Below, piece by piece: positions 1 to 64,000 of a stretch of 64,000 nt of DNA. The stretch spans positions 186,001-250,000 of the forward strand of contig JACDGV010000002.1 of assembly GCA_013821425.1 (NCBI GenBank), read 5' to 3'. How positions within the stretch are numbered: the first letter of the stretch is position 1; every line of letters starts with the position of its first letter. Origin of the DNA: Nitrosospira sp. (GTDB lineage: Bacteria > Pseudomonadota > Gammaproteobacteria > Burkholderiales > Nitrosomonadaceae). The translations under genes were made by a program, and so were the position numbers. The notes beneath the pieces are model-generated. The model saw only the letters and a program-made list of their open reading frames with translations, was not told the origin of the DNA and searched no databases.

Positions 1-482
1 GCCAGATCCGGCTCCCGCGTCTGTTTCATCATAAAAGCTTTGAGGGGGGCCGCGCCCTTGTCCAATGCCTGCGCCATCGTAATTTTGTCTTCAGTGTAAG
101 GCTGGTACGCATCCTCGTGAATTCTGTCGAACACAGGACCCATTACAAAAAAAGTAAGAAACAGGGCGAGCCCGACGAGTACCTGGTTGGGCGGCGAAGA
201 CTGGGTGCCGAGCGCCTGGCGCAGCAACGAGAGCACGATGATTATGCGGGTAAAGCCTGTCATCATCAGCAGAGCGGCCGGGAGGAAGGTGAGTGCCGTC
301 AGCAACAGCAGGGTTTGGAGGCTTATCGAATAGTTTTGTCCACCGCCCGGGGTGGGCGTGCTGGTGAACGCCGGCAAACCGGAAGTCTGCGCCAGCGCTA
401 ATAAAGGCGCGGCAAGCAAGGCTACTCCCAGAATGATTCCTGATGCGGTTCGCGCCAGAAACGGAACGCCATTATTTGACAT
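1..482 (-). CDS. fliP: FliP, flagellar export gate protein (3' part beyond the window)
   Basis: Integral membrane subunit of the flagellar type III export gate (FliP/FliQ/FliR). Read on the minus strand from ATG at 482. It shows a cleavable-looking N-terminal hydrophobic segment ending near ALAQ, then the conserved stretch LTALTFLPAALLMMTGFTRI and the RQALGTQSSPPNQVLVGLAL motif typical of FliP. The visible 160 residues end at KQTREPDLA, just before the C-terminal membrane helices, so the gene is truncated only by the window edge. The start overlaps the end of fliO by 11 bp, as in fliOP operons elsewhere. Confidence 0.95.
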   Translation of the reverse strand, partial: MSNNGVPFLARTASGIILGVALLAAPLLALAQTSGLPAFTSTPTPGGGQNYSISLQTLLLLTALTFLPAALLMMTGFTRIIIVLSLLRQALGTQSSPPNQVLVGLALFLTFFVMGPVFDRIHEDAYQPYTEDKITMAQALDKGAAPLKAFMMKQTREPDL

Positions 483-1020
483 GTTGTTCACCGTCGCGCC
501 TTTCCGCCACCTGCCTGAGCCAACCGGGAAAAGGAGCATGGGTTCCGACGTCGCTGCCAGCGGTAATCTCGCCTTTAGGCATGCTATGCAATGCCGTTAC
601 ATGGCCGGGCGCCACGCCGATGACCAGCCAGGTGTCGGCAACTTCCACCAGCACCACTCGCTCACGCTGCCCAACTACTGAACTGCCGATAATCTTGACG
701 GCGGCAGCAGCGCTTCGCTGCATGCCGGCAAAGCGCCTAAGCAGCCAGGCACAGCCCGCGATCACGGCAAGCACGACCACCAGACCGAGCATAACCTGGA
801 GCATGCCCCCGTAGGAGGCGGAAGTGTTGCTTGCTACCTTCGTTGCCTCGATCGCATGGGCTAGCGTGCCGGAAAGCCAAAATACCGCAGCAGTGAGAAA
901 ACTCGTTCCCCGAGCGCAATTCCGGCAACGCAATGGCCCGCCATGTTGGAATAATTTATTTCTAATGGTGCTCATTCTGAAGTCAGGCCTGCTTGCGCTG
1001 CCGTCGGAGGAGATGTTCAT
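472..1020 (-). CDS. fliO: FliO, flagellar biosynthesis protein
   Basis: FliO is a small bitopic membrane protein that helps assemble the FliP ring of the export gate. The product has a signal-like hydrophobic N-terminal segment, a membrane helix (VMLGLVVVLAVIAGCAWLL) and a cytoplasmic part with GSSVVGQRERVVLVEV and WLVIGVAPGHV, the typical FliO core. The start is uncertain: ATG at 1020 or ATG at 975 both leave the helices intact, and neither has a strong ribosome site. A still longer frame would run into fliN and is unlikely. It lies between fliN and fliP. Confidence 0.85.
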   Translation of the reverse strand: MNISSDGSASRPDFRMSTIRNKLFQHGGPLRCRNCARGTSFLTAAVFWLSGTLAHAIEATKVASNTSASYGGMLQVMLGLVVVLAVIAGCAWLLRRFAGMQRSAAAAVKIIGSSVVGQRERVVLVEVADTWLVIGVAPGHVTALHSMPKGEITAGSDVGTHAPFPGWLRQVAERRDGEQHVK

Positions 1021-1054
1021 GTTGTTCACGTTTTCGGTGTGAGGGCTTGGCGGT

Positions 1055-1510
1055 TTAGCGGTTGAGCTTGCGAATCCGCTCGCTGGGAGTGATGATGTCA
1101 GTGAGCCGGATTCCGAATTTTTCGTTGACCACCACCACCTCGCCCTGGGCAATCAGATACCCGTTCACCAGCACATCCATTGGCTCGCCTGCCAGGCCAT
1201 CAAGTTCCACGACCGAACCCTGGGCCAGTTGGAGAAGATTCTTGATCGCAATTTTGGTGCGCCCCAACTGCACGGTGAGCTGAACCGGTATGTCCATAAT
1301 CATGTCCATGTCATGATTAGCCGTTGCCTTTTGCGGGCTCGTGAATTGTTCGAAAATCGGAGAAGAGGCGGCATCTGCTGTGCCGGTCTTGGTATTTTCC
1401 TGCTCCGCCACACGAGCTGCCGGATTTATATTTTTTGTGGACACGTCAGTTACCTCAGGTTTATTCGTGAAGGGTCGCCTCGAAAGGTTGCGGCGGTCAT
1501 CCGGGTTCAT
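1055..1510 (-). CDS. fliN: FliN, flagellar motor switch protein
   Basis: Component of the C-ring switch complex with FliM and FliG, at the cytoplasmic face of the basal body. The C-terminal half carries the SpoA/surface-presentation domain: DIPVQLTVQLGRTKIAIKNL, then GSVVELDGLAGEPMDVLVNG, then GEVVVVNEKFGIRLTDI. The N-terminal 65 residues are a polar, low-complexity extension, which is common in betaproteobacteria. The 151-residue length fits. Its ATG overlaps the fliM stop by 4 bp, which indicates translational coupling. Confidence 0.96.
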   Translation of the reverse strand: MNPDDRRNLSRRPFTNKPEVTDVSTKNINPAARVAEQENTKTGTADAASSPIFEQFTSPQKATANHDMDMIMDIPVQLTVQLGRTKIAIKNLLQLAQGSVVELDGLAGEPMDVLVNGYLIAQGEVVVVNEKFGIRLTDIITPSERIRKLNR

Positions 1511-2484
1511 TCGTTACTCGCAGAAGTGAGCATCTTTTCCATGCGCAGCGCATACCGGCCGTTGGAAATTCCATACCGGCATTCCATCACGGGTACGCCG
1601 TCCACGCTTGCGGTTACGAATTCCGGTATATCCAGGGGAATCATATCTCCCACCTGCATGTTGAGTATTTGATCGAGCCTCACCTGCACATGCGTCAGGT
1701 TTACCAGCATCGTAACCTCCGCCGACTGTACCTGTTTCGACAAACGGCCGACCCATCGCTTGTCGACCTCCAGCGCCTCGCCCTGCACACTGCTGGAGAG
1801 AAGGTCGCGAATCGGTTCGAGAATGGAATACGGCATGCAAATGTGCATCTCTCCTACTACCGTCCCAAAATTGACTTCGAATGAGGTGGCAACGACAACT
1901 TCGTTAGGTGTGGCAACATTCGCAAAATGGGTATTTGTTTCGGCGCGAACATATTCGAACTCGATCGGATAAACGGGATGCCATGACTTGCTATAGCTGT
2001 CGAATACCAGGTTGAGCAGACGCTGGATAATGCGTTGCTCGGTCTGCGTGAAGTCGCGGCCCTCCGTCTTCGGCTGGAAGCGGCCGTCCCCCCCAAAAAG
2101 ATTGTCAACGACAAGAAATACCATTACGGGGTCGAACACGAAAAGTGATGTTCCACGTAATGGCTTCACATGCACCAGGTTGAGATTGCTTGGCACCACC
2201 AGGGTGCGCACGAATTCGCTGAATTTGATTACCCTCACCGGCCCAGCGGTAACATTTGCGCTCCGACGCATGAAATTGAACAAACCGAGACGCAAAAGAC
2301 GCGCGAAACGCTCGTTGATGATCTCAAGCGTAGGCATGCGTCCGCGCACGATACGCTCCTGGGTCGCCAGATTGTAGGGACGAAAGCTTGAGACCGGACT
2401 GTTCTGATGAGTTGTAGCCGGTTCGCTGGGCACGCCCTTGAGCAGGGCGTCCACCTCTTCCTGGCAAAGAAAGTCTTTTCTCAT
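1507..2484 (-). CDS. fliM: FliM, flagellar motor switch protein
   Basis: Switch protein that binds phosphorylated CheY and changes rotation direction. The N-terminus has a CheY-binding-like peptide (FLCQEEVDALL), followed by the CheC-like middle domain (ERFARLLRLGLFNFMRRSANV; PLRGTSLFVFDP; DNLFGGDGRF) and the C-terminal FliN-like domain (VGDMIPLDIPEFVTASVDGVP). At 325 residues the length is normal. It sits 5 bp after fliL and overlaps fliN by 4 bp. Confidence 0.97.
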   Translation of the reverse strand: MRKDFLCQEEVDALLKGVPSEPATTHQNSPVSSFRPYNLATQERIVRGRMPTLEIINERFARLLRLGLFNFMRRSANVTAGPVRVIKFSEFVRTLVVPSNLNLVHVKPLRGTSLFVFDPVMVFLVVDNLFGGDGRFQPKTEGRDFTQTEQRIIQRLLNLVFDSYSKSWHPVYPIEFEYVRAETNTHFANVATPNEVVVATSFEVNFGTVVGEMHICMPYSILEPIRDLLSSSVQGEALEVDKRWVGRLSKQVQSAEVTMLVNLTHVQVRLDQILNMQVGDMIPLDIPEFVTASVDGVPVMECRYGISNGRYALRMEKMLTSASNE

Positions 2485-2489
2485 ACGCT

Positions 2490-2990
2490 TTACTGGATCA
2501 CGAAAGAAGTGAAAAGTACACTTTCAACCGACTGGCCGGGACGTCCCTCAGTAAACGGCTGATTTATCTCCGCGGTCAACTCGGAGGCCAGCTTCCTTTT
2601 GCCTTCGATGGTGGCAATCTGTAATGCCGCCTTGCTGGAGAGCAGCAGCAAGATGCGGTTGCGCACTTCGGGCATGTGCAACTTGATCAATTCCACCGTC
2701 CTGTCATCTTCAACCTTCAAAGTCAGACTGGTCTGCAGGTGCTGGTCGCTATGCTCCGATTGGAGGTTGACCGTGAATGTGTCCAGGCTCAAGAAAATAG
2801 GAGGTTTTGGCTTTTCCGAATGTGTCATGGCGCCCTCAGTCCGGGTAAAATACCATGTCGCGCCACCACCCCCCGCCGCCGCCAGCAGCACGCACAAAGC
2901 GATCACCAGAACCCGTTTCCCTTTCCCGCGCTCGCGATCTCCCGGGGTTGCCGCTGAGCCATTTTCCGATCTGCTTGGTCTTGCCGCCAT
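2490..2990 (-). CDS. fliL: FliL, flagellar basal body-associated protein
   Basis: FliL is a single-pass inner-membrane protein that stabilises stator engagement. From ATG 2990 the product has a short basic cytoplasmic tail, a membrane helix (VLVIALCVLLAAAGGGGATWYF) and a periplasmic domain with FLSLDTFTVNLQ and MPEVRNRILLLLSSK. The upstream frame continues to 3059, but ATG 2990 is preferred because it is preceded by an AGGAA site and gives a normal N-terminus. It is the first gene of the fliLMNOP string. The 200 bp upstream hold no gene. Confidence 0.94.
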   Translation of the reverse strand: MAARPSRSENGSAATPGDRERGKGKRVLVIALCVLLAAAGGGGATWYFTRTEGAMTHSEKPKPPIFLSLDTFTVNLQSEHSDQHLQTSLTLKVEDDRTVELIKLHMPEVRNRILLLLSSKAALQIATIEGKRKLASELTAEINQPFTEGRPGQSVESVLFTSFVIQ

Positions 2991-3135
2991 GATGCGTTCC
3001 TGTTGCAAAGTGTGGGGGAGATTATTGAGCGGACCGCGTCTTGGCAGTGCGAGAAACAAACGGGGAAAAACGTACCAACTCCTGAATTTCCCATCCCGTG
3101 CGACCCGGGGGACCTATACCAACGCAATGCTTCAC

Positions 3136-3151
3136 GTCCTCGTTGGAGGAC
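3136..3151. repeat. Perfect inverted repeat in the fliK-fliL gap
   Basis: GTCCTC-gttg-GAGGAC is a perfect 6-bp stem with a 4-nt loop, about 40 nt beyond the fliK stop in the 200-bp gap 2991-3190. No T-run follows on either strand, so a simple intrinsic terminator is not supported. Nothing else was recognised in the gap and no convincing promoter was found. Confidence 0.35.
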
Positions 3152-3190
3152 TGCTCTCGTAACAAATCCGGTTTTCGCAAAGCTAATACA

Positions 3191-4696
3191 TTAGGCGAAT
3201 ATGTCGACGAGCCTGTTCTTCGCCAGATGATTGGCAGTAGAACTTGTGCCGATGTTTCCGGCCGCCGTCATCCCCTGACTACCGCCGCCAGAATGCGCGC
3301 TGCGGCCCCCTTGCTGCTCGAATCCGCTTTTCTGCCCGGAGCTATCGGAACTGACGCTGACATGACCTAGACTGATTCCGCTTTCCGCCATCATTTCCCT
3401 CAGTCGTGGCAGTGCAGCTTCAAGGGCCTGCCGCACATCGGCATGTTGCGAAAAGAATGTTGCGTTCGCCTGGTCGTTGATAATGGACAAGGCAACTTGC
3501 AGAGGGCCCAGGCCGGGCGGGTTAAGACTCAGTTGCGCAATCTGCTGCTGTTGAGAGACCATCCAGAGCACTTTCTGACCCAGAGCGTTGTCCCAATCCG
3601 CCGTGCCGAGGCGAGGTTCCAGCCTTGGTGCGGCAACGTCAGGTGAATCAACTCCGGAAAGCGCAAGAACCGGCTCGACTACAGGTGCTGACAGCGGAGA
3701 TTCCATTCGTGACGCCATATGGTTCAGAGATATAAAAGAAAATTCCGGTAGGGATTTCGGCAAGCTTTCGCTGATTGGAGTCCCCCCGGGCACCGGGAAG
3801 CCGTGTTCAAGGTGAGGCGAAGTGCCTCGTCGCGTACCTACGTCCGGGCCAGATGCCATGTCTCGAATGGAAGCTGCGTGGATAACAGTCGCTTGTGTCG
3901 CTTTGGGCGGCGGCGCACCTGATACTTTAGAATTCTCTGCGATGAGGTCTGCCGTAGACATAGGCGAAGCCATAGCGGTGTTGCCCTTGCCAGGCTGCGA
4001 AAAAACAGTATTGACAGCACGCTGCCCGATAGCAGCCGCAAATGCTGTCGGGCCTGGCGCATCGGGCGGGGCAGTAGCGTCATCCTCGACCTGCGCGGTG
4101 GTTCGGAAATAAGCAAGGGTAGCGGCGGCGGTACGCGGATCATCGGTTGCTGCCTCGGAAAGGGTATTGGTTGGACGCGTAATCGGGTCATCGGCTGCCG
4201 CCTCGATCCCGCTCTTTGTTCCGGTACCCGCTCGTGCTTTAGGGCGATTTTCGAATGGGGTCGCAGCCGGGCCCGCGGCAGGGTCGGAACCCGGAGGCTT
4301 AGTCATGTGCTGAGTAATGCCCGCCCGAAGCAGGCTCTCCATGCCTGCGGGACTGGTTTCCCTATCCCTGAAATTTTCTGGAAGACGCATTTCCATGTCT
4401 CGAATGATGGCAAGACCCTCCAGAACCTCGGTATCTCCATCCACTATCGCGGCATTTTCGCGCAGGCTGGCCGACCCCGTGTCCGTATCCGCTGATGCAA
4501 TCTTGGATACGTTTTCGTTGGCGTTTTCCTTGACGTTGTCCTTCGCGCCATCCTTGCCGCTCATTTCGTAATCCAGCATCTTGCCGAAACTAGCAGTTTC
4601 GACTGGCTGCGTGTTCTCCGCGGCCCGGATAGCCGCAGCGGGGCCTTTGGGGGCCAGCGAAGAAGAATTGTGGAGCATGGGCAGGGGTGGCATCAT
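3191..4696 (-). CDS. fliK: FliK, flagellar hook-length control protein
   Basis: Molecular ruler that is exported during hook growth and switches FlhB specificity. Of 501 residues, the first 350 or so are Ala/Thr/Pro-rich and poorly conserved. The C-terminal part is the Flg_hook domain: KVLWMVSQQQQIAQLSLNPP, then LGPLQVALSIIND, then RQALEAALPRLREMMAESGI and a Gly/Ser-rich tail. This is the canonical FliK layout. It follows fliJ by 45 bp. A second, shorter FliK-like gene lies at 11171-12247. Confidence 0.93.
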   Translation of the reverse strand: MMPPLPMLHNSSSLAPKGPAAAIRAAENTQPVETASFGKMLDYEMSGKDGAKDNVKENANENVSKIASADTDTGSASLRENAAIVDGDTEVLEGLAIIRDMEMRLPENFRDRETSPAGMESLLRAGITQHMTKPPGSDPAAGPAATPFENRPKARAGTGTKSGIEAAADDPITRPTNTLSEAATDDPRTAAATLAYFRTTAQVEDDATAPPDAPGPTAFAAAIGQRAVNTVFSQPGKGNTAMASPMSTADLIAENSKVSGAPPPKATQATVIHAASIRDMASGPDVGTRRGTSPHLEHGFPVPGGTPISESLPKSLPEFSFISLNHMASRMESPLSAPVVEPVLALSGVDSPDVAAPRLEPRLGTADWDNALGQKVLWMVSQQQQIAQLSLNPPGLGPLQVALSIINDQANATFFSQHADVRQALEAALPRLREMMAESGISLGHVSVSSDSSGQKSGFEQQGGRSAHSGGGSQGMTAAGNIGTSSTANHLAKNRLVDIFA

Positions 4697-4741
4697 CTAT
4701 TTTCAGTGCTCGGTGGTAGGGGACAAGTCAGGGGAAGATGA

Positions 4742-5188
4742 TTATGATGGCTCTCGCCGCGCAACCGCATTGCTTGCGTGTTCGTCCGTTTCTCGTTGCT
4801 CACGCCTTCTCGCTCGTAGCAGCCCTTCCTGCGTCTGCCGCTGAGCCAAGGTGTCATAGGAATTAAGCGTGCGCCTGGCCGAGAGCCAGGCCACCTCTCC
4901 TGCCGCGACTCGCTGAACCATCAGATCGAGGGCCGCTCTTTGCTGGGTGATGGCGTCATCAAGCTTATTGAGAAACTCGTGATAATTGCGCCAGTCCGAC
5001 GCCGTAAGTCCTCGCCGCATCGACTCCTGGAAGCGAGCGCGGTACTCGTCCGAATATTGCATTAGCAGGGATAGTTTGGCTTCCATATCCATGCCTTCCG
5101 TGTTCAGTGCGCCGAAGCGCCGGGCCGCGTCGTCCTTGCGGGTCTGTGCCAGTTCAATCAGTGTTTCCAAAGCGGAGGGCTTAGGCAT
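4742..5188 (-). CDS. fliJ: FliJ, flagellar export chaperone/ATPase stalk
   Basis: FliJ is the central coiled-coil stalk of the FliI export ATPase ring. The 148-residue product is almost entirely charged helix, with the family pattern ETLIELAQTRKDDAARRFGA near the N-terminus and many Arg/Gln/Glu residues throughout. It lies between fliI (13 bp upstream) and fliK, its usual place. Confidence 0.92.
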   Translation of the reverse strand: MPKPSALETLIELAQTRKDDAARRFGALNTEGMDMEAKLSLLMQYSDEYRARFQESMRRGLTASDWRNYHEFLNKLDDAITQQRAALDLMVQRVAAGEVAWLSARRTLNSYDTLAQRQTQEGLLRARRREQRETDEHASNAVARREPS

Positions 5189-5201
5189 AATAGGCCGGGT
5201 C

Positions 5202-6617
5202 TCAGCTGTTGCCTGAAGCCATTAGCGCGCATAATCTGGTGGAGCTTTCCGTGTAACCGGCGCGCTCCGACATGCTCTGCTGGAGGAACGATTCCAACTG
5301 GGGATGCAGCAAAACCGCGCGGTCAAGCAGCGGGTCCCGTCCGGATGTGTATGCGCCGACACTGATCAGGTCGCGCGAGCGCTGATAACGTGAATAGAGC
5401 TGTTTGAAGGCGCGCACTTTCTCGAAGTCTTCCGGGGAAACCAGGCTGGTCATAGCGCGGCTGATTGACGCTTCGATGTCAATGGCCGGGTAATGACCGC
5501 TTTCCGCGAGCTGGCGCGACAGGACAACGTGCCCGTCGAGGATAGCGCGGGCCGCGTCCGCTATCGGGTCCTGCTGATCGTCTCCCTCCGTCAGCACCGT
5601 ATAGAAAGCAGTTATCGAGCCGCTACCCCTGACGCCGTTTCCCGCTCTTTCCACGAGTTGGGGGAGCCTCGCAAATACCGAGGGCGGATATCCCTTGGTC
5701 ACTGGGGGTTCCCCGATGGCCAGCGAGATTTCGCGTTGCGCCATGGCATAGCGGGTAAGCGAATCCATGATCAGGAGAACATTCTTGCCCTGGTCTCGAA
5801 AGTGCTCCGCGATGGCGGTGGCGTAGGATGCGCCGTGCAACCTCATGAGGGGCCAGGTATCGGCGGGCGCGGCGACCACCACAGAGCGGGCCAATCCTTC
5901 AGGCCCCAGAATTTGCTCGATAAAGTCCTTGACCTCGCGGCCCCGCTCTCCGATCAGGCCGACCACGATTACGTCGGCGCTGGTGTAACGCGCCATCATA
6001 CCGAGCAGGACGCTTTTCCCCACGCCCGACCCGGCAAACAGACCCATCCGTTGGCCACGACCGACGGTCAGCAGCGCATTTATGGCACGTACTCCCACGT
6101 CCAGGGCCTGATTGATCGGTTCCCGATCAAGCGGATTGATGGGCTGGCTGCCGAAGGGAGCGCATTGCTCTATCTTCAACGGTCCGAGTCCGTCCAACGG
6201 GCGCCCGGCGCCGTCCAGAACCCGTCCCAGCAGACCTTCTCCCACGGGATATCGTCTAACCTGGTCCGATGCACGCCGCCGCATCTGGCCTGGACTACGG
6301 GGCGCAGCCAGTTCTCCGGCGTGTTCCCATGGAATAACCTTGGCACCTGGCGTCAGGCCGAACACATCCTTGGCCGGCATCAGGTAAAGCCGATCGCCAT
6401 GAAACCCCACTACCTCTGCCTCCACGCTGTTGCCATTCGGCATTAGTACCGTGCAGCCGCTTCCTACCGCAAGCTTGAGTCCGGTTGCTTCCATTATTAA
6501 TCCGGTAACACGTGTCAGGGTGCCAGAAAACTGAAAGGGCTGGGAACCTGCGGCCAGATCCCCGCAACTCCTGAGGAAGGATCGCCACTGGTCAGTATGG
6601 GTTGAGGTTTGCACCAT
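5202..6617 (-). CDS. fliI: FliI, flagellum-specific export ATP synthase
   Basis: Export ATPase of the flagellar type III apparatus, homologous to the F1 beta subunit. The Walker A loop is [15 protein letters not shown], the [20 protein letters not shown] segment follows, and Walker B is [18 protein letters not shown]. The C-terminal helical domain ends after [14 protein letters not shown]. At 471 residues it is full length. GGAG lies just upstream of the ATG, which follows the fliH stop by 2 nt. A long antisense frame inside it is rejected. Confidence 0.97.
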
Positions 6618-6619
6618 CC

Positions 6620-7318
6620 CTACTCCAGCCAGTCGCCATTCTGGCCCAGCGCTTGGGCAACACGCTTCCAGCGAGTCGCCATGGTGGCGTCAACATGGCT
6701 GTTGCCCATCCTTATCCGGCAGCCGCCGCGTTCAAGCCGGGAATCGATGGAAATCTCGCAATCATTGAGTTCGTGGTTCAGGTGCTCCCGCACCAGGGCA
6801 GCGTCTTCGGGATGCAAAAACAATTGCGCCGGCTGATTGAAGCCAGGCTCGCATTGAATGCATTCGCGCACTACCGCACAAACAAGCTCAGGCTTTACCC
6901 GTAGGGCCCCACGTATCATCTGTTCTGAAAGGCCGAGAGCCAGGATAAGCAAGTTATTGCCAATTGTTTGATCCGCATCAGCCAGGCTTTGTTGGAAATT
7001 GCGGAACATATCCTGAAATTTCGCCGCCTCCGATGCTACCTGTTCTCTGCCAGCCTCATAACCCGCCTTTGTTCCCGCTTCCTGGCCCGCGGCATACCCT
7101 GCAGCATAGCCTTCGTCCTGGGCCTGCTTGTACATATGCTCGATGTCCTGGACGGTCGGCAGGCCAACGGACGCATCTACGGGGGCAGCCTCGTCTTCAC
7201 CGTTCTGGTTTTCCAGGCCAGATTTGCTCGCGGGCAAGGTCGGGAGTTGCTCGAAGGCGTTCATTTCCCAGCGCCGATAGGCACGCGAACTCTCCTTCGA
7301 AATTATCCGGTTGGTCAT
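6620..7318 (-). CDS. fliH: FliH, flagellar assembly protein, FliI regulator
   Basis: FliH binds FliI and docks it at FliN. The product contains the glycine-zipper-like stretch [22 protein letters not shown] (GxxxG repeats) typical of FliH and the C-terminal [20 protein letters not shown] domain. Start choice: ATG 7318 lies 2 nt after the stop of a 43-codon ORF and fits coupling; GTG 7327 is nearer to an AAGGAA site and would add three residues. It lies directly upstream of fliI. Confidence 0.93.
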
Positions 7319-7320
7319 GG

Positions 7321-7452
7321 TTACCACTTATTTCCTTTTACGCAATTTTTCAATCGCCAGAGGTTTTGGATAGGACTCTCCACGGCCTCCAGAACTGTCC
7401 TCGCGCCCACGCGGAACTTGTTCAGGGTTTCTTTAAGCCAAATCTTCCTCAT
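7321..7452 (-). CDS. Candidate 43-residue protein between fliG and fliH
   Basis: A short frame exactly fills the gap between fliG and fliH. Its ATG at 7452 overlaps the fliG TGA (ATGA), and its TAA ends 2 nt before the fliH ATG. The predicted peptide begins MRKIWLKETLNKFRVGAR and ends KNCVKGNKW. It is basic, with an amphipathic helical look, one Cys and no signal peptide. Both junctions have the geometry of translational coupling, but no family is recognised. It could be a real minor gene or a translated spacer. Confidence 0.5.
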   Translation of the reverse strand: MRKIWLKETLNKFRVGARTVLEAVESPIQNLWRLKNCVKGNKW

Positions 7453-8447
7453 ACGTAGCTCTCTTCATTCTTGCTACCGAACACGACCTGCCCTTCATCC
7501 GCAAGCCGCCGGACGACCTGTAGAATCTGTTTTTGCTGGGTCTCCACCTCGCTTACCCGTACCGGCCCCATCGCTTCCAGGTCTTCCCGAAGTATCTCCG
7601 AGGCCCGCTTCGACATATTCCTGAACACCTTTTCCCGCAGTTCCCAGGCAGCGCCCTTGAGGGCAATGGCCAATGAGTCGGATTGAATTTCTCGCAGCAG
7701 CGTTTGAATACCACGGTCGTCGATGTCCATCAGGTTTTCGAATACGAGCATCTCGTCCATTATTTTCTGCGCCAGGTCCTCATCGAATTCGCGTAAATTA
7801 TCCAGTACTGAAGTCTCGGCGGCACTCCCCATGAAATTGATGATTTCCGCTGCCGTGCGAATACCACCCACCGAGCTCTTGTTGATATTCTCGCTGCCCG
7901 ACAACAGGTCTGTCAGCACCGTATTGAGTTCGCGTAGTGCCGAAGGTTGAATGCCCTCGAGCGTCGCTATCCGAAGCAGCACGTCATTGCGTAGCTGCTC
8001 GCTGAGTTGTCCTAGAATTTCGCTGGCCTGATTGCGGTCCAGGTGCACCAGGATAGTGGCAATAATTTGCGGATGCTCGCCCTTTATCAGCTCTGCCACG
8101 GACTGAGAATCAATCCACTTCAGGCCTTCGATGCCGCTCGTATCGTGCCCCTCAAGAATACGGCTGATGTTATCGGTGGACTTGTCTTCATCCAGCGCTC
8201 TTTCAAGTACCGTGCGCGCATAGTTCTCCGAATCAAGATCCAGAAAAAGCGGCTCTTCCGTGGCGCGACCACAGAAATCGCTGAGGACAGCACCGACCTG
8301 TTCCCTGCTCAGGTTCTTGAGCCTGGCCATCGCAGCGCCAAGTTTCTGCACCTCCAGTTGGTTAAGGTGTTTCAGTACCTGAACCGCCTCATTCTCTCCC
8401 AGCGAAAGTAGCAGGATAGCGCTCTTATGAATACCTTCCTCATTCAT
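7449..8447 (-). CDS. fliG: FliG, flagellar motor switch protein
   Basis: Torque-generating rotor protein on the MS ring. The N-terminal domain has KSAILLLSLGENEAVQVLKH, the middle domain has GEHPQIIATILVHLDRNQA and LRNDVLLRIATLEGIQP, and the C-terminal domain has FEDL-like LVFENLMDIDDRGIQTLLRE plus the charged ridge region (LKGAAWELREKVFRNMSKRA). The start is placed at ATG 8447, which overlaps the fliF TGA by 4 bp, rather than at the in-frame codon at 8462. Full length, 332 residues. Confidence 0.97.
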   Translation of the reverse strand: MNEEGIHKSAILLLSLGENEAVQVLKHLNQLEVQKLGAAMARLKNLSREQVGAVLSDFCGRATEEPLFLDLDSENYARTVLERALDEDKSTDNISRILEGHDTSGIEGLKWIDSQSVAELIKGEHPQIIATILVHLDRNQASEILGQLSEQLRNDVLLRIATLEGIQPSALRELNTVLTDLLSGSENINKSSVGGIRTAAEIINFMGSAAETSVLDNLREFDEDLAQKIMDEMLVFENLMDIDDRGIQTLLREIQSDSLAIALKGAAWELREKVFRNMSKRASEILREDLEAMGPVRVSEVETQQKQILQVVRRLADEGQVVFGSKNEESYV

Positions 8448-10111
8448 GGCCCAGTCACCCATTGCTTGACCACGTTAGCTACCAGTTTCGGGTCATCCTT
8501 TGCCAATTGCCGGGCCAGGGCCAGGTTTTGTTCGTGCTGCGAAATCTGTGGAGCCTGTTTAATGACAGGTGTAACGGCTGGTGCGGGCTGTTCATCCGTC
8601 TGAACCTCGAGCGAGGGCGGCGGCTGGTTCATCCGTTTCAGCGCCGGTCGCAGTACGCCTAGCACCAGATACAGAATCAGTCCGGCAATTAACAGGGTCT
8701 TTCCCAATTGGTGGGCAAGTTCAACCATTTCCGGCTGTTTCCATACCGGCAGTTCCGGCATCGCTTCGGGCTGAATCTCAGTGAACGGACTATTGACCAC
8801 GTTCAAAGTGTCCCCACGTTCCTTGTTGAACCCCATTGCCTCTTTCACCAGGTCCGTGATCTGCGTTTTCTCCGTCTCGCCCAACGGCTTCGCGCCGGTT
8901 ACCCCGTTCTGGTCCGTGACTTTGCGGTAGTTCACAACTACCGCAACAGAAAGCTTTTTTATCCCGCCCACGGGTTTACGCACATGCTGGATAGTCTTAT
9001 CCACTTCATAATTGGTAGTCGCGTCCTTCCGGGTGCTGGTAGGCACAGCATTGGCCGCAAGCTGCGGAGCATTAAGGTCGCCAGGCGCTCCCGGCTGAGG
9101 CGGGGGCGTTGTAACCGGAGCTGTTGCTGGCACTGGAGGCTGGTTGGAAAGCGCGCCGGGTACCCCACCCTCTCCCTGTCCCACATTGGTGGATTCCGAT
9201 GTTTGCTGGCTGCGTACTGCCGAGTCTGCCGGGTTCTGATTGGGCCTGTAGATCTCGTCAGTCTGCTCGGATTGAGCAAAATCGATATCCGCAGCAACCT
9301 GAGCTCGTACGTTTTCCCGCCCGACAATAGGGATCAGGATCGCTTCGATACGCTTCGTGTAACTCTGCTCCAGCGCCTGTAAATATTTGAGCTGACTGGG
9401 GTCCAGACCGCTGTAGGTATTCGATTCGTCCACTTTGCTTAAAAGATCGCCGTGCTGATCCACCACCGTGACATTCTTGATGGACAAGTTCGGGACGCTG
9501 CTGGATATCAGATGAATGATCGCCGTTACCTGCTGCGGCTCGAGCGTGCGGCCCGGATAAAGATTCACCAGCACCGACGCGCTGGGCTTCTGTTGTTCCC
9601 TCAAGAATACGGATTGCTTGGGAATTGCGAGATGAACGCGCGCACTGCCGACAGCTGCCAGTGCCTGAATCGAGCGCGCCAGTTCACCCTCCAGCGCACG
9701 CTGAAAATTCACTTGCTCAAGAAACTGGCTGGTTCCAAATTTCTGGTTCTCCATTAATTCGAAACCCACCAGACCACCCTTGGGCAAACCTTGCGAAGCC
9801 AGTTGGAGACGAACATCGTGGACCTGGTTGGCCGGCACAAGAATTGCGCCGCCACCTTCGGCAAACTTGTACGGCACATTCATTTGCTGGAGGGATGCGA
9901 TAATTGCCCCGCCATCGCGATCGGAAATGTTACTGAACAGTACCCTGTAATCCGGCGCCTGAGTCCACATCCAGCCCCCCGCCAATAATGCGATGATCGC
10001 GGAGGTTGCGAGCATCAGGCCCATCTTCTGCTGGCTGGACATATGGGCGATAAAACTCTGGATGTCGCCCTGCCTTCCGTTTATCGCTACGGCTTCCGCG
10101 CCTATCGCCAC
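8444..10111 (-). CDS. fliF: FliF, flagellar MS-ring protein
   Basis: Forms the inner-membrane MS ring that carries the rotor and export gate. It has a first membrane helix (GLMLATSAIIALLAGGWMW), the secretin/YscJ-like ring-building domain (VLFSNISDRDGGAIIASLQQ; LEGELARSIQAL; ARVHLAIPKQSVFLREQQKP), a Pro/Ala-rich insert, a second helix (LLIAGLILYLVLGVL), and the C-terminal FliG-binding tail rich in Lys/Asp (LARQLAKDDPKLVANVVKQW). At 555 residues it is normal. It is first in its operon and divergent from fliE. Confidence 0.97.
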   Translation of the reverse strand: MAIGAEAVAINGRQGDIQSFIAHMSSQQKMGLMLATSAIIALLAGGWMWTQAPDYRVLFSNISDRDGGAIIASLQQMNVPYKFAEGGGAILVPANQVHDVRLQLASQGLPKGGLVGFELMENQKFGTSQFLEQVNFQRALEGELARSIQALAAVGSARVHLAIPKQSVFLREQQKPSASVLVNLYPGRTLEPQQVTAIIHLISSSVPNLSIKNVTVVDQHGDLLSKVDESNTYSGLDPSQLKYLQALEQSYTKRIEAILIPIVGRENVRAQVAADIDFAQSEQTDEIYRPNQNPADSAVRSQQTSESTNVGQGEGGVPGALSNQPPVPATAPVTTPPPQPGAPGDLNAPQLAANAVPTSTRKDATTNYEVDKTIQHVRKPVGGIKKLSVAVVVNYRKVTDQNGVTGAKPLGETEKTQITDLVKEAMGFNKERGDTLNVVNSPFTEIQPEAMPELPVWKQPEMVELAHQLGKTLLIAGLILYLVLGVLRPALKRMNQPPPSLEVQTDEQPAPAVTPVIKQAPQISQHEQNLALARQLAKDDPKLVANVVKQWVTGP

Positions 10112-10203
10112 AGGATCAGCTCCAGTGACTTATTTTGGCTCGATATGGACCTGTTTTTGTTCGTCATATTGAGTTCGGCTTGGCTTTTAACGGATAGTCA
10201 GCA

Positions 10204-10230
10204 TTATCGGTTCCCACTACGGTTTCAATA
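10204..10230 (-). promoter_or_regulatory. Weak candidate sigma-28 type promoter for fliF
   Basis: In the 203-bp divergent gap 10112-10314, the minus strand reads TATTGAAA, 11-12 nt, then ACCGATAA. The -10-like element matches 7 of 8 bases of GCCGATAA, but the -35-like element is poor. No convincing sigma-54 element was seen, and the fliE side shows nothing clear. Confidence 0.3.
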
Positions 10231-10314
10231 CCTCGAAAAGAAGCCTGTTTTCCGCGCTTTTTCCAAAACGGGGTTCCTTTGCGCGTTGTTATCTTGCATG
10301 TCTCTCAAACACTA

Positions 10315-10674
10315 ATGGGAAAGTCAGTGGATATCTCGAAAATGGATTCGATGCTTGCCCAGCTCAGAACAGGCGCGGCGCTTGCCGCCGGCAAGTCATC
10401 ATCGGCGGGCGCAATTTCCCGGGCGTACGAGGACCGCGATCAGCCCGGGGGAGTGGATTTTGCCACTGTCCTCAAGAGTTCGCTCGACCAAGTCAATAAT
10501 ACGCAACAGCATGCTGCAAAACTTGCACGGGATTTTGAGCTGGGCGCGCCTGGGGCCAATCTGACAGAGGCAATGATCTCGATGCAGCAGGCATCCATCT
10601 CGTTTCAGTACACGGTGCAAGTGCGCAACAAGTTCGTTTCGGCGTATCAGGATATTATGAATATGCCGGTGTGA
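10315..10674 (+). CDS. fliE: FliE, flagellar hook-basal body complex protein
   Basis: FliE joins the MS ring to the rod and is the first rod-level export substrate. The C-terminal signature is present: FATVLKSSLDQVNNTQQHA, then GANLTEAMISMQQASISFQY, then VQVRNKFVSAYQDIMNMPV. ATG 10315 gives 119 residues. An in-frame GTG at 10327 with GGGA 6 nt upstream is an alternative start giving the more usual N-terminus. It is divergent from fliFGHIJK. Confidence 0.93.
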   Translation: MGKSVDISKMDSMLAQLRTGAALAAGKSSSAGAISRAYEDRDQPGGVDFATVLKSSLDQVNNTQQHAAKLARDFELGAPGANLTEAMISMQQASISFQYTVQVRNKFVSAYQDIMNMPV

Positions 10675-10893
10675 AGCACGGCTTACAGTGGCGGGCCTTA
10701 AATACCGCAAATGCGTGCTGGATGGGATGTCTGCTGTGCAGAATAGCCTGTGTCCTTCGCCCCGGTTTGGGAACGCCCCCGCCTGATCCGCCTGCCGGTC
10801 AAGACCCTTCAAACTACATTATATTTATCTTATAAGTAATTGAATTAAATATTGTAGATTCTGGAATCATGCGCAACGGAACAGACGGATAAT
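10675..10893. other. Intergenic region after fliE
   Basis: About 220 bp without a supported gene between the converging ends of fliE and the FlhB-like gene. It includes an AT-rich patch around 10815-10860. No clear intrinsic terminator was seen. Confidence 0.4.
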
Positions 10894-11193
10894 TCACTCG
10901 GCCCGGGGCAATGTAGCCGCGCCGCCGGTATCCATTTTATACAGCCAGGCGAGCAACTCCGCTACGGCCCGGTAGAGCTGCGGCGGAATGTGCTGATCCA
11001 GATCCACCTGCATCAGCAGGGATACCAGTTCCGGCGACTCGTGCACATAAACGCCATGAACGCGTGCCTCGGCAATAATGGCCTCGGCGATCAGGCCGCG
11101 CCCCTTGGCAACAACTTGAGGCGCCGCTTCCCCGGTACGGTAGGCAAGGGCCACCGCAGCTTCGCGCGCTTCACGGAGATCGGGTTTCTTCAT
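10894..11193 (-). CDS. FlhB C-terminal domain paralogue (FhlB/YlqH-like)
   Basis: A 99-residue cytoplasmic protein equal to the C-terminal domain of the export switch protein FlhB, without its membrane part. It has EAAVALAYRTGEAAPQVVAKGRG, VHGVYVHESPELVSLLMQV and IPPQLYRAVAELLAWLY. In FlhB, autocleavage occurs at NPTH; that tetrapeptide is absent here, since the protein begins after it. Its 5' end overlaps the upstream FliK-like gene by 23 bp, so the two are probably cotranslated. The role is unknown; modulation of substrate switching is a family-based guess. Confidence 0.85.
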   Translation of the reverse strand: MKKPDLREAREAAVALAYRTGEAAPQVVAKGRGLIAEAIIAEARVHGVYVHESPELVSLLMQVDLDQHIPPQLYRAVAELLAWLYKMDTGGAATLPRAE

Positions 11194-12247
11194 CTACGTC
11201 CATTCCCATCCTCAACAATCGGATTCCGGCGGATTCCAGCCCCTCTGCCAGTGGCGCGGCTCCTTTTTGCAGCATGGCGGCAGTTGACGGCTCCACTACC
11301 GCCAGCCGTACTTCCACCCCCCGCGCGTCGAGCCGAAGACTGGCCGTAACCGCCCCGAGGTTTGGAAGAGTCAGGAGTAACCGGGTATGCCAGACAATGC
11401 CTGGCAACTCCCCTTGCTCTCCGGATTCTTCCGGCGCTTCTTCGGCTGCGTCCCACACGAAGACCTGCCCCGGCCACGCCTCGCCTTGCCAGCAGAGGTG
11501 CCGTGTCTCGAACACTTCCAGTTGTTGGCGCACCAGAGAAAGTGCCTCCGGATGAACCGGATTGGGATAAAGCGGTTCTCGCGTCGCCGCCGAACTTGGT
11601 GCGGGACTTGGTGCCGGAAGCGCCGAGGCTGTGGCGGGATGCACACCAGATGTTCCCGGTTGCAATCCGGACAACCGTGCCTGTGGTTCCACGAGCAATT
11701 CCGCTAATGACCGGTTTCCTTTGACCCACTGTGCCTGATGGGACTCGTAGAACAAACCGCTTCGGCCAATCATGCGCGCCAGACCCAGCGCGAGCTGTGT
11801 CACTTGTGCGGCATGGGCTGGGGGCGTAGCGAGTAGCGGACCTGCGTTCTGCAGCGTTGCGGGATGCGGCGTCCCATTCGAGCGTTGCAGCAAATCGGTG
11901 ATGAAACGCCCGGTCTGGCTCAACAAGGAAGAAGGGGCCGGCGATAGCGGCGCATCGGTCAATAACACGAATGCTGGACGTGGCTCGCGAGATACGAAAA
12001 CCAGACTGAGGACGTCGCCTTCGCGCACCCAGGCCGGTAATTTCATGTGTACCGGCTGCCCGTCCAAAGCGTTCAGCAACACCACGAACTCGCCATTGCG
12101 AAGATTGGTCTGCACAGTCGCACGCAGATGCTGGCCCGGCTGCAGCCCAGACAGGAACAAGGTATCGCCGGTATGCCGATGAGCTGGCGCCTTGCTCGGA
12201 TGGACTGCAGTTATCGCATTTGGCGCGCTGCCCCCGGTTATGCCCAT
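11171..12247 (-). CDS. Second FliK-like (Flg_hook domain) protein
   Basis: A 358-residue protein with an N-terminal beta-rich part (DTLFLSGLQPGQHLRATVQT; HMKLPAWVREGDVLSLVFV), a Pro/Ala/Ser-rich middle, and a C-terminal domain resembling the FliK hook-length control domain (TLPNLGAVTASLRLDARGVE; MLQKGAAPLAEGLESAGIRL). AAGGA lies 8 nt before the ATG. It is paired with the FlhB-like gene, and an interaction between the two is inferred from FliK-FlhB biology. It is distinct from the true fliK at 3191-4696. Confidence 0.75.
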   Translation of the reverse strand: MGITGGSAPNAITAVHPSKAPAHRHTGDTLFLSGLQPGQHLRATVQTNLRNGEFVVLLNALDGQPVHMKLPAWVREGDVLSLVFVSREPRPAFVLLTDAPLSPAPSSLLSQTGRFITDLLQRSNGTPHPATLQNAGPLLATPPAHAAQVTQLALGLARMIGRSGLFYESHQAQWVKGNRSLAELLVEPQARLSGLQPGTSGVHPATASALPAPSPAPSSAATREPLYPNPVHPEALSLVRQQLEVFETRHLCWQGEAWPGQVFVWDAAEEAPEESGEQGELPGIVWHTRLLLTLPNLGAVTASLRLDARGVEVRLAVVEPSTAAMLQKGAAPLAEGLESAGIRLLRMGMDVDEETRSP

Positions 12248-12400
12248 GTTCCCGGTCCTTTATGGTTTATGTCTCGTTATAATTCCCGGTGAAAGCAGTG
12301 AAGAGTGCATATGCACTAATTTTACTCGGCTGCCGGCATTCCAGGATTACCGGGGGGAAACAGCTACTACGTACATCCTCACCATTTTTTCCCGAGCGGC

Positions 12401-12733
12401 CTATCCTGGCGGGTCCGGGTTATACGCCTGGCTTACCCTCCGTGCCCTCCCGGCGTTTCCGAGCAAAGTTTGAACTTGTCTCATCCAGGGCTCGGTATAG
12501 TTCCGTATCTCGGCGTCGTCACCCAGGATCTTGTGGATCAGTTCGACTTTCTGCCGCTGCATATCTGGCGGAAGCTGCATCGGTTTTGCCTCTTTGAGAT
12601 TGGCCACTATCACCGCACACTGCCGCTCCAGGTTCGCTACTCTTTCCCATTCGCCAATGCGGGCGGCTTCGGCCATTTCACCAGTAAGATGGGAAATCAA
12701 CCGGAATGCGGCGAGATTCTCTGCGCTTTCCAT
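12401..12733 (-). CDS. fliT: FliT-like flagellar export chaperone
   Basis: FliT is the FliD (cap) chaperone. From ATG 12733 the product is 110 residues of mostly charged helix (FRLISHLTGEMAEAARIGEW; LIHKILGDDAEIRNYTEPWM), matching the FliT pattern. The longer upstream frame overlaps fliS and is rejected. It follows fliS by 5 bp. The call rests on position plus modest sequence resemblance. Confidence 0.8.
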   Translation of the reverse strand: MESAENLAAFRLISHLTGEMAEAARIGEWERVANLERQCAVIVANLKEAKPMQLPPDMQRQKVELIHKILGDDAEIRNYTEPWMRQVQTLLGNAGRARRVSQAYNPDPPG

Positions 12734-12738
12734 TATGC

Positions 12739-13221
12739 TCACGCTTTTCCAAGACCGCCGGGGCTGGCGACAGCGGTAGACGGGAAGAATTCCGAAATCG
12801 AAGAGCCGGGGTTTGCGGCGCGGGGTACGGCAGACGGGTCTATTGCTTTCCACGCCTCACTCAGCTCACCAAGCAGGCGAGCCACTTCCTCAATGTATTC
12901 AGGTTTGTCATGGAGATTGGCCAACAGCAGGCGTCGACCCATGTACTCATAAAGATTATGCAACTGCTGTGCCAGTTGGCCCCCGGCCTTGATATCCAGG
13001 CTGCTTTGCAGACCTGAACTGATGATCGAAATGGCCTTGGAAACAGCCTCCCCCCTGGCGTTGATCTCGCCGCTTTTCATATGCACGAGGGCAGAAGACA
13101 GTGCCACCTGCGCTCCCTCGAACAGCATCAGGATAAGCTTATGCGGGTTGGCTGCGAGAACGCCCGTTTCAAGGCCAACGCGGGTGTAGGCATTTACACC
13201 GTGGCGAGATGCTGAGTACAT
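12739..13221 (-). CDS. fliS: FliS, flagellin-specific chaperone
   Basis: Cytoplasmic chaperone for flagellin. It has the conserved YTRVGLETGVLAANPHKLILM N-terminal helix region, IISSGLQSSLDIKAGGQLAQ and NLYEYMGRRLLLANLHDKPE. AAGGAG precedes the ATG. The 160-residue product has a longer C-terminal tail than the usual 130-140 residues. It lies 18 bp after fliD. Confidence 0.95.
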   Translation of the reverse strand: MYSASRHGVNAYTRVGLETGVLAANPHKLILMLFEGAQVALSSALVHMKSGEINARGEAVSKAISIISSGLQSSLDIKAGGQLAQQLHNLYEYMGRRLLLANLHDKPEYIEEVARLLGELSEAWKAIDPSAVPRAANPGSSISEFFPSTAVASPGGLGKA

Positions 13222-13239
13222 ATCGGGCTGCTCCTTTGA

Positions 13240-15261
13240 TTATTTATTGTTCAGGTTCGGTAGCGCGGCCAGTTGCTGCTGGAGAAACTGGCTGGTCTGG
13301 CTCAAGCTGCTGAGCATGGTATCAAGTGCGGTGAACTGTGTGCGGTAACGCGTTTCGATCATGCTCAGCCGGCGAATGAAATCTTCCTGGCGGCGGTCAA
13401 TATCCCTGATGCTGATGTTGATGCCATCCACCCGGCTCGCGATAATACCTTCGTTGGCGAGGAAGTCCCCCGCCAGCTTGCTCAACCGCTCCGCGTAACC
13501 CCGCGAGAACTCGACGGTTCCGCGAACGCCGATGGTGCCGCCACTGATTGTCAGGCGCAATCCCTCGGCCGGCCCTCCGACCGCACCAGTCAGCGATTGG
13601 CCTGTTCCAGAAGCGGTCACGCCGTTGATCGTCCCAACGACGTCTGTGCCGGCCGTTGCCACCGGGCTTGCCCCCAAGAGGCTGCTGGCGCCATTTCCAC
13701 CCGCAAGCACGACGCTGGATGTGGAACCGTAGCGCTGCGACGTGATGCCAAGCACGCCTGCCGATTCCGAGACGAGAACCGAGATACCCGCTGCGGCGAG
13801 ACTGACGGATCCATTCAGCTTGCTTTGCACCTCGGCCGCCAGCGCATCATATGATGCATAACTGCCCGCTGCGAGAATAATGCTGGTGGCCACTCCGTTG
13901 GTATTGATATCCAGTTGGTCGTTGACGCCGGCAATGATGTTCAGCCCCGCGGCTTGGTTCCCCTCGAGTTTGGCCTGCGTCGCGAGTTGCGTAATAGTGA
14001 CCGAATAATTCCCCGCCAATGTCTTGTCCGTCGCGCCGTCGTACGCGATCAGCTTATCGGTGGGCGTGCCCCGGATGGTGAACAATCCTCCGATATGGTC
14101 GAAACCGGTATCCAGTGCTGCCTGCAGCTTTCCTGCATCCAGAGCGAGACTGCCGTCTTTCTGGAAAGCAACGCCAATCTGGGACAATGAGGTGAAGCTG
14201 CCTCCGATGCCAGCCTCCCCGCCCACCGCAGCCGTCAGGATCGCGCGTATCCCGCGCTGAATCGACATGGCTGCGGAGTCGCCCTGTAATACGCCCCCCT
14301 TCTTCGACGCGGCGTTATAAGCACTGAGGTCCGAGAGCGTCTGATTGATGCCATTGTAAGACTTGACGAACGCTTCTACCGCCGCCTTAACCCCCGCCAT
14401 ATCGGATGCAACGTGAAGGGTGGTCGGGTCGCCTGCATTGGTCTTGAGCAGATTGAGGGCCAATCCTTCGATCGCGTCTGTAATAGTATTGGAGGGCTTG
14501 CTGATATCGATCCCATCGATCTGCAGCAAGGCGTCCTGCGCATTCTGCACCTGGATCATATTCTTGCCCGAACCGGCTCCCGCGGCTGGGTCGAAGGTAA
14601 GTTGCGATAGACCGGCCATATCCAGGTGGTTGCCGTCGTCATCGCTGGCTGTGATCCTGAGGCTGTTGACCGCACCGCTGTCCTTGGTTGTCAACACCAG
14701 CTTGTTGCTTGCGCCGTCGTTGATGATCGTCGCGCTGAGCCCGATATTGGCTGCATTGATCGCGTCGCGGACGCCTGAAAGTGTATTGTTGGAAGAATCA
14801 ATGGTTACCGTTTGGGCCGGTCGCGCACCATTCAGCGCGAAGGTGTTGAGGTCGCTATCGTAAGTTCCGTACTGGATAGTCAGCGTGCCACTGCCAACCA
14901 CGCTGCTGGTGCTGGAAAAGCCTTCTGAACGGATTTTCTGCTGTTGCGCCAGTTGCTGAACTTCAACGGAGTAGGTGCCTGACGCGATCTTGTTCTTGCC
15001 GCTAACCGTCGCGCTCAATATGGACGTGTCTGCCGCGCTGGCGGTAGCAGCCTGAAACCGGCCCACGTCGGCAAGCCCCTGCATTGCCGACTGAAATGCC
15101 GACAATGCGCCCTTCAGCGTACCGTAGGCGGACAGCTTTGCCTGGTAGTCGGATTCACGCCGCTCCAGAAGTGCAAGCGGGCGTCGTTCGACCGCCATTA
15201 ACTGGCTGACTATTCCGTTAACATCCAGATTTGATCCCACGCCAGCTGCAGTGATACCCAT
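13240..15261 (-). CDS. fliD: FliD, flagellar filament capping protein
   Basis: Hook-associated protein 2, which caps the growing filament. The N-terminal FliD domain has GVGSNLDVNGIVSQLMAVER, and the C-terminal domain has DFLANEGIIASRVDGINISI and the closing coiled coil (FIRRLSMIETRYRTQFTALD). The middle holds two flagellin-IN-like repeats (SVEVQQLAQQQKI and SVTITQLATQAKL contexts). The start is ATG 15261 with GGGAG upstream, giving 673 residues; the frame to 15294 lacks a site. This is larger than E. coli FliD (about 470), a common variation in the surface-exposed middle. Confidence 0.94.
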   Translation of the reverse strand: MGITAAGVGSNLDVNGIVSQLMAVERRPLALLERRESDYQAKLSAYGTLKGALSAFQSAMQGLADVGRFQAATASAADTSILSATVSGKNKIASGTYSVEVQQLAQQQKIRSEGFSSTSSVVGSGTLTIQYGTYDSDLNTFALNGARPAQTVTIDSSNNTLSGVRDAINAANIGLSATIINDGASNKLVLTTKDSGAVNSLRITASDDDGNHLDMAGLSQLTFDPAAGAGSGKNMIQVQNAQDALLQIDGIDISKPSNTITDAIEGLALNLLKTNAGDPTTLHVASDMAGVKAAVEAFVKSYNGINQTLSDLSAYNAASKKGGVLQGDSAAMSIQRGIRAILTAAVGGEAGIGGSFTSLSQIGVAFQKDGSLALDAGKLQAALDTGFDHIGGLFTIRGTPTDKLIAYDGATDKTLAGNYSVTITQLATQAKLEGNQAAGLNIIAGVNDQLDINTNGVATSIILAAGSYASYDALAAEVQSKLNGSVSLAAAGISVLVSESAGVLGITSQRYGSTSSVVLAGGNGASSLLGASPVATAGTDVVGTINGVTASGTGQSLTGAVGGPAEGLRLTISGGTIGVRGTVEFSRGYAERLSKLAGDFLANEGIIASRVDGINISIRDIDRRQEDFIRRLSMIETRYRTQFTALDTMLSSLSQTSQFLQQQLAALPNLNNK

Positions 15262-15368
15262 GTTTATCTCCCGTCTTGCTTTTCTGTCCGTCATGCCGCA
15301 CCAGCGGACGGTGACCTTGCTTCGAAAAAGTCGCCCGCGGATGCTGCGGAAGACCTGTTCAAAGGTTC

Positions 15369-15700
15369 CTAAGCCTTTATGTCCAACTCAAGCCTTGTAA
15401 TCTGTCGAGCCCTTTGGCCAAGGCCAACATTTCCCCCATCGGAACCTGTAACCTGTCGTACTATTTCCCGGGTCCCGCTAACGATAACCCTTACCACTGC
15501 CCTGCCCCTCTGGGCATCTGAACTCCACCGTTGAGGTGGTCGCTGGTTGTTGTCCCCCTGGTTGCCTCAGGGCTGTTTAATAGTGATGGCGTGCGATCCA
15601 GGTGCGCGGGCATATGCGCCGGGTGGGACTCCGAATCGGTTTCAACCAGCCTCACGGCAATCGCGGTGTGATTATTGGTTACGAGCTGTCTGATTTCCAT
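15369..15700 (-). pseudogene. flaG: Decayed flaG (flagellar protein FlaG)
   Basis: Pieces of FlaG can be read in different minus-strand frames. One frame gives RAVVRVIVSGTREIVRQV; after a 7-bp tandem duplication, another gives VPMGEMLALAKGLDRLQGL; the final LDIKA-stop lies in yet another frame. Joined, these match the FlaG C-terminal pattern (VVRV-TREIVRQIP-E-LALAKGLDRLQGL). The N-terminal part, from ATG 15700, is read in a further frame and resembles no FlaG clearly. The position between fliC and fliD is where flaG is normally found. Confidence 0.6.
15443..15456. repeat. 7-bp tandem duplication in the flaG remnant
   Basis: AACCTGT occurs twice head to tail (plus strand). Removing one copy restores the reading frame between the IVRQ and VPMGEMLALAKG parts of the flaG remnant, so this duplication is a likely inactivating mutation. 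Confidence 0.7.
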
Positions 15701-15720
15701 CAGGGGTTCCCGGAACTGCA

Positions 15721-15750
15721 ATGAGAACCGGGGCTAGCCCGGATTCTCAT
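15721..15750 (-). terminator. Hairpin downstream of fliC
   Basis: Near-perfect inverted repeat ATGAGAA...TTCTCAT with a GC-rich inner stem (CCGGGCTAGCCCCGG, one bulge), about 48 nt past the fliC stop. On the minus strand no strong U-run follows; on the plus strand ATTTTATT follows. It probably acts as the fliC mRNA 3' end or stability structure. Confidence 0.5.
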
Positions 15751-15797
15751 TTTATTAACATCTCAACCGTTCAAACTGGTAGAGACCGTAGATTCCG

Positions 15798-16964
15798 CTA
15801 GCCTCTCAGCAGTGCCAACACGCTCTGCGGAAGCGCATTGGCCTGGGCCAGCATTGCCGTTCCCGCCTGTTGCAGCACCTGATTCCTGGACAGGGTTGCA
15901 GTTTCAGAAGCGAAATCAGCATCCACGATACGGCTGCGGGACGCAGACAGATTCTCTGCCGTGGTCTGGAGGTTTGAGACCGCCGACGAGAAGCGGTTCT
16001 GGTAAGCGCCCAGGTCCGCACGGGCCGCGTTCAAGGCACTTAACGCTGAATCCATGGAAGCGATGGCGGTATCAGCGCCTGCGGTGGAACTGATGTCCAA
16101 GGCTGAGAAGCCCGCGACACTGGTGGTTGTTACCGCGGTTGTGCCGGCGGTGAGGCCGGTCCGCGCGGTCGTGGCCGTACCGCTCATCGCGACGACCGTG
16201 GTGCTGCCCGAAGTGTTGGTCAGCGTGACAAGGCCCGCGCCGTCGGCGGTGGCGGTAACGTTTGTTGTGCCCGAAACCGTATTAATCGCAGCTGCGATTG
16301 CAGCCCCCTGAGCAATGGCGCTGCCACCGGCGGTAATGGCGCCAACGCTGGTGCCGTTAATGGTAAGGTCACCCGCCGCAATGTCATCCGTTGTCGCCGT
16401 GAAAGCGGTGGCGGCGACGCCGGTCACGTTGGCAGCATAGGTTGTGGTTGTGCCCAGGGCTGCTGCCTGTGCATTAGCCAGGCTGGTGATGCTAATGGTT
16501 TCTCCCACATTGGCACCAACCTGGAATGCCTGGTTTGTAAAAGAACCATCGATCAGTTTGATACCGTTAAACGCGGTTGTCGAAGCTACCCGGTCGATTT
16601 CAGCCTTAAGCTGCTGTACTTCATTGTTGAGGGCAGTACGGTCGCTTACGCTGTTGCTTGAGTTGCGGGATTGCACCGCCAGTTCGCGGATGCGTTGCAG
16701 GTTGTTTCCGATTTCTCCCAGGGCGCCTTCAGCCGTTTGCGACATCGAAATACCGTCGTTGGCGTTGCGAACGGCCTGGTTTAGACCCCGGATTTGCGAA
16801 GTCATGCGCTCCGAAATCGCCAACCCTGCGGCATCGTCCTTGGCGCTGTTGATACGCAGGCCAGAGGACAGGCGTTGAAGGCTGGTCGCAAGCGCGTCCT
16901 GGGAACTGTTAAGATTGCGTTGCGCATTTAAGGAAACAACGTTGGTGTTAATAACTGCAGCCAT
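15798..16964 (-). CDS. fliC: Flagellin FliC
   Basis: Filament subunit, secreted by the type III apparatus. The N-terminal D0/D1 has [40 protein letters not shown] and IQ-rich helices. The C-terminal D0 has [20 protein letters not shown] and ends [18 protein letters not shown]. The central 150 residues are Ala/Thr/Val/Gly-rich and repetitive (variable D2/D3). At 388 residues it is mid-sized. GGAGAG is 4-5 nt upstream of the ATG. A single flagellin copy lies in the window, with fliD, fliS and fliT downstream. Confidence 0.97.
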
Positions 16965-17070
16965 GTGACTCTCCTGACTATGTTTATGGGATTACGCCAT
17001 TACAGCGCCAACAGCGTTAACTTGAGGTCCTTATTGGTCAATTGGGACCGATCAACCGCTGCTATTGCTT

Positions 17071-17097
17071 ATAACGGTGTCTCCGCAGACAAATTTA
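17071..17097 (-). promoter_or_regulatory. Candidate sigma-28 (FliA) promoter of fliC
   Basis: Minus strand TAAATTTG, 11 nt, ACCGTTAT, compared with the FliA consensus TAAAGTTT-N11-GCCGATAA: 6 of 8 and 5 of 8 matches at the correct spacing, about 107 nt upstream of the fliC ATG. Flagellin is the classic class 3 FliA target. Confidence 0.55.
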
Positions 17098-17229
17098 ATC
17101 CCGTAGTCAAGTTTTTCAGGCATTTAGGTGTCCTGCGATTTGCTTGCGCGCATGGACAGTAGCACGCAGAGCCGGCCGGATTCGTCAAGCCGGCTGCCAT
17201 GATAGGCGAGGTCGGCAAGTGTAATGCCC

Positions 17230-17258
17230 CGATTAGCGGTTAATCTACCGCGCTAATC
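17230..17258. repeat. Inverted repeat in the fliC-EAL gap
   Basis: GATTAGCGGT...ACCGCGCTAATC forms a hairpin with a 2-nt bulge and no U-run. It lies in the 434-bp region 17098-17531 between the divergent fliC and cyclic di-GMP genes. A second stem, AGCCGG/CCGGCT, is near 17170-17196. Possible operator or mRNA structure; no gene is supported in this gap. Confidence 0.4.
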
Positions 17259-17531
17259 CGGATATCGCCGTCAAGCGGTTGCAGCAAAAATAGCGCCTGT
17301 AAAATGCATTCTTCGGGCAAATATCGCTTGGTTGCGATGCTTTAATTCAGGTCCAGGTTATTTTTTGAAAATGCTCCCGTTTACCTATGAACTCGCTGCT
17401 CAAAAAGCCGGGCATAAGCCGGCTCCCGGGGACATCGGTTTATGGAACCGCTGTTATAAAGTTACGCACGATGCCCAGGGAAGGGCTAATAGCGACCTTC
17501 CTGTCGATCCCACTCCACCCCGGAGACGGAA

Positions 17532-20500
17532 ATTAGCACTCGCAAGCATAAGCTCCGCTTCTATTACGCTCACTCCCGCACGATAGCAGCGGTTATCACC
17601 TTTCTGGTTTTTCTGTCGATCACTTTGGGAAGTTGGTCGGTCGTAAAAAACCTGCAGGAGCAAAACGCGAACCAGCACTTTGATACAGTCCTGGCTAAAG
17701 CGGTAGCCCGCATCAACCACCATTTTTCCGGATATGAGCAGGTATTGAAGGGGGGCTTCGGCTACATGCTCGCCTCTCGCACGGTTTCGCGCGATGAGTG
17801 GCGCATATATATCAACGCCCTCCGGCTGGATGAAAGCTACCCGGGGATCCTTGGTGTCGGTTTTTCCCGCTATATTCGTCCAGCTGAACTGGCAATGCAT
17901 ATTGCCTCAGTCCACGCGGAAGGTTTTCCGGAATACGAGGTCTGGCCGCGTTTCCCCCGCGAAGAATACACCGCTATCATCTATCTGGAACCTTTCACCC
18001 GAAAAAACCGCCGCGCCTTGGGATACGACATGTTCTCGGATCCTGTGAGGAGAGCTGCCATGTCGCGTGCGCGCGATTCCGGAGAAGCGACGCTGTCAGG
18101 CAAGGTAAAGCTTGTCCAGGAAACGAGCCAAGACCCGCAGGCGGGTGTTCTGATGTATATCCCCCTCTTCGGCCCCGTGGGGTTGCCGGAAACACTTGAG
18201 CAAAGGCGTTCGTCTCTTGTTGGCTATGTCTACGCGCCATTCAGGATGGACGATTTTATTAAAGCGGTTCTTCGCACCGATCTGGACGAACTTGATTTAA
18301 GGATCTTTGACGGCGGCTCAATCGCGCAAGACGCCTTGCTTTTCGAAAGTCGCAGGAATGAGGCCCAATCCACCCTGTCGCCTCAGTTCAAACGAACGGT
18401 TGGCATATCTTTATATGGCCAGACATGGACGATCGAGGCCACTTCCCGGCCCCGCTTCGAAAAGGCGATAAGTAGTCCGGAAGCGGATTTCATACTGTTT
18501 GGGGGGGTTCTGGTCAGTATTTTAATTGCCATGGTTTCCTTTATGCTTTCGGTCAATCGGGAAAAAGCCGCAGCTTTAGGCCGGGCAAACGTGAAACTAT
18601 TGTCCGCCGTCCGGGAGCAGCACGCGGCGGGAGAAGAACTTTCGATCGCGAAGCTGCGCACTCAGCGAATACTCGAAAGTATTACCGATGCTTTTTTTAC
18701 GCTCGACCGTGAGTGGCGCTTCACCTACCTGAACAACGAAGCCCAGAGATCGCTACAAAGGTCCTCCGCTGATCTCCTCGGCAGGAACATCTGGGCAGAG
18801 TTTCCGGAAGCGATCGGAAGCCCCTTTGAGCGCGAATACCACAGCGCATTGGATGAAAACCGCACGGTGAGCTTCGAGGCTTTCTGGGTCCCGCTAGGCC
18901 GATGGTTCGAGGTTCGCGCCTATCCTTATGAAGAAGGTCTTGCTATTTACTTTCGAGATATCACAGAACGAAAACAAGCTGAAAAGGCGCATCAGGAAGC
19001 CCACATACGCATCCGCCAGCAGGCGTCACTGCTGGATAAGGCGACCGACGCTATTATCGTGCGTGGAACAGATCATCGTATTCAGTTCTGGAACCAGGGC
19101 GCCCAGCGGCTCTACGGATGGTCCCCGGAAGAGGTGATCGACAAATCCATAGAGGGGGTGATATACGACGACACCACTAGTTTTCACGAAGCAACCCGTA
19201 TGACGCTGCGTACCGGTGAATGGAGCGGGGAGATTCTGCAGCGGCGGAAAGATGGCAGCACCCTAACGGCGGAAGGTCACTGGACGCTGGTGAAAGACAA
19301 TGAGAACCAGCCTCAGCTTATTCTGGCTATCAATACCGATATTACTGCACGCAAGAGAGCGGAGAAGGAAATCCACCATCTTGCATTCTACGATTCCTTG
19401 ACCGGCCTGCCTAACAGGCAACTCCTGCTGGACCGTTTGCGGCAGGCACTCACGGCCAGCGCCCGCAAACGCCAGACTGGCGCCCTGCTGTTCATAGACC
19501 TGGACAATTTCAAATTGCTCAATGACACCCTTGGGCATGATATCGGCGATCTACTGTTGCAGCAGGTCGCCCCACGCCTTATCTCCTGTGTCCGCGAGAG
19601 CGACACTGTGGCCCGGCTCGGAGGTGATGAATTTGTAGTAATCCTGATAGGTGACTTTAGCGCACATCCCGAGGAAGCGATTGCTCAGATCCACGCCATT
19701 TGCGACAGAATTCTCGCCGCGTTCAAGCAACCCTTTACTCTAGGCGCCAAGAAGCACCATGCTACCCCAAGTGTCGGCATCGCCGTGTTTAACGATCAAT
19801 CCACCGGGACGGATGAACTGCTGAAACAGGCGGATCTCGCCATGTATCATGCGAAAGCATCAGGCCGAAATTCTACTTGTCTGTTTACACCGGATCTGCA
19901 GGCAGTCATGAATGCCCGGGTCGCCCTGGAATCGGATTTGCACAAAAGCTGGGAGAGGAATGAGTTCGTCCTACACTATCAGCCCCAGATTAAAGGAGAC
20001 CGGCTAGTAGGGGCTGAAGCACTGGTACGGTGGCACCACCCTCGGCGCGGCTTGTTGTCACCCGCAGATTTCATTTCGTATGCCGAGGAAACCGGGCTGA
20101 TTCTTCCCTTGGGCGCCTGGATACTGGAATCCGCATGTGTACAGCTGGCGACGTGGGCAGCCCAGCCGGAGACTTCCGGGCTGAACCTGGCGGTGAATGT
20201 CAGCCCGCGCCAGTTCTCCCAGCCGGACTTCCTCCAGCAGGTATTTGCGATACTCGAACGCACTGGCGCAGATCCATACCGACTCAAGCTGGAGATTACA
20301 GAGAGCCTCCTGGTACGCAACATGGACGATATTGTGGCGAAGATGGCCGCGCTGAAAGCGAAGGGCGTGGGTTTCGCGCTGGACGACTTCGGAACCGGTT
20401 ATTCTTCCCTTTATTATTTGAAACGCCTTCCTCTGGAGTGGGTAAAGATCGATCAGTCCTTTGTCAAGGATATGCTCCAGAGCCATCATGACGCGACTAT

Positions 20501-20687
20501 TGTTAGGGCTATTATTCTCCTCGCAAAAAGCATGGGGTTGGCGGTAATTGCCGAGGGAGTGGAAACCGAGGCACAGAAACGCTTCCTGTTTGAACAAGGC
20601 TGCGATGCTTATCAGGGATACCTGATCAGCCCCCCATTACCATCCGGCGAGTTCCTGGAACTGGTGCGGAAAAGAGCTAATCGATAA
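17532..20687 (+). CDS. Membrane CHASE-PAS-PAS-GGDEF-EAL cyclic di-GMP protein
   Basis: Predicted bifunctional diguanylate cyclase/phosphodiesterase. Layout: membrane helix near residues 31-50, periplasmic CHASE domain (about 70-290), second helix about 320-340 (FILFGGVLVSILIAMVSFML), coiled coil, two PAS domains, GGDEF domain with intact RLGGDEF (about residue 695), and EAL domain with intact EALVRWHHP (about 827) and DDFGTGYSSL. Start: the frame opens after a stop at 17490-17492 and has no ATG or GTG before the first helix. ATT at 17532 with GGAG 6 nt upstream is proposed; TTG 17625 would cut into the helix. Confidence 0.9.
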   Translation: MSTRKHKLRFYYAHSRTIAAVITFLVFLSITLGSWSVVKNLQEQNANQHFDTVLAKAVARINHHFSGYEQVLKGGFGYMLASRTVSRDEWRIYINALRLDESYPGILGVGFSRYIRPAELAMHIASVHAEGFPEYEVWPRFPREEYTAIIYLEPFTRKNRRALGYDMFSDPVRRAAMSRARDSGEATLSGKVKLVQETSQDPQAGVLMYIPLFGPVGLPETLEQRRSSLVGYVYAPFRMDDFIKAVLRTDLDELDLRIFDGGSIAQDALLFESRRNEAQSTLSPQFKRTVGISLYGQTWTIEATSRPRFEKAISSPEADFILFGGVLVSILIAMVSFMLSVNREKAAALGRANVKLLSAVREQHAAGEELSIAKLRTQRILESITDAFFTLDREWRFTYLNNEAQRSLQRSSADLLGRNIWAEFPEAIGSPFEREYHSALDENRTVSFEAFWVPLGRWFEVRAYPYEEGLAIYFRDITERKQAEKAHQEAHIRIRQQASLLDKATDAIIVRGTDHRIQFWNQGAQRLYGWSPEEVIDKSIEGVIYDDTTSFHEATRMTLRTGEWSGEILQRRKDGSTLTAEGHWTLVKDNENQPQLILAINTDITARKRAEKEIHHLAFYDSLTGLPNRQLLLDRLRQALTASARKRQTGALLFIDLDNFKLLNDTLGHDIGDLLLQQVAPRLISCVRESDTVARLGGDEFVVILIGDFSAHPEEAIAQIHAICDRILAAFKQPFTLGAKKHHATPSVGIAVFNDQSTGTDELLKQADLAMYHAKASGRNSTCLFTPDLQAVMNARVALESDLHKSWERNEFVLHYQPQIKGDRLVGAEALVRWHHPRRGLLSPADFISYAEETGLILPLGAWILESACVQLATWAAQPETSGLNLAVNVSPRQFSQPDFLQQVFAILERTGADPYRLKLEITESLLVRNMDDIVAKMAALKAKGVGFALDDFGTGYSSLYYLKRLPLEWVKIDQSFVKDMLQSHHDATIVRAIILLAKSMGLAVIAEGVETEAQKRFLFEQGCDAYQGYLISPPLPSGEFLELVRKRANR

Positions 20688-20763
20688 CGACAAGCTTAAG
20701 GGAGCCCTGAACAGGCACAACAGACATGAAATATATGGCAGGATTTATTGAGCGCCCCCACAA

Positions 20764-21390
20764 TCAGGCCAATCCGTTTTTGATGGCGTAGTGGGTCAAT
20801 TCGGCATTATTCTTGAGCTTCATCTTTTCCAGCAGCCGGCTCCGATAGACGCTAACGGTCTTGACGGACAGGCACATTTCTTCCGCCGCATCGGTAAGGC
20901 TTTTGCCTGAGGCGATCAGGCACAAAGTCTGGTATTCACGGTCTGAAAGCGTTTCGTGAGGCAGGCGCTCATGATCCTCGCCGAAGCAGTCGGCTAGCGC
21001 CTCGGCCAGAGCCGGCGTCAGATACTTGCGCCCGCGGGCGACCTGGTTGATCGCGGTCATTAACTCGCTCGGGGCGCTTTGCTTGGTGATATACCCGGAG
21101 GCGCCCGCCTTCAGCGCCCGGACCGCATAAAGCCCCTCCTCGTGCATGCTAAGCATAAGCACCGGGGTTTTCGGGCGCTCTTTCTTGATCTGCTTCAACA
21201 CCTCGATGCCGTTCCTGTCCGGCAACGAAATGTCCAGCACGACCACACTCCATTCGTCTTCACGCAGTTTCCGCATTGCGTCCGCGCCGCACTCCGCTTC
21301 TGCGATAAGATCGATTTTTCCACTCTCCGCCAGGATCTGTCTCAGCCCCTGGCGAACAATGGCGTGGTCGTCAACGATCAGTATGTTCAT
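20764..21390 (-). CDS. NarL/FixJ-type response regulator
   Basis: Two-component output protein with a receiver domain (ILIVDDHAIVRQGLRQIL; phosphoacceptor Asp53 in VVVLDISLPDRNG; Lys in AGASGYITK) and a LuxR-type C-terminal HTH (LSDREYQTLCLIASGKSLTD; VKTVSVYRSRLLEKM). The ATG at 21390 has AGGAG upstream and lies at the stop of the histidine kinase gene, so the two are cotranscribed. The target genes cannot be inferred. Confidence 0.95.
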   Translation of the reverse strand: MNILIVDDHAIVRQGLRQILAESGKIDLIAEAECGADAMRKLREDEWSVVVLDISLPDRNGIEVLKQIKKERPKTPVLMLSMHEEGLYAVRALKAGASGYITKQSAPSELMTAINQVARGRKYLTPALAEALADCFGEDHERLPHETLSDREYQTLCLIASGKSLTDAAEEMCLSVKTVSVYRSRLLEKMKLKNNAELTHYAIKNGLA

Positions 21391-23015
21391 CACTGCTCCT
21401 GGGGGTTCCCGCGCGCAGAGAATGATTCGGTCGCAGCCGGGCTACCGGAACCCCGTCCCGGCACGATTGGAATCGACAATCGCATCGTGGTTCCCCGTTC
21501 GGCTTCTGCATCCTGCCCTTCCCGGTTCCGCTTCTGTTTCTCGTCAGCGCTGATCGTGAGCTTTCCGCCAAGGAAGCTCGCGCGCTCGACCATCCCGCGA
21601 ATACCAAACGAATTGAGCTTCATGAGGTCGGACGGCATAATCCCCGCACCATTATCCCGCACTTCCAGTTCCAGTTGTTCCCGGCCCTGTTCCCGGAATG
21701 TGCCGAGGCTGACCCACACGCGTGACGCCCGCGCGTGCTTGCTGATATTGGTGAGTGATTCCTGGAAAATCCGAAACACGGCAACCGCCACATCCTGCTC
21801 CAGCTCAATATCCTGTTCGGCGCATGCCACCGTGCAGGCAATACCAAGACGCTTGGCGAATTCCCTTGCTTCCCATTCGATGGCCGCCACGATACCGAAA
21901 TCCATGATACCGGGGCGCAGGTCGCGGGAAATTCGCTGTATCGAGTTTATGGTGCGGTCGACCATTCGGGAAACTGTCCCAACCTTCTCCAGCAAGGCCG
22001 GCCCGTCCGCCATGATCGCAGCAGAATTTCCCCTGTCGATATGGCGAGCGAGCCAGTCGAGATCAATCTTGATGGCGGTCAGGTTGCCCCCAAGGTCATC
22101 GTGAATCTCCTGCGCGATACGGATACGCTCGTGCTCCCTTGCCGCCATGATATGGGACGACACCTCCTTCAACCGTTCATGGGATTCCTCGAGTTCAATC
22201 TCCCTGCGTCGGCTCCGCGTAACGTTGATGATAATTCCTTCCCAGATTATTCCGGTGCCCTCCTCCCGGCGCGGACTTGCCCGCAGGCTGACCCATTTCA
22301 CGTCATGATACGACTTGATCCACAGCCGTCCCTCCCAGTCCCATGTGGTCAGGCTGGCGGCTGAGTCCGCCCTCGAACGGCGCAGGCTTTGCCGGTCTTC
22401 GGGAAGCACGAGAGTGAGAAGCACAGAAGGATTGGCCTGCAATTGCTCCCCCGCCATGCCCAGTACATTAACGCACTGGTCGCTCACAAAAGGCATGGAG
22501 TGCCCCCCGCCCTCATGGAGCACGTATTGGAACACCATCCCGGGAGAGTTGGCGACAATCTCGATCGGATATACCTTGGCAGTGCGGCTGGGCTCCTCGC
22601 GGGTGGCCTCCCCTCGGGCAGACTCCTTTCGCCCTTTCCTCGCCCCCTCCGGCTCTGCGGGCGCCAGGCCTGCGTTGATGTCCCTGGCAACAACGATTAG
22701 CAGCGGTTTGCCGGCACCCTGCCATAGGGACAAACGTACCGCCACAGACAAAAGGGTGCCGTCCTTGCGCCTGAAGCGGGCCGGGCCCTCCGCTTCCTCT
22801 TTTTCACCGCTGTGCAGTGGTGCCATCAGCGGCAGCAAGCTATCGGCAACAAAACCCGGCGCATTACCGCGCGGCTTAAGCTGGTTCAGCTCAGCGCTGG
22901 AATACTGGAGATACCGCTGTGCCGTCTCATTTGAGTACTCGCAAGCGAATGTCCGGGCATCGACCAGACACACGGCTGCATCCAGAGTCGAAAGCGCGGG
23001 TGGGATAGCGCTCAT
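21390..23015 (-). CDS. PAS-domain sensor histidine kinase (NarX/DegS class)
   Basis: Partner of the adjacent response regulator. The N-terminal PAS domain (VCLVDARTFACEYSNETAQR) is followed by a linker and a second PAS/PAC (GMVFQYVLHEGGGHSMPF; WEGIIINVTRSRRREI). HisKA_3 has the phospho-His in IRIAQEIHDDLGGNLTAIKI, and the HATPase domain has DNGAGI and GIRGMVERASFLGG. No membrane helix is seen, so it is probably a soluble sensor; the PAS ligand is unknown. A strong AGGAG-type site precedes the ATG. Confidence 0.94.
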   Translation of the reverse strand: MSAIPPALSTLDAAVCLVDARTFACEYSNETAQRYLQYSSAELNQLKPRGNAPGFVADSLLPLMAPLHSGEKEEAEGPARFRRKDGTLLSVAVRLSLWQGAGKPLLIVVARDINAGLAPAEPEGARKGRKESARGEATREEPSRTAKVYPIEIVANSPGMVFQYVLHEGGGHSMPFVSDQCVNVLGMAGEQLQANPSVLLTLVLPEDRQSLRRSRADSAASLTTWDWEGRLWIKSYHDVKWVSLRASPRREEGTGIIWEGIIINVTRSRRREIELEESHERLKEVSSHIMAAREHERIRIAQEIHDDLGGNLTAIKIDLDWLARHIDRGNSAAIMADGPALLEKVGTVSRMVDRTINSIQRISRDLRPGIMDFGIVAAIEWEAREFAKRLGIACTVACAEQDIELEQDVAVAVFRIFQESLTNISKHARASRVWVSLGTFREQGREQLELEVRDNGAGIMPSDLMKLNSFGIRGMVERASFLGGKLTISADEKQKRNREGQDAEAERGTTMRLSIPIVPGRGSGSPAATESFSARGNPQEQ

Positions 23016-23330
23016 ATTTTCCTGCTCCTTCCTGCTCGTGTTGTAGCACGTACCATACCAAATTTTTGCTGGCCAATTGCAACGACTGCAATATGGATTG
23101 CGCCCAGTGAAGCCAGAAATCGCCGAGTAAAGCCAGAAACCAGAATAACGGCTGCGAATGGCGCCCAGCAGGAAGCGGGTCGGGGGCGCAATCGTCCCGA
23201 TACCGGTGAGAAAGCGGATTGCGCTAACGCTTCAGAAACGTTGTTGCCTGCCTCGTGCTGCAAAAACCGGATAATGAGGACATGGCCCGCACTGGTCAGA
23301 GGAATACAACTCGTTCGGCATGTAGGGTTG
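23016..23330. other. Intergenic region
   Basis: About 315 bp between the kinase start and the TonB receptor 3' end. A minus-strand frame crosses it, but it has no ribosome site, no recognisable domain and a composition unlike a protein. No gene is supported. Confidence 0.4.
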
Positions 23331-25571
23331 TCAGAAAGTGTAGCTCGCATTCACGCCCACCATCGCGTTCCGGCCCGGCGAGGGCTCGTAGAAGCGCCGG
23401 TTGGTTTCATTTATGATCACCGATCCCACATACCGCGTCCCGGTGAAATTATCCACGCGCGCGAATCCGCTGAGCTTCCAGGAGCCGACCTGGTGCATAT
23501 AGGCTAACCGGACATTTGCTACTGCGTATGCCTTCGCAGCTTCGGTATTGGTATCGTTGGCAAAAATCCTGTCGCGGTAGATCGCTTCCACCGCTGCGGA
23601 AAAGCCCGGCAGACCCCTCCGCCAGGCCAGCTCTCCAAAAGCGGTATTGCGCGGTACGCCCGGCAGAAAATTGCCTTCCGCTACCGTCACAGCAGCAGGC
23701 TCCCTGGCCGGAAGATAGCTGTACTGATCCTGGAAGATCGCGTCGAGATAGGTATAGGACAGGTAGGTGGACAAGTCTCGCTCGAAATAGGCATCGAGCG
23801 AAAGTTCAAGGCCACGCCGTCTTGTATCGGAAGCATTCTGGAATGTCGCTCGCCCCCCTGAACTCGTCGCGGGCACCACTTCTCCGCTTACGCGGGTCTC
23901 GAAAAGAGCGAGATTGATCCGCGTGCTATCCGTGGCGAGCCACTTGACGCCTGCTTCGAAATTGTTGCTCCTGCTTGGCTGCAGCGCAAAATTGAGCCCG
24001 CTGCCGCCATCCGGCCTATAGGCAAGCTCCACGAACGTGGGCGTTTCGAACCCCCGGCCCGCACTTGCGTACAGATTGAGCGTGGGGGTTGCCTTGTACA
24101 ATATTCCCAGCACCGGGTTGATTCTGCGGAAAGTGACGCCACCGCTGTCATTGACGTTTCCTTCCCGCACAAAAAAATCCTCGGACTTGAACTTCACTTC
24201 GCTATTGCGCACCCCGGCGGAAACGGACCATGCGGGCGTGAATTGCCACTCGGCCTGCGTATACTGGCTGAAACTGGTCACAATATTGTTCTCGTCGCGG
24301 CGCAGGTTCCCGCGCACCCCCAAAGTTTCGCCCAAGAAATTCTCAAACCCCTTGCGCCGCTCTCTTAAGCCGTCGTACTCGACGCCGGCGGTGAGGTTTA
24401 GCGGCCGCGGCCCGCTGCCGACGTGCGTCCAGCGCAAACCAAGCCCGCCAAATTCCCGATCCAGATCGACGACGCCTCCGGAATTGGTAACCGGAATCTG
24501 CGCGCCGCGGGGCACGGCGAGAAATTGCTCCACCCGCCGGGTTCCCGCATAGCCGATAAACTTGAGCGAGTTCGCAGCGGAAAATTTGTGCTCATAAACC
24601 AGGCCGCCCTGAGTATTATCAATGCTCTTGCGCGTATTGAAGGTAATCGCGTTTATATCCGCCTGGCGCGGGTTCGCGATCACCTGCGCGCGGGTCAGCC
24701 CGAGCGGGTCCTGCGTGTTGCCCTGGTGCAATTCATTGGCTACCAGGGTAAGCGTCGCATTATGTTCGAATTTATAGACAACCTTTGCGCTGGCTTGATA
24801 GCGCGTGGCAGCGCTGTGTTCCCGGTAGCCGCCGGTTTGAAAACGCGAGACATCCACCATGTAGTTGAATGGTCCCGGTACTACGGCTCCATCTGCGCCG
24901 TTCGCTCCTCCCAGCGTCCCGCCGAGCTTGATCTCGCCCCGGGTAGTCCCGTAACTGCCGCCCAGCACCCTGCCCGAAAGCAGGGTTCCGGGCGGGCCAT
25001 CTTCCGTAAACGCCTGTATCACCCCGCCCGAAGCATTGCCGTGGATAGCGGAGAACGGGCCGCGCAGCACCTCGATGCGCTTGGTCGAACCGAGATTGAT
25101 GTTTGCCGCCTGGCCCTGCCCGTCCGGCATGGTGGAAGGGATATCATCGACGATCAGCCGTATGCCGCGAATGCCGAAAGTCGAACGCGCACCAAAGCCG
25201 CGACTCGAAACCTGTAGATCCTGGGCATAATTTTGCCGATTCTGGATCACCAGGCCTGGCACGCGCGATAACGCTTCGGAGAGGTTGATGCGCGGCTGGC
25301 TGTCCTGGATTACCAGGCCTTCCACCGCATCGATAGACATCGGAAGCGAGAAGCTCGACTGTTCCACTCGCGTCCCGCTAATGACGACCGGGCTAAGCAT
25401 AACGGGCGCCGCTGCCAGAGGAGCGTCGACAAAAGGGGCATTCACCAGGGGGGGCTCGACCAGAGAAGCAGTCGGGGCGCCCGTTGCCTGGGCAAACAAG
25501 GAGCCCGGCCCCAGTATCAGGATGTACGGTGCGATTACCGCGTTGGCAAGCATCGAACTCAATGTCTTCAA
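23331..25571 (-). CDS. TonB-dependent outer-membrane receptor
   Basis: Outer-membrane active transporter, probably for a ferric chelate or similar ligand. It has a signal-like N-terminus, a plug domain (VVISGTRVEQSSFSLPMSID; LSEALSRVPGLVIQNRQNYA; TFGIRGIRLIVDDIPSTMPD; IEVLRGPFSAIHGNASGGVI) and a 22-strand-type barrel ending in an aromatic residue (VNASYTF). At 746 residues the length is normal. The first codon is TTG 25571; ATG 25553 is an alternative. No Fur box was recognised upstream, and no tonB/exbB genes are adjacent, so the substrate is open. Confidence 0.92.
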   Translation of the reverse strand: MKTLSSMLANAVIAPYILILGPGSLFAQATGAPTASLVEPPLVNAPFVDAPLAAAPVMLSPVVISGTRVEQSSFSLPMSIDAVEGLVIQDSQPRINLSEALSRVPGLVIQNRQNYAQDLQVSSRGFGARSTFGIRGIRLIVDDIPSTMPDGQGQAANINLGSTKRIEVLRGPFSAIHGNASGGVIQAFTEDGPPGTLLSGRVLGGSYGTTRGEIKLGGTLGGANGADGAVVPGPFNYMVDVSRFQTGGYREHSAATRYQASAKVVYKFEHNATLTLVANELHQGNTQDPLGLTRAQVIANPRQADINAITFNTRKSIDNTQGGLVYEHKFSAANSLKFIGYAGTRRVEQFLAVPRGAQIPVTNSGGVVDLDREFGGLGLRWTHVGSGPRPLNLTAGVEYDGLRERRKGFENFLGETLGVRGNLRRDENNIVTSFSQYTQAEWQFTPAWSVSAGVRNSEVKFKSEDFFVREGNVNDSGGVTFRRINPVLGILYKATPTLNLYASAGRGFETPTFVELAYRPDGGSGLNFALQPSRSNNFEAGVKWLATDSTRINLALFETRVSGEVVPATSSGGRATFQNASDTRRRGLELSLDAYFERDLSTYLSYTYLDAIFQDQYSYLPAREPAAVTVAEGNFLPGVPRNTAFGELAWRRGLPGFSAAVEAIYRDRIFANDTNTEAAKAYAVANVRLAYMHQVGSWKLSGFARVDNFTGTRYVGSVIINETNRRFYEPSPGRNAMVGVNASYTF

Positions 25572-25743
25572 TGATTTCTGGCTTTACCCCTGACATCACA
25601 GCACAACAACATTACGCCATGCAAAGGGCAGACCGAACCGGCCCGCGATTTGGGATTGCCAATTGACTGGAAGTTCGAAAACCCCGCATTCCCCAATTCT
25701 TCGCGTTTATCCCGTATAGGCAGCGGCTGCTTAATCAGGCTTG

Positions 25744-26154
25744 CTAATATCCCTGGGTTCCAGGGGCCGAACCCGCGGGAGGGGCTAAAGAGGGTGAAGG
25801 AGAAGAAGCTTTGCGTTCCGCTTCCTGCCGGGCCTTGGCAGTTTCCGCATTTAATTTTTCAATAGCCTCCTCTATTCGCGTCTGCTCGGCGGTTGCGGAT
25901 CGATTAATCGTTGCGCTGTCGGCGTTGGCTTCTTTCACCATGCAGTCATGGTAAGCCTGCAACTGTTCCTGCCACGCATTGATTGTCGCGATGCTTTTAT
26001 TGAAAGCCTCGACGCTGCCAGACTGGATAACAGGCGCCTCGGGCATTGCCCCGCACCCGGCAGGCGACCAGACGTCATTTTCAAGCGTACCGGCGCTGGC
26101 GGTGAACGCCGCGGCCCACAGGATGGATATGACGAAAAAGCGGACGAATTTCAT
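25744..26154 (-). CDS. Small exported protein of unknown function
   Basis: From ATG 26154 a 136-residue product has a clear signal peptide (MKFVRFFVISILWAAAFTAS-AG), two Cys (SPAGCGAMPEAP and YHDCMVKEAN), a charged helical stretch (TRIEEAIEKLNAETAKARQE) and a Pro/Ser-rich tail. No family is recognised. The helical core with a conserved-looking YHDC resembles small periplasmic proteins found beside transport genes. The frame to 26187 is longer but destroys the signal peptide. Confidence 0.75.
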   Translation of the reverse strand: MKFVRFFVISILWAAAFTASAGTLENDVWSPAGCGAMPEAPVIQSGSVEAFNKSIATINAWQEQLQAYHDCMVKEANADSATINRSATAEQTRIEEAIEKLNAETAKARQEAERKASSPSPSLAPPAGSAPGTQGY

Positions 26155-26446
26155 GGTGGTTATCCCTTGGTGCCCTTGTATATTCATTTTCTATTTTAGC
26201 AATTTTAACCCATTGTCTCGCCGGAATCCGCCTTTTACGACCACGGCAACGAGAACAGGTATATTTTTTTCATGCTAATCCGCGCGGGAACGGGTCTGGG
26301 AATCCATGCCGCGTGGAAAAAAGGCAGATGCTGGGCGCGATGCGCCGGCCCCGCCGCCCCGACGTGTAGTACGGACCGGGAAAGATGCTTCAGCCCTGCA
26401 TATACGCTATGATACGGCGGTTTATGAACGACCCTGCTCCGTAAAA

Positions 26447-27700
26447 GTGTCCACATCCGCCGGTTCGCCAGCCCAGGTGCAAAGCGCCGCTGCGTGGCGC
26501 GGTGTGTTGCCGAAATTCGCACTGCTTTTTTTTGGCATCGCCTTGTGGCACAAGGGGCTGAGTTTTTACGCCTACTACCTCCTCCCCCTGGCCTGGGTTC
26601 TGGATGGAGGCTTGGGACGGTTCAGGGACACGGCCAGGGAGCCGCTGGTGATCGCCATGCTTGTTCTATGCGGCGCTCTCGGTCTCGGCATCCTCTGGAG
26701 CGATGATCCGGGGCACGGGTTCAAGGTATGGCGGAGATATTTAGCATTCCTGGTTTTCATCCCGTATTTCGCCCTGTTGAACAAGGAGCGGTTGCCATGG
26801 GCAACAGGGGGTATGCTGATCGGCTATTTCGGCGCCTTGGCTTTGGGCATTTACCAATGGACAGTTGTCGGGGCGCAAGGCATCCCCCCCCTCGCCATGC
26901 CCTATCTGCATTTTTCTTCAATGCTGGGGATCGGAATCATTCTGGCTTTATATCTTGCTGCTAACGCAAACAGAAAAATAAGAGCAGCTTTATGGCTGCT
27001 CGCGATTCTTTTGCTGTTCCTCCAGTTTAATCAGAATGCACGCGGGATTCTTATAGCCACCGTATTATCGTCCGCGCTTTTGATCCTTCTGCTCTACCGG
27101 CAAGAAATCAGGACATTCTTTGCGATTCTGTCATCACTGATCGTGCTGGTCGCAATCTTTGCGTACAACAGCCCCGCTTTTCAGGAAAGGCTCGAACAGG
27201 CTAGGAATGATATCGAACTATCGAAAGCGGGAGAGTATGGCTCCAGCGTGGGTTACCGGCTGGCACTGTGGGACATCGGCCTGCACGGCATCGCTGAACG
27301 GCCTTTTTCTGGTCATGGCACCGGCATGGCAGTAAACTATTTCAATAAAACGGTTGAGACATACAAGCACGGCGCTTACAAGGACGTGCGGCAATTTCAC
27401 GACGACATCCTTCACTATCATAATGACTGGATTGAAATTGCCATGCACATCGGAATGCTCGGCCTGGCAGCTTATGCGTATTTATTATGGAGCTGGTACA
27501 AGACGCTGAAGTTGCGGCAACTGACGGATCTTGGAGCCGCGCTGATCTGCTTTATTGTGCTGTCGGGATTAACCGACAATCTTGTTTTCTTCCGGCAAAC
27601 GATTTATCTGCTGCTGGTTGTTACCGCCATAAGCATCGCCTGGCGAAAATATCATGGGGTGGTCTATGGGCAACCGCGAATTGATCGCTCACGCAACTGA
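26447..27700 (+). CDS. O-antigen ligase/polymerase-like membrane protein
   Basis: Polytopic membrane protein of the Wzy/WaaL/RfaL class. It has about ten hydrophobic segments (FALLFFGIALWHKGL; VIAMLVLCGALGLGI; LLAILLLFLQFNQNARG; ILLLYRQEIRTFFAILSSLI), a large periplasmic loop (SSVGYRLALWDIGLHGIAER; FHDDILHYHNDWIEIAMHIG) holding the family His/Arg motif, and closing helices. The N-terminal start is uncertain: GTG 26447 precedes the first helix. An in-frame ATG at 26306 adds 47 residues that do not look coding. It precedes the glycosyltransferases. Confidence 0.85.
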   Translation: MSTSAGSPAQVQSAAAWRGVLPKFALLFFGIALWHKGLSFYAYYLLPLAWVLDGGLGRFRDTAREPLVIAMLVLCGALGLGILWSDDPGHGFKVWRRYLAFLVFIPYFALLNKERLPWATGGMLIGYFGALALGIYQWTVVGAQGIPPLAMPYLHFSSMLGIGIILALYLAANANRKIRAALWLLAILLLFLQFNQNARGILIATVLSSALLILLLYRQEIRTFFAILSSLIVLVAIFAYNSPAFQERLEQARNDIELSKAGEYGSSVGYRLALWDIGLHGIAERPFSGHGTGMAVNYFNKTVETYKHGAYKDVRQFHDDILHYHNDWIEIAMHIGMLGLAAYAYLLWSWYKTLKLRQLTDLGAALICFIVLSGLTDNLVFFRQTIYLLLVVTAISIAWRKYHGVVYGQPRIDRSRN

Positions 27701-27863
27701 TGCACGCATACGCCCTATGTGCGCCCCGTGTGTTCCTGTCTGCTTGAGCATAACCAGGGTGGGGAGGCGGAATAGTCTTGTTTAAACGCTTTCTCGATAA
27801 CTTCAGTTTGGCGGTAGCCAGAACTTTCCCCGCGCCCTTACAGGCGCGAAAGAACACTGGCTG

Positions 27864-29021
27864 ATGCGCGTCTGTTTCGTGTCGCATACCGCCAACCGTA
27901 ATGGTGCGGAACTGGCCCTGCTTGAGTTATTGCAAGGCCTCAGCAAATCAGGTGTCCAATGCCTGGTGTTTGTGCCCAGAAAAGGCCCGCTTCTGATCGA
28001 ACTTACCCGCCTAAACATAGAATGGCGCATCCTTGGTTATCCCTGGTGGTGGAAACCGTGGCGCAGATCGCTCCCTCACCGCGTGCTACGTACGCTGAAA
28101 AGTCTGGTGGCATCAGTCCGGATGGCAATAATACTGGTTCAATGGCGCTGTGATTTGGTGTATACGAATACCGTTGCCAGCAGCACCGGGGCCCTTGCGG
28201 CTAGACTGGCACGCAAACCCCATGTATGGCATTTGCATGAGTCCGGGTATCGTAATTCCAGGATGCAATTTGATTTGGGGGCCGGGTTGGCCGCGCGGCT
28301 GATAAATCGTTTGTCAGCGCTTATCATCGTGGTCTCCCGCGCGGTCGCTGATGATTATTCTCGCTATATCAACTCGGAGAGGATGCATGTAGTCTATCAA
28401 TCCGTGACGCTACATTACGAAGGTGAAAAAGCTAATGATTTGAAGCACGATAATAGTGCTTTTCAATGTGTCGTAGTAGGGTCCTTGCAGCCATGGAAGG
28501 GGCAAGCAGAAGCCATCACAGCGCTGGCTGAGGTGGTTCACAGGGGAGTTGACGCTCACCTGCTGCTAGTTGGTGGCGGTGAAAAGTCCTACCTGGCAGA
28601 GCTGCATCGGCAGGTAGAAGACCATGGTCTGGAACAACGGGTAACGTTCACCGGATACGTAAACGACCCCATGCAATTTATCCGCATGGCCGACGTTATA
28701 CTGATGTGTTCACGTTGGGAAGCTTTCGGGCGGGTAACAGTTGAAGCCATGCTTGCTGGCAAGGCTGTGATAGCCAGCGCTAGGGGGGGTACAATAGAAC
28801 AAATCGAAGACGGAAAAACAGGTCTTCTCTATGAATGCGGCAATCCTTTTGAACTCGCTGAAAAAATACAGTATCTGTACGAGAATCCCGGACTGAGGTT
28901 AAAATTAGGGCAAGCCGCGCATACATGGGCGGCCGATCGCTTTACTCAGGAGCGATATGCAAAGGAAATGCTCGATCTTTTCACCCAAGTGCTGGTGAAG
29001 GAAAAAACGCCGGTTGATTAA
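27864..29021 (+). CDS. GT4-family glycosyltransferase (copy A)
   Basis: Retaining nucleotide-sugar glycosyltransferase with a GT-B fold. The N-terminal Rossmann part (CFVSHTANRNGAELALLELL) is followed by the C-terminal UDP-sugar site (VVVGSLQPWKGQAEAITALA; LLLVGGGEKSYLAEL) and the E-x7-E motif in SRWEAFGRVTVEAMLAGKAV. It is 385 residues, the same as the inverted paralogue at 30235-31392 with near-identical motifs. The acceptor is unknown; polysaccharide synthesis is inferred from the neighbouring ligase. Confidence 0.93.
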   Translation: MRVCFVSHTANRNGAELALLELLQGLSKSGVQCLVFVPRKGPLLIELTRLNIEWRILGYPWWWKPWRRSLPHRVLRTLKSLVASVRMAIILVQWRCDLVYTNTVASSTGALAARLARKPHVWHLHESGYRNSRMQFDLGAGLAARLINRLSALIIVVSRAVADDYSRYINSERMHVVYQSVTLHYEGEKANDLKHDNSAFQCVVVGSLQPWKGQAEAITALAEVVHRGVDAHLLLVGGGEKSYLAELHRQVEDHGLEQRVTFTGYVNDPMQFIRMADVILMCSRWEAFGRVTVEAMLAGKAVIASARGGTIEQIEDGKTGLLYECGNPFELAEKIQYLYENPGLRLKLGQAAHTWAADRFTQERYAKEMLDLFTQVLVKEKTPVD

Positions 29022-29093
29022 TTATTTCTCAATCTTTCGTAGACGCCGTTGGTCCTAACGGCAAATCGCAACGCCACAAAAATCCCTTGAAAG

Positions 29094-30050
29094 ATGACTG
29101 CTCCACTCTCATTGTCGGTAGCTCTCGCGAGCTATAACGGCGAACGCTACATCCGCGAGCAGCTCGATAGTATCGCCCGCCAGACCCGATTACCGGACGA
29201 ATTGGTTGTCTCTGACGACGCATCCACCGATGCAACATCAGCTATCGTCCAGGAATTCGCTCGCCGCGTGTCTTTTCCGGTACGATTCCTTCAGCATGAG
29301 CGCCTCGGTACCACAGGAAACTTTGAGACTGCCATTCGTGCATGTGTTGGCGACGTCATCTTTCTGTGCGATCAGGACGATGTCTGGTATCCGAACAAGA
29401 TTGAGACCATCGAAGCCTGTTTTATTGATAGACCAGAGGCAGGCGCGGTATTCACAAATGGGAACGTCGTCGATGAAAATTTGCGGCCGTTCGGGCCGCA
29501 GCTATGGAAATTCTTCAGGTTTACCCCAACGGAGCAGGCGCGGGTTGCGGCCGGAGACGCGCTCGGGGTGCTGCTCAGGCATCCCGTGGTGACCGGCGCG
29601 ACCATGGCTTTCCGTTCCCGCTATCGCGACCTGGTGCTACCTATTCCGCAAACGTGGCACGACGCCTGGATTGCTTTGCTCGTCGGCGCGACATCCCGCC
29701 TTGTTGCCCTGCCGGCCCCGTTGATTGCTTATCGCCAACACGGCAATAATCAGATCGGAATACCGCGACCCGGTAAAAACCGGAATAAGACGCTTGCCGC
29801 TATCTATGAGCCACGAGTCTTGCTTTATGAAAAAGCTCGCCTGCGCCTCCTGCAACTCGCGAACCGTTTCCCCTGTGGCGAGCAGGAGATGTACCGTTTT
29901 GATGAAACATTGGCCCTTCTCCGTGCTCGTGCTGCGCTACCCGATGCCAGGTTGCGTCGGCTAAAAAGTGCTCTGCATGGGCTGATTGCTCACCGGTACC
30001 ACCAGTATGCCTATGGATGGGGAAGTTTTTTTAAAGACCTGCTGCGTTAG
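29094..30050 (+). CDS. GT2-family glycosyltransferase
   Basis: Inverting GT-A enzyme. The N-terminal nucleotide-binding domain has SVALASYNGERYIREQLDSI, DELVVSDDASTDATS and the DxD-type motif in FLCDQDDVWYPNKIE, resembling rhamnosyl/galactosyl transferases of O-antigen clusters. It is 318 residues with no membrane anchor. It is co-oriented with copy A (72 bp gap) and convergent with copy B of the GT4 pair. Confidence 0.92.
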   Translation: MTAPLSLSVALASYNGERYIREQLDSIARQTRLPDELVVSDDASTDATSAIVQEFARRVSFPVRFLQHERLGTTGNFETAIRACVGDVIFLCDQDDVWYPNKIETIEACFIDRPEAGAVFTNGNVVDENLRPFGPQLWKFFRFTPTEQARVAAGDALGVLLRHPVVTGATMAFRSRYRDLVLPIPQTWHDAWIALLVGATSRLVALPAPLIAYRQHGNNQIGIPRPGKNRNKTLAAIYEPRVLLYEKARLRLLQLANRFPCGEQEMYRFDETLALLRARAALPDARLRRLKSALHGLIAHRYHQYAYGWGSFFKDLLR

Positions 30051-30234
30051 GGTGACGTCCTGCCAACAGCTATCTTGGAAGACTCCAACATTGGCATCTA
30101 ATTGCTCTGCTCAAAATATTCCTGACATCGGGCTGGGCACGAACCCTATCCCTGACATAACTGAGCAGTTCTTCATGTAACAACGCCCTTTTGTTATGAG
30201 GAATGATTCACCTGGCTTTCGCTCAGGCACGCCT

Positions 30235-31392
30235 TTAAAGGCCTGTGATTTTCTCCTTCGCCAGCACCTCATTCAAGAGATCAAGCACCTCCTTCGCATA
30301 CCGCTCCTGAGTAAAGCGACCTATCGCCCAGCTGCGGGCAGCTGTACCAAGCCTCTTCCTGTCTTCCGGATTGTCATGGAGGTACTGTATTTTATCGGCG
30401 AGTTCAGCATGGTTACCAGACTCGTACAAAAGACCCGTTTTTCCGTCTTGAATCAGTTCTATCGTTCCTCCGCTGGCGCTACCTATCAGGGCCTTTCCAG
30501 CGAGCATTGCTTCTACTGTCACTCTCCCAAATGCCTCCCATCGCGAACACATAAGCATCAAATCCGCCGACCTGATTAGCAGCAGTGGATTAGATTCGTA
30601 TCCGTGAAACGTTACCCGCCGCTCCAACCCCAAATCTTTTACTTGCTCAAGCAGTTCCGCGGCGAACCGCTCGTCCCCTTCGCCGACCACAAGCAGATGG
30701 GCACTGATTCCTCGCCGGATCACCTCGGACAGGGCGTTAATCGCGTCCGTGTGCCCTTTCTTAGAGTGTAGGGTACCAACCATGATGCACCGGAGAACGC
30801 GGTGATCGGAGATCACGTCAGATATTTTCTCGATTTCATCGCGGGGAGTTACCGACTGATAGATTACGCGTATTCTGTTCGGTCTAATGTAACGGGCATA
30901 TTCTTTAGCCACCGCTCGGGAATTCGCGATAACAACCGCAGAAAGACAGCCAATCAACTGGACTGTTCGACGCTCTCCAAGGTGGAACAATAGATTGTGA
31001 TCGAGGTACCCGAACTCATGCAAATGCCAGACGTGGGGCAGTCGTGCTAATAGCGCCGCCAAGGCTCCAGCGCCAATAGTTGCGGTATTGGAAAGCACCA
31101 CATCGCATCGCCACCTCCTGATCGCGCGCGCCATGGGAACCGAAGGTAACGCTGCTTTGATGGCGCGCAGTGTACGGTCTGGGATTCGCCGAGGCCGTAC
31201 ACTAACCATCCATGGATAGCTGATTATTTTCCATTCGACGTGCAGGCGATCCAGCGCTTCCAGCAGCGGGCCCCTCTTTGGGACTAGAACCTTGCAGTCG
31301 ACGCCCTCCGCAATCAGGCCCTGCACTAACTCAAGCAAAGCAAGTTCCGCTCCTCCCCTGCCCGCCGTGTGGGATATGAAGCACACACGCAT
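30235..31392 (-). CDS. GT4-family glycosyltransferase (copy B, inverted paralogue)
   Basis: 385-residue GT-B enzyme with the same motifs as copy A: CFISHTAGRGGAELALLELV at the N-terminus, VGTLHSKKGHTDAINALSEV, LLVVGEGDERFAAELLEQV, and E-x7-E in SRWEAFGRVTVEAMLAGKAL. The two proteins align along their whole length but differ in many positions, so this is an old duplication in inverted orientation. It ends the host glycan region; the next sequence leftward in the transcript is 180 bp of gap before the GT2 gene's 3' end. Confidence 0.93.
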   Translation of the reverse strand: MRVCFISHTAGRGGAELALLELVQGLIAEGVDCKVLVPKRGPLLEALDRLHVEWKIISYPWMVSVRPRRIPDRTLRAIKAALPSVPMARAIRRWRCDVVLSNTATIGAGALAALLARLPHVWHLHEFGYLDHNLLFHLGERRTVQLIGCLSAVVIANSRAVAKEYARYIRPNRIRVIYQSVTPRDEIEKISDVISDHRVLRCIMVGTLHSKKGHTDAINALSEVIRRGISAHLLVVGEGDERFAAELLEQVKDLGLERRVTFHGYESNPLLLIRSADLMLMCSRWEAFGRVTVEAMLAGKALIGSASGGTIELIQDGKTGLLYESGNHAELADKIQYLHDNPEDRKRLGTAARSWAIGRFTQERYAKEVLDLLNEVLAKEKITGL

Positions 31393-31554
31393 TCACTCGT
31401 CCCTTGTTAGATCCTGTTTTGGTGCTAACTATTAAAAAATTCGGCCTGCCTCCAAACTCACTCATGGGCGCATTTGTCCATGCCCTTGGAAATGGATTTA
31501 TGATCGACTAATGCTGCTGAGGTAGTTCGGCGCAGCCTCCAGAACTGTCGTCCT

Positions 31555-31722
31555 TGGGGGCAGAATTTCCTAATCTTCGTCTTGCATTCTAAAGTAATTC
31601 TCGGGCAGGAACCTGGCGGCGACTTGCTTTATATCAATATCCTGTTCTCCCCCATCTTCACACCTGAATCTCCAGTTATGGCTGAGCGCATCGTCAGGGT
31701 TGGTGGGCAGCGGATCGCCCTC
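31555..31722 (-). repeat. Direct-repeat copy 1 of a prophage gene 3' end
   Basis: About 168 bp nearly identical to 34930-35095. It includes the stop codon and about 15 bp beyond it (GGGGGCAGAATTTCC versus GGGGGGCAAAATATCC). The two copies bracket about 3.2 kb of sugar genes and an IS remnant. Confidence 0.85.
31570..31722 (-). pseudogene. C-terminal fragment of the prophage protein at 34944-35684
   Basis: The frame encodes EGDPLPTNPDDALSHNWRFR and ends AARFLPENYFRMQDED-stop, which matches the C-terminus of the 246-residue phage protein except for a handful of substitutions. No start codon or upstream part is present. It lies 17 bp beyond the stop of the aldolase-like gene. Confidence 0.85.
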
Positions 31723-31738
31723 AGCAGTTTATTCCAGC

Positions 31739-32545
31739 CTAAAGAGTTTTTGCGGCCATCCAAAGCATATCCCGTGCTTCAATCAGATCCTGCTCGGGAC
31801 ATTCATTCCACTTATCCATGCAATCGCGAAAAGCCGCCACTTCTCTGGTGAGGTCCAGTTGCGTATAGTCCGGCGAGGTAAAAACTCTGGATACGAGCGC
31901 CCGGTCGGCTCTCAGCCGTGGATACTGCGCATAGATGAGATCAGATGGAATGGGCAAGCGGTCATCGTTTACCCGGCCGATGCCACCGAACCCGAAAGGG
32001 ATACCCCCATTATGAACACTATCCGACAGGGTATTCATGAATTGATAGCGCAGCAATTCAAAGTGACTTTTCAGCCCAACATCACGATGCAGGTCATTCA
32101 GTCCAATATGAACCTCATCGATTCCTTTAAACTGCACAATTTCATCAATCCGTACCGCTGCGGCCGCTGTTTCGATTAGCAGCGAGACTTCTGCTCGACC
32201 ATCTATGTATTCAATGAAATTGGCGGCATCTTCAGCAGTTCTGAACATGGGAAGCATAAGTACCTCTGCACCGGCTTCAATGAGCCGATCAATTTCTTCA
32301 CCTAGCCGGGGATGTGGCGGGTTGGTTCGCACGAAAAGCTTGCTTTTGTTGAGGGCTTGCCGCAAGGCTGGCAATTGGTTTTCGTCATGATCAGAAATCC
32401 AGGTATTCAAATGCTGTTGTCGTGCCGCTTTACCCAGCCTCTCAAGATCAAGTCCGATGCGGTTAATCCCCGCCTCGTCAGCACGTCTGGCCAATTCAAT
32501 ATCATTGGTAAAAAGCGTTAACACAAAGTCGCTTCCGTAACTCAT
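31739..32545 (-). CDS. HpcH/HpaI aldolase (citrate lyase beta)-like protein
   Basis: Predicted TIM-barrel lyase of the PEP/pyruvate superfamily. It has RTNPPHPRLGEEIDRLIEAG, VLMLPMFRTAEDAANFIEYI, the metal-ligand Glu in SLLIETAAAAVRIDEIV, and IDEVHIGLNDLHRDVGL (the GxxDL ligand motif). It is 268 residues, as is usual. It lies 2 bp after the dehydrogenase-like gene, in a three-gene operon with a GT2-like gene. The substrate is unknown; a role in making an acidic sugar or a carboxylated surface decoration is speculation from context. Confidence 0.8.
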   Translation of the reverse strand: MSYGSDFVLTLFTNDIELARRADEAGINRIGLDLERLGKAARQQHLNTWISDHDENQLPALRQALNKSKLFVRTNPPHPRLGEEIDRLIEAGAEVLMLPMFRTAEDAANFIEYIDGRAEVSLLIETAAAAVRIDEIVQFKGIDEVHIGLNDLHRDVGLKSHFELLRYQFMNTLSDSVHNGGIPFGFGGIGRVNDDRLPIPSDLIYAQYPRLRADRALVSRVFTSPDYTQLDLTREVAAFRDCMDKWNECPEQDLIEARDMLWMAAKTL

Positions 32546-32547
32546 AG

Positions 32548-33516
32548 TCAGCGGTCTCCAGCCAGTTTATCAACGGAGATTATATCCAGCAGCGTTTCTC
32601 CCCTAAGATATCGGATAACCTGGTTTTCAATGAATGCTTCAAGCTTCTTTTGATATTCAGGATGAAATACTGCAACCTTGGGTGTAATAAGTAAACGTGG
32701 CACGGACCAGACCGGATCGGACGAAGAAGAGGGGGCGGGATCAACGACATCGAGCGCAGCGCCCCCCAGATGACCTTCTTGCAGGATACTGACCAGCGCA
32801 TCCGTGTCAACAACCCCACCTCGCCCTACGTTGACAAGGACGGCATGGCGCGGAAGTGCGCGCAAGACAGTCTCGTCAAAAAAGCGGCTCGTACTCTTGG
32901 TCAGCGGCAGGGTGATAAAACAAAGGTCGGCACGATGGAGGTGTTCAAACCAGCTATTGTTGGCGCAAAATAATTCATCGCATACGGCGTCCGCTTCTGG
33001 CGAGTACTTCCTCGTTACACCAAGAACTGCCAGCCCGTTTTTGCGGAGAATCATCGCCAACTCTCTTCCGATACAGCCCACGCCGAAAATCATTGCGGTT
33101 TGAGGAAAGGGTAGCATATCGAAAGGAGAATGAGCCCAGACCCCTTGTTGTTGAGCCTTAACTGCTTCGGGAATTCGCCGCAGGAGGGACAAGGCCAACG
33201 TAAAGGCATGCCACGCGACAACATCTGAAAAGACTGTGCAACGTGTAAGAATTGGATTAACTCTGCGCAGATCCGAAGACAGCAGATGATGCGGTCCCGC
33301 TGCGGTGCTCTGCACCCACTTGAGGCGTCGAACATGGGGAAGTACTTGACGCAGATAACGATGTCCCAGGATGACATCCGTGTCAGCCGCATGCCGAACA
33401 GCAATTTCTTCCGAATCGGCAACTGCCACTGACAAATCTTGCCGTACCCTTTTTAATCGCTCAACATGGACGAGAGAGGGTTGCCCGTTACTGTACATTA
33501 GCAGCACCTTACTCAT
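32548..33516 (-). CDS. D-2-hydroxyacid dehydrogenase-like protein with altered catalytic residues
   Basis: NAD-dependent D-2-hydroxyacid dehydrogenase family. The Rossmann motif is IFGVGCIGRELAMILRKNG, and the substrate-side Arg is kept in VNVGRGGVVDTDAL. The usual catalytic Glu (DVFE) reads DVVD, and the usual catalytic His of TPH reads TPK (LLITPKVAVFHPEYQ). The enzyme may be inactive, have shifted chemistry, or use the nearby His in FHPEY. Length 322 is normal. Its start overlaps the upstream GT2 gene by 4 bp. Confidence 0.85.
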   Translation of the reverse strand: MSKVLLMYSNGQPSLVHVERLKRVRQDLSVAVADSEEIAVRHAADTDVILGHRYLRQVLPHVRRLKWVQSTAAGPHHLLSSDLRRVNPILTRCTVFSDVVAWHAFTLALSLLRRIPEAVKAQQQGVWAHSPFDMLPFPQTAMIFGVGCIGRELAMILRKNGLAVLGVTRKYSPEADAVCDELFCANNSWFEHLHRADLCFITLPLTKSTSRFFDETVLRALPRHAVLVNVGRGGVVDTDALVSILQEGHLGGAALDVVDPAPSSSSDPVWSVPRLLITPKVAVFHPEYQKKLEAFIENQVIRYLRGETLLDIISVDKLAGDR

Positions 33517-34361
33517 TTTGCCTTAAGGGATTTTATTGACGCACGCAAACGTTCCTTCAGGTTTTTCAGATTTTTGCGGAACTGGTATTCCAGGTCTCCC
33601 ATGGCGCAGACTTCGTTTGTTCCTGCCGAAAATGATATTTCAGAAGAAGCAGCACGGACGGCAAGGAACTCTCTTTCAATTTTTCCCCGGTCTAGCAGGT
33701 ATTGATGGCCCCAGCGGTTTTCGATATCGATGCGGCTCAAGCCCGTTCGAAGCTCGGCATACCGGGTAATGAGATAATCGAGGCCAAGGTATTTGTAGTG
33801 GAGCAGCTTGATATTTCTTTTTTTGGGGAACACCATCCGACCGCTCGGATTGGATTTATGTCGACCCGGCATGAAATTGGTTTCTTCGATTGCCTCAGGA
33901 TTGAATATGCAGAATTTATCCATCTTCTTGAAACGCATGCCGCGGGTGATCAGATCGCATAAGCGTCCGTCAGAATTCGGGAAGGAATCTGAAACCATCT
34001 GATAACCTTCTGCTGGTGGAATGGCGGTGATGCCCGCTTCCTGGCATTGTCTGAGATAGCCCGGTAGATCAGGGTGATAAAGATGCTCATCCATGCTGCA
34101 GATGATTACCCAGTCCGCTTTGTTGCGGCTTCGTTTCCAGATATTGTCGTTAAACCTGGTAGCGCTAGCCACAAGCGAATCAGTTTGCTTATGAAAACGG
34201 CCAATTTCTACCTTCGGGTGCTTCGCCAGTATTTCCAGCGAGGCATCCGTGGAAGCGTCGTCAAAAATGAAAAAGCGATCAGCAATTGAGTTGTAATGCT
34301 GAAAGTAATAGGGAAGCATTCTTTCCTCATTCCAGCAGAGCGAATAGATATGGATAATCAT
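33513..34361 (-). CDS. GT2-like glycosyltransferase (Glyco_tranf_2_4 type)
   Basis: A 282-residue GT-A like protein: IYSLCWNEERMLPYYFQHYN, FIFDDASTDASLEILAKHP, and an acidic site in WVIICSMDEHLYHPDLPGYL. The C-terminal part has KLLHYKYLGLDYLITRYAEL, typical of this subfamily, and it ends in a Lys-rich tail. It is first of three coupled genes (GT2, dehydrogenase, aldolase). The acceptor is unknown. Confidence 0.88.
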   Translation of the reverse strand: MIIHIYSLCWNEERMLPYYFQHYNSIADRFFIFDDASTDASLEILAKHPKVEIGRFHKQTDSLVASATRFNDNIWKRSRNKADWVIICSMDEHLYHPDLPGYLRQCQEAGITAIPPAEGYQMVSDSFPNSDGRLCDLITRGMRFKKMDKFCIFNPEAIEETNFMPGRHKSNPSGRMVFPKKRNIKLLHYKYLGLDYLITRYAELRTGLSRIDIENRWGHQYLLDRGKIEREFLAVRAASSEISFSAGTNEVCAMGDLEYQFRKNLKNLKERLRASIKSLKAK

Positions 34362-34529
34362 GGGCTATTGAGGTGGTTCCCAGCAATTGATTGGATGGGG
34401 TGTCCGAATTTTTGTGCCCGAGACGCTATAGACTTTTCAACGGCGATTCGCCGCTGCTATTCGAGGCAAGAGCGTGTCGCGCCATGGGAAAATCGACCTT
34501 CATCTTACCCTGCTGGCGCTGTAAAGCGA

Positions 34530-34821
34530 TCTCTTCGTAAATCTTCGTAAAGAATTGGTGAAATGATCCATTGCCACTTTCCAGTCATAAGTAGCCCCGG
34601 TCAGTGAACGGTGACGTTGCGAAGCGCTAGCCAGATCAGTTTGGCGGCCGCTTCATCGCCCGCGAAATGATTGCGTGCCCTGTTGACTCGCGCAGCCGCG
34701 CATACACGGTCTCTATGACATGGGTCGTGTAGATCACGCGTCGTACATGTGGCGGGAACGGACAGAACGGAATTATCGGGCCATGCGGTTCGGCCTCTAC
34801 CGCTTCGACGCTGATGGTCAA
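34530..34821 (-). mobile_element. IS256-family transposase remnant
   Basis: Minus-strand reading gives IIPFCPFPPHVRRVIYTTHV, then after a frameshift ARNHFAGDEAAAKLIWLALR and NVTV, then TYDWKVAMDHFTNSL in a further frame. These match the C-terminal end of mutator-type (IS256) transposases (FPPEVRKVIYTTNAIES, GHFP-DEAA-KL-LALRN). The catalytic DDE core is missing and no inverted terminal repeats were found. Dead fragment beside the sugar cassette. Confidence 0.8.
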
Positions 34822-34929
34822 GGCAATCGGGTGGCCTCAGCCCATTGCCTGCTTACAAGGCCATATTTACCATGCTCGTCCAGAACTGCTGTGGTCGGGC
34901 GGGTTGAGCCTCCCGATTCCGTCATGCTG

Positions 34930-35095
34930 GGGGGCAAAATATCCTAATCTTGGTTCTGCATTCTAAAGTAGTTCTCAGGCAGGAATCTGGCGGCGACTTG
35001 CTTTATATCAATATCTTTTTCTCCCCCATCCTCGAACCTGAATCTCCAGTTATGGCTGAGCGGGTCGTCAGGGTTGGTGGGCAGTGGATCGCCTT
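34930..35095 (-). repeat. Direct-repeat copy 2 (intact prophage gene 3' end)
   Basis: Partner of 31555-31722, in the same orientation, about 3.4 kb apart. Similarity stops shortly after the stop codon on one side and at the codons for EGDPLP on the other. Confidence 0.85.
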
Positions 35096-35684
35096 CCAGC
35101 TTCATCCCCTCTCCTCTCAGGATCTCTCCCGCTCCTTTTGCATTCCCGGACAGCAGGAAATGCAACGCTTCGGGGATGCGTTTTTTCCTGGCCGTATAAG
35201 CTTCGTTCATCCACGGCGTCATCTCTTCCTGAACACCGTATTTCTCGTAGATTTTTGCCATCCGCGTCAGCTCATCCGCATTTTCCAGCAGTTTCCCGGT
35301 CAGCATGCGTTTGCCGATCATTTCGCTCGAGGAAATTTGCGCGTGCGATACCGGCTTGATAAGACTCGAAAGCCCTCGTGCCCGGGTATCCGCCGTCGCA
35401 GCCGGGGCCGACCCAGGCAGGTCGGCCAGCCCGGCGGTGCGGGGTTGGGCCGGATGAGTGGCGGTCGCCTGCCAGCCGGCTACTATTTCATCGTTTGCCG
35501 CCTTTAACCGGCTGCGCTTCTCCTTGTTGAAGTCAATGTTTTCCATCCTCGCCCGATGCGATTGCGCATCGCGCAAATTGGCCTTTTTCTGTTCGTTGAG
35601 ATACTGCTGCCGCAGATTCATATCTTGCCCGGCGCGCAATCCCTGCGCCAACCCGCCGGCGAAAACACCGAGTCCGTTAACCAT
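34944..35684 (-). CDS. Phage protein, putative internal virion/tail component
   Basis: 246 residues. The N-terminus has GLGVFAGGLAQGLRAGQDMN, then a helix-rich charged region with many Arg/Lys/Gln (DAQSHRARMENIDFNKEKRS). The middle is Ala/Thr-rich and the C-terminus is conserved (DIDIKQVAARFLPENYFRMQ). It overlaps the upstream gene by 8 bp. The helical, Gly-rich start is reminiscent of podoviral ejection proteins, but no family is firmly recognised. Its 3' end is duplicated at 31570-31722. Confidence 0.75.
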   Translation of the reverse strand: MVNGLGVFAGGLAQGLRAGQDMNLRQQYLNEQKKANLRDAQSHRARMENIDFNKEKRSRLKAANDEIVAGWQATATHPAQPRTAGLADLPGSAPAATADTRARGLSSLIKPVSHAQISSSEMIGKRMLTGKLLENADELTRMAKIYEKYGVQEEMTPWMNEAYTARKKRIPEALHFLLSGNAKGAGEILRGEGMKLEGDPLPTNPDDPLSHNWRFRFEDGGEKDIDIKQVAARFLPENYFRMQNQD

Positions 35685-36831
35685 TTATTCCCTCCCTGCC
35701 TTCCGTTTCTTCGGTCTTTCGTTTCGTAATTGCCGACCCGCCGGTATTGATGCGATGGATAAATTCTTCTCCCACCAGCTCCACGGCGGCTCTGTTGAGC
35801 ACGGCCTCGCCGTTGGAGATACGTATCGGCTTCACGCCCTCTATGCGCGCCGCGATGGAATCGCTCGTGCCTGTTCCCGGCCCTTCAATCATCCCTCCTT
35901 CCGCATACGCATAGCCTTTTCGCCGCAGTGAGGATAAGCCGGCGTTATAACTGCCGGGCTTGAAGCGGTAGATGCGATAGCGGCGTATCACGCCGCCTTT
36001 GCGAAGCCCCGGGCCCATCAGATAGGCGCCGCCCAGCGTTCCCGTCAGGCTGCCCAATCCGCCTAGCGCCTGCGACAGGGAATTCTGTTTCGTTTGCCAC
36101 GCATTGAGTTGTGCCTGGTGCTTGCCCAATTCCAGGTTCCCGGCCGAGTTGTTCCCCGTCATCGCGCCGCCGAACCAGTTCTGCGCGGTACTCATATTGG
36201 CATTGCGGATATTGGAATTCGCCGCCAGGTTGCCCACGCCGGAGTTCCCGGCATTTAGTGCCGCCGCATCCGCGGCGAGCCCGGTGGAAGGCATGTTGCG
36301 TCCGAATTTCGCTACCCCTTCGCGCATCGCCATGCCCTGAAGATCGGCGTTAAGCCGCGCCTGGTTCATCGCCCCCGCGGTATCCCTGGCTTTTCCAAGA
36401 TTCATTTCCTGGGTCAGCACCTGGAACCGCCCGAAACTCGGGTTGATACCTATCCGCGCCATTTGCCGCTGGCTCTGGTCCAGTGCTCCCTGGTAGCCGC
36501 GAGTCACATCCGCCCCCGCTTCCGCCGCCACCCGGCTTTTACGTTCCCCGGAATCCAGGTTATTGGCGTCATCCACCATTCTCTGTTCCAGCGGATGGAA
36601 GAGGTCTCGGTAAATCTTCCACTGCTCTTCTGCCCTGGCCGAATTGGCGTCGCCGGATTCAATCTGCTGGTTGACGATTTTGTCGATCAGCGGGTCCTGT
36701 ACCTTGGCGCGCTCTCTTTCCCAGGCCAACTGGTCCCTGGCAATTTCCTGCATGGCTCCCGCGATTTCGGCTTGTTTCATCGCGGCCTCGCCAATTGCAG
36801 CATCAGGCTTCGGTATCTTTGGGCTGCACAT
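35677..36831 (-). CDS. Phage virion protein with C-terminal GPGTGTSDS motif
   Basis: 384 residues. It starts CSPKIPKPDAAIGEAAMKQA with a long helical, Gln/Ala/Asn-rich body (MARIGINPSFGRFQVLTQEM; GLAADAAALNAGNSGVGNLA), then a Gly-rich hydrophobic stretch (LGGLGSLTGTLGGAYLMGPG). The C-terminal motif GGMIEGPGTGTSDSIAARIE...ISNGEAVLNRAAV is common in phage tail or internal proteins. Probably an internal virion/DNA-ejection protein. It overlaps the GNAT gene by 29 bp. Confidence 0.75.
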   Translation of the reverse strand: MCSPKIPKPDAAIGEAAMKQAEIAGAMQEIARDQLAWERERAKVQDPLIDKIVNQQIESGDANSARAEEQWKIYRDLFHPLEQRMVDDANNLDSGERKSRVAAEAGADVTRGYQGALDQSQRQMARIGINPSFGRFQVLTQEMNLGKARDTAGAMNQARLNADLQGMAMREGVAKFGRNMPSTGLAADAAALNAGNSGVGNLAANSNIRNANMSTAQNWFGGAMTGNNSAGNLELGKHQAQLNAWQTKQNSLSQALGGLGSLTGTLGGAYLMGPGLRKGGVIRRYRIYRFKPGSYNAGLSSLRRKGYAYAEGGMIEGPGTGTSDSIAARIEGVKPIRISNGEAVLNRAAVELVGEEFIHRINTGGSAITKRKTEETEGREGING

Positions 36832-37435
36832 CGTTCACCTCCAGTATTTTCGTTAATCCATTTTCCACGTGGCGATAGCCGAGCATGCGGAAAAACCGCC
36901 CCGCCTTGTTTACCGTTTTTACGCTCACATTGATCTCCCTTGTTCCCAGCGTTCGCAGGGCGTTTTCGCAATAGGCGATAAAGCGGTTCGCCGTTCTTCC
37001 CCTGCGCGCTTCCGGCATCAGGTAAAGCGTATCCTCGGTGGCAATGAGCGTTTTCGTATGCGTGCTTTTATCCAGGTACATCGCGCAGTTGCCCAACAAT
37101 GCGCCGTCCCTTCTCAGAGTGAACAGAACGTAGCGCCCCGCGCGCTCGTAACGGATGAATGTCGCGTAGTCCGGGTCAAAGGGAAGCCCGTGCCGATGAG
37201 CTTCCGTCTCGTTCCAGTGCGCCCGATGGAGCGGCATGATTTCATCGGCGGCTGCTTCCATGCGTTCCAGGGAAAATACAAAACCATCGTGCCGTTCCGG
37301 CTTTATCCGCCTGAAATCGGCATCCGGCAGCAGGATTTCCACCCGGCTTGCGGCAATGCAGACGTCCGCTGCCAGTTCGGGAGATAAGGGCAGGCCCATG
37401 TTGGCCTTTAACAATAAGATGAGCTCGGTATTCAT
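36803..37435 (-). CDS. GNAT-family acetyltransferase-like phage protein
   Basis: 210 residues. The GNAT core is visible: FTLRRDGALLGNCAMYLDKS (beta strands), IATEDTLYLMPEARRGRTAN (acetyl-CoA loop, RRGRTA resembling R/QxxGxG/A), FIAYCENALRTLGTREINVS and RFFRMLGYRHVENGLTKIL. It sits within the virion gene run and joins the upstream gene by TAATG. GNAT-like genes recur at this place in podoviral modules; the substrate is unknown. Confidence 0.8.
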   Translation of the reverse strand: MNTELILLLKANMGLPLSPELAADVCIAASRVEILLPDADFRRIKPERHDGFVFSLERMEAAADEIMPLHRAHWNETEAHRHGLPFDPDYATFIRYERAGRYVLFTLRRDGALLGNCAMYLDKSTHTKTLIATEDTLYLMPEARRGRTANRFIAYCENALRTLGTREINVSVKTVNKAGRFFRMLGYRHVENGLTKILEVNDVQPKDTEA

Positions 37436-38964
37436 TAACTATCCAGTCTTGTAATGACCTGCTCCAGCGACGTGCGGATGCTGTTCGTATATTCATACAG
37501 CGTCTCGCACTCTTGCCTGGTAGGGGGGGTGGAAAACGTCATGGCCTGGAACTTCGGCGGTTCTATGCGGTTTCCCCGCCGTCCCGTCAGGATTTCGACC
37601 ATGGTTTTCAACCATTCCGGAGTTCCGGCCGGGATGCCGGGCTTCTTGATACGGATGCTCCGGCGGATGCCGGTCATTAGCGCCGCCTCGACCACAATGT
37701 CGTCGCTAATAGAGCCGGTGCTGGATTTATTCCCCTGCCTGGGCGAAGCGATAACGACAAAATGAGCCTGGATGATTGCCCCGGTGGCGGCAGCATTGTC
37801 CTGGGCTGGCGACACCGGTATCAGGCTGCCGCTGTTGACGATTATTATTGCGCCAGCGACGCTCAGGTTGTATTGCGTGGCATTCGTCGCCACCACGACG
37901 AGCGTTTGCGTGATTCCTGCTGCGGAAAAAGTATTACCTCGCGTCGTGGCAGCAACTTCAAGTACCTGAGTTTGCGTTATCACCGCTGTGCCGGGTGTGT
38001 CATTGGCCTGATTACCCGGGGTGCCAGCAAGAGAAAGACTGATCGTGATGGCCCTGGCACTGTACGCGTTGGCCTGGGCGGTCGATACGGCTTCAAGAAG
38101 CTGATTCTGAGCAATCGCCCCAGCGCTGCTCGTGGCAGCCTGTGCCAGTTTCAATCCAGCCAGGGCGTGTTCCTGCCTGATTCCTGCCGCACTGCCGTTA
38201 TTCGCCTGGGTTGAGCCCGCGCCCGTCAAATCGTGTTTTCCGCCGCGGGGGGTCCACCACTTTCTAGCCGGGGTTTTGAACAACTGCCACGGATCGTCAT
38301 GGAACGCCCTTGCTTCGGCCTCCCCCCATACAGCCTCGGTGTATCCGGCTACCAGGATAGTTCCCTTGAACTGAAAGCCGGTCACCCCGACATACCGTCC
38401 AAGATTGAAATTCTTGTCTCCCGCGCCCCACTCGTTGGGTGCATTAGCCCAGGTCTGTCCGCTGTCCTTGCCATCCAGGAACGACTTGCACGTTCCAGCC
38501 GTCCCGCCGGAAGACAGGACCAGGCTTCGGTTTGAGGTGTTAAACCATGATGAAAGCGTGCCGGAGCTGCCGCCGTTTGATCCTAAACCAATTGTCAGAT
38601 TCTGTTGAATTCGGTGCGCACAAACCATCGGGGACGACGCGCCAAAAACGATATGGCCCTGGGTGTCCGGTGCGCCAACAGTGGGGCACCATATGAAGAA
38701 AGTGCCGATATTGCCCGTAATCTCCGGGTAGCCGGTGAAACCATAATAATCGCCCTCCGCGTCGAACGAGAATGCGGCGCCCTTCTGGGTTGCAGAATGG
38801 GATGCATTGCCTCCCCGCGTCCACAATCTGCCGGTCGCCAGATCGGCTGGACCGGCAGCAGGGTTGAAAATTATCCTGACACCCTTGGCGAGCCCCTGAT
38901 AGTCTAGCTGCGGAGCGTGCTGAGGCTGGCTTTTAAACCTGCGCGGCACGATCAATGCCGACAT
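37435..38964 (-). CDS. LamG-like phage surface protein with C-terminal repeats
   Basis: 509 residues. The N-terminal 240 look like a concanavalin/LamG jelly roll (SFDAEGDYYGFTGYPEITGN; GRYVGVTGFQFKGTILVAGY; HDDPWQLFKTPARKWWTPRG). Residues about 251-428 are eight imperfect 21-24 residue repeats (pattern AQxN-x4-Gx-I-xQ), then a basic linker and a C-terminal tail. It is probably a virion-surface or carbohydrate-binding decoration protein. It lies 3 bp after the next upstream gene. Confidence 0.7.
   Translation of the reverse strand: MSALIVPRRFKSQPQHAPQLDYQGLAKGVRIIFNPAAGPADLATGRLWTRGGNASHSATQKGAAFSFDAEGDYYGFTGYPEITGNIGTFFIWCPTVGAPDTQGHIVFGASSPMVCAHRIQQNLTIGLGSNGGSSGTLSSWFNTSNRSLVLSSGGTAGTCKSFLDGKDSGQTWANAPNEWGAGDKNFNLGRYVGVTGFQFKGTILVAGYTEAVWGEAEARAFHDDPWQLFKTPARKWWTPRGGKHDLTGAGSTQANNGSAAGIRQEHALAGLKLAQAATSSAGAIAQNQLLEAVSTAQANAYSARAITISLSLAGTPGNQANDTPGTAVITQTQVLEVAATTRGNTFSAAGITQTLVVVATNATQYNLSVAGAIIIVNSGSLIPVSPAQDNAAATGAIIQAHFVVIASPRQGNKSSTGSISDDIVVEAALMTGIRRSIRIKKPGIPAGTPEWLKTMVEILTGRRGNRIEPPKFQAMTFSTPPTRQECETLYEYTNSIRTSLEQVITRLDS
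37681..38214 (-). repeat. Eight imperfect ~66-bp coding repeats
   Basis: The encoded units share AxA-x-Q-x-N-x4-SAGAI-xQ-x-hydrophobic, for example TQANNGSAAGIRQEHA, AQANAYSARAITIS, TRGNTFSAAGITQTL and PAQDNAAATGAIIQAH. Divergence between units is high, so this is old protein-level repetition. Confidence 0.65.
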
Positions 38965-38967
38965 GAT

Positions 38968-39405
38968 TTATGCCGAAACGCCAGTAATTGCTGCTGTGTA
39001 GATGTTGCCGAAAGCGATGGAAACCCCCATATCATTCTTGACCACCAGCTTGAGATAGCGCGTAACCGGCAGGCTCTGCAGGCTGAAGAATTTCCTGTGA
39101 GTGGAGTTGTCGTTGCAAGACAACGCCCCGATGTAATGAAGATCAGCCTCATTGGTTGTCGCAGTAAGGTTTTCCGGGCCGCTGCCGAAATTTGAGTTGT
39201 CAAGCGATAGCTTGGCAAAAAGAACAAGCTGCTTGTTTCCGCTGGTAGCAGCCCCTGGGACGCACTCAACCTCGAGCGTAACGTCCAGCGGAACCGCGGC
39301 GCCAAGATCGATGGGCGACGACGCTTTATAGGCACCGCTCGCCAGTGTTCCAAGAACGAGTACGGATGCGCTGCGCGAAGCCTGTGCCTGTGTGACAGTC
39401 ACCAT
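38968..39405 (-). CDS. Phage protein of unknown function
   Basis: 145 residues, beta-rich, with no signal peptide or membrane helix: ASGAYKASSPIDLGAAVPLD, LVLFAKLSLDNSNFG, LPVTRYLKLVVKNDMGVSIA. It resembles small virion decoration or fibre-associated proteins in style only. It lies 3 bp before the LamG-like gene in the same transcript. Confidence 0.65.
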   Translation of the reverse strand: MVTVTQAQASRSASVLVLGTLASGAYKASSPIDLGAAVPLDVTLEVECVPGAATSGNKQLVLFAKLSLDNSNFGSGPENLTATTNEADLHYIGALSCNDNSTHRKFFSLQSLPVTRYLKLVVKNDMGVSIAFGNIYTAAITGVSA

Positions 39406-39438
39406 TGTCGTTTTCTCCTGATCTCTTCAGCGGCCATT

Positions 39439-39822
39439 CTAGGCCGGCTGCCCGCTCGTATAGGTAAACGCCGGAAAATTGACGGTATTGCCGCTTGTCA
39501 CCACCTGATCGCTAGTCTCGTCCGTCACCAGGAGAACCTTTGCAGACCCGTCGGTAAAGGCGATATGCAGATCGGGCGCAGGGCCTGAGTTAGCGGAGGC
39601 TGTGCCGCTCCTGGCCGCGGTCGCTAGGACGCGTGCTGCGCCGTCAGCCCCGGATAGCGTGTAATCGCCTGGCGCCATTGTTACCGTGCAGATCGCATTG
39701 CCGATTACTGTCGCATAGCTATCCGCCGCGGCATAAGCCTTCAGCAACAGCATGTGGATTGCGTTGTTCCTGATAGCGTTAAGCCCACCATCAAGGACGT
39801 CCGCGTGTGCGTACTTTGCCAT
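39439..39822 (-). CDS. Phage protein of unknown function
   Basis: 127 residues. The N-terminus is MAKYAHADVLDGGLNAIRNN, the middle is Ala/Tyr-rich (LLKAYAAADSYATVIGNA), and the beta-rich C-terminus contains TVTMAPGDYTLSGADGAARV and ends FPAFTYTSGQPA. The same general pattern (NAIxxxA..L.LL.AYAxxDSY) occurs in small podoviral virion proteins. A terminator lies just upstream at 39853-39891. Confidence 0.65.
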   Translation of the reverse strand: MAKYAHADVLDGGLNAIRNNAIHMLLLKAYAAADSYATVIGNAICTVTMAPGDYTLSGADGAARVLATAARSGTASANSGPAPDLHIAFTDGSAKVLLVTDETSDQVVTSGNTVNFPAFTYTSGQPA

Positions 39823-39852
39823 TCAATTCTCCTTTCCATGTTTCCGTAGTCG

Positions 39853-39891
39853 CAAAAAAGCCGCCCGAATAAGCTGAGCGGCTTGCTTTTT
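39853..39891 (-). terminator. Intrinsic terminator
   Basis: AAGCCGC...GCGGCTT stem followed by a T-run on the minus strand; A/T tracts on both sides make it potentially bidirectional. It separates the 678-residue structural gene from the three small genes below it. Confidence 0.8.
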
Positions 39892-39910
39892 TTAAATCAG
39901 AAATTATTGG

Positions 39911-41947
39911 CTATGCCTGTTTCAGGCCTTCCATGGTTTCAGCCAGTATCACGCCCGTAACCTTGACGTTGCCGGATAGCACCACTTCCACGTTGTCCGT
40001 CTTGTAGCCGGCGGGGAGCCGAAATGCACGGCTGTTCTCGACTTGTCTGGTGAATTTCAACACTCCATTGGCCCACAATTGAAATTGCAGCGAGTCGATG
40101 ATCAGCGGCGGGACGTGTTCCATGGCATCGCCGCCGATCTCGTATTCACCCACGCATGAATCAGCAACGCCATCATTCATCATCCCGGCATTGACAAGCG
40201 CCTGGTTCGCGCCCAGGGCCGCATCATTTGCGGCCTGCGCCGCTGCGGATTCCGCTTCTGTCATTGCAAAGTCGGCGTCGATCTTGGCCGCCCCGTAATT
40301 CAACGGTGGTGAGGTGATGAACTTCTTGCTCTTCCACTCATAGGAGAGCTTGGTCCCGGCGTCGCCTTCCCACTCATGGATTTTCCTGTCTGCGGCGACA
40401 TAGAGCTTGCCCGTGGCAGGGTCCGTCCATATAGCGGTAATTCTCTGGTTGATCCTGATAAACGAGGCGCTCTCGGCCTTGTCAATCACGAACATAAGAG
40501 AACTGTCGTCAATCGTATAACCCGCATAATAGCGGTTATCGGCCGAAGCCGCGATAAAGCTGCCGGGATTCAGTTGCGACCATTCCTTTTGCGTAAACAG
40601 GTCTTTAGTGACAATATCGCTGTTCGCGCCGATAATCACCATTCCTTGCGGTGCCGGATAGCCCATTCCGAACGCAAAACTGGCCACGCCGCGCTTTGCC
40701 ATGCACGGCCACGCCACGCCGAGCTTTTCCATGCCGCCGCCCATCGTGACAGGTTCAACGCCTGTAATGGTGAAGGGGCCGCCTTGCGTCATGCCGGCCA
40801 GGGTGGTGCCGGTGACCCCGATGGCCACGATGTCCTGATCATAGGTCTGCCGGTAGGCGGGGGGCCATGCGTAGGGCTTGAACGGCTCGGAGAAATACAC
40901 CTCATTTCCTTCAAACCCGGCGGCAATCCCGTTTGGCAGGATAACGATGCCCTTCATGCCCGCCGGCGGCATCTCCCAGGCGGCCGAAGGCAGCACCTCG
41001 CCCAGCGCTACATCTTCGTCGTTGGCCGTGTCGTTGTAGGTCGTCGTCGAAGCACCGATCGTGACAACGTAGTGATACTCCGTGGCGCTTGAAGTAGTGA
41101 GGGTGCGATAAAGCCGCTTCGTCATGCCGTTGGTGTTGTGCGGCGCCCTGCGTTTCCATGTTCCCCCGCCGGTATAGGCCTGAAGTGTCGCGAGGCGCAC
41201 CAGCACCTTGTCCGTCGCGGGATTCACGCTAGCCAGCGCAAAGGTCCCGTTCAGGTCGGTCATGCCCGCAACAGCGACGAATGTAATCTCCTCGTGCGCG
41301 CGCAGGCCGGTGACACTACTGAGCTTGACCTCGACATATCCGGCCGATGGCGTGTCCCTGGCTGCGGCGATCACTGTTCCGTCATTCGGTGGGACGGTAT
41401 CCATGCCGGAAACTGCCCAGTTATCGTCTGTTTTGCCGGAGGTAACCGCCGATGCGGGGGAAGGCTTCGATTCTTCCCCCCATTGAGTGACAAAAGTGTA
41501 AACGTAGGCGCGGGTTATTATGGCGCCAACCCCTCCCGACGGCGTTAAGGCCGGCGCGGTAACAGGCGCTGTAACGCCCAGCACATAGCAGCCGGAAGGA
41601 TAAGGGCCGTCCCCCGCGGTTGCGGTGGCATAATCCGATACGCGCGGCTCCCCGTCGCCCGTGTAATAGAAACGCCGCGGCTTATTTCCTGCAACTGGCG
41701 AGCGCGCTACATCCACATCCCTGTCCCAGGCCAGCCATTTTTCGTTCCCATCTTTTTCCATTCGGAACATGGAAACGATATCGTTGCCGATCACCGGGGA
41801 AAAGACCGCCTTCGGTCCGTTTCTGGGGCGTAAATCACCCGAGGTAAGATCGCAGTTGGTCGCAACCTGGGCCTGGTTGTGGGCGATCAATTGCTTGGCC
41901 AGTCTTGGCACGAGACCGGAGAATCCGGCGATCCTGAAAACACGCAT
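39911..41947 (-). CDS. Large phage structural protein (putative tail/stabilisation protein)
   Basis: 678 residues from ATG 41947 (GAGG upstream). N-terminus VFRIAGFSGLVPRLAKQLIA then NQAQVATNCDLTSGDLRPRN, beta-rich with repeated WLAWDRDVDVARSPVAG and PYPSGCYVLGV elements, and later FGMGYPAPQGMVIIGANSDI. The start pattern (inactivated...ATNC-L-SGDLRP) is typical of large podoviral tail proteins near lysis genes. Exact role uncertain. Confidence 0.75.
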   Translation of the reverse strand: MRVFRIAGFSGLVPRLAKQLIAHNQAQVATNCDLTSGDLRPRNGPKAVFSPVIGNDIVSMFRMEKDGNEKWLAWDRDVDVARSPVAGNKPRRFYYTGDGEPRVSDYATATAGDGPYPSGCYVLGVTAPVTAPALTPSGGVGAIITRAYVYTFVTQWGEESKPSPASAVTSGKTDDNWAVSGMDTVPPNDGTVIAAARDTPSAGYVEVKLSSVTGLRAHEEITFVAVAGMTDLNGTFALASVNPATDKVLVRLATLQAYTGGGTWKRRAPHNTNGMTKRLYRTLTTSSATEYHYVVTIGASTTTYNDTANDEDVALGEVLPSAAWEMPPAGMKGIVILPNGIAAGFEGNEVYFSEPFKPYAWPPAYRQTYDQDIVAIGVTGTTLAGMTQGGPFTITGVEPVTMGGGMEKLGVAWPCMAKRGVASFAFGMGYPAPQGMVIIGANSDIVTKDLFTQKEWSQLNPGSFIAASADNRYYAGYTIDDSSLMFVIDKAESASFIRINQRITAIWTDPATGKLYVAADRKIHEWEGDAGTKLSYEWKSKKFITSPPLNYGAAKIDADFAMTEAESAAAQAANDAALGANQALVNAGMMNDGVADSCVGEYEIGGDAMEHVPPLIIDSLQFQLWANGVLKFTRQVENSRAFRLPAGYKTDNVEVVLSGNVKVTGVILAETMEGLKQA

Positions 41948-41958
41948 TTTGGTAAACC

Positions 41959-42498
41959 TCAATTAGAGGATGACGCCACAGCCTGCTGGCCTGTTTTTTT
42001 CCCCTCGCATATGGCGCGTTCTTCGGCCCGTCTTTTTACCAGGCCCGGCAATACCTTTCTTCCCGGTCCATATTTGAAGGCCTCTATGCGCGCACAGGCT
42101 TCCGCATAACGTTCGGCGTTGATCAGGTCGATCAGGTTGGGCGGTTTTCCCGGCAAGGCCTTGCGGCAGAAAGTTGGCACCCCGACGTTATAAGCTAATT
42201 GCACGAATGCTTCGTACTCGTGCTGATACAGGGGAACCTTCACGCAGCGTCTCACCCCGGTGGCATAAACGTCCTCGATCTCGTCCAGCAGCCGGACCAG
42301 GGAACGCTCTGGCGTGGTCCTGTCGCCCATTCTGACACCGGTGGTCGAGCCAAAGCCGATGGTAGGTACATCGCCCGCCACGGGGACATAGGCCTCGTCC
42401 TTATAGCCTTCGTGCACCGCGATACCCACGAGCGTGGAAGCGGTCAGCACCAATGCGGCGATTGCGGACCTCACTTGCGTAGTTGAGGGTTTAATCAT
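41959..42498 (-). CDS. SAR endolysin, GH24 lysozyme
   Basis: Peptidoglycan hydrolase, 179 residues. The N-terminus (IAALVLTASTLVGIAV) is a weakly hydrophobic Ala/Thr/Gly-rich signal-anchor-release segment. It is followed by the catalytic region HEGYKDEAYVPVAGDVPTIG (Glu of HEG and the TIGFGST loop), then VRRCVKVPLYQHEYEAFVQL and NVGVPTFCRKAL. SAR endolysins are membrane-tethered and released when the membrane is depolarised by a pinholin. The gene follows the o-spanin gene. Confidence 0.9.
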   Translation of the reverse strand: MIKPSTTQVRSAIAALVLTASTLVGIAVHEGYKDEAYVPVAGDVPTIGFGSTTGVRMGDRTTPERSLVRLLDEIEDVYATGVRRCVKVPLYQHEYEAFVQLAYNVGVPTFCRKALPGKPPNLIDLINAERYAEACARIEAFKYGPGRKVLPGLVKRRAEERAICEGKKTGQQAVASSSN

Positions 42499-42543
42499 TT
42501 TCAGGCCCTTCCCGGTTCATCCCGGCCTGGGGGTGTGGGGCCG

Positions 42544-42834
42544 TCATTTGGCACTTTCCGTAATGCAGTCGAGTTTTGCCTTTATCGTCTCTTTCAGGTC
42601 ACCCGTGTCCAGTTGCGCGCAGGACAGGATTTCGGGCGGCGGCGGAGGCGATCGCCGGGGTTTCGGTTTGCTTGCTTCTTGCACGCTGCCCGGTTGCCCG
42701 CTGTCCGGCTCCGCGCTGTCCGATATCACCGCACCGGGGACAGAAGCAGGTTGTTCGTTCGGGAAATGCTCTACCGATGAAGGGGTAAGCATGGTGCATG
42801 ACGCCAGAAACAGGGTTAGGGGCAGGCATCTCAT
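42544..42834 (-). CDS. Candidate o-spanin lipoprotein (Rz1-like)
   Basis: 96-residue product from ATG 42834 with lipobox LPLTLFLASC, then Pro/Ser-rich sequence (PKPRRSPPPPPEI) as in Rz1-type outer-membrane lipoproteins, ending with a Cys-containing helix. Its ATG overlaps the stop of the i-spanin-like gene (ATGA), the usual coupling of the pair. Lipoprotein identity is clear; the spanin role is inferred from position and composition. Confidence 0.75.
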   Translation of the reverse strand: MRCLPLTLFLASCTMLTPSSVEHFPNEQPASVPGAVISDSAEPDSGQPGSVQEASKPKPRRSPPPPPEILSCAQLDTGDLKETIKAKLDCITESAK

Positions 42835-43127
42835 TGTTTTCCCCCCCTGGGCCACTGTTCGATGATCCTGTCGAGTTTCTCGTTGAACTCCCTCATCGTT
42901 TCCCGTTGCTCGGTTCTTGACGATTTGATCTCCTCACTCAATCGTTCATTCGTTCTTTCCTGATACAGCTCCCCGCGCTTCAGGCTCGCGATATCGTTTT
43001 GCACAGAATTGTAGGTCGCGACGCCGGATGCCAGGAGACCCGCGACTGCGATGATTCCGCTAAAGGAAAGTGTGGCGGTGGATGGGCCGCGCCGGCGTTC
43101 CACACGAGGATCGTCATCGTCCGTCAT
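42831..43127 (-). CDS. Candidate i-spanin (Rz-like)
   Basis: 98-residue type II membrane protein from ATG 43127: polar, basic start (MTDDDDPRVERRRG), one helix (FSGIIAVAGLLASGVATY), then a long charged coiled coil (YQERTNERLSEEIKSSRTEQ; FNEKLDRIIEQW). This is the layout of an inner-membrane spanin subunit. It is 2 bp downstream of the small membrane gene and coupled to the lipoprotein gene. A frame starting at 43193 is longer but less likely. Confidence 0.75.
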   Translation of the reverse strand: MTDDDDPRVERRRGPSTATLSFSGIIAVAGLLASGVATYNSVQNDIASLKRGELYQERTNERLSEEIKSSRTEQRETMREFNEKLDRIIEQWPRGGKQ

Positions 43128-43129
43128 GA

Positions 43130-43306
43130 TCAGGACAGACTCCACAAGAAAACGATTACCGATACGGCGCCTGCTAGCACGGCTGCTGTCCACTTGAACG
43201 CCTTAAGTTTGTCCAGCAGGTTATCGGCTCCGGCTTCGGCCGCCGCATGCCTTCTTTCCATTTCTTCCTTGATTACTCTGATGCGCTTGCGTTGAAACAG
43301 GGTCAT
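43130..43306 (-). CDS. Small tail-anchored membrane protein (holin candidate)
   Basis: 58 residues from ATG 43306: MTLFQRKRIRVIKEEMERR (basic), Ala/Glu-rich middle, and a C-terminal helix (AFKWTAAVLAGAVSVIVFLW) ending two residues later. One helix and position directly above the spanin and endolysin genes suggest a pinholin-type or holin-associated protein. The endolysin is a SAR type, which needs only a pinholin. No sequence family was recognised. Confidence 0.6.
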   Translation of the reverse strand: MTLFQRKRIRVIKEEMERRHAAAEAGADNLLDKLKAFKWTAAVLAGAVSVIVFLWSLS

Positions 43307-43360
43307 GGCGTGTTCTCCAGTAAGAGTATCCCTCGGCTGGATAGCCGGGGAATGCAAAAC

Positions 43361-43390
43361 AAAAAAAACGCGGCAAGCCGCGTTGTTTTG
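43361..43390 (-). terminator. Intrinsic terminator above the lysis genes
   Basis: AACGCGGC-tt-GCCGCGTT followed by a long T-run on the minus strand, an 8-bp perfect stem. It follows the fibre-assembly gene and precedes the lysis cassette. Confidence 0.9.
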
Positions 43391-43413
43391 AACATGCGAG
43401 TAATTTTATGGCT

Positions 43414-43998
43414 TCACCATTGAATCGCTTCCAGTTGCTGTTGAGTCGGGTGTTCCCCCAGCGCGGCAATCTGGTCCCGCAATTTTTGCCGCTTGCCCGT
43501 AAGTTGACCGTATGCCGGCGCAAACCGGGCAGCGTTGGCAATAATCCGGTCTACCAGTTCGGCCTTGTTCATGCCGCGCGCTACTGCCGCGCCGTCAATC
43601 CAGGGAGTGGCGGCATTACCGTCTATTAACCAGGCACGGGCTTCCGCTTCCTGCTTGGCCCAGCTTCCCACTTCTTGCTCCGGGTAGCCGCGAGTCATTG
43701 CCTTGACAGCAGCCTGGTAGGCTGCGTTGATGCGAGCGAGTGCGGCAGCTTTCATCTGGCCAGCGCCCGGCAAGACGGATGGTTGCTCCGGGGCCGCGCC
43801 GTTCCATAATTCAATGAAGGGCAGGAAATCGGATATGTTATCCAAAATGGTGTTTGCGCCTTCGTCGTATTCGATATGTCCGCTTTCGCCATTCAACTGC
43901 ACCGCGCGCACCCCCTTGGGTAGGAACGACAGGTCAACTTGCCTGAAAACACCGTCCACGCCTACAACGTTATCATCTCGAATGATTGTCACTCGCAT
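43414..43998 (-). CDS. Phage tail-fibre assembly-like protein
   Basis: 194 residues. N-terminus VTIIRDDNVVGVDGVFRQVD and GVRAVQLNGESGHIEYDEG, then a helical C-terminal domain (ARINAAYQAAVKAMTRGYPE; QEAEARAWLIDGNAATPWID; LRDQIAALGEHPTQQQLEAI). The C-terminal pattern (YQAAV..L..GYPE.E..SW..Q..EA.A) is widespread in phage fibre-assembly/DUF4376-like proteins. It overlaps the upstream gene by 10 bp. Confidence 0.8.
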   Translation of the reverse strand: MRVTIIRDDNVVGVDGVFRQVDLSFLPKGVRAVQLNGESGHIEYDEGANTILDNISDFLPFIELWNGAAPEQPSVLPGAGQMKAAALARINAAYQAAVKAMTRGYPEQEVGSWAKQEAEARAWLIDGNAATPWIDGAAVARGMNKAELVDRIIANAARFAPAYGQLTGKRQKLRDQIAALGEHPTQQQLEAIQW

Positions 43999-44336
43999 AT
44001 CTCTATCTGCTCCAACGAGTTGGTGATCGGTCCCCTGTTTGCCAGTTGTGCCGCTACAAGGAGCACCTGTTGCGTCTTCGCGCCCTGCCGGGCCATTTCG
44101 TTTCGGAAGGACTCGGTAGCCGCGGCGCTCCTGCGCGACTCATTGGCTGCATTGATCATGAGGGTAGGCATCCACGCAATGGCGCAGCCCCAGGGACCGG
44201 TTTCCTCTCCGGTATTCGGGTCAACGCCGCGAACCTGCACATACCACGGACAGCGAACGAGGATGGGTTTTCCGCCTTCCATCTTGATCTCCTCGCATTT
44301 CGCTCCGAGCGGACAGTCTGCCGTGCTTGTTTTCAT
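43989..44336 (-). CDS. Phage protein with Cys-rich N-terminus
   Basis: 115 residues. CPLGAKCEEI and RCPWYVQVRG provide four Cys that could bind metal; further on GPWGCAIAWMPTLMINAANE and a helical Gln/Ala-rich end (TESFRNEMARQGAKTQQVLL). This compact protein recurs near phage fibre genes and its function is unknown. It overlaps both neighbours slightly. Confidence 0.7.
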   Translation of the reverse strand: MKTSTADCPLGAKCEEIKMEGGKPILVRCPWYVQVRGVDPNTGEETGPWGCAIAWMPTLMINAANESRRSAAATESFRNEMARQGAKTQQVLLVAAQLANRGPITNSLEQIEICE

Positions 44337-45244
44337 CAGTCTTTACTCGCTATGATCATGTCGATGTATTGCACCGCCAGGTTGATGGCCGTGCCCGTGA
44401 AGACGTGGTTGTGCGAACCGCCGCCTCCTTTATATTCTGTATCTGCCAGTGCAACCGGGTCATTACCGTCCAAATTATTGTAATCGGGACGCGGCGGCGA
44501 ACCGGGCGTCCCGTTCCCAATAAAAATTTGATGGTTATGCGACGGAATCTGTGCCGAGGTGAGAGTAGTGGCGCTGTTTGATCCCGTGACCGCTTGCGAT
44601 GCGAAGGCCGTCGTAAAGGCCACGGACCCCCCCGAACCGCCGCCTGGCCCGGCGACAACGCGCAATGCCTTGTTGTCATGGGTGGTGATCCGGGTCCAGC
44701 CAACCGGTGCGGAAGGCTGAAAAAAAGACATGACCGTGCCGGGAGGTATCAGCGCTGCAATAGCGCCGGGCACGCCGAGAGTCGCCCGTGCCGCCGCCGC
44801 GTCCGTATCGTCCAGCAGGGTCCGAAAAAACGCGCTCAGATCAGCCAGCGCCGCCGTTCCGTTTCCGGTGAAGTACGGTAGCTTGTCGGCGGATGACGGC
44901 AACGCGCCCAGCGCGGCCAGGTTGGTGTTTGAAAGCGATTCCCGAAGAGCAATGTTTGTCAGTCCGGCTACAAAATAATCCCCTGCCGCCCAGGTGCGGG
45001 CAGCGGTGCCATCCAGTCCGCGCCCGCCCGTCGCAATAGTGAGGCTATCCGTACTATGCGCCTCGACCTTCACTATTTCACGGTTTCCCGAAGCGTCCTT
45101 GAAGATGCCGTAGAAATAATCTCCACCCCCGAGCACGGGAAAGAGAATCCCTTTTCCGGCCTCCACCGTGAAGCTCAGGCCTGCTGTCCCGCTTGGTGCT
45201 GAGGCCACCATGGCTTTGCCGAAATTGCTGAACACTAGACCCAC
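44336..45244 (-). CDS. Phage tail fibre / collar-domain protein
   Basis: 302 residues. N-terminal attachment-like domain (LSFTVEAGKGILFPVLGGGD; YFYGIFKDASGNREIVKVEA), a middle linker (LRESLSNTNLAALGALPSSA; FFRTLLDDTDAAAARATLGV), and a C-terminal collar-type tip (PPGTVMSFFQPSAPVGWTRI; QIPSHNHQIFIGNG; GGGSHNHVFTG). The His-x-His signatures of metal-binding fibre tips are present. Likely the main receptor-binding protein, together with the tailspike at 49618. Confidence 0.85.
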   Translation of the reverse strand: MGLVFSNFGKAMVASAPSGTAGLSFTVEAGKGILFPVLGGGDYFYGIFKDASGNREIVKVEAHSTDSLTIATGGRGLDGTAARTWAAGDYFVAGLTNIALRESLSNTNLAALGALPSSADKLPYFTGNGTAALADLSAFFRTLLDDTDAAAARATLGVPGAIAALIPPGTVMSFFQPSAPVGWTRITTHDNKALRVVAGPGGGSGGSVAFTTAFASQAVTGSNSATTLTSAQIPSHNHQIFIGNGTPGSPPRPDYNNLDGNDPVALADTEYKGGGGSHNHVFTGTAINLAVQYIDMIIASKD

Positions 45245-45870
45245 TATTTCCTCCTTCCCTGGATTGCGGTTTTCAATGGCGCCCTGCTGAATTTTCTTGC
45301 AGCCCGCGTTCCCGCCGCCGCTGTCTCGATGGTGAATTGGTGGCGGTGATACGCCGCCAGTTGCGCATTCGTGTAGGGTTTCTTCGGGGAGAGCATCAGC
45401 CGGGCCAGGGCGCCGTGAATAATTGCTGCCCGGTATTCGTTGAACATCGAATCATCGATTCCAGCGGCGGTTGGCGACGGCTTGAGCACCACTGCCATGG
45501 TGAGGATCCCGTCGGAATCGGGTTCGGGAATGAGGGTTAAGGATGTTGCGTCACCAGCAATATATTCCGGTGTTCCTGTTCTCTTTCTCCATTGCTCGAT
45601 CTGCCGGTCGGGCTGGCTCGCGTACGGCTCAACTGCCCTCCCATTGAACCCGGCGTGGATGACGGCGTGCACAACGCTTTCCAAAGGTGGGGCGAACAGG
45701 TATTGGGAAGTACCGGCGACTACCGCAACAGGGGAATGCGTTTGCTTCCATCCCAGGGAGTGTTCGCAAAATACGATGGCAGCCTCGCGCAACGCCATAT
45801 TAAGAGCGCCCAGCGGACACCCCGGCAGATCCGGCAGCGCGAAATCGTAAAAATTGTTCCAGGGTGTCAT
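45244..45870 (-). CDS. Putative phage adaptor/tail-tube-like protein
   Basis: 208 residues: FALPDLPGCPLGALNMALRE, AIVFCEHSLGWKQTHSPVAV, VVHAVIHAGFNGRAVEPYAS and a helical C-terminus (IHGALARLMLSPKKPYTNAQ; FTIETAAAGTRAARKF). Helical adaptor proteins of this kind attach to podoviral portals. It overlaps the upstream and downstream genes by a few bases, so all are coupled. No firm family name. Confidence 0.65.
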   Translation of the reverse strand: MTPWNNFYDFALPDLPGCPLGALNMALREAAIVFCEHSLGWKQTHSPVAVVAGTSQYLFAPPLESVVHAVIHAGFNGRAVEPYASQPDRQIEQWRKRTGTPEYIAGDATSLTLIPEPDSDGILTMAVVLKPSPTAAGIDDSMFNEYRAAIIHGALARLMLSPKKPYTNAQLAAYHRHQFTIETAAAGTRAARKFSRAPLKTAIQGRRK

Positions 45871-46199
45871 GGTTGCGCTTCCGCACTCAATAATTGCGCG
45901 AATACCGCCGCGCGTCCCGAATTCACATGTTCGTCATCGGTCATTTCGGCCCTGGCTGTAACGTAATCCGCCAGGGTCTGAACGTAACCGCTGGGCAGCG
46001 GGAAAGCGTCGGCCGTCACGTTCTCGCCATTAGGCAAGGCCGCGTACTGTCCCACAAACAGATCGGGCCGGCGCTTGAGTATCTGCAGCATGCCGTGATT
46101 CGCGTAGATCATCAGTGCCGTGTCCGGGTATCGCACCTTATCCGCATCGTTAAGCGGGATTCGCGCCAGATCGACCACGGATTGATAAGTGAAAGCCAT
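45867..46199 (-). CDS. Putative phage head-tail adaptor protein
   Basis: 110 residues: VVDLARIPLNDADKVRYPDT, LMIYANHGMLQILKRRPDLF, and a beta hairpin then helix (GENVTADAFPLPSGYVQTLA; DYVTARAEMTDDEHVNSGRA). The R-PLND-xxx-RYPD / RPD pattern resembles small helical adaptor proteins next to podoviral capsid genes. It overlaps the downstream gene by 4 bp. Confidence 0.65.
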   Translation of the reverse strand: MAFTYQSVVDLARIPLNDADKVRYPDTALMIYANHGMLQILKRRPDLFVGQYAALPNGENVTADAFPLPSGYVQTLADYVTARAEMTDDEHVNSGRAAVFAQLLSAEAQP

Positions 46200-46567
46200 T
46201 AATCGACCATCTCGTTTTTGGTGAACAGGGCGATTACCTTATGCCGTATGGTTTCCTCGCTCAGCCGCTTGTCCAGGCGCTCGTTGTATTTGCGCTCGGC
46301 AAACTCGACCATGGCTTTTTTGTCCATGGCGTGAAAGTCGATGACCGGAAGGGGTTCTTCAATGACCTTTTCTGCCTGCGCCAGACCCATCGGTTCGGCA
46401 TTGCCTGCTTCCGCGTCCTCCACCTCGGCCCAGGTATCGGTATACACGAGCAACTGTTCGGCAACCTCTGCGGATACGCTGCGCACCTGTCCCGGTTCCC
46501 ACCTGAACCCCACACCGTTGATACTGTCTTTCTTGACACCGTTGGCGATGTACTTGACGATTGGCAT
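46199..46567 (-). CDS. Phage protein of unknown function
   Basis: 122 residues from ATG 46567: MPIVKYIANGVKKDSINGVG and FRWEPGQVRSVSAEVAEQLL (a small beta domain seen in phage head-associated proteins), an acidic linker, and a charged helical end (DKKAMVEFAERKYNERLDKR; LSEETIRHKVIALFTKNEMV). The longer upstream frame contains a terminator and is rejected. Confidence 0.7.
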   Translation of the reverse strand: MPIVKYIANGVKKDSINGVGFRWEPGQVRSVSAEVAEQLLVYTDTWAEVEDAEAGNAEPMGLAQAEKVIEEPLPVIDFHAMDKKAMVEFAERKYNERLDKRLSEETIRHKVIALFTKNEMVD

Positions 46568-46581
46568 TGCCTGAATCCCAT

Positions 46582-46611
46582 AAAAAGCGGGCAGCCCCCG
46601 AAGGACCGCCC
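46582..46611 (-). terminator. Candidate intrinsic terminator
   Basis: On the minus strand GGGC...CC-TTCG-GG...GCCC forms a stem with a stable tetraloop, then GCTTTTT. It lies between the 46632-47072 gene and the 46199-46567 gene. Confidence 0.55.
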
Positions 46612-46631
46612 AAAACGCCCGGCAGCAGCTC

Positions 46632-47072
46632 CTATTTGATTCCTTCGGCTTGCCCCATGGCAACTGCCGTCACCTTGCCGGAGGCAAACGTTGTGGTTGA
46701 CAAGGTAAACGTAATCGTCACCCACACATCTTTTTCGAACTTGATCGGATGAAAGGCACACACTTTGCGGCCAGCAGAAGTCAGGAAGTTGCTGGTTGCG
46801 GAGAAATAATCATCGACCCCCGCCGGGCCTTCGGCTGTATTGACCGGCGCATAACCGATTTTTGCCGATCCGGATGTCCCGCCTGTATCCAGATCGTCGT
46901 TTACGATGTCAAGGTGGGTAACAAGCATTCCCGCAGGAATGCGCACTGGCCTGTAAACATCGCCCAAAACGCCAGCGGTCGGAATAACCGATCCCCATAC
47001 TACCGCCCCATTTCCATACCCGCCCATGAATAGGGGCTTGGTATTCAAGTCTGTTGCGTTAAACGTAGCCAT
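46632..47072 (-). CDS. Phage protein, probably capsid-associated
   Basis: 146 residues from ATG 47072 (AAGGAG upstream): MATFNATDLNTKPLFMGGYG, a beta-rich body (IPAGMLVTHLDIVNDDLDTG; SAKIGYAPVNTAEGPAGVDD; FEKDVWVTITFTLSTTTFAS). Directly after the major capsid gene; beta structure and position suggest a head decoration/stabilising protein, but no family is recognised. Confidence 0.7.
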   Translation of the reverse strand: MATFNATDLNTKPLFMGGYGNGAVVWGSVIPTAGVLGDVYRPVRIPAGMLVTHLDIVNDDLDTGGTSGSAKIGYAPVNTAEGPAGVDDYFSATSNFLTSAGRKVCAFHPIKFEKDVWVTITFTLSTTTFASGKVTAVAMGQAEGIK

Positions 47073-47157
47073 CAGAAACTCCTTGATTAATAGACGAGCG
47101 AGGCCCCGCGGCTCCGCTCGTGCCATGAAAAACTAGTGCCGTGAGAAAATAGAGTGA

Positions 47158-48429
47158 TTACAGCGGAACCGCGGAATCGACTGCGATCACGCCAAAGTCG
47201 GTCGGGACCTTCGCGCCGGTGCCATCGTCGATCGAGAAGCGGGTTTTCATGTGACCGCATACGACTTCGCCCATGACTTCCAGATTACTTTCGAAGTTGT
47301 ACCAGTGCTCCTTCCAGCCGTACTGCATGCCGCTGACTTTTGTCCTGCCGTAAGCGATACCCAGGGCCTGCGCGCCGAGCAACAGCCCGCGTTCCACTGC
47401 AAACCCGGTGGTCAACGATCCGTTGACCGCCTGATTGGTTTCGGTTGCGGTGGCGGCATTGGCCGAAGTGATCACCGTGGTGTTCTCGCCGGGAAGGAAG
47501 CGGACAGCACGCTCGTTCTTGATGACCAGGATCCCGTTCCACATGCCGACTTCACCGGCAAACAGCGGATGGCGTGTGTCCAGATAAGCAGCACGGTTTA
47601 TTGCGTTTTGCTGAAACGCTCGCAGCGAGCCTTCGGTCAACAGGATGGAGTACTGGTTGGGCGTGGCGAGGAATACCCACATTTTCGAGGTCTGCGCAGC
47701 CCGGTCTCCGGCCAGCTTCACCGATTGCAAGGGTTGATCCATGTCATCGATCCGCTTGCGCAGAAGATCCAGGTGCGTCAGTTTCAGCGCATCGGTGGAC
47801 ACGATGGAACCCAATTGCTGGCCGCCTTGGGCCAGGTTCGCACCATTCACCACGTAATGTCGGTTATAGGTCGGCGCCTTCACCGTATTCACCATGACCG
47901 ACGAGAAATTTGCCGAGCTTTGCAGCGGAATAACCCAGTCCGAACCCGTCTGCGAACCACGCGCACCGGCAAGATGCACCAGGGCGGTTTGCACATTCAA
48001 ACGAGGGAAATATCCGGACAGCTGCGCCAGGGCAATCTCGCGCAACTGGTGCTTGGTGCGTTGCTGCGACATGCTTCCGCCCGCATCGATCACCTTGCTG
48101 GACAAGTCGATCCTGATATCCATGGACGAGAACGAGAGAGCGCTGCCGCGGCCTTCGCGATTAACGTCACCCATCAACGGCTCGCCGCTGATCGTGTCGA
48201 CGAGATCAAGCGAGACACTGTCTCCCGCGTTCTTCATCAGGTTGTCTATGCGCACCAGCGGCATACCGGCCTGTGTCTGGCCCGCGATTTTCTGCATGGC
48301 GGCAGTGGGTTCGACCGGTCCGACCAGGTTTTCCATTGCGGACGCACCTTTGAGCGTATTGGCGAAAAGTGCGGCGCTGTAATGCTTTACGGCGAGTGAA
48401 CTGCCGCTTGCTACGTTGGTTTCAGCCAT
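47158..48429 (-). CDS. Major capsid protein (N4-gp56 family)
   Basis: 423 residues. Head shell protein: MAETNVASGSSLAVKHYSAA, FANTLKGASAMENLVGPVEP, AGMPLVRIDNLMKNAGDSVS, GDVNREGRGSALSFSSMDIR, TKHQLREIALAQLSGYFPRL, then WVFLATPNQYSILLTEGSLR and GAQALGIAYGR near the C-terminus. These match the N4-gp56 (DUF4043) capsid family. It follows the scaffold gene by 14 bp, as in podoviral head modules. Highest-confidence virion gene with terminase and portal. Confidence 0.92.
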   Translation of the reverse strand: MAETNVASGSSLAVKHYSAALFANTLKGASAMENLVGPVEPTAAMQKIAGQTQAGMPLVRIDNLMKNAGDSVSLDLVDTISGEPLMGDVNREGRGSALSFSSMDIRIDLSSKVIDAGGSMSQQRTKHQLREIALAQLSGYFPRLNVQTALVHLAGARGSQTGSDWVIPLQSSANFSSVMVNTVKAPTYNRHYVVNGANLAQGGQQLGSIVSTDALKLTHLDLLRKRIDDMDQPLQSVKLAGDRAAQTSKMWVFLATPNQYSILLTEGSLRAFQQNAINRAAYLDTRHPLFAGEVGMWNGILVIKNERAVRFLPGENTTVITSANAATATETNQAVNGSLTTGFAVERGLLLGAQALGIAYGRTKVSGMQYGWKEHWYNFESNLEVMGEVVCGHMKTRFSIDDGTGAKVPTDFGVIAVDSAVPL

Positions 48430-48443
48430 TTCAATAAATTCCT

Positions 48444-49436
48444 TTAATCAAGTTCGGCTCTCAGGGCTGCTGCCTGGTGCGAGGGCATTTTCATGAGTTT
48501 TTGAGTCAATTCAAATGGACTCAGGTTCTCAAGTTGCTCGCGTTCGGAAGCTGGATTTGCTCCACCTTGAATATCCGATAGGGTTGTAGGTCTCCTCACC
48601 GGCGCCGTCTCAAGCCTGGCTCTCGCATCGGCTCTCGATTTTTCCGGGTCGGCTGGTTTTTTTGGCGCGGAGACTTCCGGCATGATCGCCCTGACACGGC
48701 GGACAACCTCATCGAACCGCTCGGCATAGGGCTTCGCGGCCCACTTTGCGTTCGTCCTCAGAATCTCGTCCTGCCTCAGGGCTTCTTCCCATGCTTCCGG
48801 GTCGCGGCTTTCCCAATGCACCAGGTCAGGATTGTTGTCCTTGGCTTCAGCGACCTGCTCTTCCACGCTCAACTGACCCTCGCGCTCGGATTCCTCCTTT
48901 TCGCGCTTCAGTGCCTCAAGTGTTTTCTCAAGCTTCGCGCCTTGCTTCCGGCTCCCTTCCAGAACAGCACTGATTACCTGGTGGAGTTCGGGCATATCCT
49001 CTTTCAGCACGGACAAATGCTTGGCAATATCCACGTCGGCCTCTGCCGTCGCTTTCTCATCGCCCTTGGCGTCTGCCTTTGCCTGAAGAAGCTGCTGTAG
49101 CTCCTGTTGCTTCGCCTCCGCTGCCTGCAACTGCTCTTTCAGCGTTGCGTTCTCGACTCTCAGCCCTTTATGCGCTGAGTAGGGAATAGCCCCTTTGCCG
49201 CTCTTGTTCAGAACGACCGGCTCATCCTCGTCCTCGTCCTCACCCGCGCCGTTAGCCGCGCCGTCTTCCTCTTCCTGTTTGGGTTTGTCGTCGTCCTCGG
49301 TAGCCGCTTTCTCTGGTTCTTTTGGTTCCTGTTCAGCCATGATCTTATCGAGCGCTGCCGGGTCTTCCTCGATCTGCTCGATCTGTTGTGGCGTCAGTTT
49401 CTTGATCTGTTCATCCGTAAGTTGGTCGATTTCCAT
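48444..49436 (-). CDS. Phage capsid scaffold protein
   Basis: 330 residues, very acidic and helical: DQLTDEQIKKLTPQQIEQIE, a Glu/Asp-rich stretch, coiled coil (LKEQLQAAEAKQQELQQLLQ), and an acidic/basic alternating middle (KREKEESEREGQLSVEEQVA). The C-terminus is short and hydrophobic-basic (ELTQKLMKMPSHQAAALRAE). This is the normal composition of scaffolds, directly upstream of the capsid gene. Start ATG 49436 has GGAGG upstream. Confidence 0.85.
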   Translation of the reverse strand: MEIDQLTDEQIKKLTPQQIEQIEEDPAALDKIMAEQEPKEPEKAATEDDDKPKQEEEDGAANGAGEDEDEDEPVVLNKSGKGAIPYSAHKGLRVENATLKEQLQAAEAKQQELQQLLQAKADAKGDEKATAEADVDIAKHLSVLKEDMPELHQVISAVLEGSRKQGAKLEKTLEALKREKEESEREGQLSVEEQVAEAKDNNPDLVHWESRDPEAWEEALRQDEILRTNAKWAAKPYAERFDEVVRRVRAIMPEVSAPKKPADPEKSRADARARLETAPVRRPTTLSDIQGGANPASEREQLENLSPFELTQKLMKMPSHQAAALRAELD

Positions 49437-49562
49437 GCCTATTTCCTCCACTTCGGTATCGTCGTTAGCACGGCCCCTGAGGGCGGTTGAACATATCTGC
49501 GGTATCGCCGTTAGCGCGTTTTGAGTCGTACGGAAAGCCCGTACAACTGAAATTCGGGTAAT

Positions 49563-49595
49563 AAAAAAGCCGCCCTGGTTACCCGGAGCGGCTCG
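49563..49595 (-). terminator. Intrinsic terminator after the tailspike gene
   Basis: AGCCGC...GCGGCT stem with a loop of about 14 nt followed by TTTTTTAT on the minus strand. It closes the tailspike transcript before the scaffold-capsid genes. Confidence 0.8.
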
Positions 49596-49617
49596 AACTT
49601 AAAGGCGAAGAATCGGT

Positions 49618-51162
49618 TTAACGGTAAAATAAGTAGCGGAGCGTTTCAGTCGCCTCATCTACGGCCCCTATGTTGGGCGGATCATAAAATTGCTTTCCGT
49701 GAAAGTCTTTCCCGCCCAGATACGTTCCAGCACGTTTTAGCGTCAAGGTCCGTGGTCTGTTGTTTTCGTCAAGCAGCGGATCATCGGTAACGGTGCTGAT
49801 GAGAAATGGAGTTTTCTCTAATGCCGTTGTTCCCCCAATGAGATTGTTCCTCGTGCCGGTAAACCCGGTATTGGTTGCCTCGTTGGCTACGCTGTAGGCT
49901 TTAGTCGAAATAACGATGTTGTTTGAAACAACCGCATCCTTGCAATAATTACTGAATTTGATCTCTGCATCATGGGCGCCGGTGCCGGCGTTGTTGTTGA
50001 AAAAAGTATTATTCGTTATTACCGTGCCATCCGTCGGAGTGTTCACCACTGCGGATTGCCAGTTTCCGTAGGCTATGTTTCCTACGACGCGGTTTCTGTC
50101 GCCCAGGTTTATCGAGAATCCGGCCCCTTGGTTGTTATATGACTTATTGCGGAGAAAGCAGGAGTCATCTGCAAAGTCATCAAATGCGAAGCCATGCCCT
50201 TCATGATAAGGAGCCGCTTGGTTCCAAACGTTGTCGTACGCCTCACAATCTTCAATAACCAAGTTTCTGCACTTGCGCCATCCATACCGTACGCCCTGAG
50301 AAGAGGGGTTAGTTGCCCTGTTGACGTTGATATACAGGACGCCGCCGGAAACGCCATACTCTCCAATGCCCGGTGCGGTTGCAGTGCCTGATGTTCTCCG
50401 AACTCTTACGTAGTTAAAGACTGTTGTTTGGACATAGAAAATATCCAACTCATTCGCGGCTAAGCTGCGCTGCCATATGGTGCCGGATGTATTTGTCCAG
50501 CCTGTCGTGAGATCTTCTTTTTTCCCGTAACCAGATGAGAACCCATGCCCGCCGGTTGATAACAAAGCGCCATTTCGATAAAACTTGCTTCGCCGAACAT
50601 GCGCCCCCTCACAGCCCACCAAAATGACGCCATGCCCACCGTTGTCATATGCTTCGCAATCCTCAAGAACTATGCCGAAGACAAGCCCGGTTATTGTGGA
50701 GCCCCCCTGCAATCCAATATTCAGCCCGCTACTCACGCTATTATAAAAGTGGCAGCGGTAGAATCGCAGACCATTCACGTTGCTGGCGCCTTGAACCTGG
50801 GCAAAAACGGCGTTGTTATTTACGCCACCAGCATCAAATCGCATGTCCTCAAAATCTATAAACCGGCGAGCCGCGACGTTTAGAACCATTCCCCCAACCG
50901 CAGTGGGGTTTGTCCAAGTGCAATAGTTGTAATCAGATTCGCCATATACGGCATAGCGGCTACGGACTGTTTCAGAATTACCGCGAAGTGCTGCCGTAAA
51001 AGCCGTATTGACGATTTGCGTTGTGCCGCGCTTGAACAGGAACGTGTCGCCAAAGGTTGCTCCAGCATGGCTGAATAAATGATAGTTCTGCTTGGGTGTG
51101 GCGCTACTCGTGCCGTTGTTGGCATCCAAACCATTAACCGAGTCAAAATACCAGGTAGCCAT
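49618..51162 (-). CDS. Tailspike-like right-handed beta-helix protein
   Basis: 514 residues. N-terminus WYFDSVNGLDANNGTSSATP, then many short beta coils with Asn/Gly turns: GLRFYRCHFYNSVSSGLNIG, IVLEDCEAYDNGGHGVILVG, HVRRSKFYRNGALLSTGGHG, NLVIEDCEAYDNVWNQAAP, DRNRVVGNIAYGNWQSAV. Parallel beta-helix folds of this kind serve as tailspikes or polysaccharide depolymerases. Residues for catalysis cannot be assigned. It sits between portal-side genes and the scaffold gene, an unusual place. Confidence 0.85.
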   Translation of the reverse strand: MATWYFDSVNGLDANNGTSSATPKQNYHLFSHAGATFGDTFLFKRGTTQIVNTAFTAALRGNSETVRSRYAVYGESDYNYCTWTNPTAVGGMVLNVAARRFIDFEDMRFDAGGVNNNAVFAQVQGASNVNGLRFYRCHFYNSVSSGLNIGLQGGSTITGLVFGIVLEDCEAYDNGGHGVILVGCEGAHVRRSKFYRNGALLSTGGHGFSSGYGKKEDLTTGWTNTSGTIWQRSLAANELDIFYVQTTVFNYVRVRRTSGTATAPGIGEYGVSGGVLYINVNRATNPSSQGVRYGWRKCRNLVIEDCEAYDNVWNQAAPYHEGHGFAFDDFADDSCFLRNKSYNNQGAGFSINLGDRNRVVGNIAYGNWQSAVVNTPTDGTVITNNTFFNNNAGTGAHDAEIKFSNYCKDAVVSNNIVISTKAYSVANEATNTGFTGTRNNLIGGTTALEKTPFLISTVTDDPLLDENNRPRTLTLKRAGTYLGGKDFHGKQFYDPPNIGAVDEATETLRYLFYR

Positions 51163-51738
51163 TTAATCTCCCACGAAATGTAACACACGGAAATATTCGA
51201 GGGTCAATGCGTCGCCTGTATTCACCCGCTGCCCTGTAATCTGCACGGTTTGGTTCGCCGAGAAATCAATCGCATAAGTTGCAGGTACACCCGACCCGGC
51301 AGTAACATAGGTGTTGTCGTAAGGCTGGATTTGCGAGACCATCGAATTACGGTTTCCCAGTACAATCAGCGGCGCTTCCTTGACCGATGTTGTGCGGGTA
51401 GCGCTGTAAACCGTGGCTCCGCCAACCTTGACCTTGCAGATTTTGTTGTTGACGCTGCTGCTAAATGTCCACAGCGGCTCGATCTGGAGGACGCTATTGA
51501 CTCCGAGCGTCCCCCCGGCAATGGTGAACGACACTAAATCCTCATCCACTGCAGTTAAGGCAGACGATACAGGGACTGCTGAATTCGACAGCACTTCGAC
51601 AGGCTTGGAAACCGCCGGAAAATCTTCCGCTTCGCCTTTGTCAATCAGCGCTGCCTCGACATGTGAACCTAATTTAATAATCGATCCCGCGGCGCATCGA
51701 ATTCCAGCGATAGTCGTGTCATATAACAATCTAATCAT
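51163..51738 (-). CDS. Phage protein next to the tailspike
   Basis: 191 residues. The N-terminus is MIRLLYDTTIAGIRCAAGSI (small beta domain), followed by VSSALTAVDEDLVSFTIAGG and a beta-sandwich-like C-terminal part (WTFSSSVNNKICKVKVGGAT; NQTVQITGQRVNTGDALTLE) resembling virion-attached carbohydrate or structural domains. Its stop overlaps the tailspike start region, so the two are coupled; possibly a tailspike connector. Confidence 0.65.
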   Translation of the reverse strand: MIRLLYDTTIAGIRCAAGSIIKLGSHVEAALIDKGEAEDFPAVSKPVEVLSNSAVPVSSALTAVDEDLVSFTIAGGTLGVNSVLQIEPLWTFSSSVNNKICKVKVGGATVYSATRTTSVKEAPLIVLGNRNSMVSQIQPYDNTYVTAGSGVPATYAIDFSANQTVQITGQRVNTGDALTLEYFRVLHFVGD

Positions 51739-51747
51739 CTTCCCTCC

Positions 51748-53754
51748 TTACCTTATATTGGCTTGTGGTTGCGATACCTCGGACGCTGCAATCTGCTCGG
51801 CCTTCAGCCGTCCATCCACATCGACCTTCTGCGCCTTGATGTCCAGATCGCGCTCCTTCAGGTCCAGCTCGCGTGATTTGTCCGTTAATCGCTCCTTCGC
51901 AGCCTGCAATTCCTGCTCCAGTCGCGCGATAGTCGCCTGTTGCTGCTCCAATTGCGCCTGGGATTGCTGCTGCATTTGTTGCATTCGCGGATTCTCGCCG
52001 GCGATGCCGCCAACTTGCCGCAACTGGTCCGCCAGTTCATGCCGGTTAGGCACATCGGACAGTTCGAGCATCGCGGGATATAGAACGGCCTGATAGGCGC
52101 CAGGCGCCGCGCGCATTACCTGGCTGAATGCCTGTAACTGCTGCGCCCTGAAGCTGGGCGTGGCCGGTATGTCTTCCAGCACCACCTTCACTTGTGCGGT
52201 TGCGATATCGTTCTCCACAGCTGGTCCTCCATCGGTCATCACCTCCCTGTTGAAGTAAATCGTCTTCCGCTTCATGCCATGATTAACCGTTATTGCGTGG
52301 GACTTGCCGGTCATATCCGCAATGGCAAAAGACAGAAGCTGCTGCCCGACCAGCCGGCGGGCGTAGCGGAAGTTATCGTTGGGCTCAGCCAGCACGGTGG
52401 AACCCTGCTCCACCAGGTTGCTTATGGCAATCCCGCTACTGGCCTCGGTGGATGCGCCCAACATGGCGCGGTAAACGCCGCCCACCTCTTCAATCCGTTT
52501 TTTGCGCTCCTGCACCAATTGGAAGAGTTGCGACGCAAGCGCATGTTCGCGGATAACTCTGAATCCGTTCGCATTGCGGCGATTTGCATTCAGGACTGTC
52601 ATGGAACGGAGACTGCTTATTGTCTGCGCCACTTCCTGATACGTATTCTGGCTGAGATCCAGTGCGTCGTTATCGACCTCCACCTTGACCGAGTTCAGCA
52701 CTTCGTAGAGCAAAATATCCAGATCGATGATCTGATCCTGGGGCCCCCGCATATCGCGGATCAAACCATAGGGAACGCGGCTCCTGTCCTTGCGGAAACA
52801 CCAGAAAGGCACGTACGGAAAATCGCCGTGCGGCAGTGGAGTGGGCACATCCATGAGCTTGTGAGGGCCCAGCCAGATCGATAGCCTGACTCTCGGCAAC
52901 AACGCCTTTTGCACCTGGACTAGCCCCTGCGCCACGGCGGAAGCGTGATAAGGGTTGTCATCGCGGTATTCGATCGCCTTGCCGTGGGCTAATACCAGCA
53001 CATGCCCCTCCTCGCAATACCGGTACCACATCTCCGAAAGCCGGACCATTCCGGCGTTCCGGTTCAGGTAATCTTCCTGGTTGCGCCCCCAGGCCTGTTC
53101 TATTTCATAGGCGCGCGCCATGCCGGTATCCGCACCCTCGTATACGTCCAGGCTGCTCCAGCCGCTCCAGCTGTTTTCGATAACTCCGCATTGCTCTGGG
53201 AACATTTTTACGGCCTGAACGCGATCCACCCATTTATCCCTGCGCAGGTAGCGCGCATCGGATAAATCCGGTTCTCTTGAAGTCCAGTCCCAATGGATAT
53301 CGTTGCGGTGCACTTCCCGGACCCGGTACGGATACTTTAGCGGATCGAACTCTCGCGATACTTCCACCCAGCCGATCCCCGCCCGGATCATGCTCGAATA
53401 GGCGTCCGACATGGCCCGGTCGGCGCGCGATTCGGTCTCGATTTCCTTGATCCTTGCGGACAATCCTTCCGCTATCTCGGCTTGGCTCGCATCATCCGAC
53501 GAAACCCTGTAATCCGTCCGGCTTCGTGCTTCCAGTCCCAGCACCGCGTTGATCGTCGGTTTGATGAGATTCGAATCCTGCGGAGGAATGCCCGCGTCTT
53601 TTAAACGCTGGTTAACCTCCATGGAAGTTTGCGCGCCATCGTAATAGTCGCAATCCGTATCTGAATCCAGGCGCCATCTGGGTTGTGCACCGATGTCGCG
53701 GCAGATCTTGTCGTAAGCCTCGACCGATATATCCTTTGTGATTGAAGCCGCCAT
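51748..53754 (-). CDS. Portal protein (P22-type)
   Basis: 668 residues from ATG 53754 (coupled TAATG to the terminase). Ring at the DNA vertex: DISVEAYDKICRDIGAQPRW, YYDGAQTSMEVNQRLKDAGI, NLIKPTINAVLGLEARSRTD, WVDRVQAVKMFPEQCGV and FPYVPFWCFRKDRSRVPYGL (with GLIRDMRGPQDQIIDLDILL). The C-terminal part is a long coiled coil rich in Gln (QQQSQAQLEQQQATIARLEQ). Layout and length fit P22-like portals. Confidence 0.92.
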   Translation of the reverse strand: MAASITKDISVEAYDKICRDIGAQPRWRLDSDTDCDYYDGAQTSMEVNQRLKDAGIPPQDSNLIKPTINAVLGLEARSRTDYRVSSDDASQAEIAEGLSARIKEIETESRADRAMSDAYSSMIRAGIGWVEVSREFDPLKYPYRVREVHRNDIHWDWTSREPDLSDARYLRRDKWVDRVQAVKMFPEQCGVIENSWSGWSSLDVYEGADTGMARAYEIEQAWGRNQEDYLNRNAGMVRLSEMWYRYCEEGHVLVLAHGKAIEYRDDNPYHASAVAQGLVQVQKALLPRVRLSIWLGPHKLMDVPTPLPHGDFPYVPFWCFRKDRSRVPYGLIRDMRGPQDQIIDLDILLYEVLNSVKVEVDNDALDLSQNTYQEVAQTISSLRSMTVLNANRRNANGFRVIREHALASQLFQLVQERKKRIEEVGGVYRAMLGASTEASSGIAISNLVEQGSTVLAEPNDNFRYARRLVGQQLLSFAIADMTGKSHAITVNHGMKRKTIYFNREVMTDGGPAVENDIATAQVKVVLEDIPATPSFRAQQLQAFSQVMRAAPGAYQAVLYPAMLELSDVPNRHELADQLRQVGGIAGENPRMQQMQQQSQAQLEQQQATIARLEQELQAAKERLTDKSRELDLKERDLDIKAQKVDVDGRLKAEQIAASEVSQPQANIR

Positions 53755-55007
53755 TATTTCCGCCACCCGCTCATGCGAACACCGCGGGCGCTGGCCAACG
53801 GGTTATCCTCTTCAATTGCCACGGCGAAATACCTGAATGCATCGGCAGCATGACTGTGGTAGTCATGCAATGGACGGGCACTAAAGTGTTTCATGTTCTG
53901 GTCAACCTCATAACGATAGTGCCTCAATGACTGCAATCCTTCCGCACACTTCTGTTCGTCGAAATAACACCGGTTAAACACCGTTCTCGCCGCATTGATG
54001 CCGTCGAAAATGGACAGATTTGGCACGACGCGCACCCTGCGGCCGGCGGTGATCATGATTTCCTCGACGCTGCGGCCCGTTGCGATGGTCCTGGCTTTGG
54101 CATCGTGCGGCAGCCAGTCCGTACCGTAGACATACCCCTTGTTTTGCAGTACCAAGATATAGTGCTGTATTGGCATCTGGTTATTGCTGTAGTAATCAAT
54201 CAATCTCAGCTCGCCCCCTACCGTCTGGGCAAACCAGATACTCGTGTTATCCGCCCAACCCAGGTCAAAGAATGTATGAACCGGTCTGGTCGCGTCATAC
54301 GGTACGCTCCGGATACGCCCCTCTTCTTGCGCCACTCCAAGTTCCCTTGCATAGATGGCGCCATCCAGCGCCACCCTGCAGTTGCCTTCCCATATGTTCA
54401 GATAACCATCCTGATCGCGTCCCTTGAGTTCATCCTTTTCCTGTAGCAATGTCTCCGGAAACCATGGATTGTCATTCCAGTTGATCTTGACCACTCTGGC
54501 ATCACGGGGGGGGGTGGCTACGAATCGCTGGTAGGTTTCATCCGACTCCAGTTCCGGATTGAACGTCAGCCATATCTCCGAGCCCTCCTTCCGAATCGTC
54601 GGAATGAGCGTTTCCCAGCTTGACTTGCTCACTGCCTGTGCTTCTTCGATCCAGACCCTGTCCACGCCCTCGAACGACTTGATCTTGGTGACGTTATTGC
54701 GCAGCCCGGCGAATATGAACTCCGAGCCGTTGGCGCCCCTTATGAGATTGTTCTGCACCTCGTAAAAAGAAAGCAGTCCGAGCGCCTCGATCTGGGCCTG
54801 CAACAAGTGGTGCACGGACTCCACGATAGAGGTCTGAAACTCTCTCGCGCACAGGATACGCAGTGGGGAGGCGGCCGCTTGAATCAATAGTGCCCTGGCG
54901 ACACCCCAGCTCTTTGCCCCGCCCCTTCCGCCGTATAAGACCTTGTACCGCGACGGTTCAAACAAAAACCTGACTTTCTCGGGAAATTCGGCTCTATGCG
55001 CAGCCAT
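53754..55007 (-). CDS. terL: Terminase large subunit
   Basis: DNA packaging motor, 417 residues from ATG 55007. Walker A GGRGGAKSWGVA near residue 30, Walker B VDRVWIEEAQAV near residue 115, coupling motif SEIWLTFNPELE. The nuclease domain has FFDLGWADNTSIWFAQ and a closing Asp in HDYHSHAADAFRYFAVA. Terminase_3/PBSX type. The frame to 55082 overlaps the small-subunit gene and is rejected in favour of the start that leaves a 34-bp gap. Confidence 0.95.
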   Translation of the reverse strand: MAAHRAEFPEKVRFLFEPSRYKVLYGGRGGAKSWGVARALLIQAAASPLRILCAREFQTSIVESVHHLLQAQIEALGLLSFYEVQNNLIRGANGSEFIFAGLRNNVTKIKSFEGVDRVWIEEAQAVSKSSWETLIPTIRKEGSEIWLTFNPELESDETYQRFVATPPRDARVVKINWNDNPWFPETLLQEKDELKGRDQDGYLNIWEGNCRVALDGAIYARELGVAQEEGRIRSVPYDATRPVHTFFDLGWADNTSIWFAQTVGGELRLIDYYSNNQMPIQHYILVLQNKGYVYGTDWLPHDAKARTIATGRSVEEIMITAGRRVRVVPNLSIFDGINAARTVFNRCYFDEQKCAEGLQSLRHYRYEVDQNMKHFSARPLHDYHSHAADAFRYFAVAIEEDNPLASARGVRMSGWRK

Positions 55008-55041
55008 GGCGCAATAACGGATAGATGAGAACGGCCATGTT

Positions 55042-55581
55042 TTATGGGTTCTTGTTATTGCCGGAATTGGCCGCGGCGACAAAGGTCACCTCGACTCCGT
55101 AGATAACCGGCTTCTTCGCTTCGGCCCCCTCATGGGCTGAAGAAGCCTTTTCGCCATATTTTTTCGGAGCGAGTCTCGCCGCGTACCACTTGCGCGCATC
55201 GATGCGTAGCTGGGCGCGGGCAATCACCTCGCGATTCACGACTTCTCGCCCCTTATCGTCGATATAGATATCCCTCGACCCGTCATCGGAAATTTCGATG
55301 ATCTCCTCGGCATAAGCATCAATGCACAGTTCCTTGGCACGCAGGTATTGCCGCATGAGTTCTTCATCGGCCGCCAGCCAGTTCCATAAAACCCTCTGGC
55401 TGATACCCGCTTCCACGCACATTGCACGGGCCGATTTACCTGTCGAAATACCGGCAAGAATAACCTCGAGCAATTCAGGGGTTTTTATTGTCGAAGCGCC
55501 TTTTTTCCTGCCGGACGGCGCTAAAGACCCGGAGTTCTTCCCCGCTTTCTCTATTGGCACTTCACCTTCGTTTTTGCTCAT
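55042..55581 (-). CDS. terS: Terminase small subunit
   Basis: 179-residue DNA-recognition subunit. Basic Ser/Lys N-terminus, HTH (ISTGKSARAMCVEAGISQRV then LWNWLAADEELMRQYLRAKE), oligomerisation segment with Ile/Asp-rich DIYIDDKGREVVNREVIARA and LRIDARKWYAARLAPKKYGE. Typical phage small terminase, directly before terL, with its 3' end 35 bp from the terL start. Confidence 0.9.
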   Translation of the reverse strand: MSKNEGEVPIEKAGKNSGSLAPSGRKKGASTIKTPELLEVILAGISTGKSARAMCVEAGISQRVLWNWLAADEELMRQYLRAKELCIDAYAEEIIEISDDGSRDIYIDDKGREVVNREVIARAQLRIDARKWYAARLAPKKYGEKASSAHEGAEAKKPVIYGVEVTFVAAANSGNNKNP

Positions 55582-55895
55582 GATCCGTTTTTCTCGGTGT
55601 CAACCGTTTGTTCCGTTCCCTTGTTGCATCCCTTGACCGCCGCAAGTAATTTGATCTCGCAGGCCCATCGTTCCTCTATCTCGGCGCGTAACGCTCTGTT
55701 GATGGTCAATGCGTCGTCCTTGACGGAAACACGGTCGGCTGCGTAAGCCGATTTGCACTCTTGGGGAATATTGACAAGGCAGGGCACGGCTACCAATTTT
55801 TCGATAACCTGGGTCTGGATCACGGGCTTGCCAGCACAACCGGCCAATAGAAGAGCCAGCGCGGGCACCAGTGTCAGGCGTATGCAATACGTCAT
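55578..55895 (-). CDS. Phage lipoprotein, candidate o-spanin (second pair)
   Basis: 105 residues from ATG 55895: signal peptide with lipobox LALLLAGC, then VIQTQVIEKLVAVPCLVNIP and a Cys-containing helical C-terminus (LRAEIEERWACEIKLLAAVK). The stop overlaps the terS ATG by 4 bp. It lies 108 bp beyond an i-spanin-like gene. Lipoprotein is certain; spanin function is an inference. Confidence 0.65.
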   Translation of the reverse strand: MTYCIRLTLVPALALLLAGCAGKPVIQTQVIEKLVAVPCLVNIPQECKSAYAADRVSVKDDALTINRALRAEIEERWACEIKLLAAVKGCNKGTEQTVDTEKNGS

Positions 55896-56003
55896 GGATG
55901 AGCAGCTCACAATTGAATAAATAAAGGTAACGCCATGGTTACCGGGAGAAGCCTGGCCAGGCCGGTTTCATTACATCAGCATAATTTGGTCCATTTGGTC
56001 CAT

Positions 56004-56390
56004 TTAGTCCCTTTCGCGGCGGCTTTCCACATACTCCGCTTGCTCCCGGACGATTGCATCGCATTGATGTTCGGGTGCCACCGGTGGAAGCGCCCGTATA
56101 CTTTTTGCGCGGTTCGAATGTCTTGCCGCAGTCGCGGCTGCCTTCCGCATTGCCACTGCCGCTGTTTTTTCCCTGCTCGTCGAAGCTGCGGTCAGCGCCT
56201 GCATGTTCATGCGCACCGATTGAACATCGGTTGCGCATTTGTCGTTGGCTGCCGACAACACCGCGTTAGTGGACTTGAGCCGCTGTATCTCGGACGCCGA
56301 CCGCCAGTTACTGACTACAAATCCGCCGCTGAATGCCAGGGCACCAAGGACGGCAATTAATATTGCCGTGATTGCAGGACTACCGATCAT
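56004..56390 (-). CDS. Candidate i-spanin, Rz-like (second pair)
   Basis: 128 residues from ATG 56390: N-terminal membrane helix (AITAILIAVLGALAFSGGFV), then an Ala/Ser/Lys-rich coiled coil (ASEIQRLKSTNAVLSAANDK; LTAASTSREKTAAVAMRKAA) and a C-terminal ICD-like DAIVREQAEYVESRRERD. The longer frame to 56657 reads through four terminators and is rejected. First gene of the module after the terminator array. Confidence 0.7.
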   Translation of the reverse strand: MIGSPAITAILIAVLGALAFSGGFVVSNWRSASEIQRLKSTNAVLSAANDKCATDVQSVRMNMQALTAASTSREKTAAVAMRKAAATAARHSNRAKSIRALPPVAPEHQCDAIVREQAEYVESRRERD

Positions 56391-56423
56391 TTGCTTCGCC
56401 TCTGAAGTTCCGCCGAGGGCGGT

Positions 56424-56450
56424 CAAAAAAAAGCCCGCACGAGGCGGGCC
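56424..56450 (-). terminator. Terminator 1 of a tandem array
   Basis: Minus strand GCCCGC-ctcgt-GCGGGC followed by eight T. The closest of four to the phage genes. Confidence 0.85.
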
Positions 56451-56507
56451 AATAAAATTACGGAATCCGGACAGCACCAAATCGCACGAGGCGGGGCACT
56501 GCCGGAC

Positions 56508-56531
56508 AAAAAAATACCCGCATGGCGGGTA
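56508..56531 (-). terminator. Terminator 2 of a tandem array
   Basis: Minus strand TACCCGC-cat-GCGGGTA followed by TTTTTTT; 7-bp perfect stem. Confidence 0.85.
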
Positions 56532-56570
56532 GGCAATAATAAACCGGAACAACCTTTCAGGGCACGCAAC

Positions 56571-56597
56571 AAAAAGCCCGCCTGGAGACGAGCGGGC
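56571..56597 (-). terminator. Terminator 3 of a tandem array
   Basis: Minus strand GCCCGC, loop with TCGTCTCCAG, GCGGGC, followed by TTTTT. Confidence 0.8.
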
Positions 56598-56600
56598 AAT

Positions 56601-56623
56601 AAAAAACCCGCTGATCGCGGGTC
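56601..56623 (-). terminator. Terminator 4 of a tandem array
   Basis: Minus strand ACCCGC-gatca-GCGGGT followed by TTTTTT. The outermost; read first by any leftward transcript. Confidence 0.85.
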
Positions 56624-56741
56624 TTGGATTTTTGTGTTCGCGCACAACAATCCACAATATGGATTCGAATTATACAGCGTTACTGGGGAATGTCAATAGA
56701 TTTCTCCGTCGCATCCTTTAGAAAGGGATAAGGAGCGTGCC

Positions 56742-56972
56742 ATGCTTTTTCGGAATTTCATCCAGCGTATGGCCTGGTCTCACAATCCTTTTGGATATTA
56801 TTATGGTTTGCTGTTACTGTTCAAGCTTACTAAGCACGCTCGTTCAATTTCAGACGATTTTGGTTTCAGAAGGCGGCTTCACCAGCGCGGCTCGAGCGTA
56901 GAGCGTTATCAGCGACAATGCCGGTCCATTTCGCGATCTATTGCAGTACGGCAGCGACGGGAATATAACTGA
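56742..56972 (+). CDS. Candidate small protein of unknown function
   Basis: 76 codons. Unusually good ribosome site (AAGGAG, 6 nt spacing) before the ATG. Product starts MLFRNFIQRMAWSHNPFGYY then GLLLLFKLTKHARSI and ends basic and Arg-rich (RRRLHQRGSSVERYQRQCRS). No family is recognised. It lies at the outer edge of the prophage module and opposite in direction. Confidence 0.4.
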   Translation: MLFRNFIQRMAWSHNPFGYYYGLLLLFKLTKHARSISDDFGFRRRLHQRGSSVERYQRQCRSISRSIAVRQRREYN

Positions 56973-57314
56973 AAAGGATGAAAAAAACTAATATTGCCAG
57001 CTTATGCAATATTATCTGCGTGCGCCGATCGGGTTCTCGCTTTCAGCAAGGAAACAGGTCTCATGATAAACTCTTTTTTGCCTAGCGAAATTGCTGGAGT
57101 ATAAAAGTACAGGGGCATTGCTTTTTTTTGTACGACTCAAGTCGGACCGATAAGAAAGTATTCCTGACATAAGCCCAACCGTAACTAAATTTGATTATTC
57201 CACCGCAGGTGCTATAAATAAACACAGCAGAACATCCGTAAATTCACTACGTCCTGCTTTGGTTTGCAAGCCTCCTTTCAGCAACGAAGCGATTCTTTTG
57301 ACAATCGTCATTCT
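56973..57314. other. Intergenic region outside the prophage module
   Basis: About 340 bp. AT-rich with several T-runs (57071-57078, 57120-57129) and no coding frame with a credible ribosome site. It may contain the promoter of the exported-protein gene; no clear -35/-10 pair was chosen. Confidence 0.4.
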
Positions 57315-57887
57315 ATGACATCGAGCCTGGCGTTAGCCTTCGCACTTGCTACTCTGGCCTTTTCCGGTCATGTGTGGGCGCATGAATTAAATCCGGGTGG
57401 ATCGAGCATCATGAACCATTCGGCAGCGGGAATGGTTGAGGATAGCCCCTTCCTGCATGAACCGGCATCACCTCATCGGTTTTCGCCTTCGGGCACGGCC
57501 TACCCCTATTCTGGTCGTCCTATCGGTCGGGCAGCAGGCCGGCCGATCATCATGCTGCCGGTGCCCGTTCCGCTTGATAGCGGAGCTGGGCTTGGCAGCA
57601 CGTACGGGTACCAATACCCCGGCAGCTATTTTCCCCGGGCCGCACCGCTTCACAGATTCAACGGCTACGTGGTTTGCGACCCCCCAAACCTGGCTGAAGA
57701 ACCTGCTTCTAACGCGACAGCGAAAGCGCCAGCACGGCGACTGGTAAAGATAACATCAACACGGTCACTCGCCGCACCGGGCTATTCGAATCCATGTCCG
57801 GTGTACACCCTCAATGGAGAGTTTCAGGGGCAAAAAAGCAACACGGCTACGACCATGCCTTCAGGTCGAAACGCCCCCGCGCAGTAG
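57315..57887 (+). CDS. Exported protein of unknown function
   Basis: 190 residues from ATG 57315. Signal peptide (SLALAFALATLAFSGHVWA), then a Pro/Gly/Ser/Tyr-rich region (GTAYPYSGRPIGRAAGRPII; GLGSTYGYQYPGSYFPRAAP) and a basic C-terminal stretch (ATAKAPARRLVKITSTRSLA). Looks like an extracytoplasmic low-complexity protein. First of a possible secreted-protein row with the Bor-like and FAD genes. Confidence 0.7.
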   Translation: MTSSLALAFALATLAFSGHVWAHELNPGGSSIMNHSAAGMVEDSPFLHEPASPHRFSPSGTAYPYSGRPIGRAAGRPIIMLPVPVPLDSGAGLGSTYGYQYPGSYFPRAAPLHRFNGYVVCDPPNLAEEPASNATAKAPARRLVKITSTRSLAAPGYSNPCPVYTLNGEFQGQKSNTATTMPSGRNAPAQ

Positions 57888-57907
57888 CACTGATCAGGAG
57901 AGCGGCA

Positions 57908-58336
57908 ATGTCAGCCAACCACATCATCCCCTCCGGCATCACCAGTAATTTTCGCTCCGGTTCTGTTGCCGCTTGCATCGCCGCCCTTATTGCCATGAGC
58001 GGCTGCGCGAGTTACCAGGTCTCCGTACCGGATTCAGACCCCATCCAGCCCGAGGGCCAGGCTGCGGAATATCAAAAGAAGACCATGCATGCGTATTTTT
58101 GGGGGTTGCTGCTGGATCCCCAGGTTTTTGCCGCCGAATGCCATGGCCAGGGCATTAATGACGTTGTGATCGATCGCACCCTGGCGCACGATTTTGCGGG
58201 TATCGTCACGCTGGGGATATGGATGCCCACGGAAGTACGCTTCCGCTGCAAGGCGCCTCCGACAAGGCCAGGTGTCCTGCCGATACCGGATAAACAGTCA
58301 CGGAACGTCTTCCTGAAAATACCGCCGGATAAATAA
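57908..58336 (+). CDS. Bor-like outer-membrane lipoprotein
   Basis: 142 residues from ATG 57908 (AGGAG upstream). Lipobox IAMSGCAS. The C-terminal part, AYFWGLLLDPQVFAAECHGQ...VTLGIWMPTEVRFRC, matches the phage lambda Bor/Iss serum-resistance family (ITLGIYTPLEARVYC, second Cys kept). Bor is a lysogenic-conversion lipoprotein. Position just outside the prophage module suggests phage ancestry, but the gene is opposite in strand. Confidence 0.75.
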   Translation: MSANHIIPSGITSNFRSGSVAACIAALIAMSGCASYQVSVPDSDPIQPEGQAAEYQKKTMHAYFWGLLLDPQVFAAECHGQGINDVVIDRTLAHDFAGIVTLGIWMPTEVRFRCKAPPTRPGVLPIPDKQSRNVFLKIPPDK

Positions 58337-58349
58337 GGGGAAGCAGACC

Positions 58350-59930
58350 ATGCCCAATGGAAACGAAAGCAACTCGAACGGACGAAGCTTCTTCCGGACC
58401 AAGAATCTTGAAACGGGACGGCACGAATCCTACAAGCAGGTTCTTGAGGGAGAGTATGTATTTCGTAACGACCCGGGCGGTAAACCGCCCTTTCAAACTT
58501 ACAATGAGGCAACTACGGAATTGCAGGGCATCATACGGACCTGCCTTGATGAAGGAAAGTCACTTCGCGCCCACGGCGCTCTATGGTCATTAAGCACCGT
58601 CCCAGTTACGGATGGCCGCCTCATAGATAACATCGCCCTGCGCCTCGCGTTCGAGGTGCCGGCAGAACTGACGAATCCTCTTTACAGCGGCGAGGCCGGG
58701 AAACTCCGTTTCGTCGAATGCGGCAACTCGGTTGCCGCATTGAACGACTATCTCTTTGCCAACGGTCTTTCACTCAAGGGTTGCGGCTCCAATAATGGTC
58801 AGACCATTGTCGGCGCGCTTTCCACGGGGACGCATGGGAGCGCTTACAGGTTTGGCGCCATGCAGGAAATGGTCGTCGGGCTGCACCTCATCTCTGGCCC
58901 GAACAGGCATGTCTATCTGGAGCGAGCATCCTATCCGGTCATGCGCGCAGACTTTGCAGAGAGCATAGGCGCGGAGTTTATACAGGACGATACGCTCTTC
59001 AACGCGGCGCTGGTGAGCCTGGGCTCCTTCGGCATCATTCATGGGGTCATGATCGAGACGCGCGAACTGTTCCTGCTTAACGCCGTCAGGTTCCGGCATC
59101 CGTACGATGCCACGCTCAAGGCGGCGATTGCCGCGTGCGATCCGACGCTCGTCCCTTTGCCAGTGGAAGCCCAGGATATTCCCAGGGACAAACCCTACCA
59201 CTTCGAGATATTCTTCAATCCCAACGAGGGCACGCCACCGGACGAGGCTATCGTGCTGATAATGTATGAATCCGCCTACGACCCCGCTCGCTACGTCCCG
59301 CCGGTCTGGAACACCGGCCAGGCCGGTCTCGGGGCTTCCGGGCTGGATGTAATGGGAACGCTGGTAGGTCGCATCCCCAGCCCCCTGAACAAGGTGGCCG
59401 TACCGTTCCTGAATAGTCAGGTAAACCAGGAATTCGCTCCCTACTTCAAGAAGGCGATCATCCGGGACCTCTTCCGCGGCGAGAAAACTCTGGGCAAAAC
59501 CCTAGCCTGCGGTGTGGGTATGCCTGTGGCACGCGCCGTCGAGGCAATGGAAATCGCGTTCAGCGTGTACGAGGCGTCGGACGCCGTCCTGCCGCTGATA
59601 CTGTCTCACCGTTTTGTCAAGGGTACAAAGGCGCTGCTCGGATTTACCCGCTTCGACGCCACGGTCGTCATGGAGATGGATGCGGTTAACACGTCCGAAA
59701 CCCGCGCGTTCTACAACAAAGTCTGGGAAGAGCTTGATGCGGCTGGTATTCCATTCACCCTTCACTGGGGAAAATACAACGCCTTCCTCACGCCCAACCG
59801 CGTGCGCAACCGCTACGGCGACACAGCCGTCGATCAATGGCTCGCCAGCCGCGAGGCTCTCATGGAAGGTGCGGAGGTGCGAAAAATTTTCAACAACGAC
59901 TTTACCTTCGCACTGGGATTGGCGAACTGA
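58350..59930 (+). CDS. FAD-linked oxidase (aldonolactone-oxidase-like)
   Basis: 526 residues. FAD-binding PCMH/VAO-type domain with SLRAHGALWSLSTVPVTDGR, CGNSVAALNDYLFANGLSLK, and the NGQTIVGALSTGTHGSAYRF loop (His is a usual covalent or phosphate-side FAD ligand); substrate part with LSHRFVKGTKALLGFTRFDA and a C-terminal HWGK (LHWGKYNAFLTPNRVRNRYG). The C-terminal HWGKxN motif is typical of D-arabinono-lactone/alditol oxidases. Substrate unknown. It follows the Bor-like gene by 13 bp. Confidence 0.88.
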   Translation: MPNGNESNSNGRSFFRTKNLETGRHESYKQVLEGEYVFRNDPGGKPPFQTYNEATTELQGIIRTCLDEGKSLRAHGALWSLSTVPVTDGRLIDNIALRLAFEVPAELTNPLYSGEAGKLRFVECGNSVAALNDYLFANGLSLKGCGSNNGQTIVGALSTGTHGSAYRFGAMQEMVVGLHLISGPNRHVYLERASYPVMRADFAESIGAEFIQDDTLFNAALVSLGSFGIIHGVMIETRELFLLNAVRFRHPYDATLKAAIAACDPTLVPLPVEAQDIPRDKPYHFEIFFNPNEGTPPDEAIVLIMYESAYDPARYVPPVWNTGQAGLGASGLDVMGTLVGRIPSPLNKVAVPFLNSQVNQEFAPYFKKAIIRDLFRGEKTLGKTLACGVGMPVARAVEAMEIAFSVYEASDAVLPLILSHRFVKGTKALLGFTRFDATVVMEMDAVNTSETRAFYNKVWEELDAAGIPFTLHWGKYNAFLTPNRVRNRYGDTAVDQWLASREALMEGAEVRKIFNNDFTFALGLAN

Positions 59931-60113
59931 AAACACCGGTTTCATTGGTGGACTTCGGCGCTCCCCTTTATTCCTCTTTCGAGCGACAAAACACTCCCAA
60001 TCGAACGGCTGTTTCCAATTGATGACGTGACAGATGAATGCATAAAATTTTTATGCCGAGCACAGCTCGATATCCGTGGCTCAAACAAGGTTTAGCCGCT
60101 GAAGAGGCACAGT

Positions 60114-62141
60114 ATGCGCCGCCAATTTTTGACGAGATCACCTGGAAAAATACAGCGGAGAGGCGCGGGCGGGAACTTGATGCCTTCAGCTTCCGCTGAA
60201 TCACGCCTTCGGGCTCTTCCTCCACCACCTATCCTCCAACTCCAGCGCATGTTGGGAAACCAGCTAGTGGCGCAGCTGGTTCAAGCTAAACGCCTTACCC
60301 CCGAGGGTAGGATAATTGGTCTTCAGCCCAAGCTGACCGTTGGCGCTGCCGATGATCAATACGAGCAGGAGGCCGACCTGGTGGCGCATCAGGTGATGAC
60401 CATGCCCGAGGGAGCGACGAATTCTAGTCAGCGAGGGATTCCAGACGAAAAGGAAAAAGAACAAACGATCCAAACGCAGTTGTTACCTCCCGCTTTAACT
60501 GCCTCTATCACTCCTTACATGCAGAGGCAAATGGAAGAAACCGAGGAGACGGAAGAAAAAAAGATGCCGCTTCAGGCAAAGCAGTTCGATAAAAGCGCGA
60601 GGCTGCGGCGACAGCCCGAGATGGAGAAAGAAGAACGCGAACCAATCCAGGCCAAACCGGCCCGATCGCTTGCCGGTTGCTTCGACGCTGGCAAGAATGT
60701 CGAGTCGCAGCTCAACCGAAGCAAAGGAGGCGGGGACCCTCTGCCGAATTCGGTGCGGGCATATATGGAACCACGATTTGGAATGGATTTCAGTCATGTG
60801 CGGGTCCATACCGGTAGTGAGGCTGTTCAGTTGAATCGGGATGTGGGGGCCAAAGCGTTCACCCATGGCTCCGATATTTACTACGGCGCAAACCATAGTC
60901 CTGGTAATCTGGAACTGACCGCGCATGAGGTGACCCATGTCGTTCAGCAAACGGGCAGCGCGTCATTGCAACCAAAACGGCTAGATAAGGTATTGCCAGC
61001 TGTAGAAGGTCACCCTGCCCCTCTCATACAACGCGACAAAATTCCTCATGGGTCACTCACATGGGATGACTTTAAAGGCAAGGTGCCTAAAAAAGCGAAG
61101 CATGATGCGGCAACCTGGTCCGATTTTGAAGACCCTGAACTCAAAACGCTGATACCCGATAATGCCCCCGTGGATACTGTCGAACCCTGCACGGTAAAAG
61201 GCAAGGATTCCACCCGGTTTACTGTCGATATCGCTATCGACTCCACCAAAATCGGGGTCAAGTCCTTTATGGATCAAGATAAATCATGGCATAAATCCTG
61301 GACCACCGATGAAGCCGCCAGGCGCACGAAGTGCGAGAAGGAGTGGACGCCCAAATGCAAAAAAGCCTTTGATAAGCAGATTGCTAAAATCAGGAAGACA
61401 GTCTCCAAAAGCAAGGCCACCTGCGAAAAACAATTCGATAAAATCAAAAAGGAAGCGGCAAAGCAATGCAAACCCTCTGAAACTGAGTGCAAGGCAGCGT
61501 TCAAAAGAGGCGATACCAGCTTTACCATTGAGATTGGCGATTCCGAAATCGAAGCGAATACCGCGAAGGAATGCACAAACGTATTATTGCCCGACTGCAT
61601 CGCAGCATCCATGAAGGGTGCGGAGGTTTCAGAAACCGTCGAGGGTGAGTCGGTCACGGCCACGTCCAAAGCGGAATGCAAAACGGCGTTGACTCCCGGC
61701 CTGGAAAAGCTGTTGAAAGATCAGATCACGTGGGAGGCGAGTATGGGCGGAGCATCTGTTACGGTGAAAAAACTTGAGGATTGCAGTACGACATTTGTCG
61801 ATAACTGCGCGACTGAGCTTCTGCAAGCGGGCAGCGACGAGCTGTTGAAGCACGAACAGACGCATTTTGATCTGACCCAGGCCATGGCCGAAAAGGCCCA
61901 AAATGATCTCAGGGATCTTGTTGGCACCTTCCCCACAGAAGTCGATGCATGCGGTGAAGCAGCTGCGAAAGCCAAGGCTAAAACGATCCTGGCGAGCGAA
62001 CTGGCAAAGATGAAGAAAAGCTATGCTGCCAACAAAAAATCGATGAGCAAGAAACAGGCACAATACGACAAGGAAACGAAGCACGGTCTCGTTGAAAAAA
62101 AACAAACGGCGTGGGAAGAAAAAATTAGCGAAGGTTTTTAA
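60114..62141 (+). CDS. DUF4157 protein with a second, DUF922-like metalloprotease motif
   Basis: 675 residues. N-terminus with the DUF4157-associated YEQEADLVAHQVM (about 83-95), Glu/Gln/Lys-rich linker, then the DUF4157 core PRFGMDFSHVRVHTGSEAVQ...AHEVTHVVQQ with HEVTH at 271-275. Residues from about 314 (SLTWDDFKGKVP) to HEQTHFDLTQAMAEKA (HEQTH at 580-584) resemble DUF922 secreted Zn-protease, split by a Lys/Cys-rich insert. DUF4157 proteins are often cargo or toxins of contractile injection systems; no such system lies in the window. GAGG lies 6 nt upstream of ATG 60114. Confidence 0.85.
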   Translation: MRRQFLTRSPGKIQRRGAGGNLMPSASAESRLRALPPPPILQLQRMLGNQLVAQLVQAKRLTPEGRIIGLQPKLTVGAADDQYEQEADLVAHQVMTMPEGATNSSQRGIPDEKEKEQTIQTQLLPPALTASITPYMQRQMEETEETEEKKMPLQAKQFDKSARLRRQPEMEKEEREPIQAKPARSLAGCFDAGKNVESQLNRSKGGGDPLPNSVRAYMEPRFGMDFSHVRVHTGSEAVQLNRDVGAKAFTHGSDIYYGANHSPGNLELTAHEVTHVVQQTGSASLQPKRLDKVLPAVEGHPAPLIQRDKIPHGSLTWDDFKGKVPKKAKHDAATWSDFEDPELKTLIPDNAPVDTVEPCTVKGKDSTRFTVDIAIDSTKIGVKSFMDQDKSWHKSWTTDEAARRTKCEKEWTPKCKKAFDKQIAKIRKTVSKSKATCEKQFDKIKKEAAKQCKPSETECKAAFKRGDTSFTIEIGDSEIEANTAKECTNVLLPDCIAASMKGAEVSETVEGESVTATSKAECKTALTPGLEKLLKDQITWEASMGGASVTVKKLEDCSTTFVDNCATELLQAGSDELLKHEQTHFDLTQAMAEKAQNDLRDLVGTFPTEVDACGEAAAKAKAKTILASELAKMKKSYAANKKSMSKKQAQYDKETKHGLVEKKQTAWEEKISEGF

Positions 62142-62208
62142 ACTGAACTTTCAAAGGTTTCATATCGGCAGCACTAGCCGGGCCAATATGGCCCGGTCCG
62201 ATCGATTT

Positions 62209-62721
62209 TCAGCAGCAAACTCCCGCTTCCATCCTCTGTCCCTCGCGCCGTTTTTCTTTCACCGGTCCGCAGCATGCAGTTTCTTTTCGGCTCTCGGTTC
62301 CGGCTGGGGCGCCGCTGGTCGCGCTAACCGTCATTGTGCCGTGGTTGCTGCCAAAAACGGGAATATTGTCCAGCGTGTGGAATGTTTCCCACGCGATGCC
62401 CTGGGGATCTGTTGCCCAGTACTTGTCGGACCTGGCATAACAGCAGGTCGCGCCCTCCTCAACCGTGTACCCGGCTTGCAACGCCTCAAGCCGTGCATGC
62501 ATCTCTGCCAGCTCATCGGAAGACTCCACCTGTACGCCCAGATGATTCAGGCCAGGCTTCTGCCCGCGTTGCGAAACAGCAAAGTTCATGCGCGGATCAT
62601 CCAGCATCCATTTCGCGTAATCTGGCTTGGTGATGGATGGTTCTGCGCCGAAAAGCGTGGAGTAAAACTGGATACTATCGGCTAAATTTCCTACGGCGAC
62701 ATGTACGTGCATACGTTTCAT
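62209..62721 (-). CDS. arsI: ArsI-type C-As lyase / CadI-like VOC protein
   Basis: 170 residues, vicinal-oxygen-chelate fold. ArsI removes the methyl group from trivalent organoarsenicals. HVHVAVGNLADSIQFYSTLF, metal-side residues in NHLGVQV and GIAWETFHTL, and the diagnostic Cys pair in ATCCYARSDKYW (Cys93-Cys94). The C-terminal tail has ACCGP and GVCC. It overlaps arsR by 4 bp, the usual arsRI pair. Confidence 0.9.
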   Translation of the reverse strand: MKRMHVHVAVGNLADSIQFYSTLFGAEPSITKPDYAKWMLDDPRMNFAVSQRGQKPGLNHLGVQVESSDELAEMHARLEALQAGYTVEEGATCCYARSDKYWATDPQGIAWETFHTLDNIPVFGSNHGTMTVSATSGAPAGTESRKETACCGPVKEKRREGQRMEAGVCC

Positions 62722-63053
62722 GATGTCCTCTCTTCAGTTGTGCAACGCTCAGGATCAGTGGCGCAAGAGTCGCCACTGCAGCAGTTTTCAGTCAAAAAGG
62801 AAAGCAATTCGTTCATGGTGGCGAAATTGGCGGTATAAAAGATGAACCGGCCTTCGGGACGCGCACTTACCAATCCCGCATGGCTCAGTTCCTTCAGATG
62901 GAAGGAAAGAGATGAAGGAGAGATTCCAGTGCGTTCTCCGATTTTCCCGGCGGAGAGACCGGAGCGCCCTGCCTCAACCAGGGCTCGATAAACCGCAAGC
63001 CGGGATTCCTGGGCAAGAGCGGACAGGGCCACTATAACATGTTTTGCTTTCAT
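62718..63053 (-). CDS. arsR: ArsR-family metalloregulator
   Basis: 111 residues. Winged helix: ALSALAQESRLAVYRALVEA, GERTGISPSSLSFHLKELSH, AGLVSARPEGRFIFYTANFA. The C-terminal ENCCSGDSCATDPERC is a probable As(III) site, different from the classic ELCVCD position. It represses its own operon until arsenite binds. First gene of arsRI. Its ATG lies only 6 nt from the -10 element. Confidence 0.92.
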   Translation of the reverse strand: MKAKHVIVALSALAQESRLAVYRALVEAGRSGLSAGKIGERTGISPSSLSFHLKELSHAGLVSARPEGRFIFYTANFATMNELLSFLTENCCSGDSCATDPERCTTEERTS

Positions 63054-63059
63054 GTTTCA

Positions 63060-63089
63060 ATCTTACATGGAATATTAAAATAATGTCAA
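63060..63089 (-). promoter_or_regulatory. arsR promoter, near-leaderless
   Basis: Minus strand TTGACA, 18 nt, TAAGAT, then TGAAAC and the arsR ATG. The -35 is perfect and the -10 is good. A start site 6-7 nt past the -10 would fall at the ATG itself, so the mRNA would have almost no leader. The AT-rich spacer is a likely ArsR operator. Confidence 0.6.
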
Positions 63090-63420
63090 GCTATTTCTAT
63101 GACAGAGCGAGTACCGCAATAGCGTGGAAAAACTGTTTTTTTTGCCACGCATCATTTAGTGAAAGTTGGGTGGGTGCCGCATTTGCTCTGGCGGAGGTTT
63201 AACGGTTTCGCTATGTACGACGTCGTACAGAAAAGGAAATCATAGAGTGGCAAACTCGTGCCGATCCGATTTACATCCTTGATGTTAATTGAGGCATCAC
63301 AAGCCAGAGCATCAATGACCGGACGGACTGATACTTGAATAATATGGCCGGTCTGTTGTCCGGGCGAAGCCAGCGTCAGGTTTGTGAAATAGCGTATGAA
63401 TATGGAACAGCTCTGTGAAC
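63090..63420. other. Intergenic region between arsR and the PLD gene
   Basis: About 330 bp between divergent genes. A minus-strand frame is rejected (no site, no domain). The short direct repeat ATGGAACAGCT occurs at 63402 and 63421; only the second starts the PLD frame. Confidence 0.4.
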
Positions 63421-64000
63421 ATGGAACAGCTTTATGCCGCCAAAGTGGATGCCGCGAAAGCTTCGGATGAGAAGCTTGGACACGCAGCATCCATCCTCAA
63501 GCCCGGCAGCAACTGCTGGCGCATCGAGCAAGCCGAGCGTGTCGCCTTTCTTGTCAATGGCGCTGCCTATTTTCGCGCCTTCCGGGAGACGGTAAAACAG
63601 GCACAGCGCTCAGTGCTGATCATGGCGTGGGATATCGATAGCCGGCTCGAGCTCATCCGGGAGCACGAACCCGACGGGTTCCCCATAAAATTAAGCGATT
63701 TCCTCGCCAACGTCTTGGACCGCAATGATCAACTCGATATCCACGTGCTGAATTGGGATTTTCCCATGATCTTTGCGGCGGACCGGGAGTGGATGCCGCT
63801 CTACAAGGACGAGTGGATATCCCACCCGAGGCTGCACTTTCATCTGGACGACCATTATCCCCCGGGAGGGTGCCATCACCAGAAAATTGTCGTGGTGGAT
63901 GACCAGGTGGCGTTTGTGGGCGGCCTGGACCTGACGTTCGGGCGTTGGGATACTCCGGAACACCTGCCACAGGACCCGCGCCGGTGCGATCTCCGAGGCG
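63421..64000 (+). CDS. Phospholipase D family protein (5' part, runs off the window)
   Basis: 193 visible codons. First HKD motif of the PLD superfamily: HHQKIVVVDDQVAFVGGLDL (His-x-Lys-x4-Asp, then GG). Upstream context AWDIDSRLELI and DFLANVLDRNDQLDIHVLNW is typical of cardiolipin-synthase/PLD-like enzymes. The second HKD lies beyond the right edge. No strong ribosome site precedes ATG 63421. Confidence 0.88.
   Translation, partial: MEQLYAAKVDAAKASDEKLGHAASILKPGSNCWRIEQAERVAFLVNGAAYFRAFRETVKQAQRSVLIMAWDIDSRLELIREHEPDGFPIKLSDFLANVLDRNDQLDIHVLNWDFPMIFAADREWMPLYKDEWISHPRLHFHLDDHYPPGGCHHQKIVVVDDQVAFVGGLDLTFGRWDTPEHLPQDPRRCDLRG

What the first reader, a model, noticed from the sequence alone, without database searches (positions are those of the whole stretch)
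60114..62141. One protein with two HExxH metalloprotease modules (DUF4157 and DUF922-like)
HEVTH (271-275) lies in a clear DUF4157 core and HEQTHFDL (580-587) in a DUF922-like context beginning SLTWDDFKGK. The DUF922-like part is interrupted by a Lys/Cys-rich insert of about 150 residues. DUF4157 proteins are frequent cargo of extracellular contractile injection systems; a fusion to a second protease would be a new cargo architecture. The two motifs and the insert are seen in the sequence; the cargo role is inference.
Basis: partly seen in the sequence, partly recalled or inferred. Interest (0 to 1): 0.7.

Follow-up and report, generated by a model that had tools for sequence, protein, structure and literature searches.

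The report
Injection-system cargo with second protease domain
An ammonia-oxidising bacterium carries a gene that looks like cargo for a phage-tail-like injection device, made of the usual cargo front half plus a likely protein-cutting domain split by a cysteine-rich insert; cargo with two such motifs is already known, but we found no description of this protease family in that role.

Summary
Window 60114-62141 encodes one intact 675-aa protein with HEVTH (271-275) in a clear DUF4157 core (now Pfam eCIS_core, 93 bits) and HEQTHFDL (580-587) in a DUF922-like domain. Pfam's DUF922 score is below cut-off (21.8 vs 27 bits); an insert of about 176 residues splits the domain. Both halves match a profile of 35 compact DUF922 proteins, which hits none of 300 shuffles or 11 other DUF4157 proteins. 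AlphaFold2 (pLDDT 89) models the insert as a long helix plus three hairpin-helix units; 12 cysteines in and around it are all kept in two orthologues.

The genome (Nitrosospira group) has an eCIS cluster on another contig, which also holds two more DUF4157 genes and a broken copy of the DUF922 module. In a relative, a DUF4157-DUF922 fusion lies in an eCIS cluster. Among 14 such proteins N-halves are related in 91 of 91 pairs, C-halves in 14 of 91.

Best reading: eCIS cargo with a C-terminal zinc-protease effector. Two-HExxH cargo is not new (Cgo1, EAT4); DUF922 in this role and its cysteine-rich insert appear to be. Loading, zincin fold and protease activity are inferred.

The parts
60114..62141 (+). 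whole gene, 675 aa, DUF4157-DUF922 fusion
   Evidence: single intact ORF; against the NpAV orthologue pS 0.77 (near saturation) but pN 0.20 over 643 codons, so under protein-level constraint
60114..60413 (+). N-terminal leader region (about residues 1-100), LQR.LGN...QPKL.VGAADDQYEQEAD, shared by DUF4157 proteins of the group
   Evidence: N-terminal halves related in 91 of 91 pairs of 14 proteins; alignment
60414..60728 (+). charged linker (about residues 101-205)
   Evidence: read from the sequence; of variable length and poorly aligned between orthologues
60738..60956 (+). eCIS_core (DUF4157, PF13699), residues 209-281
   Evidence: 93.1 bits, cut-off 22
60924..60938 (+). first zinc-protease-type motif HEVTH (271-275)
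61044..61298 (+). N-terminal half of the DUF922-like domain (about 311-395), with SLTWDDFKGK and ...KSW
   Evidence: hhalign to 35 compact DUF922 proteins, probability 95.7, E 1e-8; near-invariant T316 W317 D319 F320 S391
61299..61826 (+). insert (about 396-571), Lys- and Cys-rich: long helix plus three beta-hairpin/helix units
   Evidence: absent from the 17 compact relatives in A1; AlphaFold2 elements H100-164, E170-181/H184-200, E205-216/H220-235, E240-251/H254-303 in model numbering, add 300; cysteines
61512..61616 (+). unit 1 of the insert (467-501)
   Evidence: AlphaFold2 borders; weak sequence similarity, unit 1 to unit 2 z 3.2, 9 of 1000 shuffles as good
61617..61721 (+). unit 2 of the insert (502-536)
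61722..61829 (+). unit 3 of the insert (537-572), whose helix runs on into the second motif
   Evidence: 20 of 1000 (to unit 1) and 50 of 1000 (to unit 2) shuffles as good, so weak by sequence
61827..62132 (+). C-terminal half of the DUF922-like domain (about 572-673)
   Evidence: Pfam DUF922 21.8 bits for 574-658, below cut-off 27; hhalign probability 98.4, E 7.9e-15
61851..61874 (+). second motif HEQTHFDL (580-587)
   Evidence: H, E, Q, H, F invariant in 22 of 22 sequences of A1
62064..62078 (+). YDKET (651-655); D652 is the only acidic residue downstream of the motif that is invariant in A1, so a candidate third zinc ligand
   Evidence: invariant D352 and T355 (model numbering) in A1; the ligand role is inference

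Best explanation
The gene encodes a cargo protein of an extracellular contractile injection system (eCIS). Its N-terminal leader and DUF4157 (eCIS_core) half are the shared cargo module, probably for recognition, loading or keeping the cargo unfolded; its C-terminal half is the effector, a zinc metalloprotease of the DUF922 type interrupted by a cysteine-rich insert. Likely path: the protein is made in the cytosol, packed into the eCIS tube by its leader, fired with the tube, and folds after delivery in an oxidising place (target periplasm or outside), where the cysteines pair and HEQTH, perhaps with D652, binds zinc and cuts a target protein. SHOWN by computation: the gene is intact and constrained; both domains are present; the same genome has an eCIS cluster; a relative has a DUF4157-DUF922 fusion in an eCIS cluster; the N-half is shared and the C-half swapped among sibling proteins. 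INFERRED: loading, delivery, disulphides, zinc binding, proteolysis, the target.
For: Domains. A profile of 35 compact proteins, each of which matches Pfam DUF922 at E 0.01 or better, hits the four proteins with this C-half (E 1.6e-22 for the window protein in a set of 316 sequences) and none of 300 shuffles, the reversed protein, or the 11 other DUF4157 proteins in the set. The 35 were found with this protein as query (33) or by PF06037 (2), so they are not independent. eCIS in the genome: two tail-tube and two sheath genes above cut-off on contig C48, Pvc16_N and Baseplate_J, matches to an inner-tube adaptor, a VgrG-related protein and TssE (the adaptor, VgrG and TssE models below their own cut-offs); two more DUF4157 genes on C48. 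Co-occurrence: of 23 genomes of the genus searched, the 10 with DUF4157 are the same 10 with an above-cut-off tube gene, and the other 13 have neither. In the family sample of 125, 46 of the 49 genomes with DUF4157 have a tube match, against 10 of the 76 without. In G042 contig C19 a 539-aa DUF4157-DUF922 fusion is the third of four consecutive DUF4157 genes, about 8 kb past a tube gene (profile) next to a sheath-like gene (read). Modular cargo: N-halves related in 91 of 91 pairs, C-halves in 14 of 91 (14 of the 18 DUF4157 proteins seen were used). Cysteines: 12 between 359 and 613, all 12 matched in register in NpAV and in 56-18; the G042 protein has 10 there. Zincin prediction for DUF922 in print: PMC3650047 (passages). 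DUF4157 proteins as eCIS cargo or toxins in print: PMC8894135, PMC8213781, PMC11297309 (passages).
Against: The window gene is not in or next to the eCIS cluster: no tube or sheath match was found on its contig C35, and its neighbour in two orthologues is an FAD-linked oxidase gene that also occurs in genomes without DUF4157. DUF922 is below the Pfam cut-off in the window protein, in 56-18 (16.7 bits) and in G042 (17.4 bits), and gives no row at E 0.01 for NpAV. In 56-18 the orthologue lacks the eCIS_core but has leader and DUF922 half, so the core may not be needed, or that copy may no longer be cargo. For Cgo1, growth inhibition did not depend on either HExxH motif (PMC8894135), so a second motif does not prove a protease effector. 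The AlphaFold2 model has no significant PDB match. The tube family PF06841 is not exclusive to eCIS (recalled). No immunity gene is apparent beside the gene in the ORF list.
Confidence: 0.6

Rival explanations
1. Cargo, but the second module does not act as a protease in the target: as reported for Cgo1, its effect does not need the zinc motifs, and the C-half acts by binding, by its helical insert, or by filling the tube.
For: Cgo1 inhibited E. coli growth with the metalloprotease motifs mutated (PMC8894135). The insert is larger than the DUF922 core's N-half and dominates the model.
Against: H, E, Q, H and F of the second motif are invariant in 22 of 22 sequences, and protein-level constraint is strong.
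Confidence: 0.2
2. Not (any more) cargo: an orphan gene away from the eCIS cluster that serves the producing cell, for example as a processing or envelope protease.
For: Separate contig; same place next to an FAD oxidase gene in three genomes; eCIS_core missing in 56-18.
Against: The leader is kept in 56-18; the three genomes with it (G000, G103, G104) all have above-cut-off tube genes, while 13 of 23 genus members have none; no Sec signal peptide is apparent at the N-terminus (read from the sequence, no predictor run).
Confidence: 0.13
3. The two protease-type modules act on each other or on sibling cargo: the DUF4157 core cuts the linker to release the DUF922 half, or the reverse.
For: Release or maturation are among the roles hypothesised for DUF4157 (PMC8213781, passages); a long charged linker lies between leader and core.
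Against: Nothing here tests it; the 56-18 protein has no core; Cgo1's growth inhibition did not depend on its DUF4157 motif.
Confidence: 0.07

Closest known systems
Cgo1 (ALPR1_12695) of the Algoriphagus machipongonensis AlgoCIS (PMC8894135; passages read)
   Same: Predicted disordered N-terminus, central DUF4157 with HExxH, C-terminal domain with a second HExxH predicted to be a metalloprotease; eCIS cargo.
   Different: Its cargo role is shown by experiment; encoded in the AlgoCIS cluster; I had no sequence of it to compare, so whether its C-terminal domain is DUF922-like is not known to me.
EAT4 of Mucilaginibacter sp. OK098 (PMC8213781 Table 1; passage read)
   Same: DUF4157 plus a predicted zinc protease in one eCIS-associated toxin.
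   Different: Predicted peptidyl-Lys metalloendopeptidase, not DUF922; reported antibacterial, did not kill yeast.
Compact DUF922 proteins, mostly of Bacteroidota, two of Acidobacteriota (33 loci and 2, aligned in A2)
   Same: LTWDDFKG start, HEQxHFD motif, YDxET and W near the C-terminus; 35 of 35 match Pfam DUF922.
   Different: No DUF4157 half: 0 of the 35 open frames from L019-L055 listed hit the DUF4157 query; no insert. Some begin with what reads like a secretion signal (no predictor run).
Other DUF4157 proteins of Nitrosospira and Nitrosovibrio (11 compared)
   Same: Same leader and eCIS_core module.
   Different: C-terminal halves unrelated to the DUF922 half (no C-half pair with a fusion protein except among the fusions); 2 of 5 scanned carry a peptidoglycan-binding domain.

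Membership tests
DUF4157 / eCIS_core (PF13699) | profile score above curated cut-off | tested here: met
   93.1 bits against 22
DUF4157 / eCIS_core (PF13699) | HExxH motif in the core | tested here: met
   HEVTH 271-275
DUF922 (PF06037) | whole-protein score above curated cut-off | tested here: not met
   21.8 bits against 27; 24.5 in the genome search. I therefore call it a DUF922-like, insert-split homologue, not a Pfam-threshold member.
DUF922 (PF06037) | homology of both halves to accepted DUF922 proteins | tested here: met
   hhalign E 7.9e-15 and 1e-8; separate profile hits at 312-450 and 556-673
DUF922 (PF06037) | conserved residues of the family (LTWDDF, HEQxHF, YDxET, W) | tested here: met
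   A1, 22 sequences
DUF922 (PF06037) | one uninterrupted domain of about 150 residues | tested here: not met
   split by about 176 residues
zincin metalloprotease | zincin fold around the HExxH helix | tested here: inconclusive
   HEQTH lies in a helix preceded by strands, but no PDB match at E 0.001; second model not obtained
zincin metalloprotease | zinc binding and proteolysis | not testable with these tools
   needs protein
eCIS cargo / eCIS-associated toxin | eCIS cluster in the same genome | tested here: met
eCIS cargo / eCIS-associated toxin | encoded in or near the eCIS cluster | tested here: not met
   different contig for the window gene; met for the G042 relative
eCIS cargo / eCIS-associated toxin | found inside particles; toxic to a target | not testable with these tools
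   needs particles and assays
T6SS effector | a T6SS in the genome | not tested
   only tube and sheath families PF06841 and PF04984 were searched; the TssE match lies in the eCIS cluster and is below its cut-off

The most novel reading that the evidence does not exclude
The cysteine-rich insert is a redox safety catch: with its cysteines reduced in the producer the split DUF922 core cannot close, so the cargo is harmless and threadable through the tube and needs no immunity gene; after delivery to an oxidising compartment disulphides fold the helix-and-hairpin insert and bring LTWDDF and HEQTH together into a working protease.
Probability: 0.12. Interest if true: 0.7.

Novelty: new variant of a known kind. 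Interest (0 to 1): 0.42.

Why it matters
What DUF4157 does is called an open question in the passages read, and most predicted DUF4157 toxins there have no second annotated domain (983 of 1130). This family offers a natural test set: the same C-terminal module with the core (window, NpAV), without the core but with the leader (56-18), and as a fusion in an eCIS cluster (G042). It would also give a role to DUF922, a predicted protease family named in only two papers of the library searched, neither about eCIS by its listing, and would describe injection-system cargo in ammonia oxidisers, on which two searches found no paper (listings only).

Tried and rejected
Wider distribution: DUF922 matched in 201 of 390 genomes of the order of G125 (the match list was cut, so not all matches were seen) and in 19 of 369 genomes of the own class, the own genome included. 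Among the rows shown, three open frames exceed 450 aa (G388, G310, G512); each was opened and has a single HExxH, that of DUF922, and G388's length comes from an open frame running upstream of a signal-like start (reading). In the class the 18 other genomes had open frames of 64-246 aa. A profile of the insert-bearing form (A3) matched only the own genome among 399 drawn from the order; G042, G103 and G104, which are in the profile, were evidently not in that draw. No match in plasmids or phages; in viral contigs 119 stretches matched a pattern and none was confirmed. The full-length protein matches 76 plasmid records; the 20 shown cover 15-40% of it, at the N-half. Six genomes behind DUF922 loci were searched for DUF4157: 4 of 6 have it; whether any is fused to DUF922 was not looked at beyond the loci in hand. 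The G047 match (37%, E 1.6e-4) lies among short frames with no clear cargo gene and was dropped.

The FAD oxidase upstream was considered as a partner and rejected: it occurs at 68% identity or more in 16 of 125 genomes (own included), among them 7 genus members without DUF4157. The promoter and terminator scan was no better than shuffles. PDB sequence searches gave no credible relative. dN/dS could not be computed in 5 of 7 comparisons because synonymous sites are saturated.

Full report
Observation. The ORF 60114-62141 (+) is intact, 675 aa. It has two HExxH motifs, HEVTH 271-275 and HEQTHFDL 580-587; shuffles of the same residues give two or more in 5 of 20,000. Pfam finds eCIS_core (formerly DUF4157) at 209-281 with 93.1 bits, and DUF922 at 574-658 with 21.8 bits, below its cut-off of 27. 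NCBIfam gives one weak, implausible row (E 0.036).

Is the second module DUF922? A first alignment with 21 chosen relatives (A1: four with the insert, one of them the fragment on C48, and 17 compact) shows L578, H580, E581, Q582, H584, F585, D652, T655 and W667 invariant in 22 of 22, and T316, W317, D319, F320, S391 nearly so. The compact relatives jump from the KSW region to LLKHEQ, so about residues 396-571 are an insert. A second alignment of 35 compact proteins (A2: 33 of the 37 loci L019-L055, plus two), 35 of 35 of which match Pfam DUF922, matches the C-half (hhalign E 7.9e-15) and, tested apart, the N-half (E 1e-8). A profile built from A2 hits the window protein at 312-450 and 556-673 (E 1.6e-22), the NpAV, 56-18 and G042 proteins, and nothing else in a set of 316 sequences with 11 other DUF4157 proteins, the reversed protein and 300 shuffles. 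The A2 proteins were found through this protein or through PF06037, so this is confirmation, not an independent discovery. I call the module DUF922-like and insert-split, since the Pfam cut-off is not met.

The insert. AlphaFold2 on A1 gave mean pLDDT 89.3, pTM 0.63. The insert is a helix (about 400-464) followed by three beta-hairpin/helix units, the last of whose helices runs on into HEQTH. Sequence similarity among the units is weak (z 3.2, 2.6, 2.0; 9, 20 and 50 of 1000 shuffles as good), so the repeat is mainly a structural reading. Twelve cysteines lie between 359 and 613; all twelve are matched in register in NpAV and in 56-18, and the more distant G042 protein has ten in the same region. 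Even numbers and C-x6/7-C spacings suggest disulphides; this is inference. Foldseek against the PDB gave no match at E 0.001; the long insert may swamp the search. DUF922 was predicted to be zincin-like in 2013 (PMC3650047, passages read), and DUF4157 is listed in the Peptidase MA clan (PMC11467057, passages read).

Genome setting. The window is C35:186001-250000 of a 3.14-Mb genome. Nitrosospira sp. NpAV and 56-18 (G103, G104) are in its genus by the tool's grouping; that Nitrosospira are ammonia oxidisers is recalled. Contig C48 holds an eCIS cluster: two tube genes above cut-off (two further matches on C23 and C57 are below it), two sheath genes, Pvc16_N and Baseplate_J, a baseplate assembly protein above its cut-off and sub-cut-off matches to an inner-tube adaptor, a VgrG-related protein and TssE. 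Two further DUF4157 genes lie on C48 (1637 and 662 aa). Directly upstream of the 662-aa gene is a copy of the DUF922 module, 64% identical, interrupted by two stops; no leader or core belonging to it was found in C48:1-20000. It lies about 25 kb from the nearest structural genes. The window gene itself is on another contig: it lies behind an FAD-linked oxidase gene (PF01565) and before genes on the other strand. The same order, oxidase then cargo, is found in NpAV and 56-18. The oxidase occurs at 77% identity or more in 15 genomes of the genus sample, the own one included, and at 68% in one genome of another genus, also where DUF4157 is absent, so it marks the place rather than the system.

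Relatives. With the C-half as query, 5 of 125 genomes of the family match: the own genome, NpAV (68%), 56-18 (61%), G042 (about 32%) and a weak G047 match that I dropped. NpAV has a full fusion (676 aa). The 56-18 protein (547 aa) has leader and DUF922 half but no eCIS_core. G042 has a 539-aa fusion, the third of four consecutive DUF4157 genes on a contig with a tube gene and genes that read like sheath and later eCIS genes on either side (by reading). Protein-level constraint is strong: for the whole gene against NpAV pS 0.77, pN 0.20 over 643 codons.

Association. In the genus, 10 of 23 genomes have DUF4157 and the same 10 have an above-cut-off tube gene; of the other 13 only G108 has a tube match, below cut-off. 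In the family sample, 46 of 49 genomes with DUF4157 have a tube match, against 10 of 76 without it (counted by hand from the rows; G108 is among the 10). Among 14 DUF4157 proteins compared (of 18 seen; the one of L017 and the three other G042 ones were left out), N-terminal halves are related in 91 of 91 pairs, C-terminal halves in 14 of 91: a shared delivery module with swapped effectors. Two of five siblings scanned carry a peptidoglycan-binding domain, a hint, not more, that targets may be bacteria.

Mechanism. Best reading: leader and core load the protein into the eCIS tube; the DUF922-like half is the effector, acting after delivery, probably outside a reducing cytosol given its cysteines and given that several compact DUF922 proteins look secreted (read by eye, no predictor). 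D652 is a candidate third zinc ligand. Loading, delivery, activity and target are all inferred. Against it: the gene is away from the cluster, DUF922 is below cut-off, no immunity gene is apparent, and Cgo1's effect on E. coli did not need its HExxH motifs (PMC8894135).

Known or new. Two-HExxH eCIS cargo is known: Cgo1 and, with a different predicted protease, EAT4. Of predicted eCIS toxins, 1130 (51.5%) carry DUF4157, 983 of them without another annotated domain (PMC11297309, passages). The search for DUF922 found two papers, neither about eCIS by its listing; the searches for Nitrosospira with contractile injection (0 papers) and for eCIS with ammonia-oxidizing (2 papers, neither on this by title) found nothing on this case. 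These cover only the open-licence library. DUF922 as an eCIS effector and its cysteine-rich insert therefore look new; the architecture class does not. In the genomes sampled the DUF4157-DUF922 fusion was seen only in this family, with the limits given under Tried and rejected.

Noticed in passing
window 35000-56000: Block of tailed-phage-like genes on the - strand (terminase-like 53754-55082, portal-like 51748-53766, capsid-like 47158-48429), named from reading the ORF list without a profile search.
   Followed up: no
window 58350-59930: FAD-linked oxidase-like gene (PF01565) that keeps its place next to the cargo gene in NpAV and 56-18 but also occurs without it.
   Followed up: partly
L006:16134-17252 (-): Broken DUF922 module without leader or core, directly upstream of a 662-aa DUF4157 gene on the contig that holds the eCIS cluster.
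   Followed up: partly
L006:13546-13686 (-): Short stretch resembling the cargo leader (residues 23-73, 47%), just downstream of the 662-aa DUF4157 gene.
   Followed up: no
L012:9899-11542 (+): 56-18 orthologue with leader and DUF922 half but no eCIS_core: a natural core-less variant.
   Followed up: partly
L018:15510-17483 (+): Nitrosovibrio tenuis DUF4157 protein with PG_binding_1 and another second HExxH (HERVH, 544) that Pfam does not assign.
   Followed up: no
L018:4809-17483: Four DUF4157 genes on the same strand within 13 kb in Nitrosovibrio tenuis.
   Followed up: no
window 62209-63053: Two - strand genes read as a glyoxalase-like (ArsI-type) protein and an ArsR-type regulator, named from reading only.
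   Followed up: no
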